Made by a program: the position numbers and the translations under genes. A stretch of DNA of 64,000 bases, taken from NCBI RefSeq assembly GCF_021432065.1, contig NZ_CP090364.1, positions 1,440,601 to 1,504,600 of the forward strand, given 5' to 3'. Under the pieces are notes generated by a model. That model saw nothing but the letters and a program-made list of their open reading frames with translations, was not told the DNA's origin and made no database searches. This document shows positions 1-64,000 of the stretch, piece after piece (the first letter of the stretch is position 1; every line of letters starts with the position of its first letter). Origin of the DNA: Photobacterium sp. TLY01. Its GTDB lineage: Bacteria > Pseudomonadota > Gammaproteobacteria > Enterobacterales > Vibrionaceae.

Positions 1-464
1 ATTGCTGCGCCCACTAAAGGCGCAAGGGCCGGTGAAAGGGCCACCAGAGGCATGATGGTTGCGAACACTTTCTCGGCAAGTTTTCCTTCATAGCGGTCAA
101 CGACGATGGCCTGCCAGAGCACAGTGGCACTACAGGCGCCAAGAGCCTGAAGAAAACGGAACGCCAGCAGGGTTTCCACATTCGGCGCCATTGCACAGCC
201 CAGAGTGGCAAGACTGAACAACAACATGGCACCCAGCAAGACTTTCTTTCGGCCTAAGCGATCAGAAAGAGGGCCATAGATCAACTGGCCAATGGCCATG
301 CCTAACAGGAAAATGCCGAGCGTCATGCCGATCAGGCTGGATGAGGTATTCAGATCGGCCTGCATCGCGGTAAAAGCAGGCAGATACATGTCGGTGGCCA
401 GAAAGCCGAGCATGCTCAGTAAGGCAAACCAGGCAAGCGTCACGGAAGTCGGTTTTGTCGTCAT
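1..464 (-). CDS. punC: Bcr/CflA-type MFS exporter, PunC-like, C-terminal part outside the window
   Basis: Proton-driven inner-membrane exporter of the major facilitator superfamily. Only the first 154 codons are inside the window and the frame runs open through base 1. The N-terminal helix carries LGFLATDMYLPAF, typical of the Bcr/CflA branch, and the loop between helices 2 and 3 carries motif A (GPLSDRLGRKK, residues 64-74). The divergent neighbour is a close PunR match. In E. coli this pair (formerly ydhC/ydhB) exports and senses purine nucleosides such as adenosine, so the substrate here is inferred from that pairing. The start at 464 aligns with E. coli PunC; an in-frame ATG at 494 would add ten residues (see the repeat at 451-506). 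Neither start has a convincing Shine-Dalgarno sequence. Confidence 0.85.
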   Translation of the reverse strand, partial: MTTKPTSVTLAWFALLSMLGFLATDMYLPAFTAMQADLNTSSSLIGMTLGIFLLGMAIGQLIYGPLSDRLGRKKVLLGAMLLFSLATLGCAMAPNVETLLAFRFLQALGACSATVLWQAIVVDRYEGKLAEKVFATIMPLVALSPALAPLVGAA

Positions 465-506
465 TTGATTGTAACCAGAAATTTTTTTAGTCATCAGATT
501 GTAGTC
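451..506. repeat. Degenerate 30-bp-period repeat over the punC start codons
   Basis: Bases 451-476 and 481-506 match at 18 of 26 positions. GTCAT and GATTGTA are shared exactly. Each copy carries one of the two in-frame punC ATG codons. It may be a decayed tandem duplication or a pair of regulator half-sites in the punC/punR divergent region. Confidence 0.35.
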
Positions 507-595
507 GTGGTGATTTGTGCTGTGAAACGCTAAAATTTCAACATTGCTTTCAAAAAATTTGATTCAACATCTCGCGAAATGAAATAGCAGGATAT

Positions 596-1498
596 ATGTT
601 TTCTTTCAATGATTTGCAGGTAATTGATGTGGTTGCGAGGCGCGGCAGCTTTTCTGCAGCTGCAGAAGAGTTGCACAAAGTACCCAGCGCAATCAGCTAC
701 ACAGTCAGGATAATCGAAGAGAAATTGTCTGTGACTTTATTTGAGCGCCACCATCGGCAGGTCAGTCTGACACCGGCAGGGCAGTATTTTGTGGAAGAGG
801 CCAGACAGTTGCTCAAGCAAATGGAGCATATTCAGCTGCAGACGCAGCGTGTTGCCAATGGCTGGGCTGAAAATGTCTCGGTGGCACTGGATACGGTTGT
901 CAGACAAAGCCGTGTCAGCACCATGGTGCGGGATTTTTATCAGGCGTTCCCGGATGTTGAGCTGCATTTGACGATGGAAGTGTATAACGGGGTGTGGGAC
1001 GCCCTGGCAGACGGCCGGGCAGATCTGGTGATAGGTGCGACGGCGGCCATTCCGGTCAGCGGGGATTTTGATTACACCGATATGGGCAACCTGCACTGGG
1101 TGTTTGTGATGGCGCCGGATCACCCGCTTACGGAAAGACCGTTGCCTTTGCAGGAGTCAGAATTGGCAAAGTACCCGGCGATCTGCCTGGAAGACACTTC
1201 ACGGACACTGCCCAAGCGCACAACCTGGTTAATGAACAATCAGCGCCGCATCATGGTGCCGGACTGGTCCAGCGCGTTTCAGTGTCTTGAAGCCGGGCTG
1301 GGGATAGGCGTCGTGCCTGAACATATGGCTGCACCCAGGCTGAAACGAGGCAAACTGGTGACCCGCACGCTGCCGCATGCACCGCCGGTCAGCCCCTGTT
1401 GCCTGGCATGGAACAAAGCCAGTCTTAACCCGGCACTGACCTGGCTGCTCGAGTACCTGGGTGACAGCGAACAACTGCATCGTGAGTGGATGCGATAG
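596..1498 (+). CDS. punR: LysR-family transcriptional activator PunR
   Basis: 300-residue LysR-type regulator with an N-terminal winged helix-turn-helix (about residues 4-63) and a periplasmic-binding-protein-like effector domain (about 90-290). It closely resembles E. coli PunR (YdhB) from memory, including RxGSFSAAAxELHxVPSAxSYTVR, the ERxHRxVxLTPAG wing, EDTSRTLPKR in the effector domain and the C-terminal PALTWLLEYLGDSE block. In E. coli PunR activates punC in response to purines. Here it is divergent from a punC-like gene across about 130 bp, which is the classical LysR arrangement. The ATG follows a GCAGGA ribosome site. Confidence 0.9.
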   Translation: MFSFNDLQVIDVVARRGSFSAAAEELHKVPSAISYTVRIIEEKLSVTLFERHHRQVSLTPAGQYFVEEARQLLKQMEHIQLQTQRVANGWAENVSVALDTVVRQSRVSTMVRDFYQAFPDVELHLTMEVYNGVWDALADGRADLVIGATAAIPVSGDFDYTDMGNLHWVFVMAPDHPLTERPLPLQESELAKYPAICLEDTSRTLPKRTTWLMNNQRRIMVPDWSSAFQCLEAGLGIGVVPEHMAAPRLKRGKLVTRTLPHAPPVSPCCLAWNKASLNPALTWLLEYLGDSEQLHREWMR

Positions 1499-1668
1499 CG
1501 CAGATAAATAGTCAGGCTCGTGGTGGGTTATAGGTGAGCGAACTTCTCGGGGTTTGTATAAAAAAACTGCAAAAGGATAAAAATCTTCTTATAGACTGCG
1601 CTGAGTCATAATTCTTTCATTCAGACCGCTTAGGATGCCCTTCGTCAAATCCATTACGTCATAGAAAT

Positions 1669-1953
1669 ATGAATAAAAACACTGTGTTGATGATGAAGAG
1701 AACGACAGAAAAGAATGAAGGTATGCTGGCAATCGCGATTGATTACATCTATCAGGCCTTTCCAAACCTGAGCTACCGGCCCAGACCGGATGACGTTAAG
1801 CTGCTGGCGGCCTTTCTGCAAAGCCAGAATCCTGATTCACCGGCCTGTCTGGGCGAGTTGATGAACAGCAGCTATGACGCTATCGATATTGAAATCAATA
1901 AATTTCACAGCCGGCAGGAAAAGCATAATCAGAGAATTCCGAACTTTAGCTAG
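1669..1953 (+). CDS. Small uncharacterised protein, 94 residues
   Basis: I do not recognise a family. The predicted product is soluble and mildly basic, with no signal peptide or membrane segment. Its centre (AIDYIYQAFPNLSYRPRPDDVKLLAAFL) looks amphipathic and helical, and a Cys-containing SPACLGELM follows. The ribosome site for ATG 1669 is weak, and in-frame ATGs at 1690 and 1723 are alternatives; the latter follows GAAGGT closely. A good hairpin with flanking A and T runs follows the stop, which supports a real monocistronic transcript. It sits alone between punR and the convergent ynj operon. Confidence 0.55.
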   Translation: MNKNTVLMMKRTTEKNEGMLAIAIDYIYQAFPNLSYRPRPDDVKLLAAFLQSQNPDSPACLGELMNSSYDAIDIEINKFHSRQEKHNQRIPNFS

Positions 1954-1963
1954 AAGAGTGGTG

Positions 1964-2003
1964 AAAAAACGGCAGTTGCGGAGATCAGCGTTGCCGTTTT
2001 TTG
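1964..2003. terminator. Bidirectional terminator
   Basis: AAAAAACGGCA pairs with TGCCGTTTTTT around a loop of about 17 nt. It lies between the rightward small gene ending at 1953 and the leftward ynjF ending at 2029. The A run and T run make it usable in both directions. Confidence 0.7.
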
Positions 2004-2028
2004 CTGCTGATATGTTTCTCTGCCAGTG

Positions 2029-2646
2029 CTATCCGGCCGGTGTTTTCAGGGTTTGATAGCCAGCCCAGATCCGGGTTGCAGTGGTCACCCAGCACAGTGA
2101 TCCGAAAATCCATGCGATGATCGCAAAGTGTGCCGGTAACAGGCAAAAGAGCACAAAACACGCGATCGTTTCTGTTCCCTCCGTCAAACCCCCTAAGTAA
2201 AATAAAGATTTATGTTGATAAACCGGGTTATCAATATTGCGTTTGCCTGCCATGATGGCAAAAGCCAGAAAGCTTGAACCAGTGCCGACAAAGGCGAAGA
2301 TCAAAAATGCACCGGCAACTGCATTCTGCACCGGATCTGCCAGAATGAAACCAAAGGGCACCAGGGAATAAAACAGAAAATCCAGCGTGATATCCAGAAA
2401 ACCGCCACAGTCTGTGATGCCTCTGCGTCGGGCCAGTGCGCCATCCAAACCATCAAAAATGCGGTTGAGGATGATCAAACACAGTGCCAGCCAATATTGC
2501 TGGTAGATGAGCGCAGGCAATGCCAGCACACCGATAGCAAATCCGACCACCGTAATTTGATTGGCGGTGAAAGGCGTTTTATCCAGCAGTACGCCGAGAC
2601 CGTCCACTGGCGCTTTGATGAGTTTGATGGCGTAGCGATCAAGCAT
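2029..2646 (-). CDS. ynjF: CDP-alcohol phosphatidyltransferase family protein YnjF
   Basis: 205-residue integral membrane enzyme of the CDP-alcohol phosphatidyltransferase family, which transfers a phosphatidyl group from CDP-diacylglycerol to an alcohol. The catalytic signature is visible: D65, D68-G69, A72-R73, G81, D85 and D89. The spacer between AR and G is seven residues rather than the common eight. Several hydrophobic helices follow. It is last in an operon ordered as in E. coli ynjABCD-F. ATG 2646 overlaps the end of ynjD by 8 bp, which favours it over an upstream in-frame start. The acceptor alcohol is unknown. Confidence 0.82.
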   Translation of the reverse strand: MLDRYAIKLIKAPVDGLGVLLDKTPFTANQITVVGFAIGVLALPALIYQQYWLALCLIILNRIFDGLDGALARRRGITDCGGFLDITLDFLFYSLVPFGFILADPVQNAVAGAFLIFAFVGTGSSFLAFAIMAGKRNIDNPVYQHKSLFYLGGLTEGTETIACFVLFCLLPAHFAIIAWIFGSLCWVTTATRIWAGYQTLKTPAG

Positions 2647-3307
2647 AGGACGGTTCCTCCTCCAGCGGGGCGGGCCAGTGCAGTACCTGACCATCGGGTG
2701 GCACATCATCTTGATCATGGGTGACCATTAACGCTGGGATATTCAGTTGCCGGATTTCCTGAAACACCAGGTCGCGGAACTGGCTGCGTAAATCTTTATC
2801 CAGCTTACTGAACGGCTCATCCAGCAGTATGGCGTCCGGCTCTGCCAGCAGGCAGCGCATCAGACTGATCCTGGCCCGTTGTCCGCCAGAAATCTGGCTC
2901 GGACACTGACAGGCCAGCGCTGTCAGGCCTAACGCCGCTAAGGTGTCATAGGCACGGGTTTTTCGTTCTGGTTTTTTCACACTGGACGGTAAACCAAAGG
3001 CCAGGTTCTGCCACACATTCAGGTGCGGGAATAGCAGATCATCCTGAAACAGCAGGCCAATGCGGCGTTTATCGGGCGCTGACGCGTTGAGCAATCGGTT
3101 ATTGAGACTGATTTCACCCTGATAATGACAGTCGGGCGGAATATGGCCGGCAATCACACCCAGCAGCGTCGACTTCCCGCAACCGCTGGGGCCCATAATC
3201 GTCAGTACTTGTCCCTGCTCAACCGTCAGCGTCAGTGAACTGAGCAATCGCTGATGTCCATTATTTATAGTGAGGTTTTTGACTGACAAGCACATTGGCT
3301 TTTGCAT
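2639..3307 (-). CDS. ynjD: ABC transporter ATPase YnjD
   Basis: 222-residue ATP-binding subunit that powers the YnjBCD importer at the cytoplasmic face. Visible motifs are Walker A GPSGCGKST (39-47), Q-loop FQDD (87-90), signature ISGGQ (139-143), Walker B AILLDEP (159-165) and the switch histidine in THDQDD (H197). The C-terminus is short, with no regulatory domain. The start overlaps the permease gene by 47 bp, or by 35 bp if Met5 is used. The transported solute is not known for this family. Confidence 0.88.
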   Translation of the reverse strand: MQKPMCLSVKNLTINNGHQRLLSSLTLTVEQGQVLTIMGPSGCGKSTLLGVIAGHIPPDCHYQGEISLNNRLLNASAPDKRRIGLLFQDDLLFPHLNVWQNLAFGLPSSVKKPERKTRAYDTLAALGLTALACQCPSQISGGQRARISLMRCLLAEPDAILLDEPFSKLDKDLRSQFRDLVFQEIRQLNIPALMVTHDQDDVPPDGQVLHWPAPLEEEPSYA

Positions 3308-4955
3308 TCCTTGTGTAGTTTCCGGATGTCATTCTTGATTGATAGTAACGGCTGGCGAAGGTTGCTAGCGCAAAGAGGATGAAGGGCACCAGCCCTTGCA
3401 GCAGTCCGTAAATTGCGCTGACTCTTCTGTCCTGCCCGCTGGCGAGCGCAACGGCTTCCGTGGTCAGGGTGCTGACCCGGCCGGCTCCCAGACTGAGGGT
3501 TGGTAGGTACTGAGCCAGACTGACACTGGCGCCTACGGCCAGTGCCAGACAAATGGCCGGCATCAGCATAGGGCGTTTGACCCGCCACCAGGCCTGTAAC
3601 TCAGATAATCCAAGACTGCTGGCCGTTTGGGTATAGCGGCGGTCAAAGCTGCGCCACGGGCCATCCAGTGCAAGGTACAGGTAGGGAAACACAAACAGTA
3701 CATGGCTCCATATCACCCAGAGCAGGTGGTGCTGACCGGGGATCATGTAAGTGGTGATCTGAATCCCGAACAGCAAAGAAACCTGCGGCAGCACCATGGG
3801 CATGGCGAGCAGCCAGCCTGGAATACCGGTTCCGGTTTTGTCGCGGTATTCCAGGCAGCCAATGGCCAGACAAAGGGCAATTGCGGTACTGATACCGGCC
3901 AGCATCAGGCTGGTGGAAGCCAGCTCGGTAAACACGGCAGTTTCCTGTTGCCAGAATTGCACACTAAACCGGCTGGGTAACAGATCGGGAAACCGCCAGC
4001 GTAGTGCCACGGACCAGAGCATGAGGACCGGAATGACCAGCAGCGGCACTGCGATTAACGGCCAGTGAAAGTAACGTCCGGGCAATCGCTGTTTGCGATG
4101 TCCGGCATATTGCCAGCCCTGAAAGCCTCGCAGAATCAACCATTCCAGTGCGCGAAATACAGCAAGCAGGCAAAGGCCCAGCATCAGCAGCATGAATGCG
4201 CCGACGGCGGCTCTGGGCAGCAAAGCAACATCCGGTTCATTGAACCACTGCCAGACCAGTACCGCGAAAGTTGGCGGGCGGGTCGGGCCAAGAATCATGG
4301 CCATGTCGACCACGGAAATGCCATAAGCCAGCACGGCGTAGATGGGCAGTCGCATCCTGGGGAGCCACTGCGGCAGTATGACGTTGAGCCATGTCGATGC
4401 CCGGTTGTAGCCCAGCCCATTGCCGGCAGCCAGCAAGCGGCCGACATTCAGTTGCTGCAGAACAGAGATACTCATGAGGAGCAGAAACGGGGTTTCTTTG
4501 ATCGCCAGGGCCAGGGTGAGCCCTATGCCATAAGGGTCTTGCAGCAGAGAGAGCTGACCGGGGTCGCCGCCGAATGTTGCGATCAAACGGGCGATGATCC
4601 CTGTGGATGAAAAGGTGAAAGCAAAGCCAATGGCGAAGGCCACATGCGGAATCGCCAGCATCGGAGAGAGCCAGGATTCTATCTGCTGCCAGCGGTGTGA
4701 ACCCCAGTACCTCTGCAGGATCAAAAAGGTAAATGCTAATGCCAATACAGTACTGACGACGCCTGTGGAAAGCGTCAGCAGGACAGATGCAGACAAACCG
4801 GGCCAGGCGAGTGCCTGATAGAAAGCCTGCGGCCCGGGATGCGTCAGGCCGGCAAAGGGCAACCAGGACAAGGCAGGCAGCAAAATGCCTAACAGGCCCG
4901 GTAACAACGGCAAACAGCAGATCAACAGCGTGGCAAGAAACATCAGATACAACAT
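3261..4955 (-). CDS. ynjC: Fused double ABC permease YnjC
   Basis: 564-residue inner-membrane permease made of two tandem binding-protein-dependent transport domains, so one chain supplies both halves of the channel. Each half ends in an EAA-like loop: residues near GNGLGYNRASTWLNVILP in the first half and ASSLGLSELQAWWRVKRP in the second. This is the E. coli YnjC architecture. The length and lack of a separate second permease gene fit. It lies between the binding protein (57 bp upstream) and the ATPase (overlapping), so the operon is complete for transport. Confidence 0.88.
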   Translation of the reverse strand: MLYLMFLATLLICCLPLLPGLLGILLPALSWLPFAGLTHPGPQAFYQALAWPGLSASVLLTLSTGVVSTVLALAFTFLILQRYWGSHRWQQIESWLSPMLAIPHVAFAIGFAFTFSSTGIIARLIATFGGDPGQLSLLQDPYGIGLTLALAIKETPFLLLMSISVLQQLNVGRLLAAGNGLGYNRASTWLNVILPQWLPRMRLPIYAVLAYGISVVDMAMILGPTRPPTFAVLVWQWFNEPDVALLPRAAVGAFMLLMLGLCLLAVFRALEWLILRGFQGWQYAGHRKQRLPGRYFHWPLIAVPLLVIPVLMLWSVALRWRFPDLLPSRFSVQFWQQETAVFTELASTSLMLAGISTAIALCLAIGCLEYRDKTGTGIPGWLLAMPMVLPQVSLLFGIQITTYMIPGQHHLLWVIWSHVLFVFPYLYLALDGPWRSFDRRYTQTASSLGLSELQAWWRVKRPMLMPAICLALAVGASVSLAQYLPTLSLGAGRVSTLTTEAVALASGQDRRVSAIYGLLQGLVPFILFALATFASRYYQSRMTSGNYTRNAKANVLVSQKPHYK

Positions 4956-5012
4956 ATTGCAACGTTCGCCTAGCAGATGTCTGGAATAAGTTTACAGGGA
5001 GTCAGGAAACGC

Positions 5013-6206
5013 TCAGTGTCCATATCTTTGCTGCCAGGCAGCCTCCAGTGCCGTTTGCCAGCTCGGATGCGGCTCAGGGATGGCACGGTACAGCTCAAAA
5101 CCTTGCGTTTCGTCGGCACCCATCGCTTCAGGTGTCAGCACAGCAGGATCACCCCAGATCTGGATATTTGCTTTCCGGCGTTGCGCTTCAGGGCTCATGA
5201 GAAAGTTAATCACGACCCGTGCGCCTGCTTTCGCGCTGGCATTCCAGGGAATGGCCAGAAAATGAATGTTGGAGAGGGCACCTTGCTCAAAGGCAAACGC
5301 CTTGGCTGATTCAGGCAGATCGCCGCGCTCGATTGCGGCTTTGGCTTCATTCGGATTAAACGTAATGGCGACCAGAAGCTGCCTGTCGTCTAAAAGTTGC
5401 ATCATTTCCGTTGAGCTGGCCGGAAAGCGTTTTCCCTGTTGCCAGGCAACGGCATGGAGCTGATCCAGATATTTCCAGAGTGGTGCTGTGATGCTGGCGA
5501 ATTTCTTTTCTTCCGTTGTCAGATCAATGGGTTCATAGAGGGCTGGCGCTGCGTTGGTCAGTTCAATCAGTGCGGCTTTCAGAAAACTGGTGCCATGAAA
5601 TGCAGGCGGCTGCGGATAGGTCACTTTACCCGGAAAGGCAACGGCCAGACTTAACAGTTCTGCAAAACTATTGGGTGGGTTGCTTAAGGTCTGGCTGTCA
5701 TGAATGAAGACCAGTTGTCCGACTCCCCAGGGGGCTTCGAGGCCTTCTGTGCTTTCAGTAAAATCCTCATAAACCGGCAGTTGCTTATCGACCAGTTCCC
5801 AGTTGGGTAGTTGGGCGACAAACGGGCCATCCAGCAAGTGATTGGTTTTCATGGTGCGGAAGTTTTCGCCATTGATCCAAACCATATCGACACTGCCGCC
5901 GGTTTGCTTGCCGGCCGCTTTCTCTGCCAACAGTCGTTGCGTGGTTTCAGCAATGTCGGCCACTTTGACATGGTTGAGCGTAATGTCATAGCGGCTCTTT
6001 ACTTCGCGGGCAACCCATCGTAAATAGCTGTTGATGGGCTGGCTGCCGCCCCAGGCATTCAAGAAAACCGTTTGCCCGCGAGCCTGCTCTTCAATCGCTT
6101 GCCAGCTCATCTCCGTGATGGGTGGGGTGTCCGTCTGTGCTTCACTGGCCAGGGCTGGCATCGCTGCTGCGATTGCCAGTCCAAGTGCTATCCATGTCAT
6201 TTTCAT
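5013..6206 (-). CDS. ynjB: ABC transporter periplasmic binding protein YnjB
   Basis: 397-residue periplasmic solute-binding protein with a clear signal peptide (MKMTWIALGLAIAAAMPALA, cleavage before SEA). The mature part has the type II binding-protein look, for example FLNAWGGSQPINSYLRWVA near its start and DMVWINGENFRTMK in the middle, matching the YnjB family. It overlaps the upstream fusion gene by 4 bp, so translation is coupled. The ligand is unknown. Neighbouring redox and membrane proteins suggest a role beyond simple nutrient uptake, but that is inference. Confidence 0.87.
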   Translation of the reverse strand: MKMTWIALGLAIAAAMPALASEAQTDTPPITEMSWQAIEEQARGQTVFLNAWGGSQPINSYLRWVAREVKSRYDITLNHVKVADIAETTQRLLAEKAAGKQTGGSVDMVWINGENFRTMKTNHLLDGPFVAQLPNWELVDKQLPVYEDFTESTEGLEAPWGVGQLVFIHDSQTLSNPPNSFAELLSLAVAFPGKVTYPQPPAFHGTSFLKAALIELTNAAPALYEPIDLTTEEKKFASITAPLWKYLDQLHAVAWQQGKRFPASSTEMMQLLDDRQLLVAITFNPNEAKAAIERGDLPESAKAFAFEQGALSNIHFLAIPWNASAKAGARVVINFLMSPEAQRRKANIQIWGDPAVLTPEAMGADETQGFELYRAIPEPHPSWQTALEAAWQQRYGH

Positions 6207-8437
6207 TGCTGATCCTTACTTTCCTGCAGATGCGTCTTCAGATGCTCGCGCTGTGATTTTTGTTGCTGGCCGTTGTCGCCACCCCGTCGCCAGCGATGAA
6301 ATTTCTCCAGCCATGCCAGAACCCGTTCCGGTTTATGGGCATTTTTCCAAACGCCTGCGGTGTATTTATTGGCTTCACTCATGGTGGGATAAGGGTGAAC
6401 CGTACCCAGAATTTTATTCAAGCCAAGCCCGTGTTTCATCGCCAAGGTAAACTCCGCGAGCAGTTCACCAGCCTGATGGCCCACAATGGTGGCACCGAGG
6501 ATGGTATCTTTCCCTTTTGGCGTCAACACCTTAATCAAACCATAGTCTTCACCGTCGGCAATTGCGCGATCTAAATCGTTCAATTGATACAAAGTGACTT
6601 CTGCATCTATACCCTGAGCCCGTGCTTCTTTCTCATTGATGCCCACACGGGCGACTTCGGGTGCGGTGTAAGTGACTGCGGGCAGGACACGGTAATCTGC
6701 TTTGAATTTCTTCAATTGCCCGAAAAGACCGTTTACAGCCGCATACCAAGCCTGGTGCGCGGCGGCATGCGTCAATTGGAACGGACCGGCAACATCGCCG
6801 ACGGCGAAGATATTGGGATAGCGGGTTTGCAGGTAGTCGTTCACGTCCAGAGTTCTGCGCTCGTTCAGTGTGATGCCCAGCTCTTCCAGACCAAAACCTG
6901 TGACATTGGCGGCACGGCCTAATGCCAGGATAACCGCATCAAATTCAATCTGATGCTGCTGCCCGTGGTTGTCCTCCAGAATGACATACTGAAGGGTTTC
7001 GCCGGAATTTAACGTCGAACTGTTAAACTTGACGGCTTTGTGTTGCAGCTTTATCTCTACGCCGTCTTTGGTCAGGCTGTCCTGAACCCGCTTGGCTACA
7101 TCTGTATCTTCCCGGACTAAGAGTTGATCGGTCATTTCCACCTGAGTGACCTGGCTGCCCAGGCGCTGAAAGCTCTGTGCCAGCTCACAGCCAATCGGAC
7201 CGCCACCCAGCACAAGCAGCTTTTTGGGTTGCTCCGTGATGGACCACAAGGTGTCCGAGGTCAGATAGCGCACTTTTTCAAGGCCATCAATCGCCGGAAC
7301 CATGGGGCGGGCGCCGGTTGCGATCACGATGTTGCGTGTGGTGATGCGCTCGCCGTTCACCTCTACTTCCCAGGGGGAAAGGATACGCGCTTCGCCCTGA
7401 ATGCAGTTCACGCCAAGCTCAGTGTAGCGTTCGACGGAATCGTGCGGTTCGATCGCTTTGATCACGCGGTGAATACGTTGCATGACAGCGGGAAAATCAA
7501 CCTGAGCTGGCTGGCTGTGAATGCCGAACTCCGGTGCCCGGGTCACGGTATGCAGCGTATGCGCGGCCCGAATGAGCGCCTTAGAGGGCACACAGCCGGT
7601 ATTCAGGCAGTCACCGCCCATCTGGTGTTTTTCAATCAGCGTGACTTTGGCTTTTACGGCTGCAGCAATATAGGCGCTGACCAGTCCGCCGGCACCGGCG
7701 CCGATGACCACCATGTTCTGATCAAAATGCTCAGGCTTCTGCCAGCCTTGATAGACGCGCCGTTGTTGAATAAAGGCCATGACGGCTTTAGCAAGAAAGG
7801 GAAAAAGTCCCAGCAAAACCAGAGACACCAGTACAGGAAAAGCAATCAGTCCGGACAGCGACTGAATCTCCCCCAGCTGTGTGCCTGCATTCAGGTACAC
7901 AGCAGTTCCCGGCAGCATACCCAACTGGCTGACCCAGTAAAATGTTCGCGGTCGCATCGGGGTCAGTCCCATCAGCAGGTTGACCAGAAAAAAGGGAACC
8001 ACGGGAATCAGACGCAGCGTAAAGAGGTAAAAGGCCCCGTCTTTTTCTATCCCCCGGTTAATTGCAGTCAAACGCAGGCCAAATTTGCGCTGCACCCAGT
8101 CCTGCAAGATGAATCGGCTGGTCAGAAAAGCCAGTGTTGCACCGATGGAACTGGCAAATGAGACGATCAGCAGGCTCCACCAGAAACCGAACAGGGCAGC
8201 GCCAAGCAGCGTCATGATGGCTGCCCCCGGGAAGGACAAAGCCGTCATAACAACATAAATGAGGAAAAAGAGTCCGCTGGAGAGCAGAGGATTTGCGGCA
8301 ATGGTTGCCTGTAACGAGTACTGGTAGGCCTTCGCCTGTTCCAGGGTGAAATAATCGCCGAGATCAAAAGCGAACCAGGCAGCGATGGCGGTAAGGATAA
8401 ATGCCAGCAGTAAGGTTTTTTTCATATTGTTCATCAT
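6203..8437 (-). CDS. Fusion of a TVP38/TMEM64 membrane domain to a mercuric-reductase-like flavoprotein
   Basis: 744-residue fusion. Residues 1-230 form a TVP38/TMEM64 (DedA-like) membrane domain with about five hydrophobic helices and the FPGAAIMTLLGAALFG motif. Residues 240-700 are a class I pyridine nucleotide-disulfide oxidoreductase: FAD-binding GAGAGG (246-251), redox-active GGDCLNTGCVPSK with C277 and C282, an NAD(P) site in LVLGGGPIGCE, and a dimer-interface HPYPT near 681 with the catalytic base histidine. There is no N-terminal HMA domain and no C-terminal Cys pair, so mercury reduction is unlikely. E. coli encodes a separate TVP38 protein (YdjZ) just upstream of ynjA. Here that domain is joined to a reductase inside the ynj operon. 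Substrate unknown. Confidence 0.88.
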   Translation of the reverse strand: MMNNMKKTLLLAFILTAIAAWFAFDLGDYFTLEQAKAYQYSLQATIAANPLLSSGLFFLIYVVMTALSFPGAAIMTLLGAALFGFWWSLLIVSFASSIGATLAFLTSRFILQDWVQRKFGLRLTAINRGIEKDGAFYLFTLRLIPVVPFFLVNLLMGLTPMRPRTFYWVSQLGMLPGTAVYLNAGTQLGEIQSLSGLIAFPVLVSLVLLGLFPFLAKAVMAFIQQRRVYQGWQKPEHFDQNMVVIGAGAGGLVSAYIAAAVKAKVTLIEKHQMGGDCLNTGCVPSKALIRAAHTLHTVTRAPEFGIHSQPAQVDFPAVMQRIHRVIKAIEPHDSVERYTELGVNCIQGEARILSPWEVEVNGERITTRNIVIATGARPMVPAIDGLEKVRYLTSDTLWSITEQPKKLLVLGGGPIGCELAQSFQRLGSQVTQVEMTDQLLVREDTDVAKRVQDSLTKDGVEIKLQHKAVKFNSSTLNSGETLQYVILEDNHGQQHQIEFDAVILALGRAANVTGFGLEELGITLNERRTLDVNDYLQTRYPNIFAVGDVAGPFQLTHAAAHQAWYAAVNGLFGQLKKFKADYRVLPAVTYTAPEVARVGINEKEARAQGIDAEVTLYQLNDLDRAIADGEDYGLIKVLTPKGKDTILGATIVGHQAGELLAEFTLAMKHGLGLNKILGTVHPYPTMSEANKYTAGVWKNAHKPERVLAWLEKFHRWRRGGDNGQQQKSQREHLKTHLQESKDQQ

Positions 8438-8440
8438 TGA

Positions 8441-9052
8441 TTATCTGCGTTGTTGTTGGCTTGCATTGCTATGCGACGGCTGGTCTTTTTGCTCAGTGTG
8501 TTTGTGATCCTTTGTTAAAGGAATAGTGCAAAACGCCTGAGAAGGGACATCTAACGCAGTATTAAATTTTGCAGAAAGGTTTTGAAAGCTGACCAATGCG
8601 GTTAATTCAACCAGGGCATCGTCGTCGTACCACTGTTTCAGATCATCCAGCATTTGCTGTGTGACTTTCATGCCGGTCACTGTCATGGCTTCTGTATAGG
8701 CAAGAACGGCTTTTTCTTGTGCGTCGAACAGCGGGCTTTGCTGCCAGTCAGACAGAGATTGTATTTTTTCGACAGACTGGCACCGCTGTGCCAGTCGCAT
8801 ACCGTTGGCATCAATGCAAAATGCACAATCATTGAGTTGCGAAACACGGACGCAAATCAAAGAACGCACCACATCAGAAATAGGGGAACGTTTTCTGTCG
8901 AGATAGCCAAAAAAACTCGCAACCAGATAGAAGAGGACGGGGCGGCGACCCCAGAGCAAAGCCGGGTTCAGGGGTTGGCCAAAGTTCTTTCTCTGAAGCC
9001 AGAGGAGTGGACGGATCCAGATCGAATATTGCTGTTTTGGGGTGATGCGCAC
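8441..9052 (-). CDS. ynjA: AhpD-like carboxymuconolactone decarboxylase family protein, YnjA-like
   Basis: 203-residue member of the AhpD/CMD superfamily. The redox motif is NDCAFCIDANG with C76 and C79; the usual histidine three residues after the second Cys is an alanine-asparagine stretch here. Family members act as peroxidase-linked thiol proteins, and YnjA occupies the same place upstream of ynjB in E. coli. It starts with GTG preceded by GGAG about 10 bases away, is the first gene of the operon, and ends 3 bp before the fusion gene. The last 25 residues (KDHKHTEQKDQPSHS) are a charged, probably disordered tail. Confidence 0.8.
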   Translation of the reverse strand: MRITPKQQYSIWIRPLLWLQRKNFGQPLNPALLWGRRPVLFYLVASFFGYLDRKRSPISDVVRSLICVRVSQLNDCAFCIDANGMRLAQRCQSVEKIQSLSDWQQSPLFDAQEKAVLAYTEAMTVTGMKVTQQMLDDLKQWYDDDALVELTALVSFQNLSAKFNTALDVPSQAFCTIPLTKDHKHTEQKDQPSHSNASQQQRR

Positions 9053-9142
9053 CTGAAAGTCTCCGGATAAAGCGATTTAAAATACCGACCGCAGATACCC
9101 GGACAAATTTCAGAAAACCGTGAAATGTGTGTGTTCTTGCTG

Positions 9143-9535
9143 TTAGTTGACTGAAAGTTGAACACTGCGAGGGGCAAGGTGGTTTGCGGCTGTGTTCGGT
9201 TCGTGCTGTTCCAGAAACATATAACTGCTTGCGATCACAGGTAAAAGTGCAATGAACATGGTTTTGCCGATATGGTAATTCCGGTACCAGTGTTTACGCG
9301 CTTTGACTTTCAAGATGATGCCCCAGAAAAAAAGCAAAATATTGAGCGCAGAAGCCATCATGCCGGGGATCAGTATCTCATCAAAGCTCACTGCGTCAGC
9401 ATGCAAAAGTGTGACGAGAAAGGCTGGCGGTAACAAGCTGATGAAGACCAGGTAACGCATCAGCTTTGGCCATTTGCAGAATTTATCTCTGAAAATCTTG
9501 TCATTCTGACCCGGAAACGGCGATGACGAACGCAT
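9143..9535 (-). CDS. Small uncharacterised membrane protein
   Basis: 130-residue predicted inner-membrane protein with three hydrophobic segments (about residues 27-46, 55-76 and 93-110) and a hydrophilic tail. No family is recognised. ATG 9535 is chosen because a strong GGAGG lies five to six bases upstream; a longer frame from 9568 lacks this. It is leftward, like tfoY upstream and the ynj operon downstream, but a 198-bp gap with a hairpin separates it from tfoY. Confidence 0.6.
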   Translation of the reverse strand: MRSSSPFPGQNDKIFRDKFCKWPKLMRYLVFISLLPPAFLVTLLHADAVSFDEILIPGMMASALNILLFFWGIILKVKARKHWYRNYHIGKTMFIALLPVIASSYMFLEQHEPNTAANHLAPRSVQLSVN

Positions 9536-9647
9536 GAAACCTCCATGAGGTGGTGGCAAAACATACATTCTAAAGCTGACGGCGCTGAAAGGAAGTTAAC
9601 TGATAATCTTGTAACTTGCGTTTGTGAGTTGTGTCTTCATTTTACAC

Positions 9648-9670
9648 AGCCCTGACGGAGCGTCAGGGCT
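9648..9670. terminator. Strong hairpin downstream of tfoY
   Basis: AGCCCTGACG and CGTCAGGGCT form a perfect 10-bp stem around a 3-nt GAG loop. There is no U-run on either strand, so it may be a processing or stabilising hairpin or a non-canonical terminator for the leftward tfoY message. Confidence 0.5.
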
Positions 9671-9732
9671 GGAAAGCAGGTTTTACACAGTCAGGACTCA
9701 TTACAACGAATGAAACACTGACAGAGCAAACC

Positions 9733-10347
9733 TTAGTGATGGGCAGTTAAAGCCGATGTTTCAAGCTTTGACAGCAGCTCATTTCGGCGTTGTGGCGTAA
9801 TGACAGACCAGTGTTTACCACTGACTGCACCTTCCAACGCCCAGAGCAGATCCAGACTCAATGACTCGTGATGAGATTCCTGTAACGCTTGGAAAGCACC
9901 AATCGCACCGACTTCGAAGAGCTGATCAACAGAACTGATGCCGGCTTTTTTGAGCATGCGCTCATTGGCCAGGCGAAGGTTGGGCAGATCTTTAATACGA
10001 TTCGGGCTAGCCTGCTGTTTTTTCTCTTTATCTGCCTGAGCAGCATTGAGAGAACGTTCGGCATGTTCCAGGATCACATCAGGGGTTTCCCACCAGTTAT
10101 CCGGGATGGCATAGTGCTTTGTAACGACAGGAAAACCGCGTTTCTGATAAACGTACGGTTTGAGGTCTGCTTGTTTGAAGGCTTCTTCATTTCTCGCATT
10201 AGCGCGTAGATGCAGCTTGTTGTTAACAACAAGGGCGAACATCGTTTCACCTGCGAAAATACCAAACCCGCCAAACATAGAGCGAGATTTTATTTGACCA
10301 AATTTCTCAAATAAACGAATTGAATCTTTCAGTAATGGTTTGTCCAT
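9733..10347 (-). CDS. tfoY: TfoX/TfoY-family regulator
   Basis: 204-residue two-domain protein: TfoX N-terminal domain (RSMFGGFGIFAGETMFALVVNN near 20-40, then KRGFPVVTKHYAI) and TfoX C-terminal helical domain (LPNLRLANERMLKKAGI to ALEGAVSGKHW). In Vibrio the two paralogues TfoX and TfoY act with CRP to control competence, type VI secretion and motility. The protein sequence alone resembles both. I assign TfoY because a c-di-GMP-I riboswitch precedes it, the arrangement of V. cholerae tfoY. ATG 10347 follows GAGAAAAGAAG; a longer frame to 10377 has no ribosome site. The leader is about 130 nt from the riboswitch to the start. Confidence 0.85.
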   Translation of the reverse strand: MDKPLLKDSIRLFEKFGQIKSRSMFGGFGIFAGETMFALVVNNKLHLRANARNEEAFKQADLKPYVYQKRGFPVVTKHYAIPDNWWETPDVILEHAERSLNAAQADKEKKQQASPNRIKDLPNLRLANERMLKKAGISSVDQLFEVGAIGAFQALQESHHESLSLDLLWALEGAVSGKHWSVITPQRRNELLSKLETSALTAHH

Positions 10348-10432
10348 GCTTCTTTTCTCGGCAATTATTTTCAACAAAAGAAGTCACTTAACAAAGGAGC
10401 GAGGATTCAATTATGCATAAGAATATGAATGC

Positions 10433-10452
10433 TTTGTCATAATTATGACAAA
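10433..10452. repeat. Perfect 20-bp palindrome in the tfoY leader
   Basis: TTTGTCATAATTATGACAAA is a perfect palindrome 85 bp upstream of the tfoY start and 25 bp below the riboswitch core. It could be a dimeric repressor operator, or in RNA a hairpin of the expression platform. It has no U-run, so it is not a standard terminator. Confidence 0.55.
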
Positions 10453-10477
10453 AACAGCCTATAATCTTTTACTTCAT

Positions 10478-10580
10478 CCATCGGCAACCCCGCTACCATG
10501 AGTAAAAACTTATTTAGTAATTACTTTTAGGCCGGAAGCTTTGCGTCTCATTCTTTCAAATGGTTTGCCTTGTTCGTGAC
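10478..10580 (-). ncRNA. Cyclic di-GMP-I (GEMM) riboswitch upstream of tfoY
   Basis: Reading leftward, the conserved GEMM-I blocks occur in order: GGCAAACC (10569-10562), a short stem capped by a GAAA tetraloop, GACGCAAAGC (10547-10538), CCGGCCTAA (10535-10527), and GGTAGCGGGGTTGCCGAT ending near 10478. These match the Vibrio Vc2 riboswitch from memory almost base for base. The segment between CCGGCCTAA and GGTAGC is longer than in Vc2 and can form its own AT-rich hairpin. The family binds c-di-GMP. Whether binding turns tfoY on or off is not visible. No intrinsic terminator lies between it and the start codon, so translational control or RNA turnover is more likely. Confidence 0.92.
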
Positions 10581-10729
10581 TGTTTAATCATATATCAATA
10601 AGACTAATTTGATATGGATCGCATAAAAAATTTGTGAGGTAAAACGCAATAAAAATCGTATAAATTTTACAGAATGTGTTGGTTTGTCTCATTAATTCCC
10701 CCATAGCGTAGTAATATTCCATATGCAAA

Positions 10730-10757
10730 TAGCCGATACTCAAATTTATATCGGCTA
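10730..10757 (-). terminator. Hairpin downstream of purR
   Basis: TAGCCGATA and TATCGGCTA form a 9-bp stem around a 10-nt AT-rich loop, 35 bp past the purR stop in the leftward direction. The downstream U content is modest. Most likely the purR terminator. Confidence 0.5.
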
Positions 10758-10792
10758 CATATCGCATTTTATGGAGGATAATCGTTTATTTT

Positions 10793-11797
10793 TTACTTAA
10801 TGCGTTTGACGGAATGGCGAACAATCAGCTCCGGATTGATTTCAAATGTCTGGAAATCATGGCTTTTGCTTTTCACTCTTTCCATCAGGATACCGACCGC
10901 CGTTTTGCCCAGACGCCGCTTCGGCTGGTGGATAGTCGTCAAAGGCGGGGAAAAGTAAGGTGCCAGATCGATATTGTCATAACCGATAATTGACACATCT
11001 TCAGGCACGCTCACACCGGCCTGTTCAAATGTGCTGATTAATGCCATGGCCATGATGTCATTGAAACAAAAAATGGCCGTTGGCCGCTCTTCCATCGCAA
11101 TAAAGGTTTTGGCAGCCGCAACCGCAGACTCACATTCGAAATCACCTTCCAAAATCCAGTCTTCATTCACAGTCAGACCGGCTTCGCGCATCGCTTTATG
11201 AAAACCTTTCAATCTTTCACGGCAGGTGGATTTATCTTTTTGACCAGACAAGCAGCCAATTTTTGTGTGTCCATTGTCAATAAAATGACGGGTTGCCAGG
11301 TAACCGCCCAGCTCAGCGTTATCCTGTATATTGTCGGTTTTAGGGCGTGCCGGACCCCAGTCCATGATCACCATAGGCAGATCAGGCTGACGCTCCAATT
11401 GCTCCAGCAACTGATCATCCAGATCAGAACACATGACCAGTAAGCCATCGACACGTTTTTCAGACAGCATGCGCAGATAATCTTTTTGCTTGTCGAGATT
11501 ACCTTCAGTGTTACAAAGGATCAGCGTGTATCCTGCTTTATAACAGTATTCCTCAACACCATGCACCAGTTCTGCAAAGAAGGGATTCGTCGATTTTGTG
11601 ACCAGCATGCCGATTGTGCTGGTTGTGTTGCACTTCAGGCTGCGTGCGACAGCACTGGGTGCATAATTGAGCTCTTCAACTGCAGTCAGGACTTTTTTCT
11701 GTGTCGCTTCCGCTACAAAGCGGGTCTTGTTGATCACGTGTGACACTGTGGTGGTCGAGACACCAGCCATACGTGCAACATCTTTAATGGTTGCCAT
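10793..11797 (-). CDS. purR: Purine repressor PurR (LacI family)
   Basis: 334-residue LacI/GalR-family repressor. The N-terminus [26 protein letters not shown] is the PurR helix-turn-helix, followed by the hinge helix (SAVARSLK) and a two-lobe ligand domain for hypoxanthine/guanine. The whole chain has the PurR length and order of conserved blocks, including [14 protein letters not shown] and [12 protein letters not shown]. PurR with corepressor shuts off purine biosynthesis genes. ATG 11797 follows AGAAGAA; an upstream in-frame ATG at 11815 lacks support. The gene is preceded by an unusual leader with a terminator-like hairpin 64 bp from the start. Confidence 0.93.
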
Positions 11798-11816
11798 AAT
11801 TGTTCTTCTAGTCATC

Positions 11817-11831
11817 AGGCCCTGTGGGCCT
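11817..11831 (-). other. GC hairpin next to the purR ribosome-binding site
   Basis: AGGCCC-TGT-GGGCCT is a perfect 6-bp stem with a 3-nt loop, ending about 20 nt before the purR start codon. Together with the hairpin at 11861-11889 it makes a two-stem leader. Confidence 0.4.
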
Positions 11832-11860
11832 CTTCGAGTCTTAATGTTGGCCAGACGCTA

Positions 11861-11889
11861 AAAAGCCACTTTTACATAAAAAAGTGGCA
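11861..11889 (-). terminator. Intrinsic terminator upstream of purR
   Basis: Leftward, GCCACTTTT and AAAAGTGGC form a 9-bp stem with a 6-nt loop followed at once by TTTTT. It lies only 64 bp before the purR start, so it either ends a transcript from the hut side, ends a small RNA, or acts as an attenuator inside the purR leader. Confidence 0.65.
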
Positions 11890-12196
11890 GGAAATGAGTG
11901 ACTCAGGCCCGGTCGTTAATCATGTTCTGTCGTTGCTGTGTGTTCTGAGCATGTCCAGAAAAATACCCACAGCGCACTGTCAATGGAAACCCGAAAGGCT
12001 GTTGCCCCAGGGTGCGCAAACCTGATAAAAGTGTGATTGACTTTTACGCTTCGTTTCATCGGTTAATCGCTTGCGATCACATTTTACTGAGACTCACGCG
12101 CAGTGCAACGTTTCTCTTGGTGTGTGGAATGATTCTTGATAGAGGTCAATAATAGGATGCAACAATTGTACGCAATCGGCGGGATGATACGCCGTA

Positions 12197-12219
12197 GAAG
12201 GCACAGCATCTGTGCCTTC
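12197..12219 (-). terminator. Hairpin after hutD
   Basis: GAAGGCACA and TGTGCCTTC pair over 9 bp around a 5-nt loop, 8 bp beyond the hutD stop. There is no U-run. It probably marks the 3' end of the hutBCD message. Confidence 0.45.
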
Positions 12220-12226
12220 ATGTATC

Positions 12227-13048
12227 TTAAGCTGACAGCACGACTGGAAAATGGCCGCGTGGGTGAGATTCGATGATGACAGGCGCACCATAGACAGACT
12301 GAATATGCTCAGCCGTTAAAGTGTGCCAGGCATCGCCGTCTGCCTGTATTTTCCCGTGATTGAGTAATATCAGACGGTCGGCATACTCTGAAGCGAGATT
12401 CAGATCGTGAATCACAAGAATGACTGCCGCGCCCTTGTCTGCCATCTTCCTCGCCAGAGTTAAACAGGTTTGCTGATGAGCAAGATCTAAAGCAGAGGTG
12501 GGTTCATCCAGCATTAATATACATTGATCACCGGCAGCGCTGAGTTGTGCCAGGACTCTGGCAAAGTGGACGCGTTGTTTCTCCCCACCGGAAAGCGAAG
12601 GATAAAGCCGTTGACTGAGATGGCTGATACCCACGTTGGCCATTGTCTGACTTGTGATTCGTTGGCTGTCTTTTATGCTGAGCTTTAAGGGCATTGTGCC
12701 CAGTTCTGCAACTTCCTGAGCGGTAAAGCCAAAAGACAATGTAATGTGCTGGGGAAGGACGCCCATATGACGCGCCAGGCGACTGGCATGCCAGTTTTGA
12801 CGATGTTCACCAAAGATGTAGATATTGCCTTTGGCATGTATTTCCCCCGATAACACTTTGAGCAAAGTACTCTTACCGGCGCCATTGGGTCCGAGCAAAG
12901 CGGTCAGCTCGCCGCTGCGAAAACTGATGCTCAGGTTATCGAGCAACACTTTACCGCCCAGCGTCAGCGACAGTTGTTCTGCTGATATTGCTACTGGCCG
13001 GTTTCTGCCAGCTTGTTTTTTGGGCTGACGCACGATGTGATGAATCAT
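12227..13048 (-). CDS. hutD: Haem ABC transporter ATPase HutD (HmuV-like)
   Basis: 273-residue ATPase of the haem importer. Walker A GPNGAGKST (53-61), signature LSGGEKQR, Walker B CILMLDEPTSALD and switch IHDLN are visible, with the HmuV-type C-terminal HPRGHFPV tail. It has a basic 20-residue N-terminal extension. It overlaps hutC by 4 bp (ATGA coupling). With hutC and hutB it moves haem from periplasm to cytoplasm, where HutZ and HutX act. Confidence 0.92.
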   Translation of the reverse strand: MIHHIVRQPKKQAGRNRPVAISAEQLSLTLGGKVLLDNLSISFRSGELTALLGPNGAGKSTLLKVLSGEIHAKGNIYIFGEHRQNWHASRLARHMGVLPQHITLSFGFTAQEVAELGTMPLKLSIKDSQRITSQTMANVGISHLSQRLYPSLSGGEKQRVHFARVLAQLSAAGDQCILMLDEPTSALDLAHQQTCLTLARKMADKGAAVILVIHDLNLASEYADRLILLNHGKIQADGDAWHTLTAEHIQSVYGAPVIIESHPRGHFPVVLSA

Positions 13049-14130
13049 TGCAAACGACCTCGCTGTTTTGTTAGCAGGACGATAAAAAAGGGTGCGCCCA
13101 GAAGAGCTGTGATAATACCCACCGGCAGTTCGGCGGGCGCGGCGACAACACGGGCCAGCATGTCGGCAATCAACAGAATCAGCGCACCTAGCAGTGCGGA
13201 AAGGGGCAACAGTGTTTTATGGTTAGGTCCACTGAGCATACGGCCAAGGTGCGGTACGATCAGCCCAATAAATCCAATTACACCGGATAACGAGACGGCC
13301 ACACCAACCCCGGCGGCACACAATAAAACCAGTAAACGCTTCAATGCCTGAACATTCACACCTAAATGCTGGGCTTCAGACTCACCCAGCAAAAGGGCAT
13401 TTAACGCATTCGCCTGACGTGAGAACAGGCAAAACAGAAAAGCAAGGGTAACAAAAGCCAAGGCAATCCCCGGCCAGGTTGCACCCGCTAGAGAACCCAT
13501 TGTCCATAGCGAGAGATCACGCAGTGCCTGATCATCGGCATAGAAATTTAGCAACCCGAGCGCAGCGCCGGATAAAGCACCAATCGCGACACCGGCAAGC
13601 AGCATGACAGTAACCGAGGTACCGGATTTATCTGTACCGAGAAAATACACAATCCAGGTGGTGATGGCGCCGCCCAAAAAAGCAAAAACCGGTACGGTTC
13701 CCAGTGTCAACAGCAGCGGGAATGACGCTGCCAGTGAGCCGAATAACACAATGGCGAATGCTGCGCCTAAACTTGCGCCGCCTGAGACGCCTATAATCCC
13801 CGGATCAGCTAATGGGTTTCGGAACAGACCCTGCATTACCGCGCCGCAGAGTGCCAACACCCCCCCAATGGCAATACACAGCAGCGTACGGGGTAAACGA
13901 ACCTGTTGAATTATGAGCTCAATATGAGGAGCTACACTTTGCTGTCCCGGCAGAAAAACCTGCCAGATGTCAGCAACAGAAATCGCCATTGGCCCAACGA
14001 TGATGGAAGCGGTTGCCGCAAAAAACAGCAACAGACCTGTCGCCGGGATGATGACTGATGAGGGAAAACGCAGTAAGGACGACAAGCGCCTGCGTTGCAT
14101 TGTCGGGGCAGACAGGGTTTTACTGGTCAT
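13045..14130 (-). CDS. hutC: Haem ABC transporter permease HutC (HmuU-like)
   Basis: 361-residue permease of the FecCD/BtuC type with about ten transmembrane helices. The family hallmark RLPRTLLCIAIGGVLALCGAVMQGLFRNPLADPGIIGVSGGA region and the late VGFIGLIVPHLGR-like block (here GVIGFIGLIVPHLGR) are present. It overlaps hutB by 11 bp and hutD by 4 bp, so the three genes are translationally coupled. Confidence 0.92.
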   Translation of the reverse strand: MTSKTLSAPTMQRRRLSSLLRFPSSVIIPATGLLLFFAATASIIVGPMAISVADIWQVFLPGQQSVAPHIELIIQQVRLPRTLLCIAIGGVLALCGAVMQGLFRNPLADPGIIGVSGGASLGAAFAIVLFGSLAASFPLLLTLGTVPVFAFLGGAITTWIVYFLGTDKSGTSVTVMLLAGVAIGALSGAALGLLNFYADDQALRDLSLWTMGSLAGATWPGIALAFVTLAFLFCLFSRQANALNALLLGESEAQHLGVNVQALKRLLVLLCAAGVGVAVSLSGVIGFIGLIVPHLGRMLSGPNHKTLLPLSALLGALILLIADMLARVVAAPAELPVGIITALLGAPFFIVLLTKQRGRLQ

Positions 14131-14956
14131 ACAGAACCTTGTTCAATCGTTCGGCTTCTTCCAGACTTTTGAGATTCAACCCGCCAATCAGGGCTGTACC
14201 GTCAAGGGTATAGAGTGCTTTGTGCTGCCCGGCCGGGGTGGCTGCCAGCAAAGGTAATTTTTCCAGCAGGCCATCCAGCCCCCTAATCGATTCGCTGGTG
14301 TGTTGACTCAGCAGAATCACCTCAGGCTGCATCTCTACCATGGCTTCCATAGACAGTGGTTTGTAAGATTCAACCACTGCTGCGGCCGGGTTCTCACCGC
14401 CAGCCAGTTTGATCACGGTATCAGCAGCGGTCTGGCTTCCGCCGACCATGGGGGCTCGACCAGAGTGGATCACTAAAAACAGGATGCGCTTGCGAGCTTT
14501 TTGAGCGGCAAGTCGTGACTCTATATGCTTGACCTGTTTTTGAATTTTTCTGTTTAACTGGGCTGCTTCCTCCGATTTTCCTGTGAGCTGACCGACTTGT
14601 TCTACACGTTGAAGCAGGTCATCAATTTGTTCACCTGAATTGAGAATGTTGACCTCGATACCCGCCTGGCGGAGCAGCGAAAGGGTCGTTTCCGGCCCCA
14701 TCTCTTTTGAACCAACGATCCGGTCTGGCGTTAATGCAATGATGTTTTCTGCAGAAAGCTGTCTGTGATAGCCCAGAGTAGGAATCTCATGACTGATGTA
14801 GGCTTTGCTGGTGATATCAACGCCGACAAGCTGGTTCTCTGCACCCAGTGCAAAGATGAGTTCGGTAATGCCGGAACCTGCACTGATGATTCGTTCGTGT
14901 GCCCAGGCAGATGTAGCTGCAAAAAAAAGCGCAACAGACAGTACGGCGCGTCTCAT
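14120..14956 (-). CDS. hutB: Haem-binding periplasmic protein HutB (HmuT-like)
   Basis: 278-residue periplasmic haem-binding protein of the BtuF/HmuT class. The signal peptide is MRRAVLSVALFFAATSAWA. The mature part begins HERIISAGSGITELIFALG and shows LVGVDITSKA and a Tyr in the GYHRQLSAE segment, the region that often supplies the haem ligand in HmuT proteins. ATG 14956 is preceded by GAGGGGA; an upstream in-frame start would spoil the signal peptide. First gene of the leftward hut operon, facing hutX across a Fur-box-like region. Confidence 0.9.
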   Translation of the reverse strand: MRRAVLSVALFFAATSAWAHERIISAGSGITELIFALGAENQLVGVDITSKAYISHEIPTLGYHRQLSAENIIALTPDRIVGSKEMGPETTLSLLRQAGIEVNILNSGEQIDDLLQRVEQVGQLTGKSEEAAQLNRKIQKQVKHIESRLAAQKARKRILFLVIHSGRAPMVGGSQTAADTVIKLAGGENPAAAVVESYKPLSMEAMVEMQPEVILLSQHTSESIRGLDGLLEKLPLLAATPAGQHKALYTLDGTALIGGLNLKSLEEAERLNKVLYDQ

Positions 14957-15297
14957 GAAAATCCCCTCAAATTGTAATGACAAACGACCTGAATCAACCA
15001 ATAAATATCATGCTGTTATGTGCGTCTGGCAGAATAAGCACAGTGAAGTTCAGCACTGACGTTACATCGGTAGCAAATGATATCGTTATCACAAGTGATA
15101 ATTATTATTAGTCGCATCATTATCCATGAATGATAAACAATATCAATTATCATTTGCAAAAGGTCATAGAGCACCTTATCATTTTCTCAAATACAATTAA
15201 TTATCAATTAGGTTTTGTGTTGTGTGCTTCCGCATAGCGATGAGGCAGGCCTTGCGGACTGACTTCATGGCAAGCAGCATGGTGAAGGAGAGCGTGA
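14957..15297. promoter_or_regulatory. Divergent hutB/hutX control region with Fur-box-like sequences
   Basis: 341 bp without a gene. Two AT-rich stretches resemble the Fur box (repeats of GATAAT): 15076-15110, containing AATGATATCGTTATC and GTGATAATTATTATT, and 15129-15154, an inverted arrangement of AATGATAA and TTATCATT. Their placement between two divergent haem transcripts fits iron-Fur repression of both. Confidence 0.75.
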
Positions 15298-15831
15298 GTG
15301 TTTGAAAAATTCAGTCTGGCAGCGCTGAAAGCAGAAGTCAGTACGATGCTGGAAGAGAACCCTAATTTGCATGCAGTGTTGATCGCTGAAAAGCTGGGTG
15401 TGAGTGAGGGTGAAATTATCCTGGCGCTGCCGGAAGAACTTGTGACCCATATTGCGGGGGAGCATGCGCAAGCGATTTTAGAGGCGTTGCCTGCGTGGGG
15501 AATGATGACAACCATTGTTCACTCAATGGGATCAATCTTTGAAGTCAAGGCGCCATTCCCGAAAGGCAAAGAAGCACGTGGCTACTACAATCTGATGGGG
15601 AAAGCGGGTGAAATGCATGGTCACCTGAAACTGGATCGCGTGTCGGATGTGGTGCTCGTCAGTAAACCTGTACAAGGAAACCCAAGTTATTTCATTGGCT
15701 TTCTGGCGGACAATGGTGAATGTATTTTCAAAATTTACCTTGGCAGGGATGAAAAGCGACAGCTGATCCCTGAACAAGTTGAAAAATTTAATGCGTTGAA
15801 ACAGGCTTTTGTTGGAGAAAAAGTGTTATGA
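15298..15831 (+). CDS. hutX: Haem utilisation cystosolic carrier protein HutX
   Basis: 177-residue protein of the HutX/ChuX family, which carries haem in the cytoplasm and passes it to HutZ. Recognisable blocks are ALPEELVTHIAGEHA, GSIFEVKAPFPKGKEARGYYNL and GEMHGHLKLDRVSDVVLVSKP, the last being typical of the family. It starts with GTG (15298), placed seven bases after AAGGAG; the nearby ATG 15279 frame stops after eight codons. It overlaps hutZ by 4 bp. In many vibrios hutW is also in this operon; it is not between these genes here. Confidence 0.92.
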   Translation: MFEKFSLAALKAEVSTMLEENPNLHAVLIAEKLGVSEGEIILALPEELVTHIAGEHAQAILEALPAWGMMTTIVHSMGSIFEVKAPFPKGKEARGYYNLMGKAGEMHGHLKLDRVSDVVLVSKPVQGNPSYFIGFLADNGECIFKIYLGRDEKRQLIPEQVEKFNALKQAFVGEKVL

Positions 15832-16373
15832 GCGAAGTGAAACAAGAACGTCTGCAAAATCGTCTGGAACCGCAAATTCAGGCGTTCAGAGATACCTGTC
15901 AGACGCTGCAACTGGCAACCGTAGACTCAGAAGGAAAGCCGAACGTGAGCTATGCGCCATTTGCTTTGCTGGATGACGGCTATTATGTGCTCATTTCAAA
16001 AATTGCCCGCCATGCCCGAAATCTGCTGGAAAACCCGCAGGTATCGCTGATGATGATTGAAGACGAAGCGACGTCTAAAACCATTTATGCGCGTACCCGT
16101 TTAACCTTTGAAGCCAATGTGGTCCTGGTTGAGCGTGACACCGAGCGCTGGCAGTTGGGTGTTGCAGCGTTGAAAGCGCGTTTTGGTGAGATTGTTGACG
16201 GGCTGAGTGGCCTGGAAGACTTTAAATTATTCCGCCTTGAACCGACGCATGGCCTGTTCGTGAAAGGCTTCGGCCAGGCATTTCAAGTGACCGGCGATGA
16301 TTTGGTTGATTTTGTTCACCTGACAGAAGGGCATAAACGCATCGATAAGAGCAAAGATGTGAAGTCAGCCTGA
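15828..16373 (+). CDS. hutZ: Haem-degrading enzyme HutZ
   Basis: 181-residue split-barrel protein of the HugZ/HutZ family, needed for haem iron use in Vibrio and shown there to open the haem ring. Conserved segments include LATVDSEGKPNVSYAPFALLDDGYYVLIS, ARHARNLLENPQVSLMMIEDE and the C-terminal GLFVKGFGQAFQV, with several candidate His ligands including the HLTEGHKR tail. Coupled to hutX by a 4-bp overlap and ended by a strong terminator. Confidence 0.93.
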   Translation: MSEVKQERLQNRLEPQIQAFRDTCQTLQLATVDSEGKPNVSYAPFALLDDGYYVLISKIARHARNLLENPQVSLMMIEDEATSKTIYARTRLTFEANVVLVERDTERWQLGVAALKARFGEIVDGLSGLEDFKLFRLEPTHGLFVKGFGQAFQVTGDDLVDFVHLTEGHKRIDKSKDVKSA

Positions 16374-16379
16374 CACAAT

Positions 16380-16396
16380 CCCCCCCCCCAAAAAAA
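16380..16396. repeat. C10-A7 homopolymer run
   Basis: Ten C residues (16380-16389) are followed directly by seven A residues (16390-16396), between the hutZ stop and the terminator stem. It is noncoding. Such a run is prone to slippage and to sequencing error. Confidence 0.8.
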
Positions 16397-16425
16397 CGGA
16401 CAGTTAATACACTGTCCGTTTTTTT
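16390..16425. terminator. Bidirectional terminator between hutZ and panP
   Basis: ACGGACAGT and ACTGTCCGT form a 9-bp stem around a short loop, flanked by an A run on the left and a T run on the right. It serves the convergent hutZ and panP transcripts. Confidence 0.9.
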
Positions 16426-16436
16426 ATGATGGCCAT

Positions 16437-18098
16437 TTAATGGCTGGGATTGGCCTGAGACAGAATACGCGCTGTGATCGCGTTGATCTTAGGTAAGCTT
16501 TGCTGGCTGGTTAATGCCAGTTCTTTCTGCTCTTTGAGCACGTCACTCAGAATCTCTGGTGTGGTCAGCGGATTGGCCAGTACCACACGAAAGACTGTAG
16601 TGATCCGGCGATCCCATTGCTCGGGCATCAAACGAGTCCGTGAGACAAAGGACTTCCCTGATTCACGCTGGCGCTTCTGAATGTACTGAGTCAAATCGTT
16701 CAGGGCTTCGTGAATCGCTTGCTTGTCTTCATCATTCGCAATAGCCAGCGCTTTCTGTGTCTTTTCAGGCACGTATCTGTAGGTTAGCAGACAAAGTTCT
16801 GGTGCTGAGATCAACTCAAACTCGGGGTCGGATTTGATCAGCTCGGCAAAGTATCTGGCTTTTTCGATGCTGTTGTTGATCAATAACTCATAGCCCTGAC
16901 GGCTGATAATGTTCAGGCTGGCAAACACCAGCATGGCCATACCATTTCTGGACCCTTCAAGCGTGTGACTGCCTAGGTCTTTGGAGCCTTTACGGAGGAT
17001 GTACTCAGCATGGTGCTCAATCGCTGCCATAGACGCGGGATTTTTAAAAATCACCATGCCAGCCCCCATCGGGATATAGAGCTGTTTATGGGCATCAATT
17101 GTGACTGAGTCTGCCCGTTCAATACCTTTCAGTAACGGACGATATTGGTTCGACATCAAGGTCGCGCCGCCCCAGGCCGCATCAACATGGAAATGGCAAT
17201 TGTGTGCAAGTGCGATATCGGCTAATTCATCCAGCGGATCGATATTACCGGTTTCTGTTGTTCCTGCCACACCCACAATCGCGAAAGGCTTGATATTCCG
17301 GGCTTTGAGGTTTTCGATGGTGTTCTGCAGATCCTGGGTACAGATCTTATTGTTCGCATCGGTTTTGATGGCAATCAGGCTGTCTCTGCCAATACCGAGC
17401 ACATCAGCGGCTTTTTTCAGAGAATAATGGCCGCGTTCAGACACCAGGATAGCCAGATCATCGTAGCCGTAATGTTTCATCGCCCGGAACAGCCCTTCTT
17501 GCGCTACCCCTTTAAAATCGCCGTCAGGTTTGAGCAGGTTGTTACGGGCAACCCAGAGCGCGGTAATGTTGGCGATTGTCCCGCCGGAACAAAATGCGCC
17601 TAAAGAATGTTCAGCACTGTGCATCCAGCGCTGATAAAACGCATCTCTTTCACCGTAGATCAGATTGTGAAGAATCCCCAGTACCTGTCTTTCCAGTGGC
17701 GTGAAGGCTTTTGAGGTTTCAATTTTCACCAGATTCTGGTTCAAACCAATCATGATCTTCGACAGCGGCATCAAAAAGTAGGGCAGCGCCGATGTCATAT
17801 GACCAATAAATGTGGGTGCCGATGTGTGAACAGACTGAGCAACCAATTTTTCCAGCAGAAAGTGAGTATGTTCAGAGACAAAACTGGGCTGCTCAGGCAC
17901 AGAAGCACAAGAGAAATCTTTTTCAATTTCAGTGAGCGGCTTTTCCTGAGCGGCAATGTGAGTCTGTAAAAAGGCGTTGAGGTTTTCGGAGATCTCTTTC
18001 TCGATCCGACCAAGCGTGGAGTCGGGCGCTTCCGGCACAGTAAAGATACGGTGCAGGGTATCAAGAGATGCTTCAGCTTGTCTGTTTTCCACTGCCAT
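16437..18098 (-). CDS. panP: Pyridoxal-dependent aspartate 1-decarboxylase PanP
   Basis: 553-residue group II PLP-dependent decarboxylase. Visible catalytic features are SGGT (171-174), the ring-stacking histidine in ERGHYS (H224), HVDAAWGG (304-311) with the pyridine-contacting D306, and the Schiff-base lysine in DAHKQLY (K338). The length and N-terminal half fit the Vibrio PanP family, which makes beta-alanine from aspartate for pantothenate in species that lack PanD. Older annotations call such proteins glutamate decarboxylase. The start at 18098 is only moderately supported. Alone on its strand, convergent with hutZ. Confidence 0.82.
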   Translation of the reverse strand: MAVENRQAEASLDTLHRIFTVPEAPDSTLGRIEKEISENLNAFLQTHIAAQEKPLTEIEKDFSCASVPEQPSFVSEHTHFLLEKLVAQSVHTSAPTFIGHMTSALPYFLMPLSKIMIGLNQNLVKIETSKAFTPLERQVLGILHNLIYGERDAFYQRWMHSAEHSLGAFCSGGTIANITALWVARNNLLKPDGDFKGVAQEGLFRAMKHYGYDDLAILVSERGHYSLKKAADVLGIGRDSLIAIKTDANNKICTQDLQNTIENLKARNIKPFAIVGVAGTTETGNIDPLDELADIALAHNCHFHVDAAWGGATLMSNQYRPLLKGIERADSVTIDAHKQLYIPMGAGMVIFKNPASMAAIEHHAEYILRKGSKDLGSHTLEGSRNGMAMLVFASLNIISRQGYELLINNSIEKARYFAELIKSDPEFELISAPELCLLTYRYVPEKTQKALAIANDEDKQAIHEALNDLTQYIQKRQRESGKSFVSRTRLMPEQWDRRITTVFRVVLANPLTTPEILSDVLKEQKELALTSQQSLPKINAITARILSQANPSH

Positions 18099-18178
18099 AA
18101 TGAGTTGTTACTTTTAGTTAACGTCGGCAAATCCGGCTAATTTACTGGAAATGAGGATAATTGTCTTGAAATATTTAT

Positions 18179-18215
18179 CATCTGGCACCGAACGGGCTTC
18201 GTCCGGTGCCAGATG
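18179..18215 (-). terminator. Strong hairpin downstream of the secreted-protein gene
   Basis: CATCTGGCACCG and CGGTGCCAGATG form a 12-bp stem around a 13-nt loop, 9 bp past the stop of the gene ending at 18224. There is no clear U-run on the leftward strand. Confidence 0.65.
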
Positions 18216-18223
18216 GTTAGACA

Positions 18224-18736
18224 TTATTCGCACTGAGTTGCAGCAATAGCGCTCATTTGTCGGTTGTATTCTTTGAGGGGCTGATCGATCTCATCCGGGT
18301 GTGTTAACAGGTCAGCAAAGGCGCTACGCAGCTCATAATTCTTGGGGTGCGGCGTGCTTTGACGATCTTCAAAGACTTTTTTGGCGTAATCGCCAAGATT
18401 ACCTTGCTGGGCCGACAGGGCTTTAATGTCCTGCTGAGTGAGTTTAAGCCAGGATTCAACAGACTGTGACAGGTCTAAATGGCTTTTGTCGTTTGCCAAG
18501 TACCAGTCGACGGCTTCACGTTTCAATTCAAAATGATGGGTTCTTCCTTCCATGAACCAGTCGCCGACTTCCTGCAAATCGGGATCTTTTTGAATCGTCA
18601 ACTGGACCAGGCTTTGGTACCACTCAAGCGAGGCATCAATGTACTGATGATATTTATTGCTTTCACAGGTTTGTTCGGAAGCGAAAGCAGCAGTGGGTAG
18701 TAGGGCGAACGAGAGAACAAGAGCTGGAAACTTCAT
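18224..18736 (-). CDS. Secreted or periplasmic protein of unknown function
   Basis: 170-residue protein with a clear signal peptide (MKFPALVLSFALLPTAAFA, cleavage before SEQ). The mature part is helical and acidic, with one Cys near each end (QTCESNKYHQY and AATQCE at the C-terminus) that could form a disulfide. No family is recognised. ATG 18736 follows AAGGAAAG; a longer frame to 18772 would bury the signal sequence. It is separated from panP by a hairpin, so probably a single-gene unit. Confidence 0.65.
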   Translation of the reverse strand: MKFPALVLSFALLPTAAFASEQTCESNKYHQYIDASLEWYQSLVQLTIQKDPDLQEVGDWFMEGRTHHFELKREAVDWYLANDKSHLDLSQSVESWLKLTQQDIKALSAQQGNLGDYAKKVFEDRQSTPHPKNYELRSAFADLLTHPDEIDQPLKEYNRQMSAIAATQCE

Positions 18737-18940
18737 GGTCTTTCCTTGAACGATTTGATAGAAGCAATTCACGCCATGTCATTATGATGTTTAAGCTTCT
18801 GGAGTATTTTTGCAAATTGTAGCGGTAGAAGCGCCTGAAAGGAAAGAGATCTTGGTATCATTCGCTCACATCGTGTGATGATTATGAATTAAGACGCATT
18901 TTTGGCGGTGGCTCGGTCCCTGCAGCAGGGAAAGATACAA

Positions 18941-18962
18941 CAAGAGGCCCGAAGGCCTCTTG
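18941..18962 (-). terminator. Terminator of the NSS symporter operon
   Basis: CAAGAGGCC and GGCCTCTTG form a perfect 9-bp stem around a CGAA loop, 15 bp past the small-subunit stop. Leftward it is followed by a moderately T-rich stretch. Confidence 0.65.
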
Positions 18963-18976
18963 CTGAGAGAAAGGGG

Positions 18977-19075
18977 TTATCCCTTGTTTTTCATCGCTAC
19001 AGAGATGCAGTACGCTGCGCCTCCCCAGGTAATTCCCAGGCCGAATAGCATCATGATGATCGCTCCAGCAGTCAT
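18977..19075 (-). CDS. MetS-family NSS transporter small subunit
   Basis: 32-residue single-pass membrane peptide, MTAGAIIMMLFGLGITWGG then AAYCISVAMKNKG. It matches the short MetS-type subunit found beside some neurotransmitter:sodium symporters, known from MetPS methionine/alanine uptake. It begins 2 bp after the stop of the large subunit, whose last codons (AAGAAAGAGGGA) serve as its ribosome site. It ends 15 bp before a terminator. Too short for most gene callers. Confidence 0.85.
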   Translation of the reverse strand: MTAGAIIMMLFGLGITWGGAAYCISVAMKNKG

Positions 19076-19077
19076 AC

Positions 19078-20559
19078 TTATCCCTCTTTCTTATCCAGTG
19101 GTTTAGATGCAACATTGATAATTACTGCAATTACAAACATCGCTGCAACCAGGCCCCAACCCAGCATCAACAAATCAGACATTGCGTAACCACCGTAACC
19201 GTTATTAAAGGTATTGGTCAGGTTGGTACCCAGGATGATTGCCAGCATGATTGGGCTGACAAAGCGGATACAAATCTCGAACCATTTCCCGATAGTGAAC
19301 TCAGAAATGCTGTTCACATAGCTGCGGATGTCAGAGACTTTCAGCAACCAGCCAATAACCAGCAATTCAATCAGGCAGCTTGCAAGCAGGGCAACGTTGT
19401 TGATGAAGTAGTCAACCAGATCCAGCAGCAGCAGGCCGCCATTGGTTGCGAATGCCATTGAAACGACAAAACCAACACCGCAAACGACAGACGCTGCTTT
19501 TTTACGCGACCATTTCAGTTTATCGATGATCGCAGACGTCACGGCTTCAATAATAGAAATGTGTGAGCTCAAACCAGCAACGACCAGCGCCAGGAAGAAC
19601 ACCGGACCAAGAATATACGGCGCCGGCAGCAGGTTGATTGCCGCAGGAATAGTAACAAACGCCAGGCCCACACCGGCTGAAACGACTTCAGTAAGTGGTT
19701 TTGCCTGTTCCTGAGCCATATAGCCAAGCACAGAGAAAATCAGAATACCTGCAACCATAGAGAAGCCACAGTTAATCAACACCGTCATAAAGGCATTGTT
19801 ATTAATATCCGACTTCTCAGGCAGGTAGCTTGAGTAGGCGATCATGATGGCGAAACCAACACTCAGGGTGAAGAAGATCTGACCATAGGCCGCAGACCAT
19901 ACTTTTGCGTCCAGAATTTTACTGAAATCAGGCTGGAACAGATAGTTCAGACCGTCCAGTGCACCATCCAGGAAAATAACACGGGCAATCAGTGCCAGTA
20001 CCATCAGGAACAGCAAAGGCATCATGATTTTATTCGCACGCTCAATACCACCTTTTACGCCGGTAAAAATAGCTGCGAATGTGATACCCCAGGCAATGAC
20101 CATAGGAATGGCGATGTGCAGTTGCAGCCCGCCCAGGTTACTAGGCGAGTTATCACCGAGTTTCAGGTATTCACTAAAGAAGAAAGCATTGGTATCACTT
20201 CCCCAGCTTTGTGTGAATGCAAAGCCCAGATAAGAGATGGCCCAACCAATCACGGCAACATAATAAACCGCGATGACAGACGCAATAAACACCTGGAACC
20301 AGCCCAGCCATTCTAGTCGTACACCCAGCTTGGAGAAGGCTCTTGGCGCCGCGCCCCGCAGTTTGTGTCCCAGGCTGAACTCCATAATCATAAATGGAAT
20401 ACCGGCCGTTAACATGGCGAAAAGGTATGGAATAAAAAATGCGCCGCCGCCGTTTTCGTAAGCCATATAGGGGAAACGCCAGATATTCCCTAAACCTATA
20501 GCAGAACCCACAGCAGCCAGGATAAATCCGGCACGGGTTCCCCATTGTTCGCGTTTCAT
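19078..20559 (-). CDS. Sodium-dependent transporter, NSS (SNF) family, MetP-like
   Basis: 493-residue LeuT-fold secondary transporter that uses sodium to import a small solute, most often an amino acid. The unwound helix 1 motif GSAIGLGNIWRFPY (18-31) is intact, as are ENGGGAFFIPYL and the GVKGGIERANKIMMP loop. Twelve hydrophobic segments are visible. The small MetS-like subunit directly downstream suggests methionine or alanine as substrate; this is inference. ATG 20559 is preceded by AAGGAG. Confidence 0.9.
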   Translation of the reverse strand: MKREQWGTRAGFILAAVGSAIGLGNIWRFPYMAYENGGGAFFIPYLFAMLTAGIPFMIMEFSLGHKLRGAAPRAFSKLGVRLEWLGWFQVFIASVIAVYYVAVIGWAISYLGFAFTQSWGSDTNAFFFSEYLKLGDNSPSNLGGLQLHIAIPMVIAWGITFAAIFTGVKGGIERANKIMMPLLFLMVLALIARVIFLDGALDGLNYLFQPDFSKILDAKVWSAAYGQIFFTLSVGFAIMIAYSSYLPEKSDINNNAFMTVLINCGFSMVAGILIFSVLGYMAQEQAKPLTEVVSAGVGLAFVTIPAAINLLPAPYILGPVFFLALVVAGLSSHISIIEAVTSAIIDKLKWSRKKAASVVCGVGFVVSMAFATNGGLLLLDLVDYFINNVALLASCLIELLVIGWLLKVSDIRSYVNSISEFTIGKWFEICIRFVSPIMLAIILGTNLTNTFNNGYGGYAMSDLLMLGWGLVAAMFVIAVIINVASKPLDKKEG

Positions 20560-20945
20560 AAGTATCTCCTTGTGTACTGTTTTTCTCTATGAAACAGTAT
20601 CTATTAAGTTTTTTATTCTAAGTATTTACTTCCTGTATCGTGGAATTTGGTTTGAAACCCCACGCAGTTAAAACGAGATTAACCACTGATACTTACCAGC
20701 GCAATAGACAGTAACTTTTGGACTATTGGTTATATATAGGTATTACTATTGACTTATCCCTCCGTACTGTGAAAATAACAAGTTGTTAATGGAATGTTTA
20801 GATGATCACACCGTGATGCAGTGATTATTGAGTGAATTGTTTTATTTTAATTTTTTGGTACCGATGACTAATAAATAGTCAAAAATTAGACTTTTGCAAC
20901 ATGATGAAGACTAATTGTACTCATTAGGTAGTTTAGTATTTTCTT
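20560..20945. other. Intergenic region between the NSS symporter and the outer-membrane protein
   Basis: 386 bp, AT-rich, no coding frame supported. It holds the symporter leader with an 8-bp inverted repeat TACTGTTT/AAACAGTA (20575-20582 and 20592-20599) and a weak stem GACTA/TAGTC near 20862-20880 that may end the leftward outer-membrane-protein message. No known riboswitch was recognised. Confidence 0.4.
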
Positions 20946-21572
20946 TCAGAACACAAAGCTGACACCCAGATTGGTCTGATAAACATTTAACCAGTCACTA
21001 TCAATATTGATGTTACATGCTTGTGTACCGGTTGATGTCTGACAGTCAGCCGTCGTGCTGCCGTCGACACGGCTGGCTAACCATCTGGCTTCTAACCGAA
21101 TTCTGGCATTGTTATTGATGAAGAAGTCAGAACCAAAAAATGCGCCGCCCGAAATCAGAACATCCTGTTTTGACCAACTGGCATCCATGAGTGTGCCACC
21201 CAGACTTAAGCCGATGAAACTGGTCAGCATCGGGGCGACGCGATAATGGCTGCTGCTTTGAAAATGAAAAAACGTTGCGCTGCCGTCGTCATCAAAGCCT
21301 TTGGTTTGCATTTTCATGTGCTGCGCCGTAAATCCAATCCGACCGTTGAATAACGATTGTTTTCCATAATTACCTTCGATGGTGACACCGAAAAGACCCG
21401 CATTATCCGGGGAGATTGTCATCCCTTCTTCAGAGTCGATACTGTCAGGAAAGGCGTAGCCCCAATACGGCGTCACATAGATTGGTTTTTGTGAGCTTGC
21501 TTGCGTTTCAGGTGTGATTGCCAGAGCTGAAGCAATGCATGCTATGAATAAACAATTGTTATTTAAAGCCAT
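20946..21572 (-). CDS. Predicted outer-membrane beta-barrel protein
   Basis: 208-residue protein with a signal peptide (about 25 residues, ending near ETQAS) and a C-terminal phenylalanine in NLGVSFVF, the sorting signal of outer-membrane barrels. Alternating hydrophobic strands such as RIGFTAQHMKM and ARIRLEARWLASRV fit an 8-stranded barrel. A Cys pair (ADCQTSTGTQAC) probably closes an extracellular loop. No specific porin family is recognised, and the ligand is unknown. The start at 21572 has a usable GGAAG upstream. Confidence 0.65.
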   Translation of the reverse strand: MALNNNCLFIACIASALAITPETQASSQKPIYVTPYWGYAFPDSIDSEEGMTISPDNAGLFGVTIEGNYGKQSLFNGRIGFTAQHMKMQTKGFDDDGSATFFHFQSSSHYRVAPMLTSFIGLSLGGTLMDASWSKQDVLISGGAFFGSDFFINNNARIRLEARWLASRVDGSTTADCQTSTGTQACNINIDSDWLNVYQTNLGVSFVF

Positions 21573-21734
21573 TTTTTCTTCCTTGCGCCAGTATTGAATA
21601 ATTGTGATAGCCGCCCTAAAACCATGCTATCTATGTGGTCAAGATCAACGCTCAGCTTTACAATCTGCTAATGTTAATAGCAGTGAATGGTGCTGGTTGC
21701 TGGCATACACAGTGATAGTAAATATGGAGCGTAT

Positions 21735-21833
21735 ATGAATCATTTAACCCCTGAATTGAAAATGGCGTTAACCATTGCCTTTATCATTATGATAGTCCTT
21801 TTCGGATTTGGGTTGACGGCAATAACGCATTAA
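21735..21833 (+). CDS. 32-residue single-pass membrane peptide
   Basis: Short frame with a GGAG ribosome site four to five bases before ATG 21735. The product is MNHLTPELKMALTIAFIIM followed by IVLFGFGLTAITH: a short polar N-terminus and one hydrophobic helix. No family is recognised. It lies 106 bp upstream of the patatin gene on the same strand. Small membrane peptides of this kind often modulate larger membrane proteins, but no partner is evident. Confidence 0.5.
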   Translation: MNHLTPELKMALTIAFIIMIVLFGFGLTAITH

Positions 21834-21939
21834 TCGTTATATATCACCCTGTTAATATTTATCTCCTGTTGTTGAGCATTCGCTTTACAATGAAAAGTGG
21901 GGGAAGGTTTTTTGTTTTTTAACAGAGTGAGTTAGGTGT

Positions 21940-23145
21940 ATGAATCACTTGCCTTTTAGTCTCGGGGATCTTGATGACAGCCTTGTCGACACATTTTCTG
22001 CGAAATTGTCGGAATCAAAAAAGCAAAAAATTGCACTGGTGGTCCAGGGGGGCGGGCAGCGTGGTATTTTCACAGCCGGTGTTTTTGATGCCTTTCTGGA
22101 AGCCGGGTTTGACCCGTTTGAACTCTACATCGGTACATCTGCCGGGGCGCTGAATCTTTCTTCTTTCATCAGCCGCCAACCCAAATTCGGCCATGACTTC
22201 ATCGTCAACCTGACAACCCAGCAAGAGTTTTTTAACCTCTACCATTATCTGAGTCAGCAAAAGCCGATGAATCTGGACTGGGCGTTTGATCAGATCGGAC
22301 TGGATGGCAAGACGCCCTTAGATGTTTCAACAGCCCGCCGCGTACTGACCTATCGCCAGGCATTTGCCTGTGCCACGCGCAAAGATACCTTGCAGGATAT
22401 CTATCTGCCGATGTACGAAGAGAACTGGCGGGATGTCTTGCGCGCGTCCTGTGCGATTCCACTGCTCTATAACTTACCTGTCAGCCTGAATGAACTTGAG
22501 TGGGTTGATGGCGGCGTGAGTGCGGCTGTGCCTGTGAAAGAAGCCTGGAAACGAGGAGCTGAGCTGGTCATCGTGGTTCGTACTGAGCCTCTGCAGATGA
22601 TGCAGCCAACCCCCGGTGTACTGGACGACTGGAGAGGGCGCATCGAAGTTGCTCTGCCGGAATATATTGAGCGATTCAGTCTGAACGAATCGATCGACAA
22701 AGTGAAAGCAGTGAGTCATGAATTAACCGATAGGTTCGAGAATTGGAAACGTTTGTGGCTGGATAAAGAAACACAGGGCATGATCGCAGCCGATGAAATG
22801 AATCAAGCTCTTGAAGAAGAGAAAAAAGCGGTGAATGGCTACCGGAAATGGCTCAGTGGCCTGAACGTTGAGCGTTTTCTGTCCTTAACCGGAAAACGCT
22901 CCGAAGTGTTTGATATGCTCAATCGTTATTATCAAACTTATAAGGATGTGAATGATTTTCTGATTCATCCTCCTGAAGCGTTAAAAGTGATTCAGATTGC
23001 ACCACAAAAAGCCCTGCATAGTAAGGCGCTGCTAAGCAGCCAGCAGGATTTGAACCTCGATTATATGCAAGGCAAAGAAATCGGCCGTGAATTTCTGGCA
23101 TACTTTGCCGATATGCTCAACACCAAAACGACGGTCAGGCAATAA
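21940..23145 (+). CDS. Patatin-like phospholipase, YjjU-like
   Basis: 401-residue patatin-family acyl hydrolase, expected to cleave acyl esters of phospholipids with a Ser-Asp dyad. The oxyanion-hole GGGQRG (37-42), nucleophile GTSAG (S67) and DGG aspartate (D190, WVDGGVSAAVP) are all present. There is no signal peptide, so it is probably cytoplasmic. A C-terminal helical region (240-400) extends beyond the catalytic domain, as in E. coli YjjU. The ATG at 21940 lies behind only a weak ribosome site (GTTAGG). Confidence 0.87.
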   Translation: MNHLPFSLGDLDDSLVDTFSAKLSESKKQKIALVVQGGGQRGIFTAGVFDAFLEAGFDPFELYIGTSAGALNLSSFISRQPKFGHDFIVNLTTQQEFFNLYHYLSQQKPMNLDWAFDQIGLDGKTPLDVSTARRVLTYRQAFACATRKDTLQDIYLPMYEENWRDVLRASCAIPLLYNLPVSLNELEWVDGGVSAAVPVKEAWKRGAELVIVVRTEPLQMMQPTPGVLDDWRGRIEVALPEYIERFSLNESIDKVKAVSHELTDRFENWKRLWLDKETQGMIAADEMNQALEEEKKAVNGYRKWLSGLNVERFLSLTGKRSEVFDMLNRYYQTYKDVNDFLIHPPEALKVIQIAPQKALHSKALLSSQQDLNLDYMQGKEIGREFLAYFADMLNTKTTVRQ

Positions 23146-23264
23146 CCTGATCTTTCGTATCGCAACAGTGAAGGCTGCATCATGGCCGCCGGCGATGACA
23201 GTGGCCATTGTGATGAGAGATCAGGTAAAGACGGAGAAAGCGCCGCTGACCCATGGAGAAAATA

Positions 23265-24560
23265 ATGCAATCTGGTTTTTATATTGGGGACATGTTTTGT
23301 CAGCCACACTTTTTTCAACTGCCTTTGGATTATCAGAATCCTGAAGGGAAAAGGATTCAAATTTTTGCCCGTGAAGTGGTGGCAAGAGGCCAGGAAAACA
23401 GTGAATTACCCTGGCTCGTGTACTTGCAGGGCGGGCCGGGATTCCCGTCACCAAGGCCGGAGGCCGAAAGCGGCTGGTTGAAGCGAGCGCTGAAAGATTA
23501 CCGAGTTCTGCTGCTTGATCAGCGGGGCACAGGGCAGAGTACACCGGTTCATGCGCAGACTCTGGCTGGCTTAACGGCGCAGCAACAAGCCGATTACCTG
23601 TGCCATTTCCGGGCAGATAATATTGTGCGTGATGCGGAAGCGATTCGGGATGCGTTAGGTCTCAGACAGTGGTCACTCCTGGGGCAAAGCTTTGGTGGAT
23701 TTTGCGCGCTGCATTATCTTTCTTTTTACCCGGACAGTCTGACCAGCGCGTTCGTGACAGGTGGTATTCCGCCCATCGCAGGCCATGCTGATGAGGTGTA
23801 TCGGGCAACTTATCGCCGGGTGCTGGATAAGAATGCCGCATTCTTCAAACGTTTTCCTGCCGCTCAGGCACTGTGTAATCGCATTGCGGATCATTTATTG
23901 ACCCATGATGTTTTTCTGCCGAACGGGCAGCGGTTTACCGTTGAGCAGTTTCAGTTAATTGGGATCAATCTTGGCAGAAGTGGCGGGGATCTGGCGCTCT
24001 ATTATCAGCTGGAGAGTGCATTTGTCGAGGTGAACGGACAACCGGAACTCAGCTATAGTTTCCTGAACGCCATGCTGGCGGAACAGTCTTACCAGACCAA
24101 TCCGATTTATGCGATTTTACATGAATCGATATACTGTCAGCAGCAGGCGTCTGGCTGGTCTGCACATCGGGTGCGTGATGAATATCCTCAATGCCATTAT
24201 CAGCCTGGACAAGATTTTTGTTTTACCGGCGAGATGGTTTACCCGTGGATGTTTGAACAACTGGACACGCTGAAACCATTGCGTGAAGCAGCCGCTATTC
24301 TGGCCGAGAAAGCGGACTGGCCGATGTTATATGATGCCAGCCAGCTGGCCGTGAACAAGGTTCCGCTGGCGGCTGCGGTTTATGTTGAAGATATGTACGT
24401 AGAATTCGATTACAGCCGTGACACTCTGGCCGGTATCCCGAACAGTAAAGCCTGGATGACAAATGAATTCGAACATAACGGGCTGCGTGCAGATGGCGAG
24501 CGTATTCTCGATACACTCATACGTTTTAGTCTGGACATTCAGGATCAGTTCCAGGGTTAA
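23265..24560 (+). CDS. Proline iminopeptidase-type alpha/beta hydrolase (family S33)
   Basis: 431-residue alpha/beta hydrolase. HGGPG-type oxyanion loop (LQGGPGFP, 54-61), DQRGTGQS (85-92) and nucleophile elbow GQSFGG (S142) are typical of prolyl aminopeptidases, which release N-terminal proline. The catalytic His is probably in EFEHNGLRADG near the C-terminus. At 431 residues it is of the longer cytosolic type. ATG 23265 is chosen because GGAG sits six bases upstream; the ATG at 23253 has none. A strong hairpin follows the stop. Confidence 0.85.
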   Translation: MQSGFYIGDMFCQPHFFQLPLDYQNPEGKRIQIFAREVVARGQENSELPWLVYLQGGPGFPSPRPEAESGWLKRALKDYRVLLLDQRGTGQSTPVHAQTLAGLTAQQQADYLCHFRADNIVRDAEAIRDALGLRQWSLLGQSFGGFCALHYLSFYPDSLTSAFVTGGIPPIAGHADEVYRATYRRVLDKNAAFFKRFPAAQALCNRIADHLLTHDVFLPNGQRFTVEQFQLIGINLGRSGGDLALYYQLESAFVEVNGQPELSYSFLNAMLAEQSYQTNPIYAILHESIYCQQQASGWSAHRVRDEYPQCHYQPGQDFCFTGEMVYPWMFEQLDTLKPLREAAAILAEKADWPMLYDASQLAVNKVPLAAAVYVEDMYVEFDYSRDTLAGIPNSKAWMTNEFEHNGLRADGERILDTLIRFSLDIQDQFQG

Positions 24561-24564
24561 CGCG

Positions 24565-24591
24565 CAGGGCTCTGTGGCATACAGAGCCCTG
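24565..24591 (+). terminator. Hairpin after the iminopeptidase gene
   Basis: CAGGGCTCTGT and ACAGAGCCCTG form an 11-bp stem around GGCAT, 5 bp past the stop. There is little U after it, but it is strong and well placed. Confidence 0.65.
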
Positions 24592-24832
24592 TATCTAAAG
24601 CGGCTATCATCATTGCTTAGGCCTTGATTGTTATGTTATAACAATTTGTGGGTGTCATGTTGGCACAGAAGACAATGGTGATGACTGTTTTCGTGTCATA
24701 ATTTTAGATATCATCAGCGCCACATGCATACCAACAGCGCATTGAAGTCAGCGGTCTCATGAACTGTGCCGGTAGATAACATAGCAATCAATGGTCGTCA
24801 GACTGTGGTTGTATGAGAGGTAATAAAACAAG

Positions 24833-25432
24833 ATGGTAAATGTAAGGGCCAGAGTCCCCTTTAAAGTCGGTACGAAAAGCCATATCCCTGCCGATATTCT
24901 CTCTTTTGATGGCCTAGCTTCAGGAAAAGAGCATGTTGCGCTTATTTTCCGTGATGCCGATAAACAACAGATCCCCCCTTTGGTCAGAATGCATTCTGAA
25001 TGCCTTACCGGGGATGTGTTCCATTCGTCACGTTGTGACTGTGGTGAGCAGTTAGATGAAACCATAGAACGCATGGCCGAAGACGGTGGCATTATCTTGT
25101 ATCTGCGCCAGGAAGGCCGTGGGATTGGTTTGTATAACAAAATCGATGCCTACCTGCTGCAGAGCCAGGGTATGAATACTTATGAGGCAAATAACCATTT
25201 GGGATTTGGTGATGATCTTCGGGATTTTTCCGAAGCGGCACAAATGCTCAAAGCACTAGGTGTTGAAAGCATCAGATTGATCACCAATAATCCGAAAAAA
25301 ATTCAGGACCTGGAAGCTTTAGGCATTTCAATCGAAGAAGTTGTGGGAACAAAAGCACACTTGAAAGAGGGTAATGAAAATTACCTTCGTGCCAAAGCCA
25401 GCCGTGGTAAACACCGTTTTCATTTTGACTGA
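24833..25432 (+). CDS. ribA: GTP cyclohydrolase II
   Basis: 199-residue enzyme that opens GTP to the first pyrimidine intermediate of riboflavin synthesis. The zinc site is C57, C68 and C70 in [19 protein letters not shown], and [11 protein letters not shown] carries the catalytic region. It is a stand-alone RibA rather than a RibBA fusion. The 272 bp upstream do not contain recognisable FMN riboswitch blocks. The start lies behind GAGAGG at a longer than ideal distance. The AT-rich island begins just past its stop. Confidence 0.93.
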
Positions 25433-25445
25433 AACCGGTATATAC

Positions 25446-25470
25446 CAATGGAAAAGTGAGCTGAAACGCT
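25446..25470 (+). repeat. Left copy of a 25-nt sequence flanking the efflux island
   Basis: It starts 13 bp after ribA and matches 34004-34028 at 23 of 25 positions. The right copy is part of an intact intrinsic terminator; here the second half of the stem is altered (CGCTTAATG), so this looks like a decayed terminator of ribA. Confidence 0.7.
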
Positions 25471-25528
25471 TAATGCCGTTCGGATAAGCATTAAAAGTTA
25501 TATCTAAACGGGTATTTGGCAGGAACGA

Positions 25529-25560
25529 AGAGGACTGAACGTGGAGACGTTCGGTCCTCT
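25529..25560. terminator. Hairpin between ribA and the GNAT gene
   Basis: A 14-bp stem (AGAGGACTGAACGT with ACGTTCGGTCCTCT, one G-T pair) around a GGAG loop. It lies between convergent ribA and the leftward GNAT gene. No U-run follows on either strand. Confidence 0.55.
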
Positions 25561-25611
25561 CGAGCTTGAGCTTGTAAATATCAAAAACTTTAATTTTGAC
25601 AAGTAAATATT

Positions 25612-26154
25612 CTATAACTTCATTATCTTCTGAAATTTGAAAAAATCAGCTTCACTTAGTCCTGCGTCATCGATATCGACATTACCAGTCTGAGCATCAT
25701 TTTCTTGATGGTATTTGTTAAAGAATTCAACAATAAAAAAACCACACTTATTTACATAGAAATTAATATTTCTCTTTTCAAAATAAGGCGTGACTGTTGT
25801 CCAGACCTTAGTTTTCGGGTACGCAGCTTCAATGGCTTTCCATGCTGCCAGTCCTAGACCATTGTTATGACTTCCGGGGTAAATAAAAAACAGATCGAGA
25901 CTGTTGTATTGGGTTTCTGTATTAATATTCAGCACAACACCACCCACTTTCTCCTCTCCGAAGAATATATGATTTATTACAGCACCCTTGGCATTAAAAG
26001 ACTCTGATATATCTTCATCGGATGGTATCGGCTCACTGTGCGATGGGCCAAATTGCTCGACCAATGCATCGGTAAAAGTCTGCTGCAACTTAGTTTTAAA
26101 AGCCGATAGTTCTTCTAATCCTACTGGTACTAAACGTACACATTTCTCATTCAT
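25612..26154 (-). CDS. GNAT-family N-acetyltransferase
   Basis: 180-residue predicted acyl-CoA-dependent acetyltransferase. The acetyl-CoA binding region is NNGLGLAAWKAIEAAYP, preceded by the central strand SLDLFFIYPGS, and ends with a typical FYVNKCGFFIVEFF strand. Substrate unknown. Base composition is AT-rich like the efflux genes beside it and unlike ribA. It lies 116 bp downstream of the pump genes on the same strand, so may belong to the same acquired segment. Confidence 0.78.
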   Translation of the reverse strand: MNEKCVRLVPVGLEELSAFKTKLQQTFTDALVEQFGPSHSEPIPSDEDISESFNAKGAVINHIFFGEEKVGGVVLNINTETQYNSLDLFFIYPGSHNNGLGLAAWKAIEAAYPKTKVWTTVTPYFEKRNINFYVNKCGFFIVEFFNKYHQENDAQTGNVDIDDAGLSEADFFKFQKIMKL

Positions 26155-26269
26155 AACCTAAATTAACCTTTTGAAAATAGCTTTGTTATTTTCTTTTTTA
26201 AATTCTTTTTATTTCGAACAAATCCACGAAAACTGACTGTCACATGAAAGCATCGAATCAGTGACAATG

Positions 26270-27658
26270 TTATATCAGCCCACCACCTAACGCTTTATAT
26301 AGAAATACCGCGTTATTTAGTTCTTGTTGTTTGAGTTCCAGTAACGTTTGTTTAGCTAGATAAAGTTGTCGCTGCGAATCCAACAGTTCTAAACGTCGCT
26401 CCATACCCGCCTTGTAACGAAGATCAGATAACTTAGTTCTTCGCTCGGCTGCAGATACGACTCTTTCTTGCGCTGTAGTTTGTAACTTATACGTTTCACT
26501 GCCGACCAATCCGTCTGCGACTTCTTTAAACGCAATTTGAATTGCTTTTTCATATTTTGCAATTGAAGTCGATTTACGAACTTTAGCCAGTTCTAACTCT
26601 GCATCGAGTCTCCCGCCTTGAAATATAGGCAATGTAACTTGCGGTGCGATTGACCAAGTCTCATACCCAGAGCCTACTAAATTCCTGACATCTTGGCTTA
26701 CATAACCGATCGAGGTTGTCAGTGATATGCGAGGAAAATACGCAGCTCGAGCCGCACCAATATCCTCGTTAGCGGCAATCAAATTCTGCTCCGCTTGCAG
26801 GATATCAGGTCGATGCAGCAACAAGTCTGACGGTAATCCTGCCGGTAAAGACGTTTTCACCGATTGATCAGAGAGTAAATTTGGCTCTGGAAGATCAGTC
26901 GGTATGTCTGAGCCCACTAATTGACGCAGTGAGTGCCTTGCCTGCTCTAAAGCTCGCTTATTCGCAATCTGAATCGCTTCTGCACTTGCAACTTGCCCCT
27001 CAGCTTGGGCGACATCAAGCGCACTGTTTTGACTCGCCATTCGTAGTTGAATTGTTAACTCTAGCGATTTTTTCCAATCCGCCAACGTATCTTCCGCCAA
27101 TTTAAGTTGCTCATACGCGAGTTGTTCAGAAAAATAGGCTTCACAAATTGAACTAATCAAAGAAATTTGTGCCGCTTGACGCCCGTAATCACTCGCTAGA
27201 TAACGGGCAAAGGCAGCATCTGACATTGAACGTGCACGACCAAACAAATCAATTTCGAATGCACTAATTCCAACAGTTAAATTACTCTGCTTTTCTATTT
27301 GAGATATCTTGGGATCGCCACCGGTAACTGAGCGTTGTCTCGTGGTATCAAGAGAAGCGCCCACACTCGGCAATCTTGCAGCGCGTTCTATTCCATATTG
27401 AGCTTTCACCGATTCAACATTCAGTGTCGCGATACGCAGATCCCTGTTGTTGGCCAACGCTAGCTCAATCAGCGCCTGTAAGCGCTTATCGATGAACATT
27501 TCACGCCAAGCCATTTCCGCGGTTGGCTTTGATGATGGAGGTACAGCTTTTCCATCTATAGTAAATACTTCCGGAACTGGCGCGGCTGGCTTTGTCATTT
27601 CAGGAGTCAGTGAACAAGCTGAAAGAAATAAAACCATAACAAAAACAATATAATGCAT
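26270..27658 (-). CDS. RND efflux outer-membrane channel (AdeC/OprM-like lipoprotein)
   Basis: 462-residue outer-membrane factor of the NodT/OprM family, the exit duct of a tripartite pump. MHYIVFVMVLFLSAC is a lipoprotein signal with C15 as the lipidated residue. Two internal repeats of the outer-membrane efflux domain follow, with the family block LPSDLLLHRPDILQAEQNLIAANEDIGAARAAYFPR split across 290-325. ATG 27658 is preceded by GAAGG that overlaps the stop of the RND gene, so translation is coupled. Confidence 0.88.
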   Translation of the reverse strand: MHYIVFVMVLFLSACSLTPEMTKPAAPVPEVFTIDGKAVPPSSKPTAEMAWREMFIDKRLQALIELALANNRDLRIATLNVESVKAQYGIERAARLPSVGASLDTTRQRSVTGGDPKISQIEKQSNLTVGISAFEIDLFGRARSMSDAAFARYLASDYGRQAAQISLISSICEAYFSEQLAYEQLKLAEDTLADWKKSLELTIQLRMASQNSALDVAQAEGQVASAEAIQIANKRALEQARHSLRQLVGSDIPTDLPEPNLLSDQSVKTSLPAGLPSDLLLHRPDILQAEQNLIAANEDIGAARAAYFPRISLTTSIGYVSQDVRNLVGSGYETWSIAPQVTLPIFQGGRLDAELELAKVRKSTSIAKYEKAIQIAFKEVADGLVGSETYKLQTTAQERVVSAAERRTKLSDLRYKAGMERRLELLDSQRQLYLAKQTLLELKQQELNNAVFLYKALGGGLI

Positions 27659-27662
27659 AGTA

Positions 27663-30600
27663 TTAACCTTCAAGCTGCATAGGTGACTTCTTATTTGTCT
27701 GTTGCCAAGACTTTAAACGCTCTTGAATACTCATCACGAACACGAAGAAAGCAGGTACAAAGTAAATGGCAAGTAATGTAGCGCTGACCATTCCACCGAA
27801 CACACCTGTTCCTATTGCACGTTGAGTTTCTGCACTAGCGCCTTCTGCTAGCATCAGTGGCATAACACCAAGACCAAATGCCAGAGAGGTCATCAAGATA
27901 GGTCTTAGTCGCAACTTCGCAGCTTGAACGGCTGACTGAACCAATCCGTTGCCTTGCTCTCTCAACTGTTTGGCAAACTCAACAATCAGAATCGCGTTTT
28001 TCGCCGAAAGACCAATAACGGTGATCATCCCGACTTTGAAGAAAACGTCGTTTGGCATGTCACGTACTACAATAGCGAGTACCGCACCTAACAATCCCAA
28101 GGGCACAACTAACATGACCGATAAGGGAATAGCCCAACTCTCATAGAGTGCGGCCAACACTAAGAAGACAACAAACATCGATAGCGCCATTAGCATAGGT
28201 GCTTGTTTCGCTGAGTGAAGCTCTTGCAATGCCTGTCCTGTCCATGCAATGGTAAAGCCTGACGGAAGTTGCTTAGCCATTTTCTCTATTTCAGCCATCG
28301 CCTCGCCGCTAGAAACTCCAGAAGCTGCGCTACCAGAAATTCGAACCGCTGGATAACCCTGGAAGCGAATAAATTGCGGTGCCGACTCAGACCAAATAGG
28401 TGTCACGATTTCTGATAACGGAACCATTCCACCATTAATGTTTCTCACATAAAGCTTAAGTACGTCCTCAATCTGCATCCTTGATGAAGCATCTGCTTGC
28501 ATGATGACTTGCTGCATTCTGCCTTCATTCGGAAAGTCGTTGATGTATAACGATCCAATCGCAGTTGATAGCGTCTCACTAATACTCGTGAATGAAACAC
28601 CTAACGCCTCAGCTTTCTGGCGATCAATATCTAAATGAATACTTGTACCCGCAGGAAGCCCATCAGAATAGGCATCGCTAAGTGATTTACTATTTTTCGC
28701 CAACTCTAACATCTTGGCCTCAGCGGCTTTTAATGCCTCGTATCCCTGATTTCCACGATCTTGCAAGAAAAACGTAATATCAGAACTCGTTCCTAACTCA
28801 TCGATTGAAGGAGGCAGCATGTGCATAACGGTTCCCTCTGTCACGTCTGCCATTGCCTCTTCAGCAAGTTTTAACTCATCCAGTGTTGAGGTATCGTTGC
28901 GTGTTTCCCAATCTTTCAACGTGGTAAAACTCTGCGCGGTGTTAGTACCTGAACCGGAAAATCCAAAGCCAATAACCGTCATTGTTGACTCAATTGCTGG
29001 ACGGCTTAACGCATGCTGTTCAAATTTTTTCACAACATCCAACGTACGTACTGTAGTTGCGTCTGCCGGAAGCTGAATATTGGTAATAAAATAGCCTTGG
29101 TCTTCTTCTGGTAAAAACGATGACGGCAACTGTCTATACACAAGAACCAAAATCGCGCACAGAAACACAAAGACAAGCATCATTCGTCCTTTGCGATTCA
29201 CTAACACGTTGACCTGAGATTCATACCGATTGTTCATTCGGTTAAAGCCACGACTAAACCATTTAGCGAATCTTGTTTGCTCGTGGTGATTAGCATTAAC
29301 CGGTTTTAGCAACGTGGCACAAAGCGCCGGCGTTAGGGTTAGCGCCAAAAATGCTGAGAACAGAATTGATACCGCCATCGATAATGTAAACTGCTTATAA
29401 ATGGCGCCGACCGAATCACTGGCAAATGCCATCGGGATGAAAACCGCCGTTAGCACAAGTGTGATACCTATAATGGCGCCAGTAATCTCTTTCATCGCCT
29501 TTGATGTCGCTTCTTTCGGAGATAAGCCTTTTTCCGACATCAAGCGTTCCACGTTTTCGACAACGACAATCGCATCATCGACGATAATACCTATCGCCAG
29601 AACCATACCGAACATCGTTAACACGTTGATCGAAAAACCGGTTAACAGCATGACGGTGAACGTCCCCAATAAGGCTATCGGTGCAACAATGGCTGGGATC
29701 AGGGTGTAACGAATATTCTGTAAAAACAGAAACATAACAAAAAATACCAGCACCATAGCTTCAACTAAGGTATGGACAACCTTATTGATTGAAACTTTAA
29801 CGAAAGGTGCTGTATTAAATGGAATTGAATAGGTCATCCCAGCAGGTAGACTCTGACTCAACTCCGCCAAACGCTTTTGTACCGCATCCGCAGTTTTAAC
29901 CGCATTCGCTCCCGGTGTGAGCTGAATAGCCGCAGCCGTCGCTGTTTTACCATTTTCACGATTCAAATAACCATAGGATTGAGATCCGATTTCTACACGT
30001 GCAACGTCGCTTAGGACGACTTTCGAACCGTTGTTGTTTGCGCGAAGAATAATATTTGAAAATTCTTCAACACTGGTTAACTGGCCTTGCACGGTTAATG
30101 GAACGGTTACTCGTTGTCCTAATACCGTCGGCGCAGCACCGATACTTCCTGGTGCGATTTGTGTATTTTGCTGAGTGATAACCTGACTAACATCATTCAT
30201 TGTTAAACCTAATGAATTGAGCTTACTCGGGTCAACCCAGATCCTCATTGCCTTCTCAGCACCAAATGACTGTACACGCCCAACACCTTCAATACGGCGC
30301 AGTTCATCTACGATGTTGCGAGCCAAATAGTCGTTCAGTGCTATTTCATCAAAGCGGTTATCATCAGATTTCAACCCGACAATCATCAGAAAGTTTGATG
30401 TAGCAGATTCTACTGACAAGCCGCTTTGGCGAACCACCTGCGGTAAACGTGACTCGACTGCTTTTAGTTGGTTTTGTACATCAACTTGTGCCAGATCTGA
30501 ATCTGTTCCGGGTTTAAATGTTGCCGTAATCGATGCAGAACCGGAGTTGTCAGCAGACGACTCGAAATACATCAAGTTCTTAACGTTCGACAGTTCTCCC

Positions 30601-30797
30601 TCGATAAGACTAAGAACACCGTCGTTCATTTCCTTCGGGCTGGCTCCCGGATACGTCGCCATAATACTGACCGTCGGAGGCGCAACAGAGGGATAACGGG
30701 AAATAGGCAACTTCGGAATCGAAATGCATCCAAACAAAATAATGAAAAGAGCAATAACCCAAGCAAATACGGGGCGATGAATAAAAAACTGAGACAT
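27663..30797 (-). CDS. RND multidrug efflux pump inner-membrane subunit, AdeB-like
   Basis: 1044-residue HAE1-family RND transporter, a trimeric drug/proton antiporter. The start MSQFFIHRPVFAWVIA, proton-relay D407-D408 in GIIVDDAIVVVEN, and the helix-10 lysine in GLSAKNAILIVEFA are present. The N-terminal 500 residues resemble Acinetobacter AdeB more than AcrB from memory, for example FGAEKAMRIWVDP and PFVKVSINKVVHTLVEAMVLV. Likely exports drugs or other amphiphiles across both membranes with its partners. It ends 5 bp before the channel gene and begins 22 bp after the adaptor gene. Confidence 0.92.
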   Translation of the reverse strand: MSQFFIHRPVFAWVIALFIILFGCISIPKLPISRYPSVAPPTVSIMATYPGASPKEMNDGVLSLIEGELSNVKNLMYFESSADNSGSASITATFKPGTDSDLAQVDVQNQLKAVESRLPQVVRQSGLSVESATSNFLMIVGLKSDDNRFDEIALNDYLARNIVDELRRIEGVGRVQSFGAEKAMRIWVDPSKLNSLGLTMNDVSQVITQQNTQIAPGSIGAAPTVLGQRVTVPLTVQGQLTSVEEFSNIILRANNNGSKVVLSDVARVEIGSQSYGYLNRENGKTATAAAIQLTPGANAVKTADAVQKRLAELSQSLPAGMTYSIPFNTAPFVKVSINKVVHTLVEAMVLVFFVMFLFLQNIRYTLIPAIVAPIALLGTFTVMLLTGFSINVLTMFGMVLAIGIIVDDAIVVVENVERLMSEKGLSPKEATSKAMKEITGAIIGITLVLTAVFIPMAFASDSVGAIYKQFTLSMAVSILFSAFLALTLTPALCATLLKPVNANHHEQTRFAKWFSRGFNRMNNRYESQVNVLVNRKGRMMLVFVFLCAILVLVYRQLPSSFLPEEDQGYFITNIQLPADATTVRTLDVVKKFEQHALSRPAIESTMTVIGFGFSGSGTNTAQSFTTLKDWETRNDTSTLDELKLAEEAMADVTEGTVMHMLPPSIDELGTSSDITFFLQDRGNQGYEALKAAEAKMLELAKNSKSLSDAYSDGLPAGTSIHLDIDRQKAEALGVSFTSISETLSTAIGSLYINDFPNEGRMQQVIMQADASSRMQIEDVLKLYVRNINGGMVPLSEIVTPIWSESAPQFIRFQGYPAVRISGSAASGVSSGEAMAEIEKMAKQLPSGFTIAWTGQALQELHSAKQAPMLMALSMFVVFLVLAALYESWAIPLSVMLVVPLGLLGAVLAIVVRDMPNDVFFKVGMITVIGLSAKNAILIVEFAKQLREQGNGLVQSAVQAAKLRLRPILMTSLAFGLGVMPLMLAEGASAETQRAIGTGVFGGMVSATLLAIYFVPAFFVFVMSIQERLKSWQQTNKKSPMQLEG

Positions 30798-30819
30798 AAA
30801 AAAGACACTCTAACCTTAA

Positions 30820-31998
30820 TCAGTTTGTCGCGGATGTTAAAAGAATCTCAGATTCTTCCCATTTGCGTTGGTCTACGAGAATACCGTCCTCAAGTCTTTC
30901 TTTACCCTCTACTACGATATTTTCACCTTTTTTAACACCCGCTTTAATGTGGTACTGACCATCGATCAATTCTCCGAGCTTTACAGGTTTTAAATGTGCA
31001 TGCCCATCCTGATCAATACTCCAAAGATGAGGAGCGCCAGCAAGATGCATAACCGCCTGTTGCGGAACAATTAACGCGTTGTTGTAACTCGAATGAAGTA
31101 CCCTTGCTTTTACGAACATACCCGGTAATAACAAGCGTTGAGAGTTATCCACGAGTACACGTAGCAATACATCGCCTGTGCCTACATCAATATTGATTCC
31201 AGAAAACAGGATTTCACCTTTGACAGAATAAGGAAGTCCGTTGCTGCGTAAAATTTCAATTTTTGTTCCAGCAATACTGGGTTCGCCATCAGAATTCGCT
31301 GCTAAAGCCTCACGAATAGCTTCTAATGAAGACGCAGGTCGACGAATATCAACAAAAACTTGATCGATCTGTTGGATACGCGTCATCGGTGTTGCGTCTG
31401 TACTACTGACTAACGCGCCCTCAGTAACTAAGGTTTGCTCAATCAGTCCAGATATCGGCGCTTTTACATTGGCGAATTTCAAATCAAGCAGACGTCGAGT
31501 CAACGTAGCTTTAGCCACAGCTACTTCTGCAGCAGCTTGATCACGCTGTAAGACAACATCGTCATACTCTTGACGACTAATAGCATCGGCTTCCACCAAA
31601 GGTTTTAAGCGTAGTTCTTTGTCCAGAGAACGTTTATAAGTCACCTGCGCTCTCAGTAAGTTAGCTTTGGCAGTGTCAACTTCCGCTTCAAATGGCGCTG
31701 GATCAATCTGGAATAGCGACTGACCTGCTTTCACTTCGGCACCTTGTTTGAACAAGCGATGTTGTACGATTCCAACCACTTGTGGACGAATCTCCGCAAC
31801 GCGCACAGCCATCACTCTTCCGGGTAATTCTTCATAAACATCTAAATGTTGTGGCTGCGTCGTTATCGTTGAAACTAAAGGTAAATACTCTTGTTGTCCG
31901 GCTTCAGTTTCGTCTTTATTGGATTGATTACAGCCAACTAAAAGGAAAAGCACCAATATATGTAAGCTGCTAGATACACATATATTTCTCTTTTTCAC
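30820..31998 (-). CDS. RND periplasmic adaptor lipoprotein, AdeA-like
   Basis: 392-residue membrane fusion protein that links the inner-membrane pump and outer channel. I prefer GTG 31998: it gives MKKRNICVSSSLHILVLFLLVGC, a standard lipoprotein signal with C23 lipidated, and has GAGGA upstream. An ATG at 32019 would add seven residues ahead of the basic start. Lipoyl-like halves (VGIVQHRLFKQGAEVKAGQSLFQID and the APISGLI segment), a helical hairpin, and the beta-barrel domain follow. First gene of the leftward pump operon, divergent from the response regulator. Confidence 0.88.
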   Translation of the reverse strand: MKKRNICVSSSLHILVLFLLVGCNQSNKDETEAGQQEYLPLVSTITTQPQHLDVYEELPGRVMAVRVAEIRPQVVGIVQHRLFKQGAEVKAGQSLFQIDPAPFEAEVDTAKANLLRAQVTYKRSLDKELRLKPLVEADAISRQEYDDVVLQRDQAAAEVAVAKATLTRRLLDLKFANVKAPISGLIEQTLVTEGALVSSTDATPMTRIQQIDQVFVDIRRPASSLEAIREALAANSDGEPSIAGTKIEILRSNGLPYSVKGEILFSGINIDVGTGDVLLRVLVDNSQRLLLPGMFVKARVLHSSYNNALIVPQQAVMHLAGAPHLWSIDQDGHAHLKPVKLGELIDGQYHIKAGVKKGENIVVEGKERLEDGILVDQRKWEESEILLTSATN

Positions 31999-32019
31999 TG
32001 AGGTATCCTCTGAACTCAT

Positions 32020-32100
32020 TCAAGCGGGCTATCCGCTGTAGATAAATGCTGAGTCTAATACCTGAGTGTTGAGGTCCTGCTGAGTGAATGTGGAGATTCG
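32020..32100. promoter_or_regulatory. Divergent control region of the AdeABC/AdeRS-like locus
   Basis: Short gap between divergent pump and regulator genes. GAGTGTTGAG (32064-32073) and GAATGTGGAG (32086-32095) are similar and 22 bp apart, two helical turns. In Acinetobacter, AdeR binds direct repeats close to AAGTGTGGAG in the equivalent gap, so these are candidate operator copies. The second also contains the regulator's ribosome site. Confidence 0.45.
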
Positions 32101-32877
32101 ATGGAGATGAACAATTTGTACATTGAAGGGCAGAAATTTGCTGCGGATTCCGATCAAGATACAGAGGCTGGGTCTTACCATCAGGCTGTGATTCTGATCG
32201 TTGAGGATGAATTTGAAATTGTCGATATACTATCCGCGTACCTAACTCGCAGTAATATGCGTACGATTCACGCTTCAGATGGACGAAAGGCACTTGAACT
32301 TCATTCATCCATGAAGCCTGACCTTATTCTGCTTGATATCCAAATGCCAAAAATGGATGGATGGAAAGTGTTGTCGGAACTTCGTCAGAAAAGCAACACG
32401 CCTGTCATCATGCTTACAGCGATGGACCAAGATTTAGATAAACTGATGGCGCTTAGAATCGGGGCTGATGATTATGTTGTTAAGCCATTTAACCCGGCAG
32501 AAGTTGTAGCGCGAGTTCAGGCCGTTCTTAGGCGTACTTTAGGAATTAATCAAACTGACAGAAAAAATATGCTGCGGACAGAGCCGTTTGAAGTTGATTT
32601 AGAAAGTCACGAAATTGTTGTCAATGTGGAGGGAGAACGTCATGCCCTAGTGCTAACTTTAACTGAATTTAAGCTGTTGACGCATTTCATTCGTTCACCT
32701 AAGCGAGTGTTTAGCAGAGTAGAGCTATTAAACTCCTGTTTACCAGAAGGGGACACGCTGGAACGAACGATTGACAGCCACATAAGCAAAATCCGCAAAA
32801 AACTTGAAGTCTTTGGTATTCATGGTATTCCTGCTGGTGTGCGTGGCGTTGGTTATCGTTTCAGGGGAGACCAATGA
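32101..32877 (+). CDS. OmpR-family response regulator, AdeR-like
   Basis: 258-residue response regulator. Receiver domain at about 30-145 with acidic pocket E35-D36, phosphoacceptor D79 (LILLDIQMP), the conserved Thr in VIMLTAMD and Lys in DDYVVKPF. Winged-helix DNA-binding domain at about 160-256 ending RGVGYRF. The 28-residue N-terminal tail before the receiver recalls AdeR. It very likely controls the divergent pump operon. ATG 32101 has GGAG five bases upstream; ATG 32107 is an alternative. Overlaps the kinase gene by 4 bp. Confidence 0.9.
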   Translation: MEMNNLYIEGQKFAADSDQDTEAGSYHQAVILIVEDEFEIVDILSAYLTRSNMRTIHASDGRKALELHSSMKPDLILLDIQMPKMDGWKVLSELRQKSNTPVIMLTAMDQDLDKLMALRIGADDYVVKPFNPAEVVARVQAVLRRTLGINQTDRKNMLRTEPFEVDLESHEIVVNVEGERHALVLTLTEFKLLTHFIRSPKRVFSRVELLNSCLPEGDTLERTIDSHISKIRKKLEVFGIHGIPAGVRGVGYRFRGDQ

Positions 32878-33929
32878 AATTAAGTGGTTTGAGCCGTCAG
32901 ATTACATTATCCATGATGAAGATAGGCATAGGCTCTGCATTAATTACAACTTTTGGCTCGTTCTTTTTTTATTATCTTTGGGATAAATACTGGCCCAATT
33001 ATATACCAAGTGATAACTATATTACTCCCTCCTGGCCAGAATGGATTTGGATTGCTTTGACATGCATTATTGTCATTCTGCTCGCTGTCAGTCTCGCTAT
33101 TAAGTTATCCCAACGTATCTTGGAACCTCTCAGTGCAGTTGCTGAAGGGATGCGAAAAATCGCTGAAGGCGACCTACATTTTCGCGCTAACGTTGGTGAC
33201 CGGTCATTAGGAGAAGCCGCTTTATTAGTGGATGATTTCAATCTGTTAGCTGAGAAACTTCAACGAATGACTGAAGATCACGCCTTTTGGAATGCCGCTA
33301 TCGCTCATGAACTCAGAACCCCAGTGACAATTTTGCGGGGCCGATTACAGGGGTTAGCAGAAGGTGTATTTACGCCAGATAAAACCCAGTTCACTAAACT
33401 ATTAGTACAAATTGAAGGGTTATCTCGTTTAATTGAAGATCTCCGTGTTATTAGTTTAATGAATAGTGATGAGTTACGAATAAATATAAAAGAAACTAAC
33501 TTAGCTAAAGAAATAAAATTACTCACTGATTTATCGGTCAATATGCTTCATGAAGCAAACCAATATGTAGAACTGAATTTAACAACACAACCCGTCTTTT
33601 GCGACCCCACCCGAATAAGGCAAGCCTTGTTAGCTATACTGGAGAATGCGAGTAAATATGCTCTTCCAGGAGCAATAAGAATCACCACTCAACTGAAAGA
33701 TGGTTTTTGCTATTTGAGTGTGGAAGATTCCGGCCCGGGGATTTCACTGGAGTTAATTCCGCATATTTTCACAGCATTTCGCAGTGCTAAGGATAATCCC
33801 CAAAGCGGCAGTGGATTAGGCTTGGCTGTCGTTGCTGCTATTGCAACCGCGCATAAAGGAACTGTTAGCTGCCGCATAAGCAAAAAAGGCGGGACTATCA
33901 TTGAACTTGGTTGGCCAACTAACTCTTGA
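32874..33929 (+). CDS. Sensor histidine kinase, AdeS-like
   Basis: 351-residue membrane kinase. Two transmembrane helices (about 18-36 and 57-76) bracket a short periplasmic loop, then a HAMP domain, the phosphoacceptor H145 in AHELRTP, and an HATPase domain with ENASKYA (N box), DSGPGI (G1) and GSGLGLAVV (G2). The small periplasmic loop suggests sensing in or near the membrane. Coupled to the regulator by an ATGA overlap. The coding sequence is notably AT-rich: bases 33481-33540 contain only 14 G or C. Confidence 0.9.
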   Translation: MKLSGLSRQITLSMMKIGIGSALITTFGSFFFYYLWDKYWPNYIPSDNYITPSWPEWIWIALTCIIVILLAVSLAIKLSQRILEPLSAVAEGMRKIAEGDLHFRANVGDRSLGEAALLVDDFNLLAEKLQRMTEDHAFWNAAIAHELRTPVTILRGRLQGLAEGVFTPDKTQFTKLLVQIEGLSRLIEDLRVISLMNSDELRINIKETNLAKEIKLLTDLSVNMLHEANQYVELNLTTQPVFCDPTRIRQALLAILENASKYALPGAIRITTQLKDGFCYLSVEDSGPGISLELIPHIFTAFRSAKDNPQSGSGLGLAVVAAIATAHKGTVSCRISKKGGTIIELGWPTNS

Positions 33930-34003
33930 GCCAACATAGAAAAATCCCTACTCACAGTGAGTGGGTCCATCGTACGATTCAGGGATCGTTCAAGTCTTTA
34001 AAT

Positions 34004-34028
34004 CAATGGAAAAGCGAGCTGAAATGCT
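34004..34028 (+). repeat. Right copy of the 25-nt sequence flanking the efflux island
   Basis: CAATGGAAAAGCGAGCTGAA followed by ATGCT. It differs from 25446-25470 at two positions. Same orientation as the left copy. Confidence 0.7.
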
Positions 34029-34039
34029 CGCTTTTTTTT
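34010..34039 (+). terminator. Terminator downstream of the AdeRS-like genes
   Basis: AAAAGCGAGC and GCTCGCTTTT form a 10-bp stem around a 6-nt loop and run straight into eight T residues. A textbook intrinsic terminator for rightward transcription. Confidence 0.85.
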
Positions 34040-34286
34040 GTCCGTAAAGACGTAACAGAAAGATTAGTTTTTATAATCCGAATCATAACAAAGTATCGTG
34101 CTGCTCAGGTTAGGATTTACTTGTTGTTCGCCTTGCCTGCTATTACTATCCCGCTCGAAAGCTCGTCATAACGTTACTTGATGTAAATGGTCGATTCTGC
34201 AGCCATTTCTCAAGGTTCATTTTCCGCATAGATTTATGATGACTTGAACTTATCTTTTTCTTTGTATTGTTGTAAGGAGTGAGGTT

Positions 34287-35495
34287 GTGCAAAGGCAATC
34301 TTATTCTGCCAGTGTGGCAAAAATTTTGTTCCTGATTATTATTCTGGCCGCCGTTGGGCAAATGACCCAAACTATGTACGTGCCAGCGATCCCACAAATG
34401 GCAGCGGCATTCAGTGTTAAGCCCGCTCTCTTGCAGGCTGTGATGGCCTCGTATCTCATTCCATACGGTCTGTCGCAGTTCGTCTACGGTCCGTTATCGG
34501 ATCGGATTGGACGTAAGCCTGTGATGCTGGCCGGTATGAGTATTTTCATTCTCGGTACAATACTGGCACTTTTTGCTCCTTCATTCGAAGTCTTTCTGCT
34601 TGCCAGTTTTATTCAGGGCATGGGAACCGGATGTGGTGGTGCAATGTGCCGAACGATTACCCGGGACTGTTACGAAGGTACAGAGCTGCACAAAGTAAAC
34701 AGTCTGGTCAGTATGGGCATTATTTTCTCGCCATTGATTGCGCCGGTTCTGGGTGGATACCTGTCGGAGGCACTTGGCTGGTCGGCAAGTTATGTCTTTT
34801 TACTGGTTTTGGGTGCTGCTGTAACTTTAATTATTTTCTCCCGCTTTACTGAAACCCTGCCTAATGAGAAGCGTAGGGTAGAGCGTGTGACTGTCAGCTA
34901 TAAATATGTGCTGAGTAATCGCAAATTTCAGGGCTATGTCATGTGCTTAGTGGCAACCTTTTCAGGGCTTGCCGTATTTGAAGCTGCCGCGGGTGTGTTG
35001 TTGGGCAATGTACTCAAACTTGATCCGACGACAGTGAGCTGGTTATTTGTGCTGCCGTTACCGGGATATCTGCTGGGCTCATGGATGTCGACTTTGTTGC
35101 TCAGGCACATGGGGCAACAGCGGGTGCTCTATGTCGGGCTGGCAGCACTTGGCTTCGGCGCAATAACCATTTTACTGCCCGGAATGGCAGGGCTAGTTAC
35201 TGTCAGCTCACTGATTGGCGGCGCATTTCTGTATTTCATTGGCGCCGGGATTGTTTTTCCGGTCAGCACCACAGCTGCGGTAGAACCTTTTCCTTTCCAT
35301 GCCGGTACGGCGGGGGCGGTGCTGGGCGGTTTGCAGAACTTAGGTGCGGGTGTTGCGACGCTGGTGGCATCGATGCTGAGTGCAAAAGATCAGTTTAGCC
35401 TGGGCGCGATAATGACGTGTATGGTGCTGATGGCGATCGCCAGCCTGCTCTGGGTCAGACGTTGTCAGCAGGAAGAAACGCCTGTGTTGGTATGA
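34287..35495 (+). CDS. emrD: Multidrug efflux MFS transporter EmrD
   Basis: 402-residue, 12-helix drug/proton antiporter. The N-terminal helix TMYVPAIPQMA, motif A GPLSDRIGRKP and the CRTITRDCYEG loop match EmrD proteins, which export amphiphilic drugs. It starts with GTG 34287, six bases after AAGGAG. It has the base composition of the core genome, so it lies just outside the acquired segment. A bidirectional terminator follows. Confidence 0.88.
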   Translation: MQRQSYSASVAKILFLIIILAAVGQMTQTMYVPAIPQMAAAFSVKPALLQAVMASYLIPYGLSQFVYGPLSDRIGRKPVMLAGMSIFILGTILALFAPSFEVFLLASFIQGMGTGCGGAMCRTITRDCYEGTELHKVNSLVSMGIIFSPLIAPVLGGYLSEALGWSASYVFLLVLGAAVTLIIFSRFTETLPNEKRRVERVTVSYKYVLSNRKFQGYVMCLVATFSGLAVFEAAAGVLLGNVLKLDPTTVSWLFVLPLPGYLLGSWMSTLLLRHMGQQRVLYVGLAALGFGAITILLPGMAGLVTVSSLIGGAFLYFIGAGIVFPVSTTAAVEPFPFHAGTAGAVLGGLQNLGAGVATLVASMLSAKDQFSLGAIMTCMVLMAIASLLWVRRCQQEETPVLV

Positions 35496-35497
35496 TA

Positions 35498-35532
35498 AAA
35501 AAACGGTGCTGAAATGAGCACCGTTTTTTTTT
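35498..35532. terminator. Bidirectional terminator between emrD and yciU
   Basis: ACGGTGCT and AGCACCGT form an 8-bp stem around a 6-nt loop with six A before and nine T after. It serves convergent emrD and yciU. Confidence 0.9.
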
Positions 35533-35553
35533 GTTTCTGGCTTAATCACCTGA

Positions 35554-35880
35554 TTAGTCGCGCTTCCACAAGATGTGGCAGAATTTATTGTCCGGGTTAC
35601 GGCTTATCAGCATGCGGGCAAAGATGTCATCTAATTCATCGTTGGCTTCGTTCACCAGCCCGATCCGCACTTCTGCATATTCTTCGCCATCAACAGCGAA
35701 GCCAACATGGCCTGGCCAGTCTTCTCCGGTCTCTACAACCTCAGCTGCACCACGGTCATCAAATTGAGCCGTGAACAACAAGACATCGGCGGGTTCCAGA
35801 CTGTCTTGTGCCATTTCCAGAAAAATATCGTAGGCAGCTTCAATAACGTCGTCGTATGAAATCAGGTCTAAGTTATCCAT
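35554..35880 (-). CDS. yciU: DUF440 family protein, YciU-like putative dsDNA mimic
   Basis: 108-residue, strongly acidic protein of the DUF440 family. The H. influenzae homologue HI1450 has a DNA-mimic fold, and E. coli YciU aligns over the full length (AYDIFLEMAQDSLEPADVLLF at the front, FCHILWKRD at the end). The role is thought to be binding a DNA-binding protein such as HU; this is known only by family. Single gene with a terminator on its downstream side. Confidence 0.9.
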   Translation of the reverse strand: MDNLDLISYDDVIEAAYDIFLEMAQDSLEPADVLLFTAQFDDRGAAEVVETGEDWPGHVGFAVDGEEYAEVRIGLVNEANDELDDIFARMLISRNPDNKFCHILWKRD

Positions 35881-36088
35881 GTTTGGGTCAACATCAGTTT
35901 TATTGAATAGAACCGGGAGTATACCAAGGCCACCTGTCGATGGCTATGATACAGACGATTGTGCTGTATCTGACGAGGGCAGGCCTTAGTTGGTTGAGAT
36001 TGCAGCGTTTAAGTCTGCCGCCAACTTTAAGGCTGTCACTTTCATGTTATGATGCAGACAGACAGTGCGGTGCCCCAGGAAACAGATA

Positions 36089-36862
36089 TTGCCAACATTT
36101 CTTCCCGTCATTGATAACGACCGGCCTTTTCAACCGGTGTTTCAACCCTGTATTAATGAGACTTTGCAGCACCTTGGTGTCCTGTTCAAAGAAACACTTC
36201 ACAGTGTCTACCTTGCAGGTAGTGTTGCACGTCGTGACGCCGTGCCCGGGCAGTCTGATCTGAACCTGACGCTGGTGTTTGAGCGGCCTTTGAACGAGCT
36301 GGAAAAAAGCCGGTTACACAGCCTGAGCACCTATATAGCCAGACGTTACAGGGCAGTGAAACGACTGGACATCAGGATGGCCACGACGCGTGATGTCTTG
36401 TCGCTGGACGGTATTTTTCAGTGGGGCTTTTGGCTCCGGCATTGCTGTGTCTGCCTTCAAGGCGATGATTTGTCAGCTCGATTTGGTGCATTTGAACCCA
36501 GCTGGGACGCGGCAAAATCATACAATGGTCCTTTTGAACCCATCCTCACAGAATACCGGGAGAAAATCCTGAAAACACGGGTGGCGGAGCATTACCTTGA
36601 CTACTGTGAATATATCGGCAAGAAAATGCTATGGACGGCCTACACGCTCGTGTTTCACCGGGAAAAAGTGCTGGCCCTGTCAGTCAGAGAAGCCACAGCG
36701 CTGTTTTTGAAAAATTATCCTGATAAAGCTGTCGACATCGAGCGCGCGTACATCCTGATGAGTCGCACCCAAGTGCCGAAGAAGGCATCCTTGTTTTTGA
36801 TGCAGAGTTTCGGCCAGTGGCTGGTTGATGAGTGGAATAAAATTGAACGCAAAATCGGCTAA
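36089..36862 (+). CDS. Nucleotidyltransferase-like protein with an altered active site
   Basis: 257-residue protein whose N-terminal third resembles the Pol-beta nucleotidyltransferase superfamily: GSVARRDAVPGQSDLNLTLVF gives the GS loop and the metal-binding strand, but the second acidic residue of the DxD pair is asparagine (SDLNL). A possible third carboxylate is in KRLDIRM. The C-terminal part (about 140-257) is helical, as in related nucleotidyltransferases. Activity is therefore doubtful. The start TTG 36089 follows AGGA; a GTG 24 bases earlier has no ribosome site. It ends 40 bp before polB on the same strand. Confidence 0.6.
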   Translation: MPTFLPVIDNDRPFQPVFQPCINETLQHLGVLFKETLHSVYLAGSVARRDAVPGQSDLNLTLVFERPLNELEKSRLHSLSTYIARRYRAVKRLDIRMATTRDVLSLDGIFQWGFWLRHCCVCLQGDDLSARFGAFEPSWDAAKSYNGPFEPILTEYREKILKTRVAEHYLDYCEYIGKKMLWTAYTLVFHREKVLALSVREATALFLKNYPDKAVDIERAYILMSRTQVPKKASLFLMQSFGQWLVDEWNKIERKIG

Positions 36863-36902
36863 GCACCGTCACATCCAACCCGGGCAAACCTCTCATTCTT
36901 CA

Positions 36903-39281
36903 ATGCTGCAGGCGGAAGGGTTCGTACTCACCCGGCAAAGTCGCGACAGGCAAGGGCAGACCCAGATTGTCCTCTGGGTAAAAACGGACCAAGGGCCTTG
37001 CCAGCTGGTTATTGAGGGCGAAAAGCCCGTGTGTTTTATTCCGGCCAGTGAACAAGAAAACGCAGATACAGTCCTGACCCGGCACGGTCTGTCCGTCAAC
37101 TGGCGCACGCTGGACATGAAAGACTTCCAGCATCAGGCCGTGGCGGCTTGCTACACCTCAACGATCAGCACCAGCCTTCGGATCGGCGCACTGTTGTCAG
37201 CAGAAGGCATTCAAGTATTTGAAGATGACATCCGGCTTGCTGACCGTTATCTGATGGAGCGTTTCATCCGCGGTGGAATCGCCTTCGCAGGGAATGCCGT
37301 TATCAGAGATGGGTATACCGAAATTCGTCAGGTGAAAACCAAATCGGCGGATTATCTGCCTTCCTTGTCTGTTGTCTCACTGGATATTGAATGTTCAGAG
37401 AAGGGCATTTTGTATTCTGTCGGTCTGCACAGTGAGGCTGACAGCCGGGTGATCATGGTCGGTGAGCCTCTCAATGCTGAGCAAGAGCAACTGTCATGGA
37501 TTGAATGGGTCAGGGATGAAAAAGCCCTGCTGATTGCCATGCAAGAATGGTTTATCCGCTATGATCCTGATGTCGTGATCGGCTGGAACGTGGTGGATTT
37601 TGACTGGCGTTTATTACTGCGGCGTGCAGAATGGCACAAATTGCCTCTTCGGCTTGGTCGCGGCAGGCAGACGCCGCACTGGCGCCAGTCCAGTCAGAAC
37701 CCGAATGCCGGTTTCATTACCATTCCGGGCCGGGTGGTGATGGACGGTATTGATACGCTGAAAACCGCCACCTATAACTTTCGTTCCTGGTCGCTGGAAT
37801 CGGTTGCGCAAGCGCTGCTTGGCGAGGGGAAGGCGATTCATAATGTCTATGATCGCATGGCTGAAATTAATCAGATGTTCCGCGAGGATAAAGTGTCTCT
37901 GGCACGCTATAACCTGCAGGACTGTAAACTGGTTACCCGGATCTTCGAACAAACACACTTGCTGGATTTTGCGCTGGAACGCAGCCGGCTGACTGGGGTA
38001 GAGCTGGACAGAGTCGGTGGCTCGGTTGCTGCGTTTACGAACCTGTATTTACCTCAGTTGCATCGCGCTGGCTATGTGGCCCCCAACCTTGAAAGTGAAA
38101 ACTGGATCGCCAGCCCCGGTGGTTATGTGATGGACTCGAAACCGGGCTTGTATGATTCGGTGCTGGTGCTGGATTTCAAATCCCTGTACCCGTCCATTAT
38201 CCGCACATTCTGCATTGATCCCATGGGGCTGGTTGAAGGTTTACTCCTGGAGGAAGGTAAAGCTGAGCAGCAGGCCATTGCGGGTTTTCGGGGCGGGCGA
38301 TTTCACCGGCAAAAGCACTTTTTACCAGAAATGATTGAAGCGTTGTGGGCCGCACGTGATCAGGCGAAAAGAGACGGAGAAAAAGCGTTTTCGCAGGCGA
38401 TAAAAATCATCATGAACTCTTTCTATGGCGTGCTGGGTTCCTCCGGCTGTCGTTTTTTTGATCATCGTCTGGCTTCTTCGATCACCATGCGAGGTCATGA
38501 AATTATGAAGTTGACCCGTGAGCGCATTGAAGCACAGGGTTTTGAGGTGATATACGGCGATACGGACTCGACCTTTGTGTCGCTGAAAAAGGCCCACAGT
38601 GGTGACGATGCGGATGCCATCGGTGCCCGGCTGGTGGCTGATATCAATGCCTGGTGGGCCTGCCATCTGCAAGCGCATTACAACCTGACTTCCGCCCTTG
38701 AGCTGGAGTACGAAACCCATTATCACAAGTTTCTGATGCCAACGATCCGGGGCCAGGAAACCGGCAGCAAAAAGCGGTATGCCGGTTTGGTGGTTCGAAA
38801 TGGACGAGAGGAGATGGTCTTTAAAGGGCTGGAAACGGTCCGCACCGACTGGACTCCCTTGGCGCAGGAATTTCAGCAGACCCTTTATCACAAAGTGTTT
38901 CATGACGAAGACGTGGAAGAGTATGTGCGTGCTTACGTGGAAATGACCGGGCAGGGCGCATTTGACGACAAACTGATCTACCGAAAAAGGTTACGCCGTC
39001 ACCTATCAGAGTACCAGAAGAATGTGCCGCCTCATGTCCGTGCCGCCCGGCGGGCCGACGAAGTCAATCAGCAGTTGGGGCGTCCCTTGCAGTATCAGAC
39101 AGGCGGCTGGATTGAATATGTGATTACCACCCATGGCCCGGAACCGGTAGAAGCCAGGCAAAGCCAGATCGATTACGACCACTATATCGATAAACAGTTA
39201 AAGCCGATTGCAGATGGTATCCTGCCGTTTATCGGCCGGCATTTTGACGATATTATTGCACCGCAACTGGGGCTGTTCTAA
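36903..39281 (+). CDS. polB: DNA polymerase II
   Basis: 792-residue family B polymerase with proofreading, used in DNA repair and restart after damage. Exonuclease motifs: SLDIECS (D161, E163), NVVDFDW and YNLQDCKLV. Polymerase motifs: DFKSLYPSI, KIIMNSFYG and YGDTDS (about 551-556). The start ATG 36903 aligns MLQAEGFVLTR with E. coli MAQAGFILTR, although its ribosome site is weak. E. coli polB is SOS-induced, but no LexA box was found upstream here. The stop overlaps the convergent regulator gene by 4 bp. Confidence 0.95.
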   Translation: MLQAEGFVLTRQSRDRQGQTQIVLWVKTDQGPCQLVIEGEKPVCFIPASEQENADTVLTRHGLSVNWRTLDMKDFQHQAVAACYTSTISTSLRIGALLSAEGIQVFEDDIRLADRYLMERFIRGGIAFAGNAVIRDGYTEIRQVKTKSADYLPSLSVVSLDIECSEKGILYSVGLHSEADSRVIMVGEPLNAEQEQLSWIEWVRDEKALLIAMQEWFIRYDPDVVIGWNVVDFDWRLLLRRAEWHKLPLRLGRGRQTPHWRQSSQNPNAGFITIPGRVVMDGIDTLKTATYNFRSWSLESVAQALLGEGKAIHNVYDRMAEINQMFREDKVSLARYNLQDCKLVTRIFEQTHLLDFALERSRLTGVELDRVGGSVAAFTNLYLPQLHRAGYVAPNLESENWIASPGGYVMDSKPGLYDSVLVLDFKSLYPSIIRTFCIDPMGLVEGLLLEEGKAEQQAIAGFRGGRFHRQKHFLPEMIEALWAARDQAKRDGEKAFSQAIKIIMNSFYGVLGSSGCRFFDHRLASSITMRGHEIMKLTRERIEAQGFEVIYGDTDSTFVSLKKAHSGDDADAIGARLVADINAWWACHLQAHYNLTSALELEYETHYHKFLMPTIRGQETGSKKRYAGLVVRNGREEMVFKGLETVRTDWTPLAQEFQQTLYHKVFHDEDVEEYVRAYVEMTGQGAFDDKLIYRKRLRRHLSEYQKNVPPHVRAARRADEVNQQLGRPLQYQTGGWIEYVITTHGPEPVEARQSQIDYDHYIDKQLKPIADGILPFIGRHFDDIIAPQLGLF

Positions 39282-39919
39282 ATCAGGTTTTCTTTCACGG
39301 CATAAGCGGTGAGCTCAGCCGTGGAGTTCATGTTAAGTTTATGCTTGATATTCTGGCGATGGGTTTCCACCGTTCGGGTGCTGATCCCCAGTTCCATCGC
39401 AATTCTTTTACTGCTTTTACCCAGCGCCACCTGACGCAGTACGGTTTCTTCCCGCCGGCTTAATGTCGCCAGTACTACTTCGGCTGGCTCAACCGGCCCA
39501 ATAGGGGCGGCGAATAAGGTATCGGCGACCAGCCTGCAAAAATACCGCCCGCCCTGATGTACGGCTTCTATGGCTTGTACCATTTCCTGCGCGGAAACTT
39601 CTTTGAGAATGTAGCCACTTGCTCCTGCCTGCATCACCTGAAGGATGTATTCGCGATTGTCATGCATGGTCAGAATCAGCACCTTGATCTCCGGAAAGTG
39701 CTGGCGGAAATGGCGTGTGGCTTCAATGCCGTTCATTTCCGGCATACTGATATCCATGAGCACCACATCGGGCTGGTACTGTTCGGCATTTTTCAGTGCG
39801 TCTGCGCCATTGGTTGCAGTGGCAATTACTTCGATGTTGCTCTCGTTGTCGAGCCGGGCTTTGAAGCCTTCCATGACGACCTGATGGTCATCCACTAACA
39901 GTACTTGAATTTTTGCCAT
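39278..39919 (-). CDS. NarL/FixJ-family response regulator beside the TRAP importer
   Basis: 213-residue regulator: receiver domain (D10, D11, phosphoacceptor D56 in VLMDISMP) and a LuxR-type helix-turn-helix at about 148-205 (LSRREETVLRQVALGKSSKRIAMELGISTRTVETH region). Its start lies 32 bp inside the kinase gene, so the two are co-translated. The position after a TRAP dicarboxylate-type importer suggests it controls that importer. The stop overlaps polB by 4 bp. Confidence 0.9.
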   Translation of the reverse strand: MAKIQVLLVDDHQVVMEGFKARLDNESNIEVIATATNGADALKNAEQYQPDVVLMDISMPEMNGIEATRHFRQHFPEIKVLILTMHDNREYILQVMQAGASGYILKEVSAQEMVQAIEAVHQGGRYFCRLVADTLFAAPIGPVEPAEVVLATLSRREETVLRQVALGKSSKRIAMELGISTRTVETHRQNIKHKLNMNSTAELTAYAVKENLI

Positions 39920-41315
39920 AAATGTCCAGTCCTTGTTTCAGAGGAAGGTTAACCAGGATTTCCGTCCCTTGTCCCGGTTCGCTGCTGATATCCAGTTCGC
40001 CACCCAGAAATTCCAGCCGTTCGCGCATATTTCGAAGGCCGATTCCTTTGCCATTCATGGCCTGTTGCACGCTAAAGCCCGTTCCGTGATCGCGAATCAT
40101 GAACTGCAGGTTTTCCTGTATGACGGAGAGCTCGATATCAATCGTGTCTGACTGGGCATGCTTGCTGATATTCACCAGGGACTCCTGAGCGACCCGGTAT
40201 AGCGTTGTCATCATATCTGTGGATAAGCTAGCGGTGCCAAGTGCCAGAGATTGATTCACACTGATGCCGGTCGAAGCGGCAAAATCACTGAGCAGGTTAT
40301 CCAGCGCTGCAATCAGTCCGATGTCATCCAGGGAGCTGGGACGCAGGCTGTGTGAGATACGCCTCAGCTCAGCAATGGCCTGTAATAAAGAGGATTCACT
40401 CAGGCTCCGGTGACGTATGGCCTGCTCGATATCGGATTTGGCCATCTTGTCCTGAAGCAGTTCCAGATGGCACTTGCAGGAAACCAGTAACTGGTTCACC
40501 CCGTCGTGGAGTTCTCTGGCAACATGCTTTTTCTCTTCTTCCTGAAACATAACCGTTTTATGTGCCAGTTCCTTTAAACGGCTGTCTGCCAGCCTGTGTT
40601 CATGAAGATTGATTGCCAGTGTGGATGCCAGAATGAGCAGGGTGGTGATGGCGACCAGAACAATCACAGAAATGAAGGTTGTGCGTATGTTGGACTGGAC
40701 TCCCTGTTCGACCTTCGCCATCTGGCGGGCGACATCTTCAATGTACAGGCCGGTACCTATCATCCAGCGCCATTTCGGCAGCCATGCTGCATAGCTGAGC
40801 TTGGTTACGATTAAATCACTGGACGGTTTATGCCACAGGTACTGATGGAAACCACCGCCAGACTTTGCTGTCTCTATCAGCGCCTGAATCAGGAAGTCCC
40901 CATTATTGTCCTGCAAATGAAACAGGTTTTTCCCGACCAGTTCGGGCAAAACAGGGTGGGCCAGGTTGGTGCCATCTTCATGATAGACAAAGAAATAGCC
41001 GTCGTGGCCGTATCTCAGATCGCTCAGGATACGTTTGACTTCTGCTTTGGCTTTTTCATCATCGATGGCAGCGTTGTGATAGATGTGATTGATGCTGTCG
41101 AGCGCAAGATCGACTGTGTCTTTCAGCGCTTGCTCTTTAGATGCAATCAGGCTGGCACGAAAGGTGGCGATTTCTTTCTGTCCCAGCGAGGTTGCCTGAT
41201 GGATCGCGATCCAGCTGATCGCAGCGCTGATCAGCAGTAACGGGAGCAGTGTCAGTAAAATCAGCTTCACTTTCAGGGGCATGGTTGCAAACGTAGGGCT
41301 TATGAGCGATTGCAT
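39888..41315 (-). CDS. Cache-domain sensor histidine kinase
   Basis: 475-residue membrane kinase. Helix 1 at about 15-38, periplasmic single-cache domain at 40-205 (RYGHDGYFFVYHEDGTNLAHP and WRWMIGTGLYIEDV), helix 2 at 211-236, then a HisKA_3 dimerisation domain with phosphoacceptor H270 in ARELHDGVNQ and an HATPase domain ending LDISSEPGQGTEI. Such cache domains bind small organic acids or similar ligands. ATG 41315 is chosen because the TRAP operon terminator lies between it and an upstream in-frame ATG at 41414. Confidence 0.87.
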   Translation of the reverse strand: MQSLISPTFATMPLKVKLILLTLLPLLLISAAISWIAIHQATSLGQKEIATFRASLIASKEQALKDTVDLALDSINHIYHNAAIDDEKAKAEVKRILSDLRYGHDGYFFVYHEDGTNLAHPVLPELVGKNLFHLQDNNGDFLIQALIETAKSGGGFHQYLWHKPSSDLIVTKLSYAAWLPKWRWMIGTGLYIEDVARQMAKVEQGVQSNIRTTFISVIVLVAITTLLILASTLAINLHEHRLADSRLKELAHKTVMFQEEEKKHVARELHDGVNQLLVSCKCHLELLQDKMAKSDIEQAIRHRSLSESSLLQAIAELRRISHSLRPSSLDDIGLIAALDNLLSDFAASTGISVNQSLALGTASLSTDMMTTLYRVAQESLVNISKHAQSDTIDIELSVIQENLQFMIRDHGTGFSVQQAMNGKGIGLRNMRERLEFLGGELDISSEPGQGTEILVNLPLKQGLDIYGKNSSTVSG

Positions 41316-41349
41316 GGTTGTTTTGAATGTTAACAACTTGTTGGGAATA

Positions 41350-41387
41350 TCAAAGCAAAATAGCGGCACTTTATGGAAAAAGTGCCG
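41350..41387 (-). terminator. Terminator of the TRAP operon
   Basis: CGGCACTTT and AAAGTGCCG form a 9-bp stem (41364-41372 and 41379-41387) around a 6-nt loop. Leftward the sequence continues CTATTTTGCTTT, giving a U-rich tail. It falls inside the longer reading of the kinase gene, which argues against that longer start. Confidence 0.75.
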
Positions 41388-41421
41388 ACTAGCTCTAGAT
41401 TTGCCGGATTTCATGACAAGA

Positions 41422-42705
41422 CTACAATCCGTAGAAGCCGGGGAAAATTAATACCGAGGCCAGGATCAGGATCTGGATGGTAATGAAGGGCATGACGCCT
41501 TTATAGATATCCCTTGTGCTGATGCCATCCGGCGCAACACCCTTCAGGTAAAACAGGCTGAAACCAAAGGGGGGCGTCAGGAATGAAGTTTGCAGGTTCA
41601 TGGCAATTAAAATGGCAAACCAGAGCATATTGATCCCCATTGCATCCGCGATCGGCGCAAGAATCGGTACCACGATAAAGCAGATTTCAACGAAATCGAT
41701 AAAGAATCCCAGAACCAGAATGATGAGCATGGTCAGGATCAGGAAGGTCCATTCTTCACCGGGCAGTGCCAGCATCCACTCTTCAACCAGATAATCACCG
41801 CCTGTGTAGGTGAACGCCATTGAAAAAGCCGTTGCACCCAGTAGGATCCCAAATACCATGGCGGTGACTTTGACGGTTTCGAATGCACTGTCATACAGCA
41901 TCCGCCAGGAAAACTGCCGGTAAACGACAGACAGCAGCACTGCGCCCATGCCGCCCAGCGCGGCCGACTCGGTTGGTGTCGCGATCCCTGCAAAAATGGA
42001 CCCTAACACCACGATAATCAGTGCCAAGGGCGGCAACACGGCTTTCAGTGCCGTGATGATCTCTTGGCGGCGTGACTGGTCGGGATCCCGTTCCATCGGC
42101 TGGGTGGCTTCCGGATTCAACCAACTGTAGATCACGATATAGATGATATAAGCCATCACCAGTGCGAGACCAGGCCAAACCGCAGCCTGGAACAGATCGC
42201 CAACCGGAATTCCCAGTACGTCACCTAACAAAATCAATACGATGGATGGCGGGATGATCTGACCCAGCGTACCCGATGCGCAAATTGTGCCGGTTGCCAG
42301 ACCTTTGCTGTACTGGTATTTCATCATCACAGGCAGGGATATCAGGCCCATAGCGACAACAGAGGCCCCGACCACACCGGTTGACGCGGCCAGCAGTGAA
42401 CCCACTAATACTGTTGAGATCGCCAGACCGCCGCGCACACTCCCGAAAAGTTTCCCCATGGATTCCAGTAACTGCTCTGCCAGACGGGTTTTTTGCAGTA
42501 CTAAACCCATGAAGACGAACAGTGGGACGGCCATGAGCACAGTGTTTTGCATAATGCTCATAATACGAAACGGCATGAAGGCAAAGATTTCCGGTCCTTC
42601 AGCCCAGACGCCAAACAGCAGTGCGATGCCACCAAAGGTAAATGCCACTGGAAACCCGAGTAACAGGGCAAACAGGGCCACGATAAACATGATGATACCA
42701 ACCAC
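41422..42705 (-). CDS. TRAP transporter large permease (DctM family)
   Basis: 427-residue inner-membrane subunit with about twelve helices that carries the sodium-coupled transport path of a TRAP importer. Family blocks are visible: GASVVAMGLISLPVMMKYQY, CASGTLGQIIPPSIVLILLGD and MNLQTSFLTPPFGFSLFYLKGV. It starts 10 bp after the small permease gene. The C-terminus GFYGL is followed by the operon terminator. Confidence 0.93.
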   Translation of the reverse strand: MVGIIMFIVALFALLLGFPVAFTFGGIALLFGVWAEGPEIFAFMPFRIMSIMQNTVLMAVPLFVFMGLVLQKTRLAEQLLESMGKLFGSVRGGLAISTVLVGSLLAASTGVVGASVVAMGLISLPVMMKYQYSKGLATGTICASGTLGQIIPPSIVLILLGDVLGIPVGDLFQAAVWPGLALVMAYIIYIVIYSWLNPEATQPMERDPDQSRRQEIITALKAVLPPLALIIVVLGSIFAGIATPTESAALGGMGAVLLSVVYRQFSWRMLYDSAFETVKVTAMVFGILLGATAFSMAFTYTGGDYLVEEWMLALPGEEWTFLILTMLIILVLGFFIDFVEICFIVVPILAPIADAMGINMLWFAILIAMNLQTSFLTPPFGFSLFYLKGVAPDGISTRDIYKGVMPFITIQILILASVLIFPGFYGL

Positions 42706-42715
42706 GGAATATTCC

Positions 42716-43240
42716 TTATTTTTCGTGGAACAGACTTGGGTTAACCAGCCGGTTAATGTTGTGCAGCAGCATTCCGATCCCCGAAATGGCCATAAACAGG
42801 AAAGAAAGCGGGATCAGACCTTTAATCAGCCAGCGATAAGGCAAGCCGCCCGGGTCGCCGCTGGACTCACCAAGGGAGTAGGATTCTTTCATATAATCAA
42901 TGCCATACCAGAACACCAGGATACAGAATGGCAATAGGAAAAAGAGGGTGCCCAGCAGATCGATCAGGGCACGGGTTCTGAGAGAGAAACGTTCGTAGAA
43001 CACATCGACCCGCACATGACCACCGGCCTTGAGTGCATAGGGCACACCCAGCAGGAAAACGGCTGAGAACAGGTGCCACTCCATTTCCTGCATGGCAATG
43101 GAAACATGGTTAAAGGCATACCGCATGACCACGTCATAAAAAACGTTGAACATCAGTATGATAAAAAGAGTGCTGGCTATCCAGCCAAGCAGATCAGAAA
43201 ACCGGTTGATGATTTTCTCAAAGGCTAACAAGCTTCGCAT
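42716..43240 (-). CDS. TRAP transporter small permease (DctQ family)
   Basis: 174-residue four-helix subunit. WHLFSAVFLLGVPYALKAGGHVRVDVFYERF is the family hallmark. ATG 43240 follows GGAG at six bases; a longer frame to 43360 would run into the binding-protein gene and lacks support. A GC-rich hairpin lies in the 76-bp gap before it. Confidence 0.9.
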   Translation of the reverse strand: MRSLLAFEKIINRFSDLLGWIASTLFIILMFNVFYDVVMRYAFNHVSIAMQEMEWHLFSAVFLLGVPYALKAGGHVRVDVFYERFSLRTRALIDLLGTLFFLLPFCILVFWYGIDYMKESYSLGESSGDPGGLPYRWLIKGLIPLSFLFMAISGIGMLLHNINRLVNPSLFHEK

Positions 43241-43282
43241 AATGACTCCGTCGCGAGGCAACATTCCAGACTGATCAACGAG

Positions 43283-43307
43283 CATGCACCGGACAAACCG
43301 GTGCATG
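43283..43307 (-). other. Intercistronic hairpin between the TRAP binding protein and small permease
   Basis: CATGCACCGG and CCGGTGCATG form a perfect 10-bp stem around ACAAA, directly after the binding-protein stop. No U-run follows. It probably protects the 3' end of the upstream message so that the binding protein is made in excess over the permease. Confidence 0.6.
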
Positions 43308-43316
43308 ACTTGCGTG

Positions 43317-44408
43317 TTATTTCTGCTCAGCCTGACTGTCGAGGTAGGCTTTATCGGCAATCAGCGTCCATTCACGGGCTTTTTCCAGATAGGCCGCTTG
43401 TGAATCCAGGATCTCTTTGGCCAGCGGATCATTCTTGGCCTGTTCTTCAAGCAACTCATCGTTGGCCTGACGAATGGCCGCCATAACGTCATCCGGGAAG
43501 TTCATCACTTTGATGTTGGGATATTCTTCCTTCATGGTTGACCAGTTCTCGGCACTGGCATGGGTATTTAAGATATACATGTCGTAGGCTGAGAGGCGCA
43601 TGGCTACGCGCAGAATTTCCTGCAGATCCGCAGGTAAACGCTCCCAGGATTGCTTGTTGACCAGAAACTGCAATTCAGTGGCAGGCTCATGCCAGCCGGT
43701 ATAGTAGTAAGGCGCGATTTTGTGGAAACCCATTCGCAGATCCAGACCTGGTCCCACCCATTCCAGCGCATCAATGGTACGGCGCTCAAGCGCTGTATAG
43801 AGTTCACCCGGCGCAATATTGGTTGGACTGGCGCCCAGTTTAGCCAGCACTTCACCGGCAAAGCCCGGAATACGGATTTTCAGACCTTTCAGATCGTCAA
43901 CTGTTTTGATTTCTTTCTGAAACCAACCACCCATCTGAACGCCTGTATTCCCCCCCGGAAATGACAACAAATTATGCGGGCCGTAGACTTTTTCCATCAG
44001 TTCCATACCGCCACCGTGATAGAACCAGGCATACTGTTCGGCCGCGACCATACCGAAGGGCATCGTGGAGAAATAAAGGGTATTCGGTACTTTGCCTTTC
44101 CAGTAGTAAGACGCCGAGTGGCCAATGTCATACTGGCCGGCTTTGACCATATCAAACACGCCCAGTGGCGCTTTGTGTTTATTGGCAGAATCGATGCGGA
44201 TCTGTAAACGACCATTGGACATTTTCTCTGCCATTTCGGCCATCGCTTTAGTGGTGTCACCAAAAATAGGGAAGTTTGCACCCCAGGTTTCGGCCAGTTT
44301 CAGGCGATAGACTTTCTCTGCGGAATAAGCGGCGGTACTGGAAAGTAAAACCGCAACCGTGCTGGCTGCCACCAGAGCATTGCGTACAGTGCGTGTTACC
44401 AGACTCAT
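43317..44408 (-). CDS. TRAP transporter substrate-binding protein (DctP family)
   Basis: 363-residue periplasmic protein with a signal peptide ending at TAAYSA. The sequence (ETWGANFPIFGDTTKAMAEMAEKMSNGRLQIRIDSANKHK in two parts, and GGWFQKEIKTVDDLKGLKIRIPGFAGEVLAKLG) fits the TakP / mannitol-chloroaromatic subgroup, whose studied members bind 2-oxoacids. The conserved Arg of the DLKGLKIR segment normally grips the substrate carboxylate. The exact ligand is unknown. First gene of the TRAP operon; GAGGA lies nine bases before ATG 44408. Confidence 0.9.
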   Translation of the reverse strand: MSLVTRTVRNALVAASTVAVLLSSTAAYSAEKVYRLKLAETWGANFPIFGDTTKAMAEMAEKMSNGRLQIRIDSANKHKAPLGVFDMVKAGQYDIGHSASYYWKGKVPNTLYFSTMPFGMVAAEQYAWFYHGGGMELMEKVYGPHNLLSFPGGNTGVQMGGWFQKEIKTVDDLKGLKIRIPGFAGEVLAKLGASPTNIAPGELYTALERRTIDALEWVGPGLDLRMGFHKIAPYYYTGWHEPATELQFLVNKQSWERLPADLQEILRVAMRLSAYDMYILNTHASAENWSTMKEEYPNIKVMNFPDDVMAAIRQANDELLEEQAKNDPLAKEILDSQAAYLEKAREWTLIADKAYLDSQAEQK

Positions 44409-44857
44409 GTTTCACGTCCTCATTGTTATTGTGGTAGCGGGATAATCCCTATGCAATCAAAGCATTAAACAAACTATAGGCATGAACAAGCGCAATAACA
44501 CGGATTGGACAGCAAATAAGAAAGGAATTAATCGCGACTAAAGTCGTAAGTATTATTACGTAAAATAGTCTTGATTCTGTGAGTAAGGGTTTGATTTTTA
44601 ATGAAATTAAAACTCGGCAATTTTGCATTTATTGCGTAAATTACTGAGAAAGGCCACAGGTAATTATGTTAACTATTTGTAATGGGTGTGAAGTGGCTCA
44701 CTTCAGGTTAAGCAGACAACACTTCACTTTGTGTCAACTGATGGCCGACTGGCGTTATCAGCATAAAGTCGTTACTATCACTTTGTATGTAATTTAAGCT
44801 GTTCGTCGTTGTTACGAACGTTTCGCTGTATGGCACGCAAAGAACCGAGGAGGGGAG
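44409..44857. other. Intergenic region between the TRAP operon and the DUF1289 gene
   Basis: 449 bp, AT-rich, no gene supported. It must contain the leftward TRAP promoter and the rightward DUF1289 promoter. Two short inverted repeats are seen: CGACTAAAGTCG (44536-44547) and TGAAGTG-GCT-CACTTCA (44689-44705). No confident -35/-10 or sigma-54 site was found. Confidence 0.4.
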
Positions 44858-45109
44858 ATGGAGCAATTAGAACTCTTTACAATTCCCAGCCCGTGTATTG
44901 GTGTTTGCCAGGTGAATAACAGAGGATATTGCAAAGGTTGTCTGAGGAACCGTGAAGAGCGGTTTCACTGGCAGGTCATGAGTAACGATCAGAAACGACA
45001 TGTGATTAAATTATGCCGACAGCGTTATCAGCGTTTGCTCAAGCGCAAGCGGGAACTGGAGATGCAGGCTGCGAATGAGTCAGCCAGTCCGCAGCAAGAT
45101 CTGTTCTAG
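44858..45109 (+). CDS. DUF1289 domain protein
   Basis: 83-residue basic protein. Four cysteines, C13, C17, C25 and C28 (SPCIGVCQVNNRGYCKGC), form the DUF1289 signature, which may bind a metal or an Fe-S cluster. The rest is a charged helix (QRYQRLLKRKRELEMQ). Function unknown. A strong ribosome site GAGGGGAG precedes ATG 44858. A bidirectional terminator follows. Confidence 0.88.
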   Translation: MEQLELFTIPSPCIGVCQVNNRGYCKGCLRNREERFHWQVMSNDQKRHVIKLCRQRYQRLLKRKRELEMQAANESASPQQDLF

Positions 45110-45141
45110 AATTTTCATGTCATGCCCAATCACCAGACACA

Positions 45142-45168
45142 AAAAAAGCGCCCTGAGGCGCTTTTTTC
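45142..45168. terminator. Bidirectional terminator between DUF1289 and rplY
   Basis: AAAAAAGCGCC and GGCGCTTTTTT form an 11-bp stem around CTGA. It serves the convergent DUF1289 gene and rplY. Confidence 0.92.
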
Positions 45169-45193
45169 TTCAGCGTTTTCACACCAACCGCAA

Positions 45194-45472
45194 TTAGATG
45201 CGGATGAAGTCCATGTGCTGAACTTTTGGCTTGAACGGGTGACGCTGGATGTCTTGTGGCTTAACGTTCACTTCTTTACCATCGATTACCAGAGTGATGG
45301 CATCGTAGAAGCCTTCTTTATCCATCTGGTTGATCACGTCATCGTGGTTCAGTTCGATAGAAATTGGTGCTTCAGTGCCACCGTAAACGATTGCAGGGAA
45401 CTTGTTAGCGTGACGCAGGCGGCGGCTCGCACCTTTACCCAGGTCTGAACGTACTTGTGCTTCAAATTTCAT
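45194..45472 (-). CDS. rplY: 50S ribosomal protein L25
   Basis: 92-residue short-form L25, which binds 5S rRNA. It starts [20 protein letters not shown] and ends [17 protein letters not shown], as in enterobacterial and Vibrio L25, and lacks the C-terminal CTC extension. Monocistronic with its own terminator. In E. coli rplY adjoins radD; here a TonB receptor gene sits between them. Confidence 0.96.
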
Positions 45473-45823
45473 AATACTTACTCTTTATTGAGTGAATGAA
45501 AGAATGGTAAGTCAATAATGCGACCTTACTGACTACCCTCAAATCGAGCGCGGATACTAACACTCAAGTCTGCTGTAAACAAGCATATTTTCAGAAATCC
45601 CTCAATCACCTCGGAAGCAGGCACTTCATACAGCATTTTCCAACCATAGCTGTTTCTATTATTCAATGAGATTAATCAAACTAGTTTCATAATTTGGACT
45701 TAGTTCCAATAAATTTAGCTAACTGTGATCTAAATAGCATTGAGATTGATAGTAATTATCATTTGTTTTTGTATAATCGTGTCACTAACAAATTTGAATG
45801 ATAAAAAATTGATAGCAGGGTTT
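45473..45823. promoter_or_regulatory. rplY / TonB receptor divergent region with a Fur-box-like site
   Basis: 351 bp with no gene. The Fur-box-like TTGATAGTAATTATCATTT lies at 45746-45764, with the near-palindrome TGATAGTAATTATCA at its core. A good -10 TATAAT follows at 45772-45777, so the site would cover the -35 region and block transcription of the receptor gene when iron is plentiful. The leftward side holds the rplY leader. Confidence 0.75.
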
Positions 45824-47977
45824 ATGAATCACAAACAACTTTCACTGATTGCCAGTTCTGTATTGCTGGCCCTTTCTCCTTCATTGCATGCTCAGGAAAA
45901 AAAAGCGTACACAGATGAAATTGTGGTCACAGCCACACGAACCGAACAAAGTATTAAAGATGTTCCGGGTTCTGTATCAAAGATTACCGCTGAAGATATG
46001 GAAAAGAACCTGGCCAATGATCTGCAAGATGCCCTGAAATATGAGCCCGGTGTTCAGGTAAATGGCAATGGCCGCTTCGGGATTTCTGATTTCACGGTGC
46101 GTGGTGTTTCCGGCAATCGCGTGAAAGTGATGGTTGATAATGTGGAGCAACCGGCGGGTTATAACCCGGGTGCTGACCAGATGCGAAAATTCTCGAACGG
46201 TATTGAAATTGACACGCTTACCGCGATAGAAGTCAGTAAAGGTCCTGGCTCAAGCCTGTACGGAAGTGATGCCATGGGGGGGACAGTCTTGCTGAGAACG
46301 AAAAATCCTGAAGATGTAATACAGACTGGAGAGAACAATCATCTGGCTGTCAAAACTGGTTATGCGAGCGACAGTGATCAATACAAAGCAACCGTTGAAG
46401 CGGCGAACCGTACCGGTGCTGTAGAGAGCCTGCTGATTTATACCTACCGTGATGGTAAAGAAACAGAAACACATGGTGATGGTGCAGACATTGAAGGTCT
46501 GGACCGCGGTCAGGCTGATCCCCTGACGTTCGCCTCTCACAATCTTTTAGGCAAAGTCTACGTTCAGCTGAACGACGCCAACCGCGTTGGTTTCGTTGCT
46601 GAATACTTTAACCGCGACACTGACACTCAGATACTGAGTCGTGAAAATTATGACGCTGGTGGCGGTTTCATGCCGGGTTACGTTTATACCAACGTTAAAG
46701 GTCATGACGAAGATGATCGTATCCGGCTTGGGTTGAACCATGAATGGCAAGCAGATAACACTGCATTTGATACGCTGAACTGGGCGCTGAACTGGCAGCA
46801 GAGTGAAAGTAAACACGATAACTATGACCACACAGGAGCGAACGGGAATCGTAACCGATATCGTGCCGGTGAAGATTCAAGCACCCAGTTTGATGCCCAG
46901 TTTAATAAAATCATTGCATTGGCTACGACTCGCCATGAGCTGACCTATGGTCTGAATGCGGTGAAAAATGAATTTGAACTGGATTATAAAAACTATTCGT
47001 TAGACACAGGGGACGTGACCCCGGGACCGGTCGAAGTGCCAAATGCAGAATCTGTGAAGTATGGTCTTTTCCTGCAGGATCAGCTGTATTTGATGCAAGA
47101 GCAACTGGTGGTGACTGCCGGTATCCGCTACGACAACTATCAGGCCGAACCAGCTGCCTCTTCGGGTTTGGACAAGCATGAAAGTGATGCGGTTACCGGC
47201 CGTCTTGGCGCGGTTTATCACTGGAATGAGTCGTTCAATACGTATGCTCAAATCAGTCAGGGCTTCCGCTCACCGTCGATCGGTGAAATGTATGAAGACA
47301 AAGACAACAGCATGTTTGGCTATAAGATTGTTTCAAATCCGGATCTGAAGCCAGAGAAGAGCATTGCCTATGAAATTGGCGCAAGGTCTCAGGGTCGCAT
47401 CGGTGCAATGAATGTCGCGGCTTTCTACAATGATTACAAAGATTTCATTGTGAGCAGCACGGAAGAAGTGAATTCGATTGAAGTGACCACGAACGCTAAC
47501 CTGGATGCAGCCAAGATTTATGGTGTCGAGTTTGGTGCAGAAGTTTGGCTGGATGAAGCGCTGAGTGCGCCTTATGGCACTTATGCCAAACTTTCTCTTG
47601 CCTATCAGGAGGGCGAGGACAAGAAAACAGGAGACTCTCTGGATTCAGTTGCACCGTTCACTTCTGTGGTTGGTTTAGGGTATGACGCGCCAAGCGGTGT
47701 CTGGGGCAGCGAGATTAATGCAATGTATGTCGCGTCGAAAACTGGCGATGACTGGACCGATGAAAATGTCGATGCACCCAGTTACACAGTGGTTGATCTG
47801 ACGACCTATTACACGCCGACAGAGAACCTGGTACTCCGTGCTGGCCTGTTTAACGCATTTGATAAAAAATACTGGCGTTATCAGGATGTTGACGGTTTGA
47901 CAGCCAGTACGAGTGGTTTAGATCGCAGAACACAGCCAGGCCGTAATTGGGGTGTGAATCTGGACTACGCATTCTGA
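45824..47977 (+). CDS. TonB-dependent haem/haemoglobin receptor family protein, HutA-like
   Basis: 718-residue outer-membrane receptor. Signal peptide to about residue 24 (LSPSLHA), TonB box DEIVVTATR, plug domain to about 160, then a 22-strand barrel ending in phenylalanine. It belongs to the haemoglobin/transferrin/lactoferrin receptor family: FRSP near 480 and NPDL near 504 correspond to the FRAP and NPNL boxes of haem receptors, but no histidine lies between them, where HemR-type receptors have a haem ligand. ATG 45824 gives a clean signal peptide. A Fur-like box precedes the promoter. It probably feeds the hutBCD system about 30 kb away; ligand unproven. Confidence 0.85.
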   Translation: MNHKQLSLIASSVLLALSPSLHAQEKKAYTDEIVVTATRTEQSIKDVPGSVSKITAEDMEKNLANDLQDALKYEPGVQVNGNGRFGISDFTVRGVSGNRVKVMVDNVEQPAGYNPGADQMRKFSNGIEIDTLTAIEVSKGPGSSLYGSDAMGGTVLLRTKNPEDVIQTGENNHLAVKTGYASDSDQYKATVEAANRTGAVESLLIYTYRDGKETETHGDGADIEGLDRGQADPLTFASHNLLGKVYVQLNDANRVGFVAEYFNRDTDTQILSRENYDAGGGFMPGYVYTNVKGHDEDDRIRLGLNHEWQADNTAFDTLNWALNWQQSESKHDNYDHTGANGNRNRYRAGEDSSTQFDAQFNKIIALATTRHELTYGLNAVKNEFELDYKNYSLDTGDVTPGPVEVPNAESVKYGLFLQDQLYLMQEQLVVTAGIRYDNYQAEPAASSGLDKHESDAVTGRLGAVYHWNESFNTYAQISQGFRSPSIGEMYEDKDNSMFGYKIVSNPDLKPEKSIAYEIGARSQGRIGAMNVAAFYNDYKDFIVSSTEEVNSIEVTTNANLDAAKIYGVEFGAEVWLDEALSAPYGTYAKLSLAYQEGEDKKTGDSLDSVAPFTSVVGLGYDAPSGVWGSEINAMYVASKTGDDWTDENVDAPSYTVVDLTTYYTPTENLVLRAGLFNAFDKKYWRYQDVDGLTASTSGLDRRTQPGRNWGVNLDYAF

Positions 47978-48005
47978 TTGTTGAAGAAAAACACTGCCTG
48001 AATTG

Positions 48006-48034
48006 AGCCGCACACTACTGTGCGGCTTTTTTTC
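48006..48034 (+). terminator. Terminator of the TonB receptor gene
   Basis: AGCCGCACA and TGTGCGGCT form a 9-bp stem around CTAC, followed by seven T. Confidence 0.92.
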
Positions 48035-48047
48035 TGCTATACCAGAC

Positions 48048-49790
48048 TTACTGTTTGTATTGATCCAGGTCGAACAACTTATCCCGGATTGCCCAGAAGC
48101 GGCCGCTTTTGCGGGCAATAATGATTTCCGGCGGGCGCAGCCGGTGTTCGTTGCTGGCTACTTTGGTGGGCGCGGTCTCGGTAAAGGGCCGATGGCGGTC
48201 GACCAGATGCGGATTGATGAATTTCTTCAGGAATTCTGATTTCTGGGTTTTGTTCGTCAGCTGCCAGATTTCACTGATCTGGCCGTCCTCTTCACTGAAA
48301 TAGGTCACTTTCAGCTGAGGCTTGCCGTACTGGTTCTTCCCCGGTTCCAGTTGCATGTCGGTACACTTCATGATCATCGCATCTTTGAGTTTCAGCGCGT
48401 CACGCAGTTTTTTGTCCGGATCGACCATCACCGCATCGCACTGATGACAGCGCCGGGCAGCAATATCGTTGTCTGCACCGCATTCCTCACAGTATTTGGC
48501 ACGAAAACGGTAGCCACACTCTTCCCGCTCACCGGTGTCATCATCTTCAAAATAGCCCTGACAACGACGGCCATAATGTTCTATCAGAAAACCGGCCGGG
48601 TCGAGCTTTCCCCAGAAGCTGTTTTTAAAGCCGCAAGCCGGGCAGGGCACCATAATGACTTCACTACTACTGTCTGGTTTGGGATCACCGACTTCCGGCT
48701 GATACAGGTCATAACAGTTCCCGGCATATTCGAGTACCAGGCAGTCTGTTTTTCCTTCGGCCAGCCGCAAACCACGACCAACAATCTGCTGGTAGAGGCT
48801 GATAGACTCGGTCGGGCGCAGGATTGCAATCAGATCCACATGCGGGGCATCAAAGCCTGTGGTGAGTACAGAGACATTCACCAGAAATTTGATCTGTTGG
48901 TTTTTGAAATCTGTGATAATCCGGTCCCGCTCTTCAAGCGGGGTATCGCCGACCACAAGTGCGGCAGATTCGTTGGCCAGATATCCCATGATCTCTTTGG
49001 CGTGATTCACCGTAGAAGCGAAGATCATCACGCCTTTACGATCTTTAGCATAATCAATGACTTGATCAATAATCATGGGTGTCGCGCGTGCGGATTTGGC
49101 AATCACAGCGTCCAGATCCGCTTCACGGTAATGACCATGATTGGCAGGTTTGAGGCTGGAAAAATCGTACCCGATGACGGCCATATCCATGATTTTGGGT
49201 TCGGTCAGGAAGCCTTCATCCAGCAGATAGCGGATCGGCAGTTCAAAAATGCAGTCACGAAAGAAGCGATCCTGCTCGGTACGCACCTGACCGCGGGTGT
49301 GATATTTGTAGATCCAGCCCATACCCAGCCGGTAGGGTGTGGCGGTCAGTCCCAGAATCTTGATGCCGGCATTGATGGCCTGAAGGTGCTGGATCACACG
49401 CTGGTAAGCACTGTTTTCATCGTCCGGCACGCGGTGGCATTCATCGATGACCAGCAAAGAAAATTCTGCATCAAACTGATCCAGACTGTTCACCATCGAC
49501 TGCACAGAAGCAAAAACGACTTGCTGGTCCGTTTCTTTTCGCCCTAATCCGGCAGAAAAAATTGATGCCTTTAAGCCGTAGCTTTCATACTTGGCATGAT
49601 TTTGCTCGACCAGCTCTTTGACGTGCGTCAGCACCAGCACCCGGCCACGGGCTATCCGGGCCAGCTCGGCAATCACCAGGCTTTTCCCGGCACCGGTTGG
49701 CAGCGCCAGCACGGCCGGTGTGCTGTGTTTACGAAAATAGTGCACTGTGGCTTTCACACAGTCTTGCTGATAAGGACGCAGGGTATACAT
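48048..49790 (-). CDS. radD: RadD-type superfamily 2 DNA helicase
   Basis: 580-residue ATPase of the RadD (YejH) family, which assists recombination repair with RecA and SSB. Walker A PTGAGKS (31-37), DECH box at 116-119, motif III-like GLTATPYRLG, motif VI QQIVGRGLRLA, and a C-terminal zinc-ribbon set of cysteines (CPAC, CQGYF, CGYRF, CEECGADND, CHQC). ATG 49790 (MYTLRPYQQ) aligns with E. coli MIFTLRPYQQ and gives the same length; the longer frame to 49904 has an unlikely N-terminus. Neighbours rplY, rsuA and bcr match the E. coli region. Confidence 0.93.
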   Translation of the reverse strand: MYTLRPYQQDCVKATVHYFRKHSTPAVLALPTGAGKSLVIAELARIARGRVLVLTHVKELVEQNHAKYESYGLKASIFSAGLGRKETDQQVVFASVQSMVNSLDQFDAEFSLLVIDECHRVPDDENSAYQRVIQHLQAINAGIKILGLTATPYRLGMGWIYKYHTRGQVRTEQDRFFRDCIFELPIRYLLDEGFLTEPKIMDMAVIGYDFSSLKPANHGHYREADLDAVIAKSARATPMIIDQVIDYAKDRKGVMIFASTVNHAKEIMGYLANESAALVVGDTPLEERDRIITDFKNQQIKFLVNVSVLTTGFDAPHVDLIAILRPTESISLYQQIVGRGLRLAEGKTDCLVLEYAGNCYDLYQPEVGDPKPDSSSEVIMVPCPACGFKNSFWGKLDPAGFLIEHYGRRCQGYFEDDDTGEREECGYRFRAKYCEECGADNDIAARRCHQCDAVMVDPDKKLRDALKLKDAMIMKCTDMQLEPGKNQYGKPQLKVTYFSEEDGQISEIWQLTNKTQKSEFLKKFINPHLVDRHRPFTETAPTKVASNEHRLRPPEIIIARKSGRFWAIRDKLFDLDQYKQ

Positions 49791-49911
49791 GGATTTGACT
49801 TGATTGATAAACAGCGCAGAGGAGTGTAACGGCTTTAAACTGTGGGAGACAAGTTTTGGTGGAAGGGTGGCATCAGGGCCCGGAGTGCAGAGCCCTGTTT
49901 TCAAGTCAGAT

Positions 49912-50406
49912 TCAGGAAGCCATATTCAGTGGCAATTTTGACGGTTTGATGGTTTTGGTCATCATGCAGAACTGGCGGCGCGGAATAAAATCATGCTTCT
50001 CATAGAAGCTGCGGGCGCCTTTGTTACCAATGTTTACTTCCAAAGTCAGTGCATGGACACCGGCTTCTGCGCAATGGCGTTCAATCTGAGGCATCAGCTC
50101 GGTACCAATCCCTTGCTGGCGCCATTCGGATTTCAGATAGAACTGATCAATCAGGGCGATTCGTCCGCCGTGCTCAAGGCTGAAGCTGTAACTCAGAATA
50201 ATATGCCCGGCAATCATGGTATTGCCTTCGTGTTCAACTTCAATAAACCAAACCTGACCCAGTTCAGGATTGTTCAACATCTGGTGCACTGCCTGTGTGG
50301 TTTGCTCGCGCTTTTGTGGCAGGACTTCGTATTCAAAGAGTTCCCCAACTAGTGTAAGCAGCATGTCCACAGAAGACAGGCTAGGCGCTACAAGTGAGAT
50401 GTTCAT
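49912..50406 (-). CDS. GNAT-family N-acetyltransferase
   Basis: 164-residue acetyltransferase. The acetyl-CoA loop is EWRQQGIGTELM (Q/R-x-x-G-x-G/A), followed by the NIGNKGARSFYEKHDF block typical of GNAT enzymes. The target is unknown. It starts 8 bp after the longer reading of radD and 121 bp before the preferred radD start, so both may share a leftward transcript. Confidence 0.85.
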   Translation of the reverse strand: MNISLVAPSLSSVDMLLTLVGELFEYEVLPQKREQTTQAVHQMLNNPELGQVWFIEVEHEGNTMIAGHIILSYSFSLEHGGRIALIDQFYLKSEWRQQGIGTELMPQIERHCAEAGVHALTLEVNIGNKGARSFYEKHDFIPRRQFCMMTKTIKPSKLPLNMAS

Positions 50407-50686
50407 AAGTCAACCTTAGTTGTTCGGTGTTTTGATGGCACAGTGATGAGTTGTTCAAGGTGTTTATACGGATAACATATGCCCTCTGTCTATAAGTGAA
50501 GACCGTGAAAATGGATAAATGTTCTACTTTTTGAGCTTAGTGGCAGTTCAGGCAATGCAATGTAAAAATTTGTGATCAGAGGTTGCAATTAGTGATATCG
50601 CTCCAGCTGGCTCAGGTTTGAGATTTCACGTGCAACACGCAGGCCAGCTTTTTATAATGGCGCTTTTGCACCACGCGGAGCCTGCA

Positions 50687-51376
50687 ATGCGGCTTGATAA
50701 ATTTTTATGTACCGCCCTGGGAATTACCCGTAAGGAAGCCGGTAAAATACTCAAAGAAAAAAGAGTAGAAGTGAATGGTGAGATCGTCAAAAACGGTGCA
50801 CTGAAAATCACGGATGACTGTGACGTTGAGTTTGATGGCAACTCGCTGCACATGACGGGCCCGAAATATTTTATGCTGAACAAGCCTCAGGGCTATGTGT
50901 GTTCGCATGTGGATGATTTTAATCCGACCGTTTTTGTCTTGTTAGATGAAGTCAGTCCGGAAAAACTGCATGTGGCGGGCAGACTGGACGCAGATACCAC
51001 AGGTTTGGTGCTGCTGACGGATGATGGTCAGTGGTCGCACCGTATTACGTCGCCACGTCACGTCTGCGAGAAAGTGTACTATGTGGAAACGGCCGATCCG
51101 ATTCCAGCCTCAGCAATCAATGAGTTCGCCGAAGGGGTACAGCTGCGCGGTGAGAAAGAACTGACCCGGCCGGCAAAACTGGAGATTCTTGAGGAGTGCG
51201 CGGCTCTGATCACTATCTCTGAAGGGAAATACCATCAGGTGAAACGTATGTTTGCGGCAATCGGCAATAAAGTAGTGGCGTTACACCGCGAGCAGGTTGG
51301 CGCTGTCGTGCTGGATGAGAATCTTGAACCTGGTGAATATCGTCCCCTCACCGAAGAAGAAATCGCCAGCTTTTAA
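50687..51376 (+). CDS. rsuA: 16S rRNA pseudouridine-516 synthase RsuA
   Basis: 229-residue RNA-modifying enzyme: S4-like RNA-binding domain at the N-terminus ([23 protein letters not shown] across 1-23) and a pseudouridine synthase domain with catalytic D101 in [10 protein letters not shown]. It isomerises U516 of 16S rRNA. ATG 50687 has GGAG six bases upstream and an excellent -10 TATAAT at 50653-50658. The next gene, bcr, is also its neighbour in E. coli. Confidence 0.95.
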
Positions 51377-51680
51377 TCTGTCAGGGCTTAACAATTTAGT
51401 GGCATCGTTTGAGGCGTCGGCTCTGTGTGGGTATCGGCGCCTTTTTCATGCCTGTGATTCACTCTGTTCCGGTTGCCCGAGAAAAACAGCGAAACTTCGC
51501 TGTCAGGCAACATCGTTACGATTTTTTGGTCAATACTTGAACTTTGTGATAACGTACGTCACAATTTTTCGCTAGTACACCATAAAAAGAAACTTATCAT
51601 TTCCTGTCGGGAAAGATTTAAGTAGCGGAAATTGTCGTACAATCACTCCCTTTCCTTTTCAATATGCTAATAAGTGGTTT
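51377..51680. other. Intergenic region between rsuA and bcr
   Basis: 304 bp. It contains the rsuA terminator (51411-51447) and an inverted repeat TTGTGA/TCACAA (51544-51549 and 51559-51564) with ACGTACGT inside. The spacing of the repeat is three bases too long for a CRP site. It could be an operator for bcr. Nothing else was recognised. Confidence 0.45.
51411..51447 (+). terminator. Terminator of rsuA
   Basis: AGGCGTCGG pairs imperfectly with TCGGCGCCT around a loop of about 12 nt and is followed by TTTTTC. Confidence 0.7.
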
Positions 51681-52871
51681 ATGAATAAATCTGACAGTCC
51701 TGGCCTGAGCTTTTCGCTGATCCTCATTCTGGGGGCAATTGCCGCACTCACCCCGCTGGCGATTGATATGTATCTGCCTGCGATGCCAACGATCGCCAAA
51801 GACCTGGGCGTGAGTCCCAGTCTGGTGCAGGTAACCCTGACAGCGTATACCGCAGGCTTTGCTGTTGGACAGTTGATTCATGGCCCGCTTTCAGACAGTT
51901 ACGGTCGCCGCCCGATCCTGATAATCGGTGTCATGCTCTTTGCGCTGGCGGCCGTAGTCAGTGCCATGAGCCATAATATCAATGAACTGACCTGGATCCG
52001 TGCCGCGCAAGGCTTTGCCGGTGCCTCTGCCGCCGTGATCATCCAGGCACTGGTGCGGGATATGTTTGAACGGGAAGAGTTTGCCCGCACCATGTCGTTT
52101 GTCACCTTAGTCATGACGATTGCCCCTCTGGCTGCACCCATGATAGGTGGTTATCTGTCGGTCTGGTTCGGCTGGCGCTCCATTTTCTGGTTCCTGGCAC
52201 TGGTTTCCGTGATTGTCATTCTGGCCGTGTTGAAAATGATCCCCGAAACCCTGCCGGCCGAGAAACGACTGCCGTTTCATTTAGGATCCACTCTCCGAAA
52301 TTATGCACGTATGCTGATATCCGGCCCCGCGCTCGGTTTGGTGGTGAGCAGCGGTTTTTCGTTTGCGGGCATGTTCGTATTCCTGACTGTCGGCTCATTT
52401 GTGTACATCGATCTTTACCAGGTCAGTACGGAAAACTTTGGTTTGTTATTCGGACTGAACGTGATCTGCCTGATTGTCATGACCACTTTAAATGGCAAAC
52501 TCGTTCGCAAAATGGGCTCGCACTTTATGCTGCGTTTGGGCCTGATCATTCAGCTGGTGGCCGGGGCAGGGCTGATTGCAGGGCAAGTGCTTGAACTGGG
52601 TCTGTGGGGCGTCGTTGTGCCTGTGATGCTGTTTGTGGGCGCAATTTCTACTGTTGCCAGTAATTCAATGGCTTGTTTGTTAGCCAAGTATCCGCACATG
52701 GCGGGTACGGCGTCGTCTTTGGCTGGTACAATGCGCTTCGGCACAGGGACTGTGGTGGGTGGTATTGTCGCAGCGATGCCGGATACCACAGCCTGGCCGC
52801 TGGCAGGCACGATGGCCGCTTGCGCCGTGTTGGCCTGCTTGTTTTATTGGGGACTGGCGAAAGACGCCTGA
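51681..52871 (+). CDS. bcr: Bcr/CflA-family drug exporter
   Basis: 396-residue, 12-helix MFS drug/proton antiporter. The first helix has IDMYLPAMPTIAKDLG and motif A GPLSDSYGRRP. The RAAQGFAGASAAVIIQALVRDMF segment is characteristic of Bcr, which in E. coli gives resistance to bicyclomycin and sulfonamides. The gene follows rsuA as in E. coli, which supports the name. Confidence 0.9.
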   Translation: MNKSDSPGLSFSLILILGAIAALTPLAIDMYLPAMPTIAKDLGVSPSLVQVTLTAYTAGFAVGQLIHGPLSDSYGRRPILIIGVMLFALAAVVSAMSHNINELTWIRAAQGFAGASAAVIIQALVRDMFEREEFARTMSFVTLVMTIAPLAAPMIGGYLSVWFGWRSIFWFLALVSVIVILAVLKMIPETLPAEKRLPFHLGSTLRNYARMLISGPALGLVVSSGFSFAGMFVFLTVGSFVYIDLYQVSTENFGLLFGLNVICLIVMTTLNGKLVRKMGSHFMLRLGLIIQLVAGAGLIAGQVLELGLWGVVVPVMLFVGAISTVASNSMACLLAKYPHMAGTASSLAGTMRFGTGTVVGGIVAAMPDTTAWPLAGTMAACAVLACLFYWGLAKDA

Positions 52872-52903
52872 TACCTGTGATTGACTAAGAGTATCTGAAA
52901 GTA

Positions 52904-53566
52904 ATGATGATGGCTGTGTTTTATCAAGAGCTGAACAAACTGGTGAATGAAGGTCTGGCTGAATTGCAGTCTTCTGTTGCAGCAGGCAAAACCCCCAATA
53001 ATCCGGTGAGCGAAACGCACTTCATGAGTGCCTGGATCACCAAAGTCATTAAACAGCAACGCTATGATCATTGTGTGGCGAAAACCTTGCTGGGCTGGCA
53101 GCAGATGGCCCGCAGTATGGGGAAGCAGGCCCAGCTGAAGCTGAAGTTTGAGCACCTTGGCTGGGTATTCTCGGGTGTACTGAACGACGAAGGCACCACC
53201 AGTGCGGTGACCGCTGAACAGCTGGAGGCTTTGTACAGCACGCTGCAGCAGCTCGATTGGGTGGTCGCGACTGAATACGAAGTGAACCGGAAAGTCACGC
53301 ACCATACTGATGGTCAGGCGTCACTGGTGGTGTGTGCGAAGCAGTTCAAAGAAGCCTTTGATGAGGCCGGGCTTCTGGTAAAGCCATTGTCTGTTTATGT
53401 GCGCGGGAATAGTCAGCAATGTATTGATTTGGCCTATCAGCAAGGATTACTGCTGTACAAGGTCACGGACTATAAATCGCTGGTGAAGTATCACGGAGAA
53501 TATCTGATTTACCCGGACAATGCGGGTGACTATCTTCCCGAACTCCCCACGCGAGCGGTTGAGTAA
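52904..53566 (+). CDS. DUF2913-like protein of unknown function
   Basis: 220-residue soluble protein. The start (FYQELNKLVNEGLAELQ), the middle (KTPNNPVSETHFMSAWITKVIKQQRY) and the end (GLLLYKVTDYKSLVKYHGEYLIYPDN) look like the DUF2913 family of Vibrionaceae, as I remember it. There is no signal peptide or membrane segment, and no catalytic motif is evident. It is in tandem after bcr (33-bp gap) and ends at a strong terminator, so the two may be cotranscribed. ATG 52904 and 52910 are both possible starts. Confidence 0.7.
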   Translation: MMMAVFYQELNKLVNEGLAELQSSVAAGKTPNNPVSETHFMSAWITKVIKQQRYDHCVAKTLLGWQQMARSMGKQAQLKLKFEHLGWVFSGVLNDEGTTSAVTAEQLEALYSTLQQLDWVVATEYEVNRKVTHHTDGQASLVVCAKQFKEAFDEAGLLVKPLSVYVRGNSQQCIDLAYQQGLLLYKVTDYKSLVKYHGEYLIYPDNAGDYLPELPTRAVE

Positions 53567-53572
53567 GACACC

Positions 53573-53606
53573 AAAAATGCAGCGAGAACGCTGCATTTTT
53601 TATATT
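53573..53606 (+). terminator. Terminator after the DUF2913-like gene
   Basis: AAAAATGCAGCG and CGCTGCATTTTT form a perfect 12-bp stem around AGAA, followed by a T-rich stretch. Confidence 0.92.
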
Positions 53607-53766
53607 TTTATTAGGTTTATCACGGTTTGTAGCCTGCCAGATCGCATAAATAACAGATCGGTTCAGGTTATTACGCACATGCGATTTCAACTTGTGATTT
53701 GAAAGGGTCAGTATAAAATCTGGCCTGTCGCTTTTCTGATGCTCCCCTTATTTCTCAGGACTCTGT

Positions 53767-55137
53767 ATGTCGCCATCTGCTCCTCCCTTTTTTGACGGGG
53801 TGTTTGTCCGTCGCCTGTTGGCGATTGCTTTTCCGATCGCCTTACAGGTGATGCTGTTTTCCAGCCGTAGTCTGGTCGATATTCTGATGCTGGGCCAGCT
53901 CAATGAACTGGATGTAGCGGCGATTGGTATTGCCGGCCGGGCACTGTTTGTCGTTACTATTATGCTGTTTGGGGTGACGACGGGCGGGGCACTACTGGCG
54001 GCCCAGTACTGGGGCGCGGGCAATCAACACGGGATGAAACAAAGTGTTGCGCTGACGCTGACCATGACAACCCTGGTCGCCACATTGGCTGCGCTGGTAT
54101 TTCTGGTGCTGCCTGAACAGGTGATTGGATTAGCGACCAATAACCCTGAGGTGATTGCCCGGGGCGCCGAGTACCTGCAAATTACTGCGGTGAGTCTGTA
54201 CGCTGTGTCGTGGGGCAGCAGTGTTTCTGTGGGGCTACGTGCCATGCATCAGCCGGCGATCAGCACACTGTTCAGTGCTGTGGGTATCGCGCTGAATCTG
54301 TTTCTGAACTGGGTCCTGATTTTCGGACATCTGGGGATGCCGGCTTATGGCATTGCCGGCGCTGCATGGGCCACAGCCATCAGCGGTCTGGTTGAAATCG
54401 CGCTGTTATTTGGTTATCTGCATCTCAAGGATCACCCGATTGCGCTGCGCTGGTCGCTGTTTCCTGAAGTGTTCAATGCCCAGATGATCAACCGCTTTCT
54501 GAAGTTGTCGCTGCCAACAACCTTTAACCATCTTGCCTGGTCGGGCGGGATCTTCATGTACCACGTCATTATCGGGCAGGCCGGTGTCGATGGTTTGGTG
54601 GCCTTATCTGTGATGACGCCGATTGAGTCACTGGCGCTGGCGATGCTGATTGGTATATCCAATGCGTCAGCCGTGCTGATTGGCAATCAGTTGGGTGGCA
54701 GCAACATGGCGCAGGCTTACCGGCAGGCCTGGGCTGTGACTGTGATCAATTTTGGCTTTGCTGTGGTCACGGCAGGCCTCATGCTCCTGATCCGCGATCC
54801 TGTACTGGATTTATTTGCAGCCATGACGCCGGAAACCCGGGAACTGACTGAACATTTCTTCATGATTTTTTGCGCCGGTATGATCGTGAAAAGCCTGCCG
54901 ATGACCATGATCGTGGGCGTGCTACGGGCAGGTGGTGACATTCGTTTCTGCTTTTATCAGGATATTGCCGCGCAATGGATGATCGGGATCCCGCTGACCG
55001 CATTTTGTGCCTTTGTGCTGAAACTGCCGCTGGAATGGGTGTACGCCATGCTGGTATTGGAAGAGGTGGTGAAAATCATCGGTTCCAGCATCCGTATCCG
55101 CTCAAAAGCCTGGATGAATAATTTGGTGGCTGGCTAA
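53767..55137 (+). CDS. MATE-family efflux transporter
   Basis: 456-residue, 12-helix multidrug and toxin extrusion protein. Two homologous halves are visible, each with the family pattern: MLGQLNELDVAAIGIAGRA in the first and VMTPIESLALAMLIGISNASAVLIGNQLGG in the second. It couples export to sodium or protons; the substrate is unknown. It is not close enough to NorM to name. AGGA lies eight bases before ATG 53767. Confidence 0.9.
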   Translation: MSPSAPPFFDGVFVRRLLAIAFPIALQVMLFSSRSLVDILMLGQLNELDVAAIGIAGRALFVVTIMLFGVTTGGALLAAQYWGAGNQHGMKQSVALTLTMTTLVATLAALVFLVLPEQVIGLATNNPEVIARGAEYLQITAVSLYAVSWGSSVSVGLRAMHQPAISTLFSAVGIALNLFLNWVLIFGHLGMPAYGIAGAAWATAISGLVEIALLFGYLHLKDHPIALRWSLFPEVFNAQMINRFLKLSLPTTFNHLAWSGGIFMYHVIIGQAGVDGLVALSVMTPIESLALAMLIGISNASAVLIGNQLGGSNMAQAYRQAWAVTVINFGFAVVTAGLMLLIRDPVLDLFAAMTPETRELTEHFFMIFCAGMIVKSLPMTMIVGVLRAGGDIRFCFYQDIAAQWMIGIPLTAFCAFVLKLPLEWVYAMLVLEEVVKIIGSSIRIRSKAWMNNLVAG

Positions 55138-55386
55138 AACAGCCTGCTTTGTTGCTGAGTATCGCCTGAGCAGAGTGTGGAAAGGCACAGTCGTGCCTTA
55201 TAACTTAATTGTGAGAAGGCGGGCCAAATGGAAAGGTTTTCTTCAACTGATTGTTAAGTATTGAAAAATGGTATTAAAGACAGAATAAGCAGACAGCCTC
55301 CGGCCGGATCACTGTACTAGAATTACCCATGACAGATACGGCTTCCGTTTAGCGCTTTGAACTTATGTCTTTGACCGGAGTGAACC

Positions 55387-56223
55387 ATGGCTGATCTTTT
55401 CGGGTTTGATGCCTTTTCACCCAAGCAAATCGCTGAAAAAGTGGACAGTATCGGCGTGATAAAAGCCCGCCTGCCGTTGTTGTCTATGGTCATGCTGGGC
55501 ATTCTGGCGGGTGCCTTTATTGGCTTGGGGGCCTTGTACTTTGTGATAATCAAATCTGACGCGAGTCTGGGCTTTGGTACCAGTCAACTGTTAGGGGGTA
55601 TCGCATTTTCACTGGGGCTGTTGCTGGTGGTGGTCGCCGGGGCTGAGTTGTTTACCGGAAATAATTTACTGGCGATGGCCTGGGCCGATAAAAAGATTTC
55701 AACGGCTGAGCTGCTAAAGAATTGGCTGGTGGTCTGTGGTTCAAACTTTATCGGTGCGGCGGGACTGGCCTTTTTGGTGTATGCCTCTGGACATACTGAA
55801 ATGAATCACGGGGTCATTGCAGAGCGTTATCTGCAGATCGCTGAAGCAAAATGCAGCTTAACGTTCTGGAGCGCATTTTTCAGAGGTGTGTTGTGTAACA
55901 TTCTGGTTTGTATGGCGATCTGGATGGCAATGGCCGGGCGGAGTGTCATTGATAAAGCGGTCGCGATTGTTTTTCCAATCTCTGCTTTTGTCGCGGCAGG
56001 TTTTGAGCACAGTATTGCGAATATGTTCTTCATTCCATTAGCCATGTTCATTCAGGCATTTTCTGATACAGGCGCAGTGGCCGGTGCTGTGGGCTGGCTG
56101 GGCCTGATCAGTAACCTGATCCCTGTCATTCTGGGAAATCTGGTCGGCGGGAGCGTCTTGGTTGGTTTGGTGTATTACGTAATTTACCTGAGAAAACCAG
56201 CCGCTGATCAGAATAAAGAATGA
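55387..56223 (+). CDS. Formate/nitrite transporter (FNT) family channel
   Basis: 278-residue pentameric FNT channel with six helices. The re-entrant loop motif LLVVVAGAELFTGNNLLAM and RGVLCNILVCMAIWMAMAGRS in the second half are diagnostic, and the pore histidine is in FEHSIANMFFIP. The formate dehydrogenase genes start 91 bp downstream on the same strand, so formate is the likely substrate. CGGAG lies eight bases before ATG 55387. Confidence 0.92.
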   Translation: MADLFGFDAFSPKQIAEKVDSIGVIKARLPLLSMVMLGILAGAFIGLGALYFVIIKSDASLGFGTSQLLGGIAFSLGLLLVVVAGAELFTGNNLLAMAWADKKISTAELLKNWLVVCGSNFIGAAGLAFLVYASGHTEMNHGVIAERYLQIAEAKCSLTFWSAFFRGVLCNILVCMAIWMAMAGRSVIDKAVAIVFPISAFVAAGFEHSIANMFFIPLAMFIQAFSDTGAVAGAVGWLGLISNLIPVILGNLVGGSVLVGLVYYVIYLRKPAADQNKE

Positions 56224-56314
56224 TCAGTTTTTAAGTGAGAAAGAAAGTGCCTGCATGAATTCGCGTCGTGCTGGATTGCTATACTCAATGCCAGAGCCCG
56301 CTGATTGAGTGTGA

Positions 56315-58411
56315 ATGGCAATGGCTTCTTCAAGAGTGAAAACAGTCTGTCCTTTTTGTGGTGTCGGCTGCGGGATCAATCTGAAAATTGATGAACAGGG
56401 TAAGCTGGCAGGGGTTGAACCTCAGCAAAGCCATCCAGTGAGCCGCGGAAAGCTGTGTGAAAAAGGCTGGAGCACGGCCTATGCCATCCGTCCTGACAAC
56501 CGGATTACTGAGCCGCTGAAGCGGATTCAGGATCGCTTTTATCCCATCCGTTGGGATGAGGCGCTGAGCGAGATCAGTGAGGCGATAAGAGAGATCCAGG
56601 CTGAGCACGGTTCTGATGCTGTCGGCGTTATCAGCAGCGCACGCGCAACCAATGAAGATAACTATGCCGCTCAGAAGTTTGCCCGAGTCGTCCTGAAGAC
56701 TAACAACATTGATCATTGTGCCCGTATTTGTCACAGCCCCACGGTTGCCGGGCTGAAACAAACCTTAGGTTCCGGTGCAATGACCAATAGCACCAAAGAT
56801 ATTTTCGAGACCGAACTGATTGTTGTGATCGGTGCAGATCCGACAGAAAATCACAGCGTTTTTGGCGGACAGATGATTGAAGCCCGGTTACGAGGGGCGA
56901 AATTGGTGGTTATTGATCCCCGAGTGACCCGGCTGGCTAAAATGGCGGATGTGCATCTCCAGCTGAAACCGGGCAGTAACATCGCGCTGATTAATGCGAT
57001 CTTGCACGTTCTCATCAAGCGAAAGCTGTATGACGCGTCGTTTGTCAGTCAGCGCTGTGAGGGTTTTGAAGCCCTGGCGCGCAGTGTGAAGGCAATCACG
57101 CCTGAGCTGGCTGAACTGAGTACAGGCATCAGCGCAGCCAAGATCCGGACAGTCGCGGAACTCTATGGTCAGGCCAAAAGCGCCATGATTCTGTACGGCA
57201 TGGGAATTACCCAGTTTGTCAGCGGGACTTCGAATGTGATTGCACTGTCTAATCTGGCTTTGGTTTGTGGCCAGATTGGTCGTCCCGGCACTGGTATCAA
57301 CCCGTTACGCGGACAAAATAATGTGCAGGGCGCATGCGATATGGGCTGCCTGCCGAATGTCTATCCGGGTTATCAGGCGGTTGAAGATAAGCTTGTGCAA
57401 GACAAGTTTGCGCAAGCCTGGGGAGAGCCGGTTGCAACCCGACCAGGGCTGACGTCGCTGGGGATGACCAAAGCGGCACTGGCCGGTGAATTTCGTGGTC
57501 TGATTTTATTCGGCGAAGATCCGGTAGTGACTGATCCGGATCAGAATCATGTCCGCGTGGCTATGAAGAAAATGGATCTGCTGGTGGTTGCTGAACTAAC
57601 CATGACGGAGACAGCCAAGCTGGCCGATTACATCCTGCCAGCGGCATCCTTTGCCGAGAAAGAAGGCTCTTTTACCAACTGCGAGCGACGCGTACAGCAT
57701 ATTGCTCAGGCTTTGCAGCCACCAGGCTCAGCCATGGGTGACTGGCAGTGGTTGAAGGCATTGGCTGAAACACTGGGCAGCCATGCGCTCAGCTGGGCCA
57801 ACAGCGAGGCTGTGTTTGACGAGATGGCCTCGCTGACGCCGTCATATCAGGGCATGACTTATTCAGGGATTGCGCTGGCTCATGGCTTACAGTGGCCCTG
57901 CAATCAGGATGCCCCACAAGGAACGGCTATCTTACATCAGACGAAGTTTCCTATTGGGAAGGCACGGTTGATCCCGGTACATCAGATTGATATTGATGAA
58001 AAGACCGACGAACAATACCCACTTATTCTGACCACGAACCGGCTTTCATGTCATTACGGTTGTGGTTCTATGACCCGAAAATCTCCGTTGCTGGAACGGG
58101 AAACGCCTGCGGGACTTCTTTTCATCAACCCGGCAGATGCCAGAACACTGCATATTCAGCGTTACTCGCCAGTGGGGATCCTCTCTCGCCGGGGCTATGT
58201 GGAGACTCGCGCCATGATCACCGATGATGTCCCTCCGGGCCTGGTGTCAATGCCATACCATTTTAAAGAAGCCCCGTCGAACCAGTTGACCAATACTGCG
58301 CAGGATCCAATCACGAAAATGCCTGAGCTCAAAGCATGTGCTGTGTCTGTGGTGCCATTACCCCCGGGGCAGGAGCCCAAAGATATCGAGCACTTATCGG
58401 AGGGCCAGTAA
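56315..58411 (+). CDS. Cytoplasmic formate dehydrogenase catalytic subunit, cysteine type
   Basis: 698-residue molybdopterin oxidoreductase close to the FdhF class. The 4Fe-4S ligands are C12, C15, C19 and C48 (CPFCGVGC and GKLCEKGW). The metal ligand is C139 in HCARICHSPTV, where E. coli FdhF has selenocysteine, so this enzyme is selenium-free. The MGITQFVSGT and NVQGACDMGCLPN blocks are typical of the family. No twin-arginine signal, so it is cytoplasmic. It oxidises formate to CO2, or runs in reverse, passing electrons to the two subunits encoded next. A C-terminal tail extends to the downstream ribosome site. Confidence 0.92.
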   Translation: MAMASSRVKTVCPFCGVGCGINLKIDEQGKLAGVEPQQSHPVSRGKLCEKGWSTAYAIRPDNRITEPLKRIQDRFYPIRWDEALSEISEAIREIQAEHGSDAVGVISSARATNEDNYAAQKFARVVLKTNNIDHCARICHSPTVAGLKQTLGSGAMTNSTKDIFETELIVVIGADPTENHSVFGGQMIEARLRGAKLVVIDPRVTRLAKMADVHLQLKPGSNIALINAILHVLIKRKLYDASFVSQRCEGFEALARSVKAITPELAELSTGISAAKIRTVAELYGQAKSAMILYGMGITQFVSGTSNVIALSNLALVCGQIGRPGTGINPLRGQNNVQGACDMGCLPNVYPGYQAVEDKLVQDKFAQAWGEPVATRPGLTSLGMTKAALAGEFRGLILFGEDPVVTDPDQNHVRVAMKKMDLLVVAELTMTETAKLADYILPAASFAEKEGSFTNCERRVQHIAQALQPPGSAMGDWQWLKALAETLGSHALSWANSEAVFDEMASLTPSYQGMTYSGIALAHGLQWPCNQDAPQGTAILHQTKFPIGKARLIPVHQIDIDEKTDEQYPLILTTNRLSCHYGCGSMTRKSPLLERETPAGLLFINPADARTLHIQRYSPVGILSRRGYVETRAMITDDVPPGLVSMPYHFKEAPSNQLTNTAQDPITKMPELKACAVSVVPLPPGQEPKDIEHLSEGQ

Positions 58412-58412
58412 C

Positions 58413-59441
58413 ATGCAGCAGTATGTGCTTCACTCGCTTCAGCAACTGCAAGCGCACTTATCCCAGAGCCGTCAGTTGTATCAGGTGGTCGATAACCATG
58501 GTGACGCGTACTGGCAGCATCAAGCGCAACCGCCTTTTCCGGTACTGAGTCAGCAGCGGCCACTGAGTTCAGCCAAAAGCTTTTTCTTTGCTGAACAGGA
58601 GACCTTGTATGTTTTCGATGGTCAGTTTTTCCGGGAAACCATCCCGAAACCAGAACCTTTTGTCTTGTTCGGGGTTCAGAGCTGCGATCTGATGGCCATT
58701 CATTATCAGGACATCTTTTTTGAACAGGATCCTTATTATCAGGCCCGGCGGCAACAAGCCTTGTTGGTTGGCGTGGATTGTGTTCACCCTTGCCAGAATG
58801 GATTTTGCAATCTGGTCGATGCCGGACCGGGGGTCAGAGATAACACGGCCGATCTGATTTTGCATCCGCTTGACGATGATCGCTGGTTATTGATTGTGGT
58901 GACGGAACCAGGCCGTGCCGCACTGCAAGGTCTGGCACTGACGCCTGCAACAGGTCATGCTCAAAATTTGCGCTCGGACAACCTGACCCAGTGCGAGCAT
59001 GAGTTCGACGATCATTCTTATATTCTGGAAGGCATAGAAAAGCTGAACCGTGACCAGGCGCCGGATGCGTTCTGGCAGCAACTCGCGATTCAGTGTATTG
59101 CGTGTTCCGGTTGCACCACCTTGTGTCCGACCTGCTCTTGTTACGGCACACAAAATCAGGCTGTGTTGCAAGACGCCCCTGATAAGCCGCCGTCTCAGGC
59201 CCGGCAGGTGCGCTTCTGGGATTCGTGTTTGTACGAAGGGTTTCAGCGTGAGGCCAGTTTGCATCATCCCGCAGAGCAGGCCGGTGAGCGGGTGAAGCGC
59301 TTTTGGTACCACAAATTCAGTGATGATTTCTTGCCAGAATTTGGGCGGTATGGCTGTGTCGGCTGCGGGCGCTGTGAGCAGACTTGCCCGGGTGTCATCG
59401 GGGTGCATTCGGTCATGAAAAGGATAGAGAAAGATGCATAG
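58413..59441 (+). CDS. AsrA / sulfhydrogenase-beta-like 4Fe-4S electron-transfer subunit
   Basis: 342-residue iron-sulfur protein of the AsrA/HydB type (4Fe-4S dicluster family). Two cysteine sets are visible: CIACSGCTTLCPTCSCYG near residues 228-245 and CVGCGRCEQTCPG near 314-326, each able to hold a cubane cluster. The N-terminal part (FGVQSCDLMAIHYQD, VGVDCVHPCQNGFC) adds more cysteines. It should carry electrons between the formate dehydrogenase subunit and the flavin subunit. ATG 58413 follows GGAGGG, 1 bp past the upstream stop, and the gene overlaps the next by 8 bp. Confidence 0.87.
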   Translation: MQQYVLHSLQQLQAHLSQSRQLYQVVDNHGDAYWQHQAQPPFPVLSQQRPLSSAKSFFFAEQETLYVFDGQFFRETIPKPEPFVLFGVQSCDLMAIHYQDIFFEQDPYYQARRQQALLVGVDCVHPCQNGFCNLVDAGPGVRDNTADLILHPLDDDRWLLIVVTEPGRAALQGLALTPATGHAQNLRSDNLTQCEHEFDDHSYILEGIEKLNRDQAPDAFWQQLAIQCIACSGCTTLCPTCSCYGTQNQAVLQDAPDKPPSQARQVRFWDSCLYEGFQREASLHHPAEQAGERVKRFWYHKFSDDFLPEFGRYGCVGCGRCEQTCPGVIGVHSVMKRIEKDA

Positions 59442-60282
59442 TCTCACGCCAACTGCTGTTCGTCTGATCGATTTTTATGATGATGGTGAGCATGCCCGCC
59501 ATTTTACCTTTCGTCTGTTAAACACGGCATCCCAGACCACAGAGGTGCAGGGTGACTGGATGAAGGCTAAGACAGGGCAGTTTTTCATGCTGTGTCTGCC
59601 TTCTGTGGGTGAAGCACCATTCACTTTTACACAGCTTCCTGATCAACATGGAAATTTTAGGGCGCTAGTCCGAAAAATAGGCCGTGTCACTTCAGCCTTG
59701 TTTGAGCTTGAAGCCGGGCAGATCCTGGGGGCCAAAGGGCCCTATGGTAAAGGCTGGCCGATGGATCAAGTGTGCAATAAAAGGGTGCTTGTTGTCGGCG
59801 GCGGCTGCGGCCTGGCACCTTTAGTCGGTGTGGTGAATCAGCTCATCGAACAAAAAACGTATACCCAATTGATGGTGGTATACGGGGCGCGAAACCGTCA
59901 GGCGAAGATGTTGAGGCCGGAACGCAGCGATTGGCAGCGCCACATCCCGGTTTTTAATATGATTGAGAACGGTGACACCGAGCCGGGCGAAAATGAATCC
60001 GGCGGTACGCCGGTCGATATTCTGCCCACTGTACTCGGTCAGTTTGATGAATCTCCGGACGTGGTGCTGCTGGCTGGCCCGCAAGCCATGATGTTTGCTG
60101 TGGCAAAGTATCTGGTTGCCAGCGGGGTGACTGAACAATCGATTTATCTGTCCATTGAACGCCGTATGCACTGTGGGGTCCGAACCTGCGGGCACTGTTA
60201 CCTGAAGGACAAGTATGTGTGTTCTGATGGTCCCACGTTTCGCTGGGATGACCTGAAACGGTACATCCCAGCGGGTTCTTAA
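59434..60282 (+). CDS. AsrB / sulfhydrogenase-gamma-like FAD/NAD(P)H-binding subunit
   Basis: 282-residue ferredoxin-NADP reductase-type flavoprotein. FAD-binding barrel at about 1-110 (APFTFTQLP, GPYGKGWPM), nucleotide-binding domain with VVGGGCGLAPLVG (120-132), and a C-terminal 2Fe-2S-type cysteine set C247, C252, C255 and C263 (MHCGVRTCGHCYLKDKYVC). This is the AsrB/HydG family, which exchanges electrons with NAD(P)H. With the two upstream subunits it would give an NAD(P)-linked formate dehydrogenase. It ends 23 bp before convergent ppsA. Confidence 0.9.
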   Translation: MHSLTPTAVRLIDFYDDGEHARHFTFRLLNTASQTTEVQGDWMKAKTGQFFMLCLPSVGEAPFTFTQLPDQHGNFRALVRKIGRVTSALFELEAGQILGAKGPYGKGWPMDQVCNKRVLVVGGGCGLAPLVGVVNQLIEQKTYTQLMVVYGARNRQAKMLRPERSDWQRHIPVFNMIENGDTEPGENESGGTPVDILPTVLGQFDESPDVVLLAGPQAMMFAVAKYLVASGVTEQSIYLSIERRMHCGVRTCGHCYLKDKYVCSDGPTFRWDDLKRYIPAGS

Positions 60283-60305
60283 AGCGCGTACAAATCTGTT
60301 TTGGG

Positions 60306-62738
60306 TTATTCGTGACCGGCAGTATTGATTTGGTATTTGAGTTCTGCAATCGCGATTTGCCGGCACCCTTTGGCGAAGGAGTCGGGGTTCAGGGAGATCG
60401 AATCGATACCGCAATTGACCAGAAACTCGGCAAATTCTGGGTAATCTGACGGCGCCTGACCACAGATCCCAACCTTACAGCCATACTGATGCGCGACAGT
60501 GATCACCTGGGCGATCATTTCTTTGACTGCATCGTCCCTTGCATCAAATAATGGTTTCAGTTCGGCTGAATCACGATCGATTCCCAGAACTAACTGGGTG
60601 AGATCGTTACTGCCGATTGAGAAACCGTCAAAGCGTTGTGCGAACCGGTCTGCCAGAATCACGTTCGAGGGGATCTCGCACATCACATACACCTGCAGAC
60701 CATTTTCACCACGTTTCAGCCCGGCTTCAGCCATGACATCCAACACTTTATCGGCTTCACCGGTTGTTCGGCAAAATGGGATCATGACAATGATGTTATC
60801 AAAGCCCATCTCCTGACGAGCGCTGACGATGGCCTGGCATTCCAGTTTAAACGCTTCACGGTACAGCGGATGGTAATAGCGTGAAGCCCCGCGCAGGCCC
60901 AGCATTGGGTTTTCTTCGTGGCGTTCGAAAAATTCACCGCCCAGCAGGCCCCGATATTCATTGGATTTAAAATCTGACATTCTGACAATGACGGGTTTCG
61001 GGTATTGTGAGGCTGCAATTTTTCCCACACCCATCGCCAGATGATGGATGAAGTAATCCGGCGGGTAAGCATAGCCTTGCGTCAACTGGCTGATCGTCTG
61101 ACGAACGGCTGGGTCTGTCACTTTTTCGGGATGGAGCAGTGCCATCGGATGAACCCTGATCTGGCTTGAGATCATAAATTCAATCCGGGTTAGGCCGATG
61201 CCGGCCGCCGGTAACTGCCACCAGCGAAACACGCCTTCTGGCATGGCGGCGTTAATCATGACAGCTGTCCGGGTCTGCGGAATATCATCCAGATCTACGT
61301 GCTGGGTGTCGTAGCTTAAAGTGCCTTCGTACACTTGGCCGACCGTCCCGCCGGCACAACTCAAGGTGATCGCTTGTCCGTCAGTCAGGCTTCGGGTTGC
61401 ATGCTCGGTACCGACAATGGCGGGCACTTTCAGTTCACGGCTCACGATAGCCGCATGGCTGGTCGGGCCGCCGGTATCTGTGATGATCCCTGCGGCTTTT
61501 CGCATCAATGGCACCCAGTCTGGATCGGTTTTCTCAGTCACCAGAATCGCACCTTGCGGAAATTGATCGGCCTGATGCGGGTCGTTGATCAGAAAAACCT
61601 GGCCGGTAGCAATCGCGCTACCGACGCTCGCACCTTCCAGTAACAGGGCCGATTTCTCTTTCAGCCTGTAGTTCACCAGCACGGATTGTTTTTTCTGTGA
61701 TTGTACGGTTTCAGGCCGGGCCTGAACCAGATAAAGCCCCTGGCTGTCTTTCGCCCATTCCATATCCATCGCACACCCGTAATGGCGTTCAATGATCACC
61801 GCCCAGCGCGCCAGTTGTAAAATTTCATCATCCGACAGAACCAATGCACTGCGCTCTTGCTCGGTTGTCGGAAGCACGACCGTCTGGCCGGTGTCTGAGT
61901 TATCTTGTTGACTGATGGATGCATACATCATCTTCTGTTGTTTATTACCGGGTTGTTTTTCGATGATCGGGCGCTTGCCAGGTTTTTCCAGAAGCGGCTT
62001 ATAAACCATGAAACGATCCGGTGTCACGCGACCTTGAACGAGCGTTTCACCCAGCCCCCACGTCCCATTGATAATCACGACATCGGGAAACCCATTTTCA
62101 GTATCTAAACTGAACATCACCCCAGCGGCTTCAGATTCCACCATTTGCTGAACGCCGACAGACAAGGCGACCTGCTGGTGAGCAAAGCCTTTTTCCTGAC
62201 GATAGACAATTGCCCTGTCTGTATAGAGTGAGGCAAAGCATTGCAGGCAGGCATGTATTACCTGTTCGCCACCGCAAACATTGAGATAACTTTCCTGCTG
62301 ACCGGCAAAGCTGGCGTCAGGCAAATCTTCAGCTGTGGCGGAGCTTCTGACCGCAACGCTGACATTGGCGGTTTTCAGTTGGTCACAAAGTTCCTGATAA
62401 GCACCGGTAATCGCTTCTTCTTGCTGCGTGGTGAAAGTGCCCTGGGTGATCAGTGCTCTGATTTTTGCACCCGTGTCTGCCAGAGTGGTGACGCCGGCTG
62501 TCAGATCGGCCAGCAATTGGGCAATGGGAGCATCTAGCTGATTCTGATTCAGAAAGTCGCGAAAGAGTTGGGCGCTGGTGGCAAAGCCCATCGGCACTTT
62601 TATGCCTGTTTCTTTCAATTGGCTGATCATTTCACCCAGACTGGCATTTTTACCGCCCACGAAAGGAATGTCTGTGGCGCGTAGTTGGTGGTACCAGTAA
62701 ATGATCGGATTGGCAGTGTTGTGGTGATCGGAAGTCAT
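60306..62738 (-). CDS. ppsA: Phosphoenolpyruvate synthase
   Basis: 810-residue enzyme that makes PEP from pyruvate and ATP for gluconeogenesis. The ATP-grasp N-terminal domain contains SVAVRSSATAEDLPDASFAGQQ; the swivelling domain contains the phosphohistidine in GGPTSHAAIVSREL (near 428); the PEP-binding barrel ends with the catalytic Cys in KVGICGQAPSD. AGGAG lies six bases before ATG 62738. The intergenic region contains AATCGATT at 62844-62851, a weak match to a Cra (FruR) core. E. coli ppsA is Cra-activated, so this is a possible site. Confidence 0.95.
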   Translation of the reverse strand: MTSDHHNTANPIIYWYHQLRATDIPFVGGKNASLGEMISQLKETGIKVPMGFATSAQLFRDFLNQNQLDAPIAQLLADLTAGVTTLADTGAKIRALITQGTFTTQQEEAITGAYQELCDQLKTANVSVAVRSSATAEDLPDASFAGQQESYLNVCGGEQVIHACLQCFASLYTDRAIVYRQEKGFAHQQVALSVGVQQMVESEAAGVMFSLDTENGFPDVVIINGTWGLGETLVQGRVTPDRFMVYKPLLEKPGKRPIIEKQPGNKQQKMMYASISQQDNSDTGQTVVLPTTEQERSALVLSDDEILQLARWAVIIERHYGCAMDMEWAKDSQGLYLVQARPETVQSQKKQSVLVNYRLKEKSALLLEGASVGSAIATGQVFLINDPHQADQFPQGAILVTEKTDPDWVPLMRKAAGIITDTGGPTSHAAIVSRELKVPAIVGTEHATRSLTDGQAITLSCAGGTVGQVYEGTLSYDTQHVDLDDIPQTRTAVMINAAMPEGVFRWWQLPAAGIGLTRIEFMISSQIRVHPMALLHPEKVTDPAVRQTISQLTQGYAYPPDYFIHHLAMGVGKIAASQYPKPVIVRMSDFKSNEYRGLLGGEFFERHEENPMLGLRGASRYYHPLYREAFKLECQAIVSARQEMGFDNIIVMIPFCRTTGEADKVLDVMAEAGLKRGENGLQVYVMCEIPSNVILADRFAQRFDGFSIGSNDLTQLVLGIDRDSAELKPLFDARDDAVKEMIAQVITVAHQYGCKVGICGQAPSDYPEFAEFLVNCGIDSISLNPDSFAKGCRQIAIAELKYQINTAGHE

Positions 62739-62957
62739 ACTGCTCTCCTTTTGGACACTCTGATGTTGCTGGCGAACTCAGAGCCTGGACTCATTTGATT
62801 TTAGGAGTTTCCACCCAAAAGGTGAGTCAAGTTATGCTGGAACAATCGATTTCTTGTTGTCAGCCTTGATTCCTCATCAGCGTCTGCCATTAATGGATAG
62901 AGATTGAGAGATCACCCATCAGCTATTGCCGGTTTTTCGGAAGACGGTCATCAGACA

Positions 62958-64000
62958 ATGCAACGTTTAGCAGCAAGCCGTACAAAGAGGGAATGGCACG
63001 AAATGGCATCAGAAGATGTCATTGATGCCATGAATTCGCATAAAAACGGCCTTTCTTCACATGAAGCGGCAAAACGTTTGTCTGTCTATGGCCCCAACCG
63101 TTTGCCAGAGCTCCCCAAGACACATCCGCTGTATCGTTTTCTAAAGCAGTTCCACAATATTCTTATCTACGTGCTTCTTGGTTCTGCAACCATGACGGCG
63201 ATGCTCGGGCATGTGGCTGATACCTTTGTGATCCTGGCTGTCGTTATTGTGAATGCGGCGATTGGTTTTATTCAGGAAGGGAAAGCAGAACAGGCGATGG
63301 ATGCTATTCGTCATATGCTGGCACTCAAAGCATCAGTGCTGCGAGAAGGTGGGCGCCATACGGTCGAAGGCGAAAAGCTCGTGCCCGGAGACATCGTACT
63401 GCTTGAAGCCGGAGATAAGGTGCCCGCCGATCTCCGGCTTTTTCAGGTGAACAGCCTTCAGATTCAGGAAGCAATACTGACTGGCGAATCTGTTGCCGTG
63501 AAGAAAGACACACGCGCTGTTGCAATGAACTCTGCTCTCGGAGACAGAGTATGTATGGCATACAGCGGTACACTTGTGACCAGCGGACTGGGATGGGGGG
63601 TTGTGGTTGCTACCGGCGCTGACACGGAAATTGGCCGTATCAGCGGTATGCTTTCAACCATAGAAACATTAACCACACCATTGATCAGACAGATGAATGT
63701 GTTTGCGCGATGGTTAACCGCCCTGATTTTGTTAATTGCCGCCGTAGTTCTGGTCTACGGGTATTTTGTTGGCAATTTTTCTTTCTCAGAAATGCTGATG
63801 GCTGTTGTGGGGCTTTCAGTCGCTGCCATCCCAGAGGGACTGCCAGCGGTGCTGACCATCACGCTGGCTGTTGGCGTGCAGACCATGGCACGCCGTAATG
63901 TCATTGTCAGGCGTTTACCGGCCATTGAAACGCTGGGGGCGGTATCGGTCATTTGTACGGATAAGACGGGCACATTGACTTGTAACGAGATGATGGCTGC
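62958..64000 (+). CDS. Type II cation-transporting P-type ATPase, C-terminal part outside the window
   Basis: The first 347 codons of a calcium/sodium-type P-ATPase; the frame is open to the last base. Visible are the N-terminal cation ATPase domain (NGLSSHEAAKRLSVYGPNRLPE), the actuator loop LTGES, the helix-4 ion-binding motif AAIPEGLPA and the phosphorylated aspartate D335 in CTDKTGT. It would pump a cation across the inner membrane, and the ion cannot be settled from this part. ATG 62958 is chosen because the conserved WHEM segment precedes the next ATG at 63003. Divergent from ppsA across 219 bp. Confidence 0.88.
   Translation, partial: MQRLAASRTKREWHEMASEDVIDAMNSHKNGLSSHEAAKRLSVYGPNRLPELPKTHPLYRFLKQFHNILIYVLLGSATMTAMLGHVADTFVILAVVIVNAAIGFIQEGKAEQAMDAIRHMLALKASVLREGGRHTVEGEKLVPGDIVLLEAGDKVPADLRLFQVNSLQIQEAILTGESVAVKKDTRAVAMNSALGDRVCMAYSGTLVTSGLGWGVVVATGADTEIGRISGMLSTIETLTTPLIRQMNVFARWLTALILLIAAVVLVYGYFVGNFSFSEMLMAVVGLSVAAIPEGLPAVLTITLAVGVQTMARRNVIVRRLPAIETLGAVSVICTDKTGTLTCNEMMA

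Follow-up and report, generated by a model that had tools for sequence, protein, structure and literature searches.

An aptamer that lies more than 100 nt upstream of the start codon it is thought to control raises the question of how its signal reaches the ribosome-binding site. The locus described here was singled out by an earlier note, which had proposed a c-di-GMP-I (GEMM-I) riboswitch with an enlarged P3 loop in front of a TfoX/TfoY-family gene. We analysed it in the context of the window (the whole stretch of 64,000 nt), of its genome and of related Vibrionaceae, and arrived at a concrete model, testable by mutation, of how such a distant aptamer might mask the ribosome-binding site.

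The aptamer and its target gene

The features that define the element are the following.

10480 to 10579, minus strand: c-di-GMP-I (GEMM-I) aptamer, RF01051
10548 to 10563, minus strand: P2 hairpin with GAAA loop, its basal pair C10563/A10548 mismatched and flagged as non-standard by cmscan
10500 to 10528, minus strand: P3b extension, an AT-rich hairpin beyond the UAA/AUGG receptor region, recognised by its fold and by arm-swap covariation
9733 to 10347, minus strand: tfoY, 204 aa, with TfoX_N and TfoX_C domains (Pfam)

Screening of the whole 64-kb window with cmscan returned RF01051 as the sole Rfam match, placed at 10579–10480 on the minus strand with 75.3 bits (E = 5.6e-13; gathering score 35 bits) over the full model (1–87 of 87), which confirms the identity proposed in the earlier note. 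The genome-wide search gave no second RF01051 match, and the element is thus present as a single copy. Its core blocks are complete, including the P2 GAAA loop, GGCAAA and GACGCAAAGC, with the sole non-standard pair located at the base of P2. The aptamer ends 132 nt before the ATG at 10347, in line with the distance of about 130 nt estimated previously.

The assignment of the downstream gene to the TfoX/TfoY family was likewise borne out, with Pfam scores of 96.7 bits for TfoX_N and 102.3 bits for TfoX_C. The protein is 98–99% identical to its counterparts in Photobacterium arenosum, P. salinisoli and P. halotolerans and 92% identical to that of P. galatheae, which places the window in a Photobacterium close to these species, near P. 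halotolerans. As it shares 54–67% identity with riboswitch-linked homologues of other genera, compared to 32% with the second TfoX-family protein of the same genome, the gene is, judged from its protein sequence, an orthologue of the riboswitch-linked tfoY of Vibrio and not of tfoX. A plasmid search with TfoY yielded distant homologues only, which were at most 42% identical among the matches listed.

Matches to RF01051 were found in 259 of 298 Vibrionaceae genomes and in 42 of 53 Photobacterium genomes, the remaining 11 having no match at all (e.g. G037, G052, G064, G093, G101, G107, G121 and G125), and among the loci fetched most elements were followed by a tfoY homologue. Given this wide occurrence before tfoY homologues, and as Vc2 homologues of Vibrio parahaemolyticus and V. 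vulnificus have already been mentioned (PMC6366702), the window element is a further case of a riboswitch already described in Vibrio. The tfoY-linked c-di-GMP riboswitch therefore extends well past that genus, into Photobacterium, Enterovibrio, Grimontia, Veronia and further genera of the family. Binding of c-di-GMP to Vc2 has been reported to limit tfoY translation (PMC7371385, PMC10482370), and control in V. parahaemolyticus and V. cholerae to be translational and not transcriptional (PMC6618264). The parallel to V. cholerae tfoY drawn in the earlier note holds with respect to both aptamer class and orthologous target gene, and we consider it probable that the element is the Photobacterium orthologue of the Vc2/tfoY c-di-GMP-I riboswitch and works as a translational OFF switch; a response to the ligand in this organism is what we infer.

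Two further loci deserve mention. The leader of a tfoX-like gene in Candidatus Enterovibrio escacola (L119) retains riboswitch remnants only, its GGCAAA/GACGCAAA core no longer being intact, a sequence pattern that suggests riboswitch decay in a symbiont. In a Vibrio-group genome (g12, locus L121), a TfoX-family protein with 41% identity to the window TfoY is encoded near a further c-di-GMP-I element with the flank GTCACGACCATAGCAAACC and a short leader.

The P3 insert of the window measures 32 nt and is indeed longer than in Vibrio leaders (17–29 nt), but the enlargement singled out by the earlier note is nothing special: inserts of 25–39 nt occur in the other long-P3 Photobacterium, which make up most of the genus, and similar lengths are found in a Salinivibrio-like genus with GUUUGAACAAGG flanks (33–34 nt) and in other lineages. 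The additional AT-rich hairpin proposed for this segment does fold as such. When pairs were counted inward from the invariant AG:CU (anchored arm-swapping), 66% of cells were paired for cognate arms versus 44% for arms swapped between species, and 0 of 2000 swaps reached the observed value; on this comparative evidence the extension is a real, covarying hairpin and an ordinary one for most of Photobacterium. MAFFT alignment followed by RNAalifold had been tried on the P3b and linker modules and was set aside, as length changes break the alignment and little or no consensus structure was recovered outside the closely related window clade; anchored arm-swapping was used in its place. A separate group of Photobacterium leaders (L032, L036, L041, L042, L043, L048 and L052) has a short P3 insert of 21–23 nt, carries the GUCAC flank two bases nearer to the core and shows AAAAC in place of AAAGC in the aptamer.

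The 5' flank, the platform strand and a predicted switch

Five elements outside or at the edge of the aptamer are relevant for the proposed mechanism.

10568 to 10580, minus strand: aptamer 5' flank GUCACGAACAAGG, proposed switch strand, with conserved GUCA(C/A)G and covariation with 10383–10397
10383 to 10397, minus strand: expression-platform strand CCUUUGUUAAGUGAC, complementary to the aptamer 5' flank
10587 to 10592, minus strand: putative −10 element TATGAT, from which the transcript would start at about 10580–10581, at the GUCAC flank
10349 to 10383, minus strand: ribosome-binding-site hairpin CUUCUUUU/AAAAGAAG predicted by RNAfold, special to the window clade and conserved in its 7 leaders
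10396 to 10404, minus strand: CCUCGCUCC, complementary to the aptamer P3 strand AGCGGGG (10488–10494)

Of 91 tfoY leaders, drawn from about 10 genera, 82 carry the GUCA(C/A)G flank; it is missing from all 23 distinct c-di-GMP-I aptamers of the same family that are not linked to tfoY. These controls were obtained from 35 aptamers by removal of 12 tfoY loci outside the 91, mostly duplicates (L017, L019, L020, L022, L024, L025, L028, L041, L069, L125, L126 and L141). A TAnnnT hexamer lies 5–9 nt upstream of GUCA, mostly at 6–7 nt, in 53 of 71 distinct leaders compared to 23% in shuffles, from which we conclude that the mRNA probably begins with the flank.

The flank has a partner in the expression platform. 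In the window, AGUCAC-G-AACAAGG pairs with CCUUUGUU-AA-GUGACU at −14.2 kcal/mol, and each clade has a corresponding pair: GUCAC faces GUGAC or GUGGC in Photobacterium, Aliivibrio-like and Vibrio leaders, while Enterovibrio, Grimontia and Veronia have GUCAAG/CUUGAC and the Salinivibrio-like genus AACAAGG/CCUUGUU. For 13 clade representatives, the summed duplex energy was −134 with cognate partners versus −111 ± 7.4 with permuted ones (p = 0.002), although some non-cognate duplexes were stronger than cognate ones; over 100 random choices of representatives the median permutation p was 0.0025 and the maximum 0.014. By this measure, flank and platform strand change together across the 13 clades.

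These observations are consistent with the following model. In the absence of c-di-GMP, the leader would pair through its 5' end (10580–10568) with the platform strand (10397–10383), and the resulting helix would enclose aptamer and linker stem in a multibranched structure, leaving the ribosome-binding region more open. Upon binding, c-di-GMP would organise the aptamer and engage the 5' flank there, so that the released platform strand could fold locally and mask the region before the AUG at 10347. That the ligand competes with the platform strand for the flank is, again, what we infer.

To approximate the ligand-bound RNA, the flank and the P1 strand were forced to be single-stranded, and the cost of opening positions −14 to +3 was computed. 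This constraint made the ribosome-binding region costlier to open, as predicted for 82 of 91 leaders, with mean rises of 2.6 kcal/mol in the window clade (7/7) and 3.4 kcal/mol in Vibrio (21/21). Blocking the flank alone in 21 test leaders had an effect of 2.06 kcal/mol versus 0.14 kcal/mol for other 16-nt control segments, and in the four leaders tested from the window clade 0 of 12 control segments reached the effect of the flank. The opposite sign was obtained for two divergent leaders (g13 and g5), while the flank-only effect was absent from the two Enterovibrio/Grimontia leaders tested and weak in some Vibrio. The direction of masking is thus a prediction of minimum-energy folding (RNAfold), which covers neither c-di-GMP nor tertiary contacts nor cotranscriptional folding, and its predicted sign matches published work in which c-di-GMP represses the translation of TfoY (PMC7371385, PMC6618264, PMC10482370). 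RNAfold runs with only P3 enforced did not separate two states and were discarded. The ribosome-binding hairpin of the window clade is predicted for either state, so that switching may be shallow in this clade.

Switching could alternatively proceed through CCUCGCU (10404–10398), which would exchange between AGCGGGG (10494–10488) in the aptamer and, via CUCG, the complementary CGAG near the start codon, with GUCAC/GUGAC serving merely as a static closing helix. This arrangement draws on a seven-pair complementarity that is near-invariant in Photobacterium and appears in unconstrained folds. However, Vibrio-type leaders lack CCUCGCU and use CUCGG, so that it is not a family-wide switch; its partner strand is moreover fixed by the aptamer and unable to covary, and the ribosome-binding site of the window clade is covered by another hairpin. 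We therefore regard this route as unlikely. A broader reading, namely that the tfoY riboswitch works by strand exchange with its own mRNA 5' end, is put forward tentatively, with a chance somewhat below even: a family-wide, covarying GUCAC partner of the platform would be withdrawn by c-di-GMP, and both the paired sequences and the hairpin at the ribosome site would have evolved anew in each genus. The two strands would be separated by a structured linker and, in the majority of genera, by an internal promoter as well.

The linker stem, its palindrome and a possible internal promoter

Between the aptamer and the platform, two nested features were located.

10415 to 10475, minus strand: structured linker stem-loop from the aptamer to the expression platform, identified by folding z-scores and, in Vibrio, by covarying basal pairs
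10433 to 10452, minus strand: exact 20-bp palindrome TTTGTCATAATTATGACAAA at the apical end of the linker stem

The linker folds better than its dinucleotide shuffles, with a mean z of −1.7 in 40 Photobacterium and −2.9 in 23 Vibrio/Aliivibrio-like leaders, and the Vibrio-type basal helix GGCAAA/UUUGCU is paired in 18 of 18 distinct leaders, its sixth pair occurring as five pair types. The palindrome arms TGTCA and TGACA are kept in relatives at a spacing of 5 to about 19 nt, and the outer arms co-vary. The palindrome that the earlier note had placed in the expression platform is exact, but it forms the tip of the linker stem, which is longer, and is not a separate platform element. The claim that the platform has no intrinsic terminator was upheld, with no terminator found in the scan.

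On the 3' side of the linker stem, an extended −10 motif (TGnTAnnnT) occurs in 27/27 other long-P3 Photobacterium and 21/21 Vibrio leaders, and in 74% of all leaders versus 13% in shuffles. Its position fits the internal promoters P3 and P4 reported for V. cholerae tfoY (PMC7371385), but it finds no support for the window itself: all 7 leaders of the window clade lack the motif, which was therefore discarded as an indication of such a promoter in this clade, and the promoter scan of the window stayed at chance level. This bears on the possibility that the palindrome is a protein operator acting on an internal promoter 3' of the aptamer, which would give rise to a riboswitch-free tfoY mRNA as from V. 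cholerae P3/P4. The V. cholerae precedent and the placement of TGACA and the extended −10 motif just ahead of the platform, the latter in all those relatives, speak for it. Yet, beyond the motif missing from the window clade and the chance-level promoter scan of the window, an arm spacing that varies so much is more readily expected of an RNA stem than of a dimer operator, and we find this explanation improbable.

Regulon context and comparison with known riboswitches

The earlier note had also tied the element to type VI secretion, a link that does not carry over to this organism. No match to VipA or VipB was found in its genome (G000, rated 100% complete), so that, on gene content, there is hardly a canonical type VI system for TfoY to drive; VipA is present in six close Photobacterium relatives (G060, G027, G047, G153, G068 and G103). 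The genome contains five Flagellin_N matches and 28 GGDEF matches, a few of the latter being fragments of one gene, and genes for motility and c-di-GMP signalling are accordingly in place. At the base of P2, the 91 leaders have C-G in 81 cases and U-A in 9, the C/A of the window leader being the only exception; from this distribution, C/A is a recent mutation of the window lineage or strain, and it could weaken the aptamer.

Taken together, a P2 mismatch unique among the leaders and the loss of type VI components kept by close relatives might indicate a decaying or weak riboswitch in this strain, with tfoY no longer strongly controlled by c-di-GMP. However, the aptamer still reaches its high RF01051 score with binding-core letters and tfoY frame intact, a single terminal mismatch is mild, and TfoY acts on motility as well in Vibrio (PMC4858559), flagellins being present here; we thus hold decay to be very unlikely. 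The missing type VI system is a matter of the regulon and no defining trait of the riboswitch. The strain looks like a natural case of a riboswitch and TfoY kept after type VI secretion is gone, and could help to tell apart the motility and secretion branches of the TfoY regulon.

In the literature searched, which did not extend to the original work on the expression platform of Vc2, no report of flank–platform pairing or of Photobacterium c-di-GMP riboswitches was found; we do not claim the pairing as new, as it may already have been described for Vc2. The window element resembles Vc2 of V. cholerae in aptamer class, in target gene, in its terminator-less leader of a presumably translational type and in the structured region that spans from aptamer to start codon, and the GUCAC flank with a complementary platform strand is shared with the Vibrio relatives. 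It differs in its longer P3b hairpin, in the platform anti-sequence CCUCGCU, where Vibrio has CUCGG, and in the CUUCUUUU/AAAAGAAG hairpin over the ribosome-binding site, which is confined to the window clade. Other Vibrionaceae c-di-GMP-I aptamers that are not tfoY-linked are alike in their core but differ in lacking the GUCA(C/A)G flank, and no adjoining tfoY homologue was found for them. The closest counterparts are the tfoY riboswitches of P. halotolerans, P. salinisoli, P. arenosum and P. galatheae, which share the same leader architecture and encode TfoY proteins 92–99% identical to that of the window, the latter being set apart by its broken P2 basal pair and one extra linker base.
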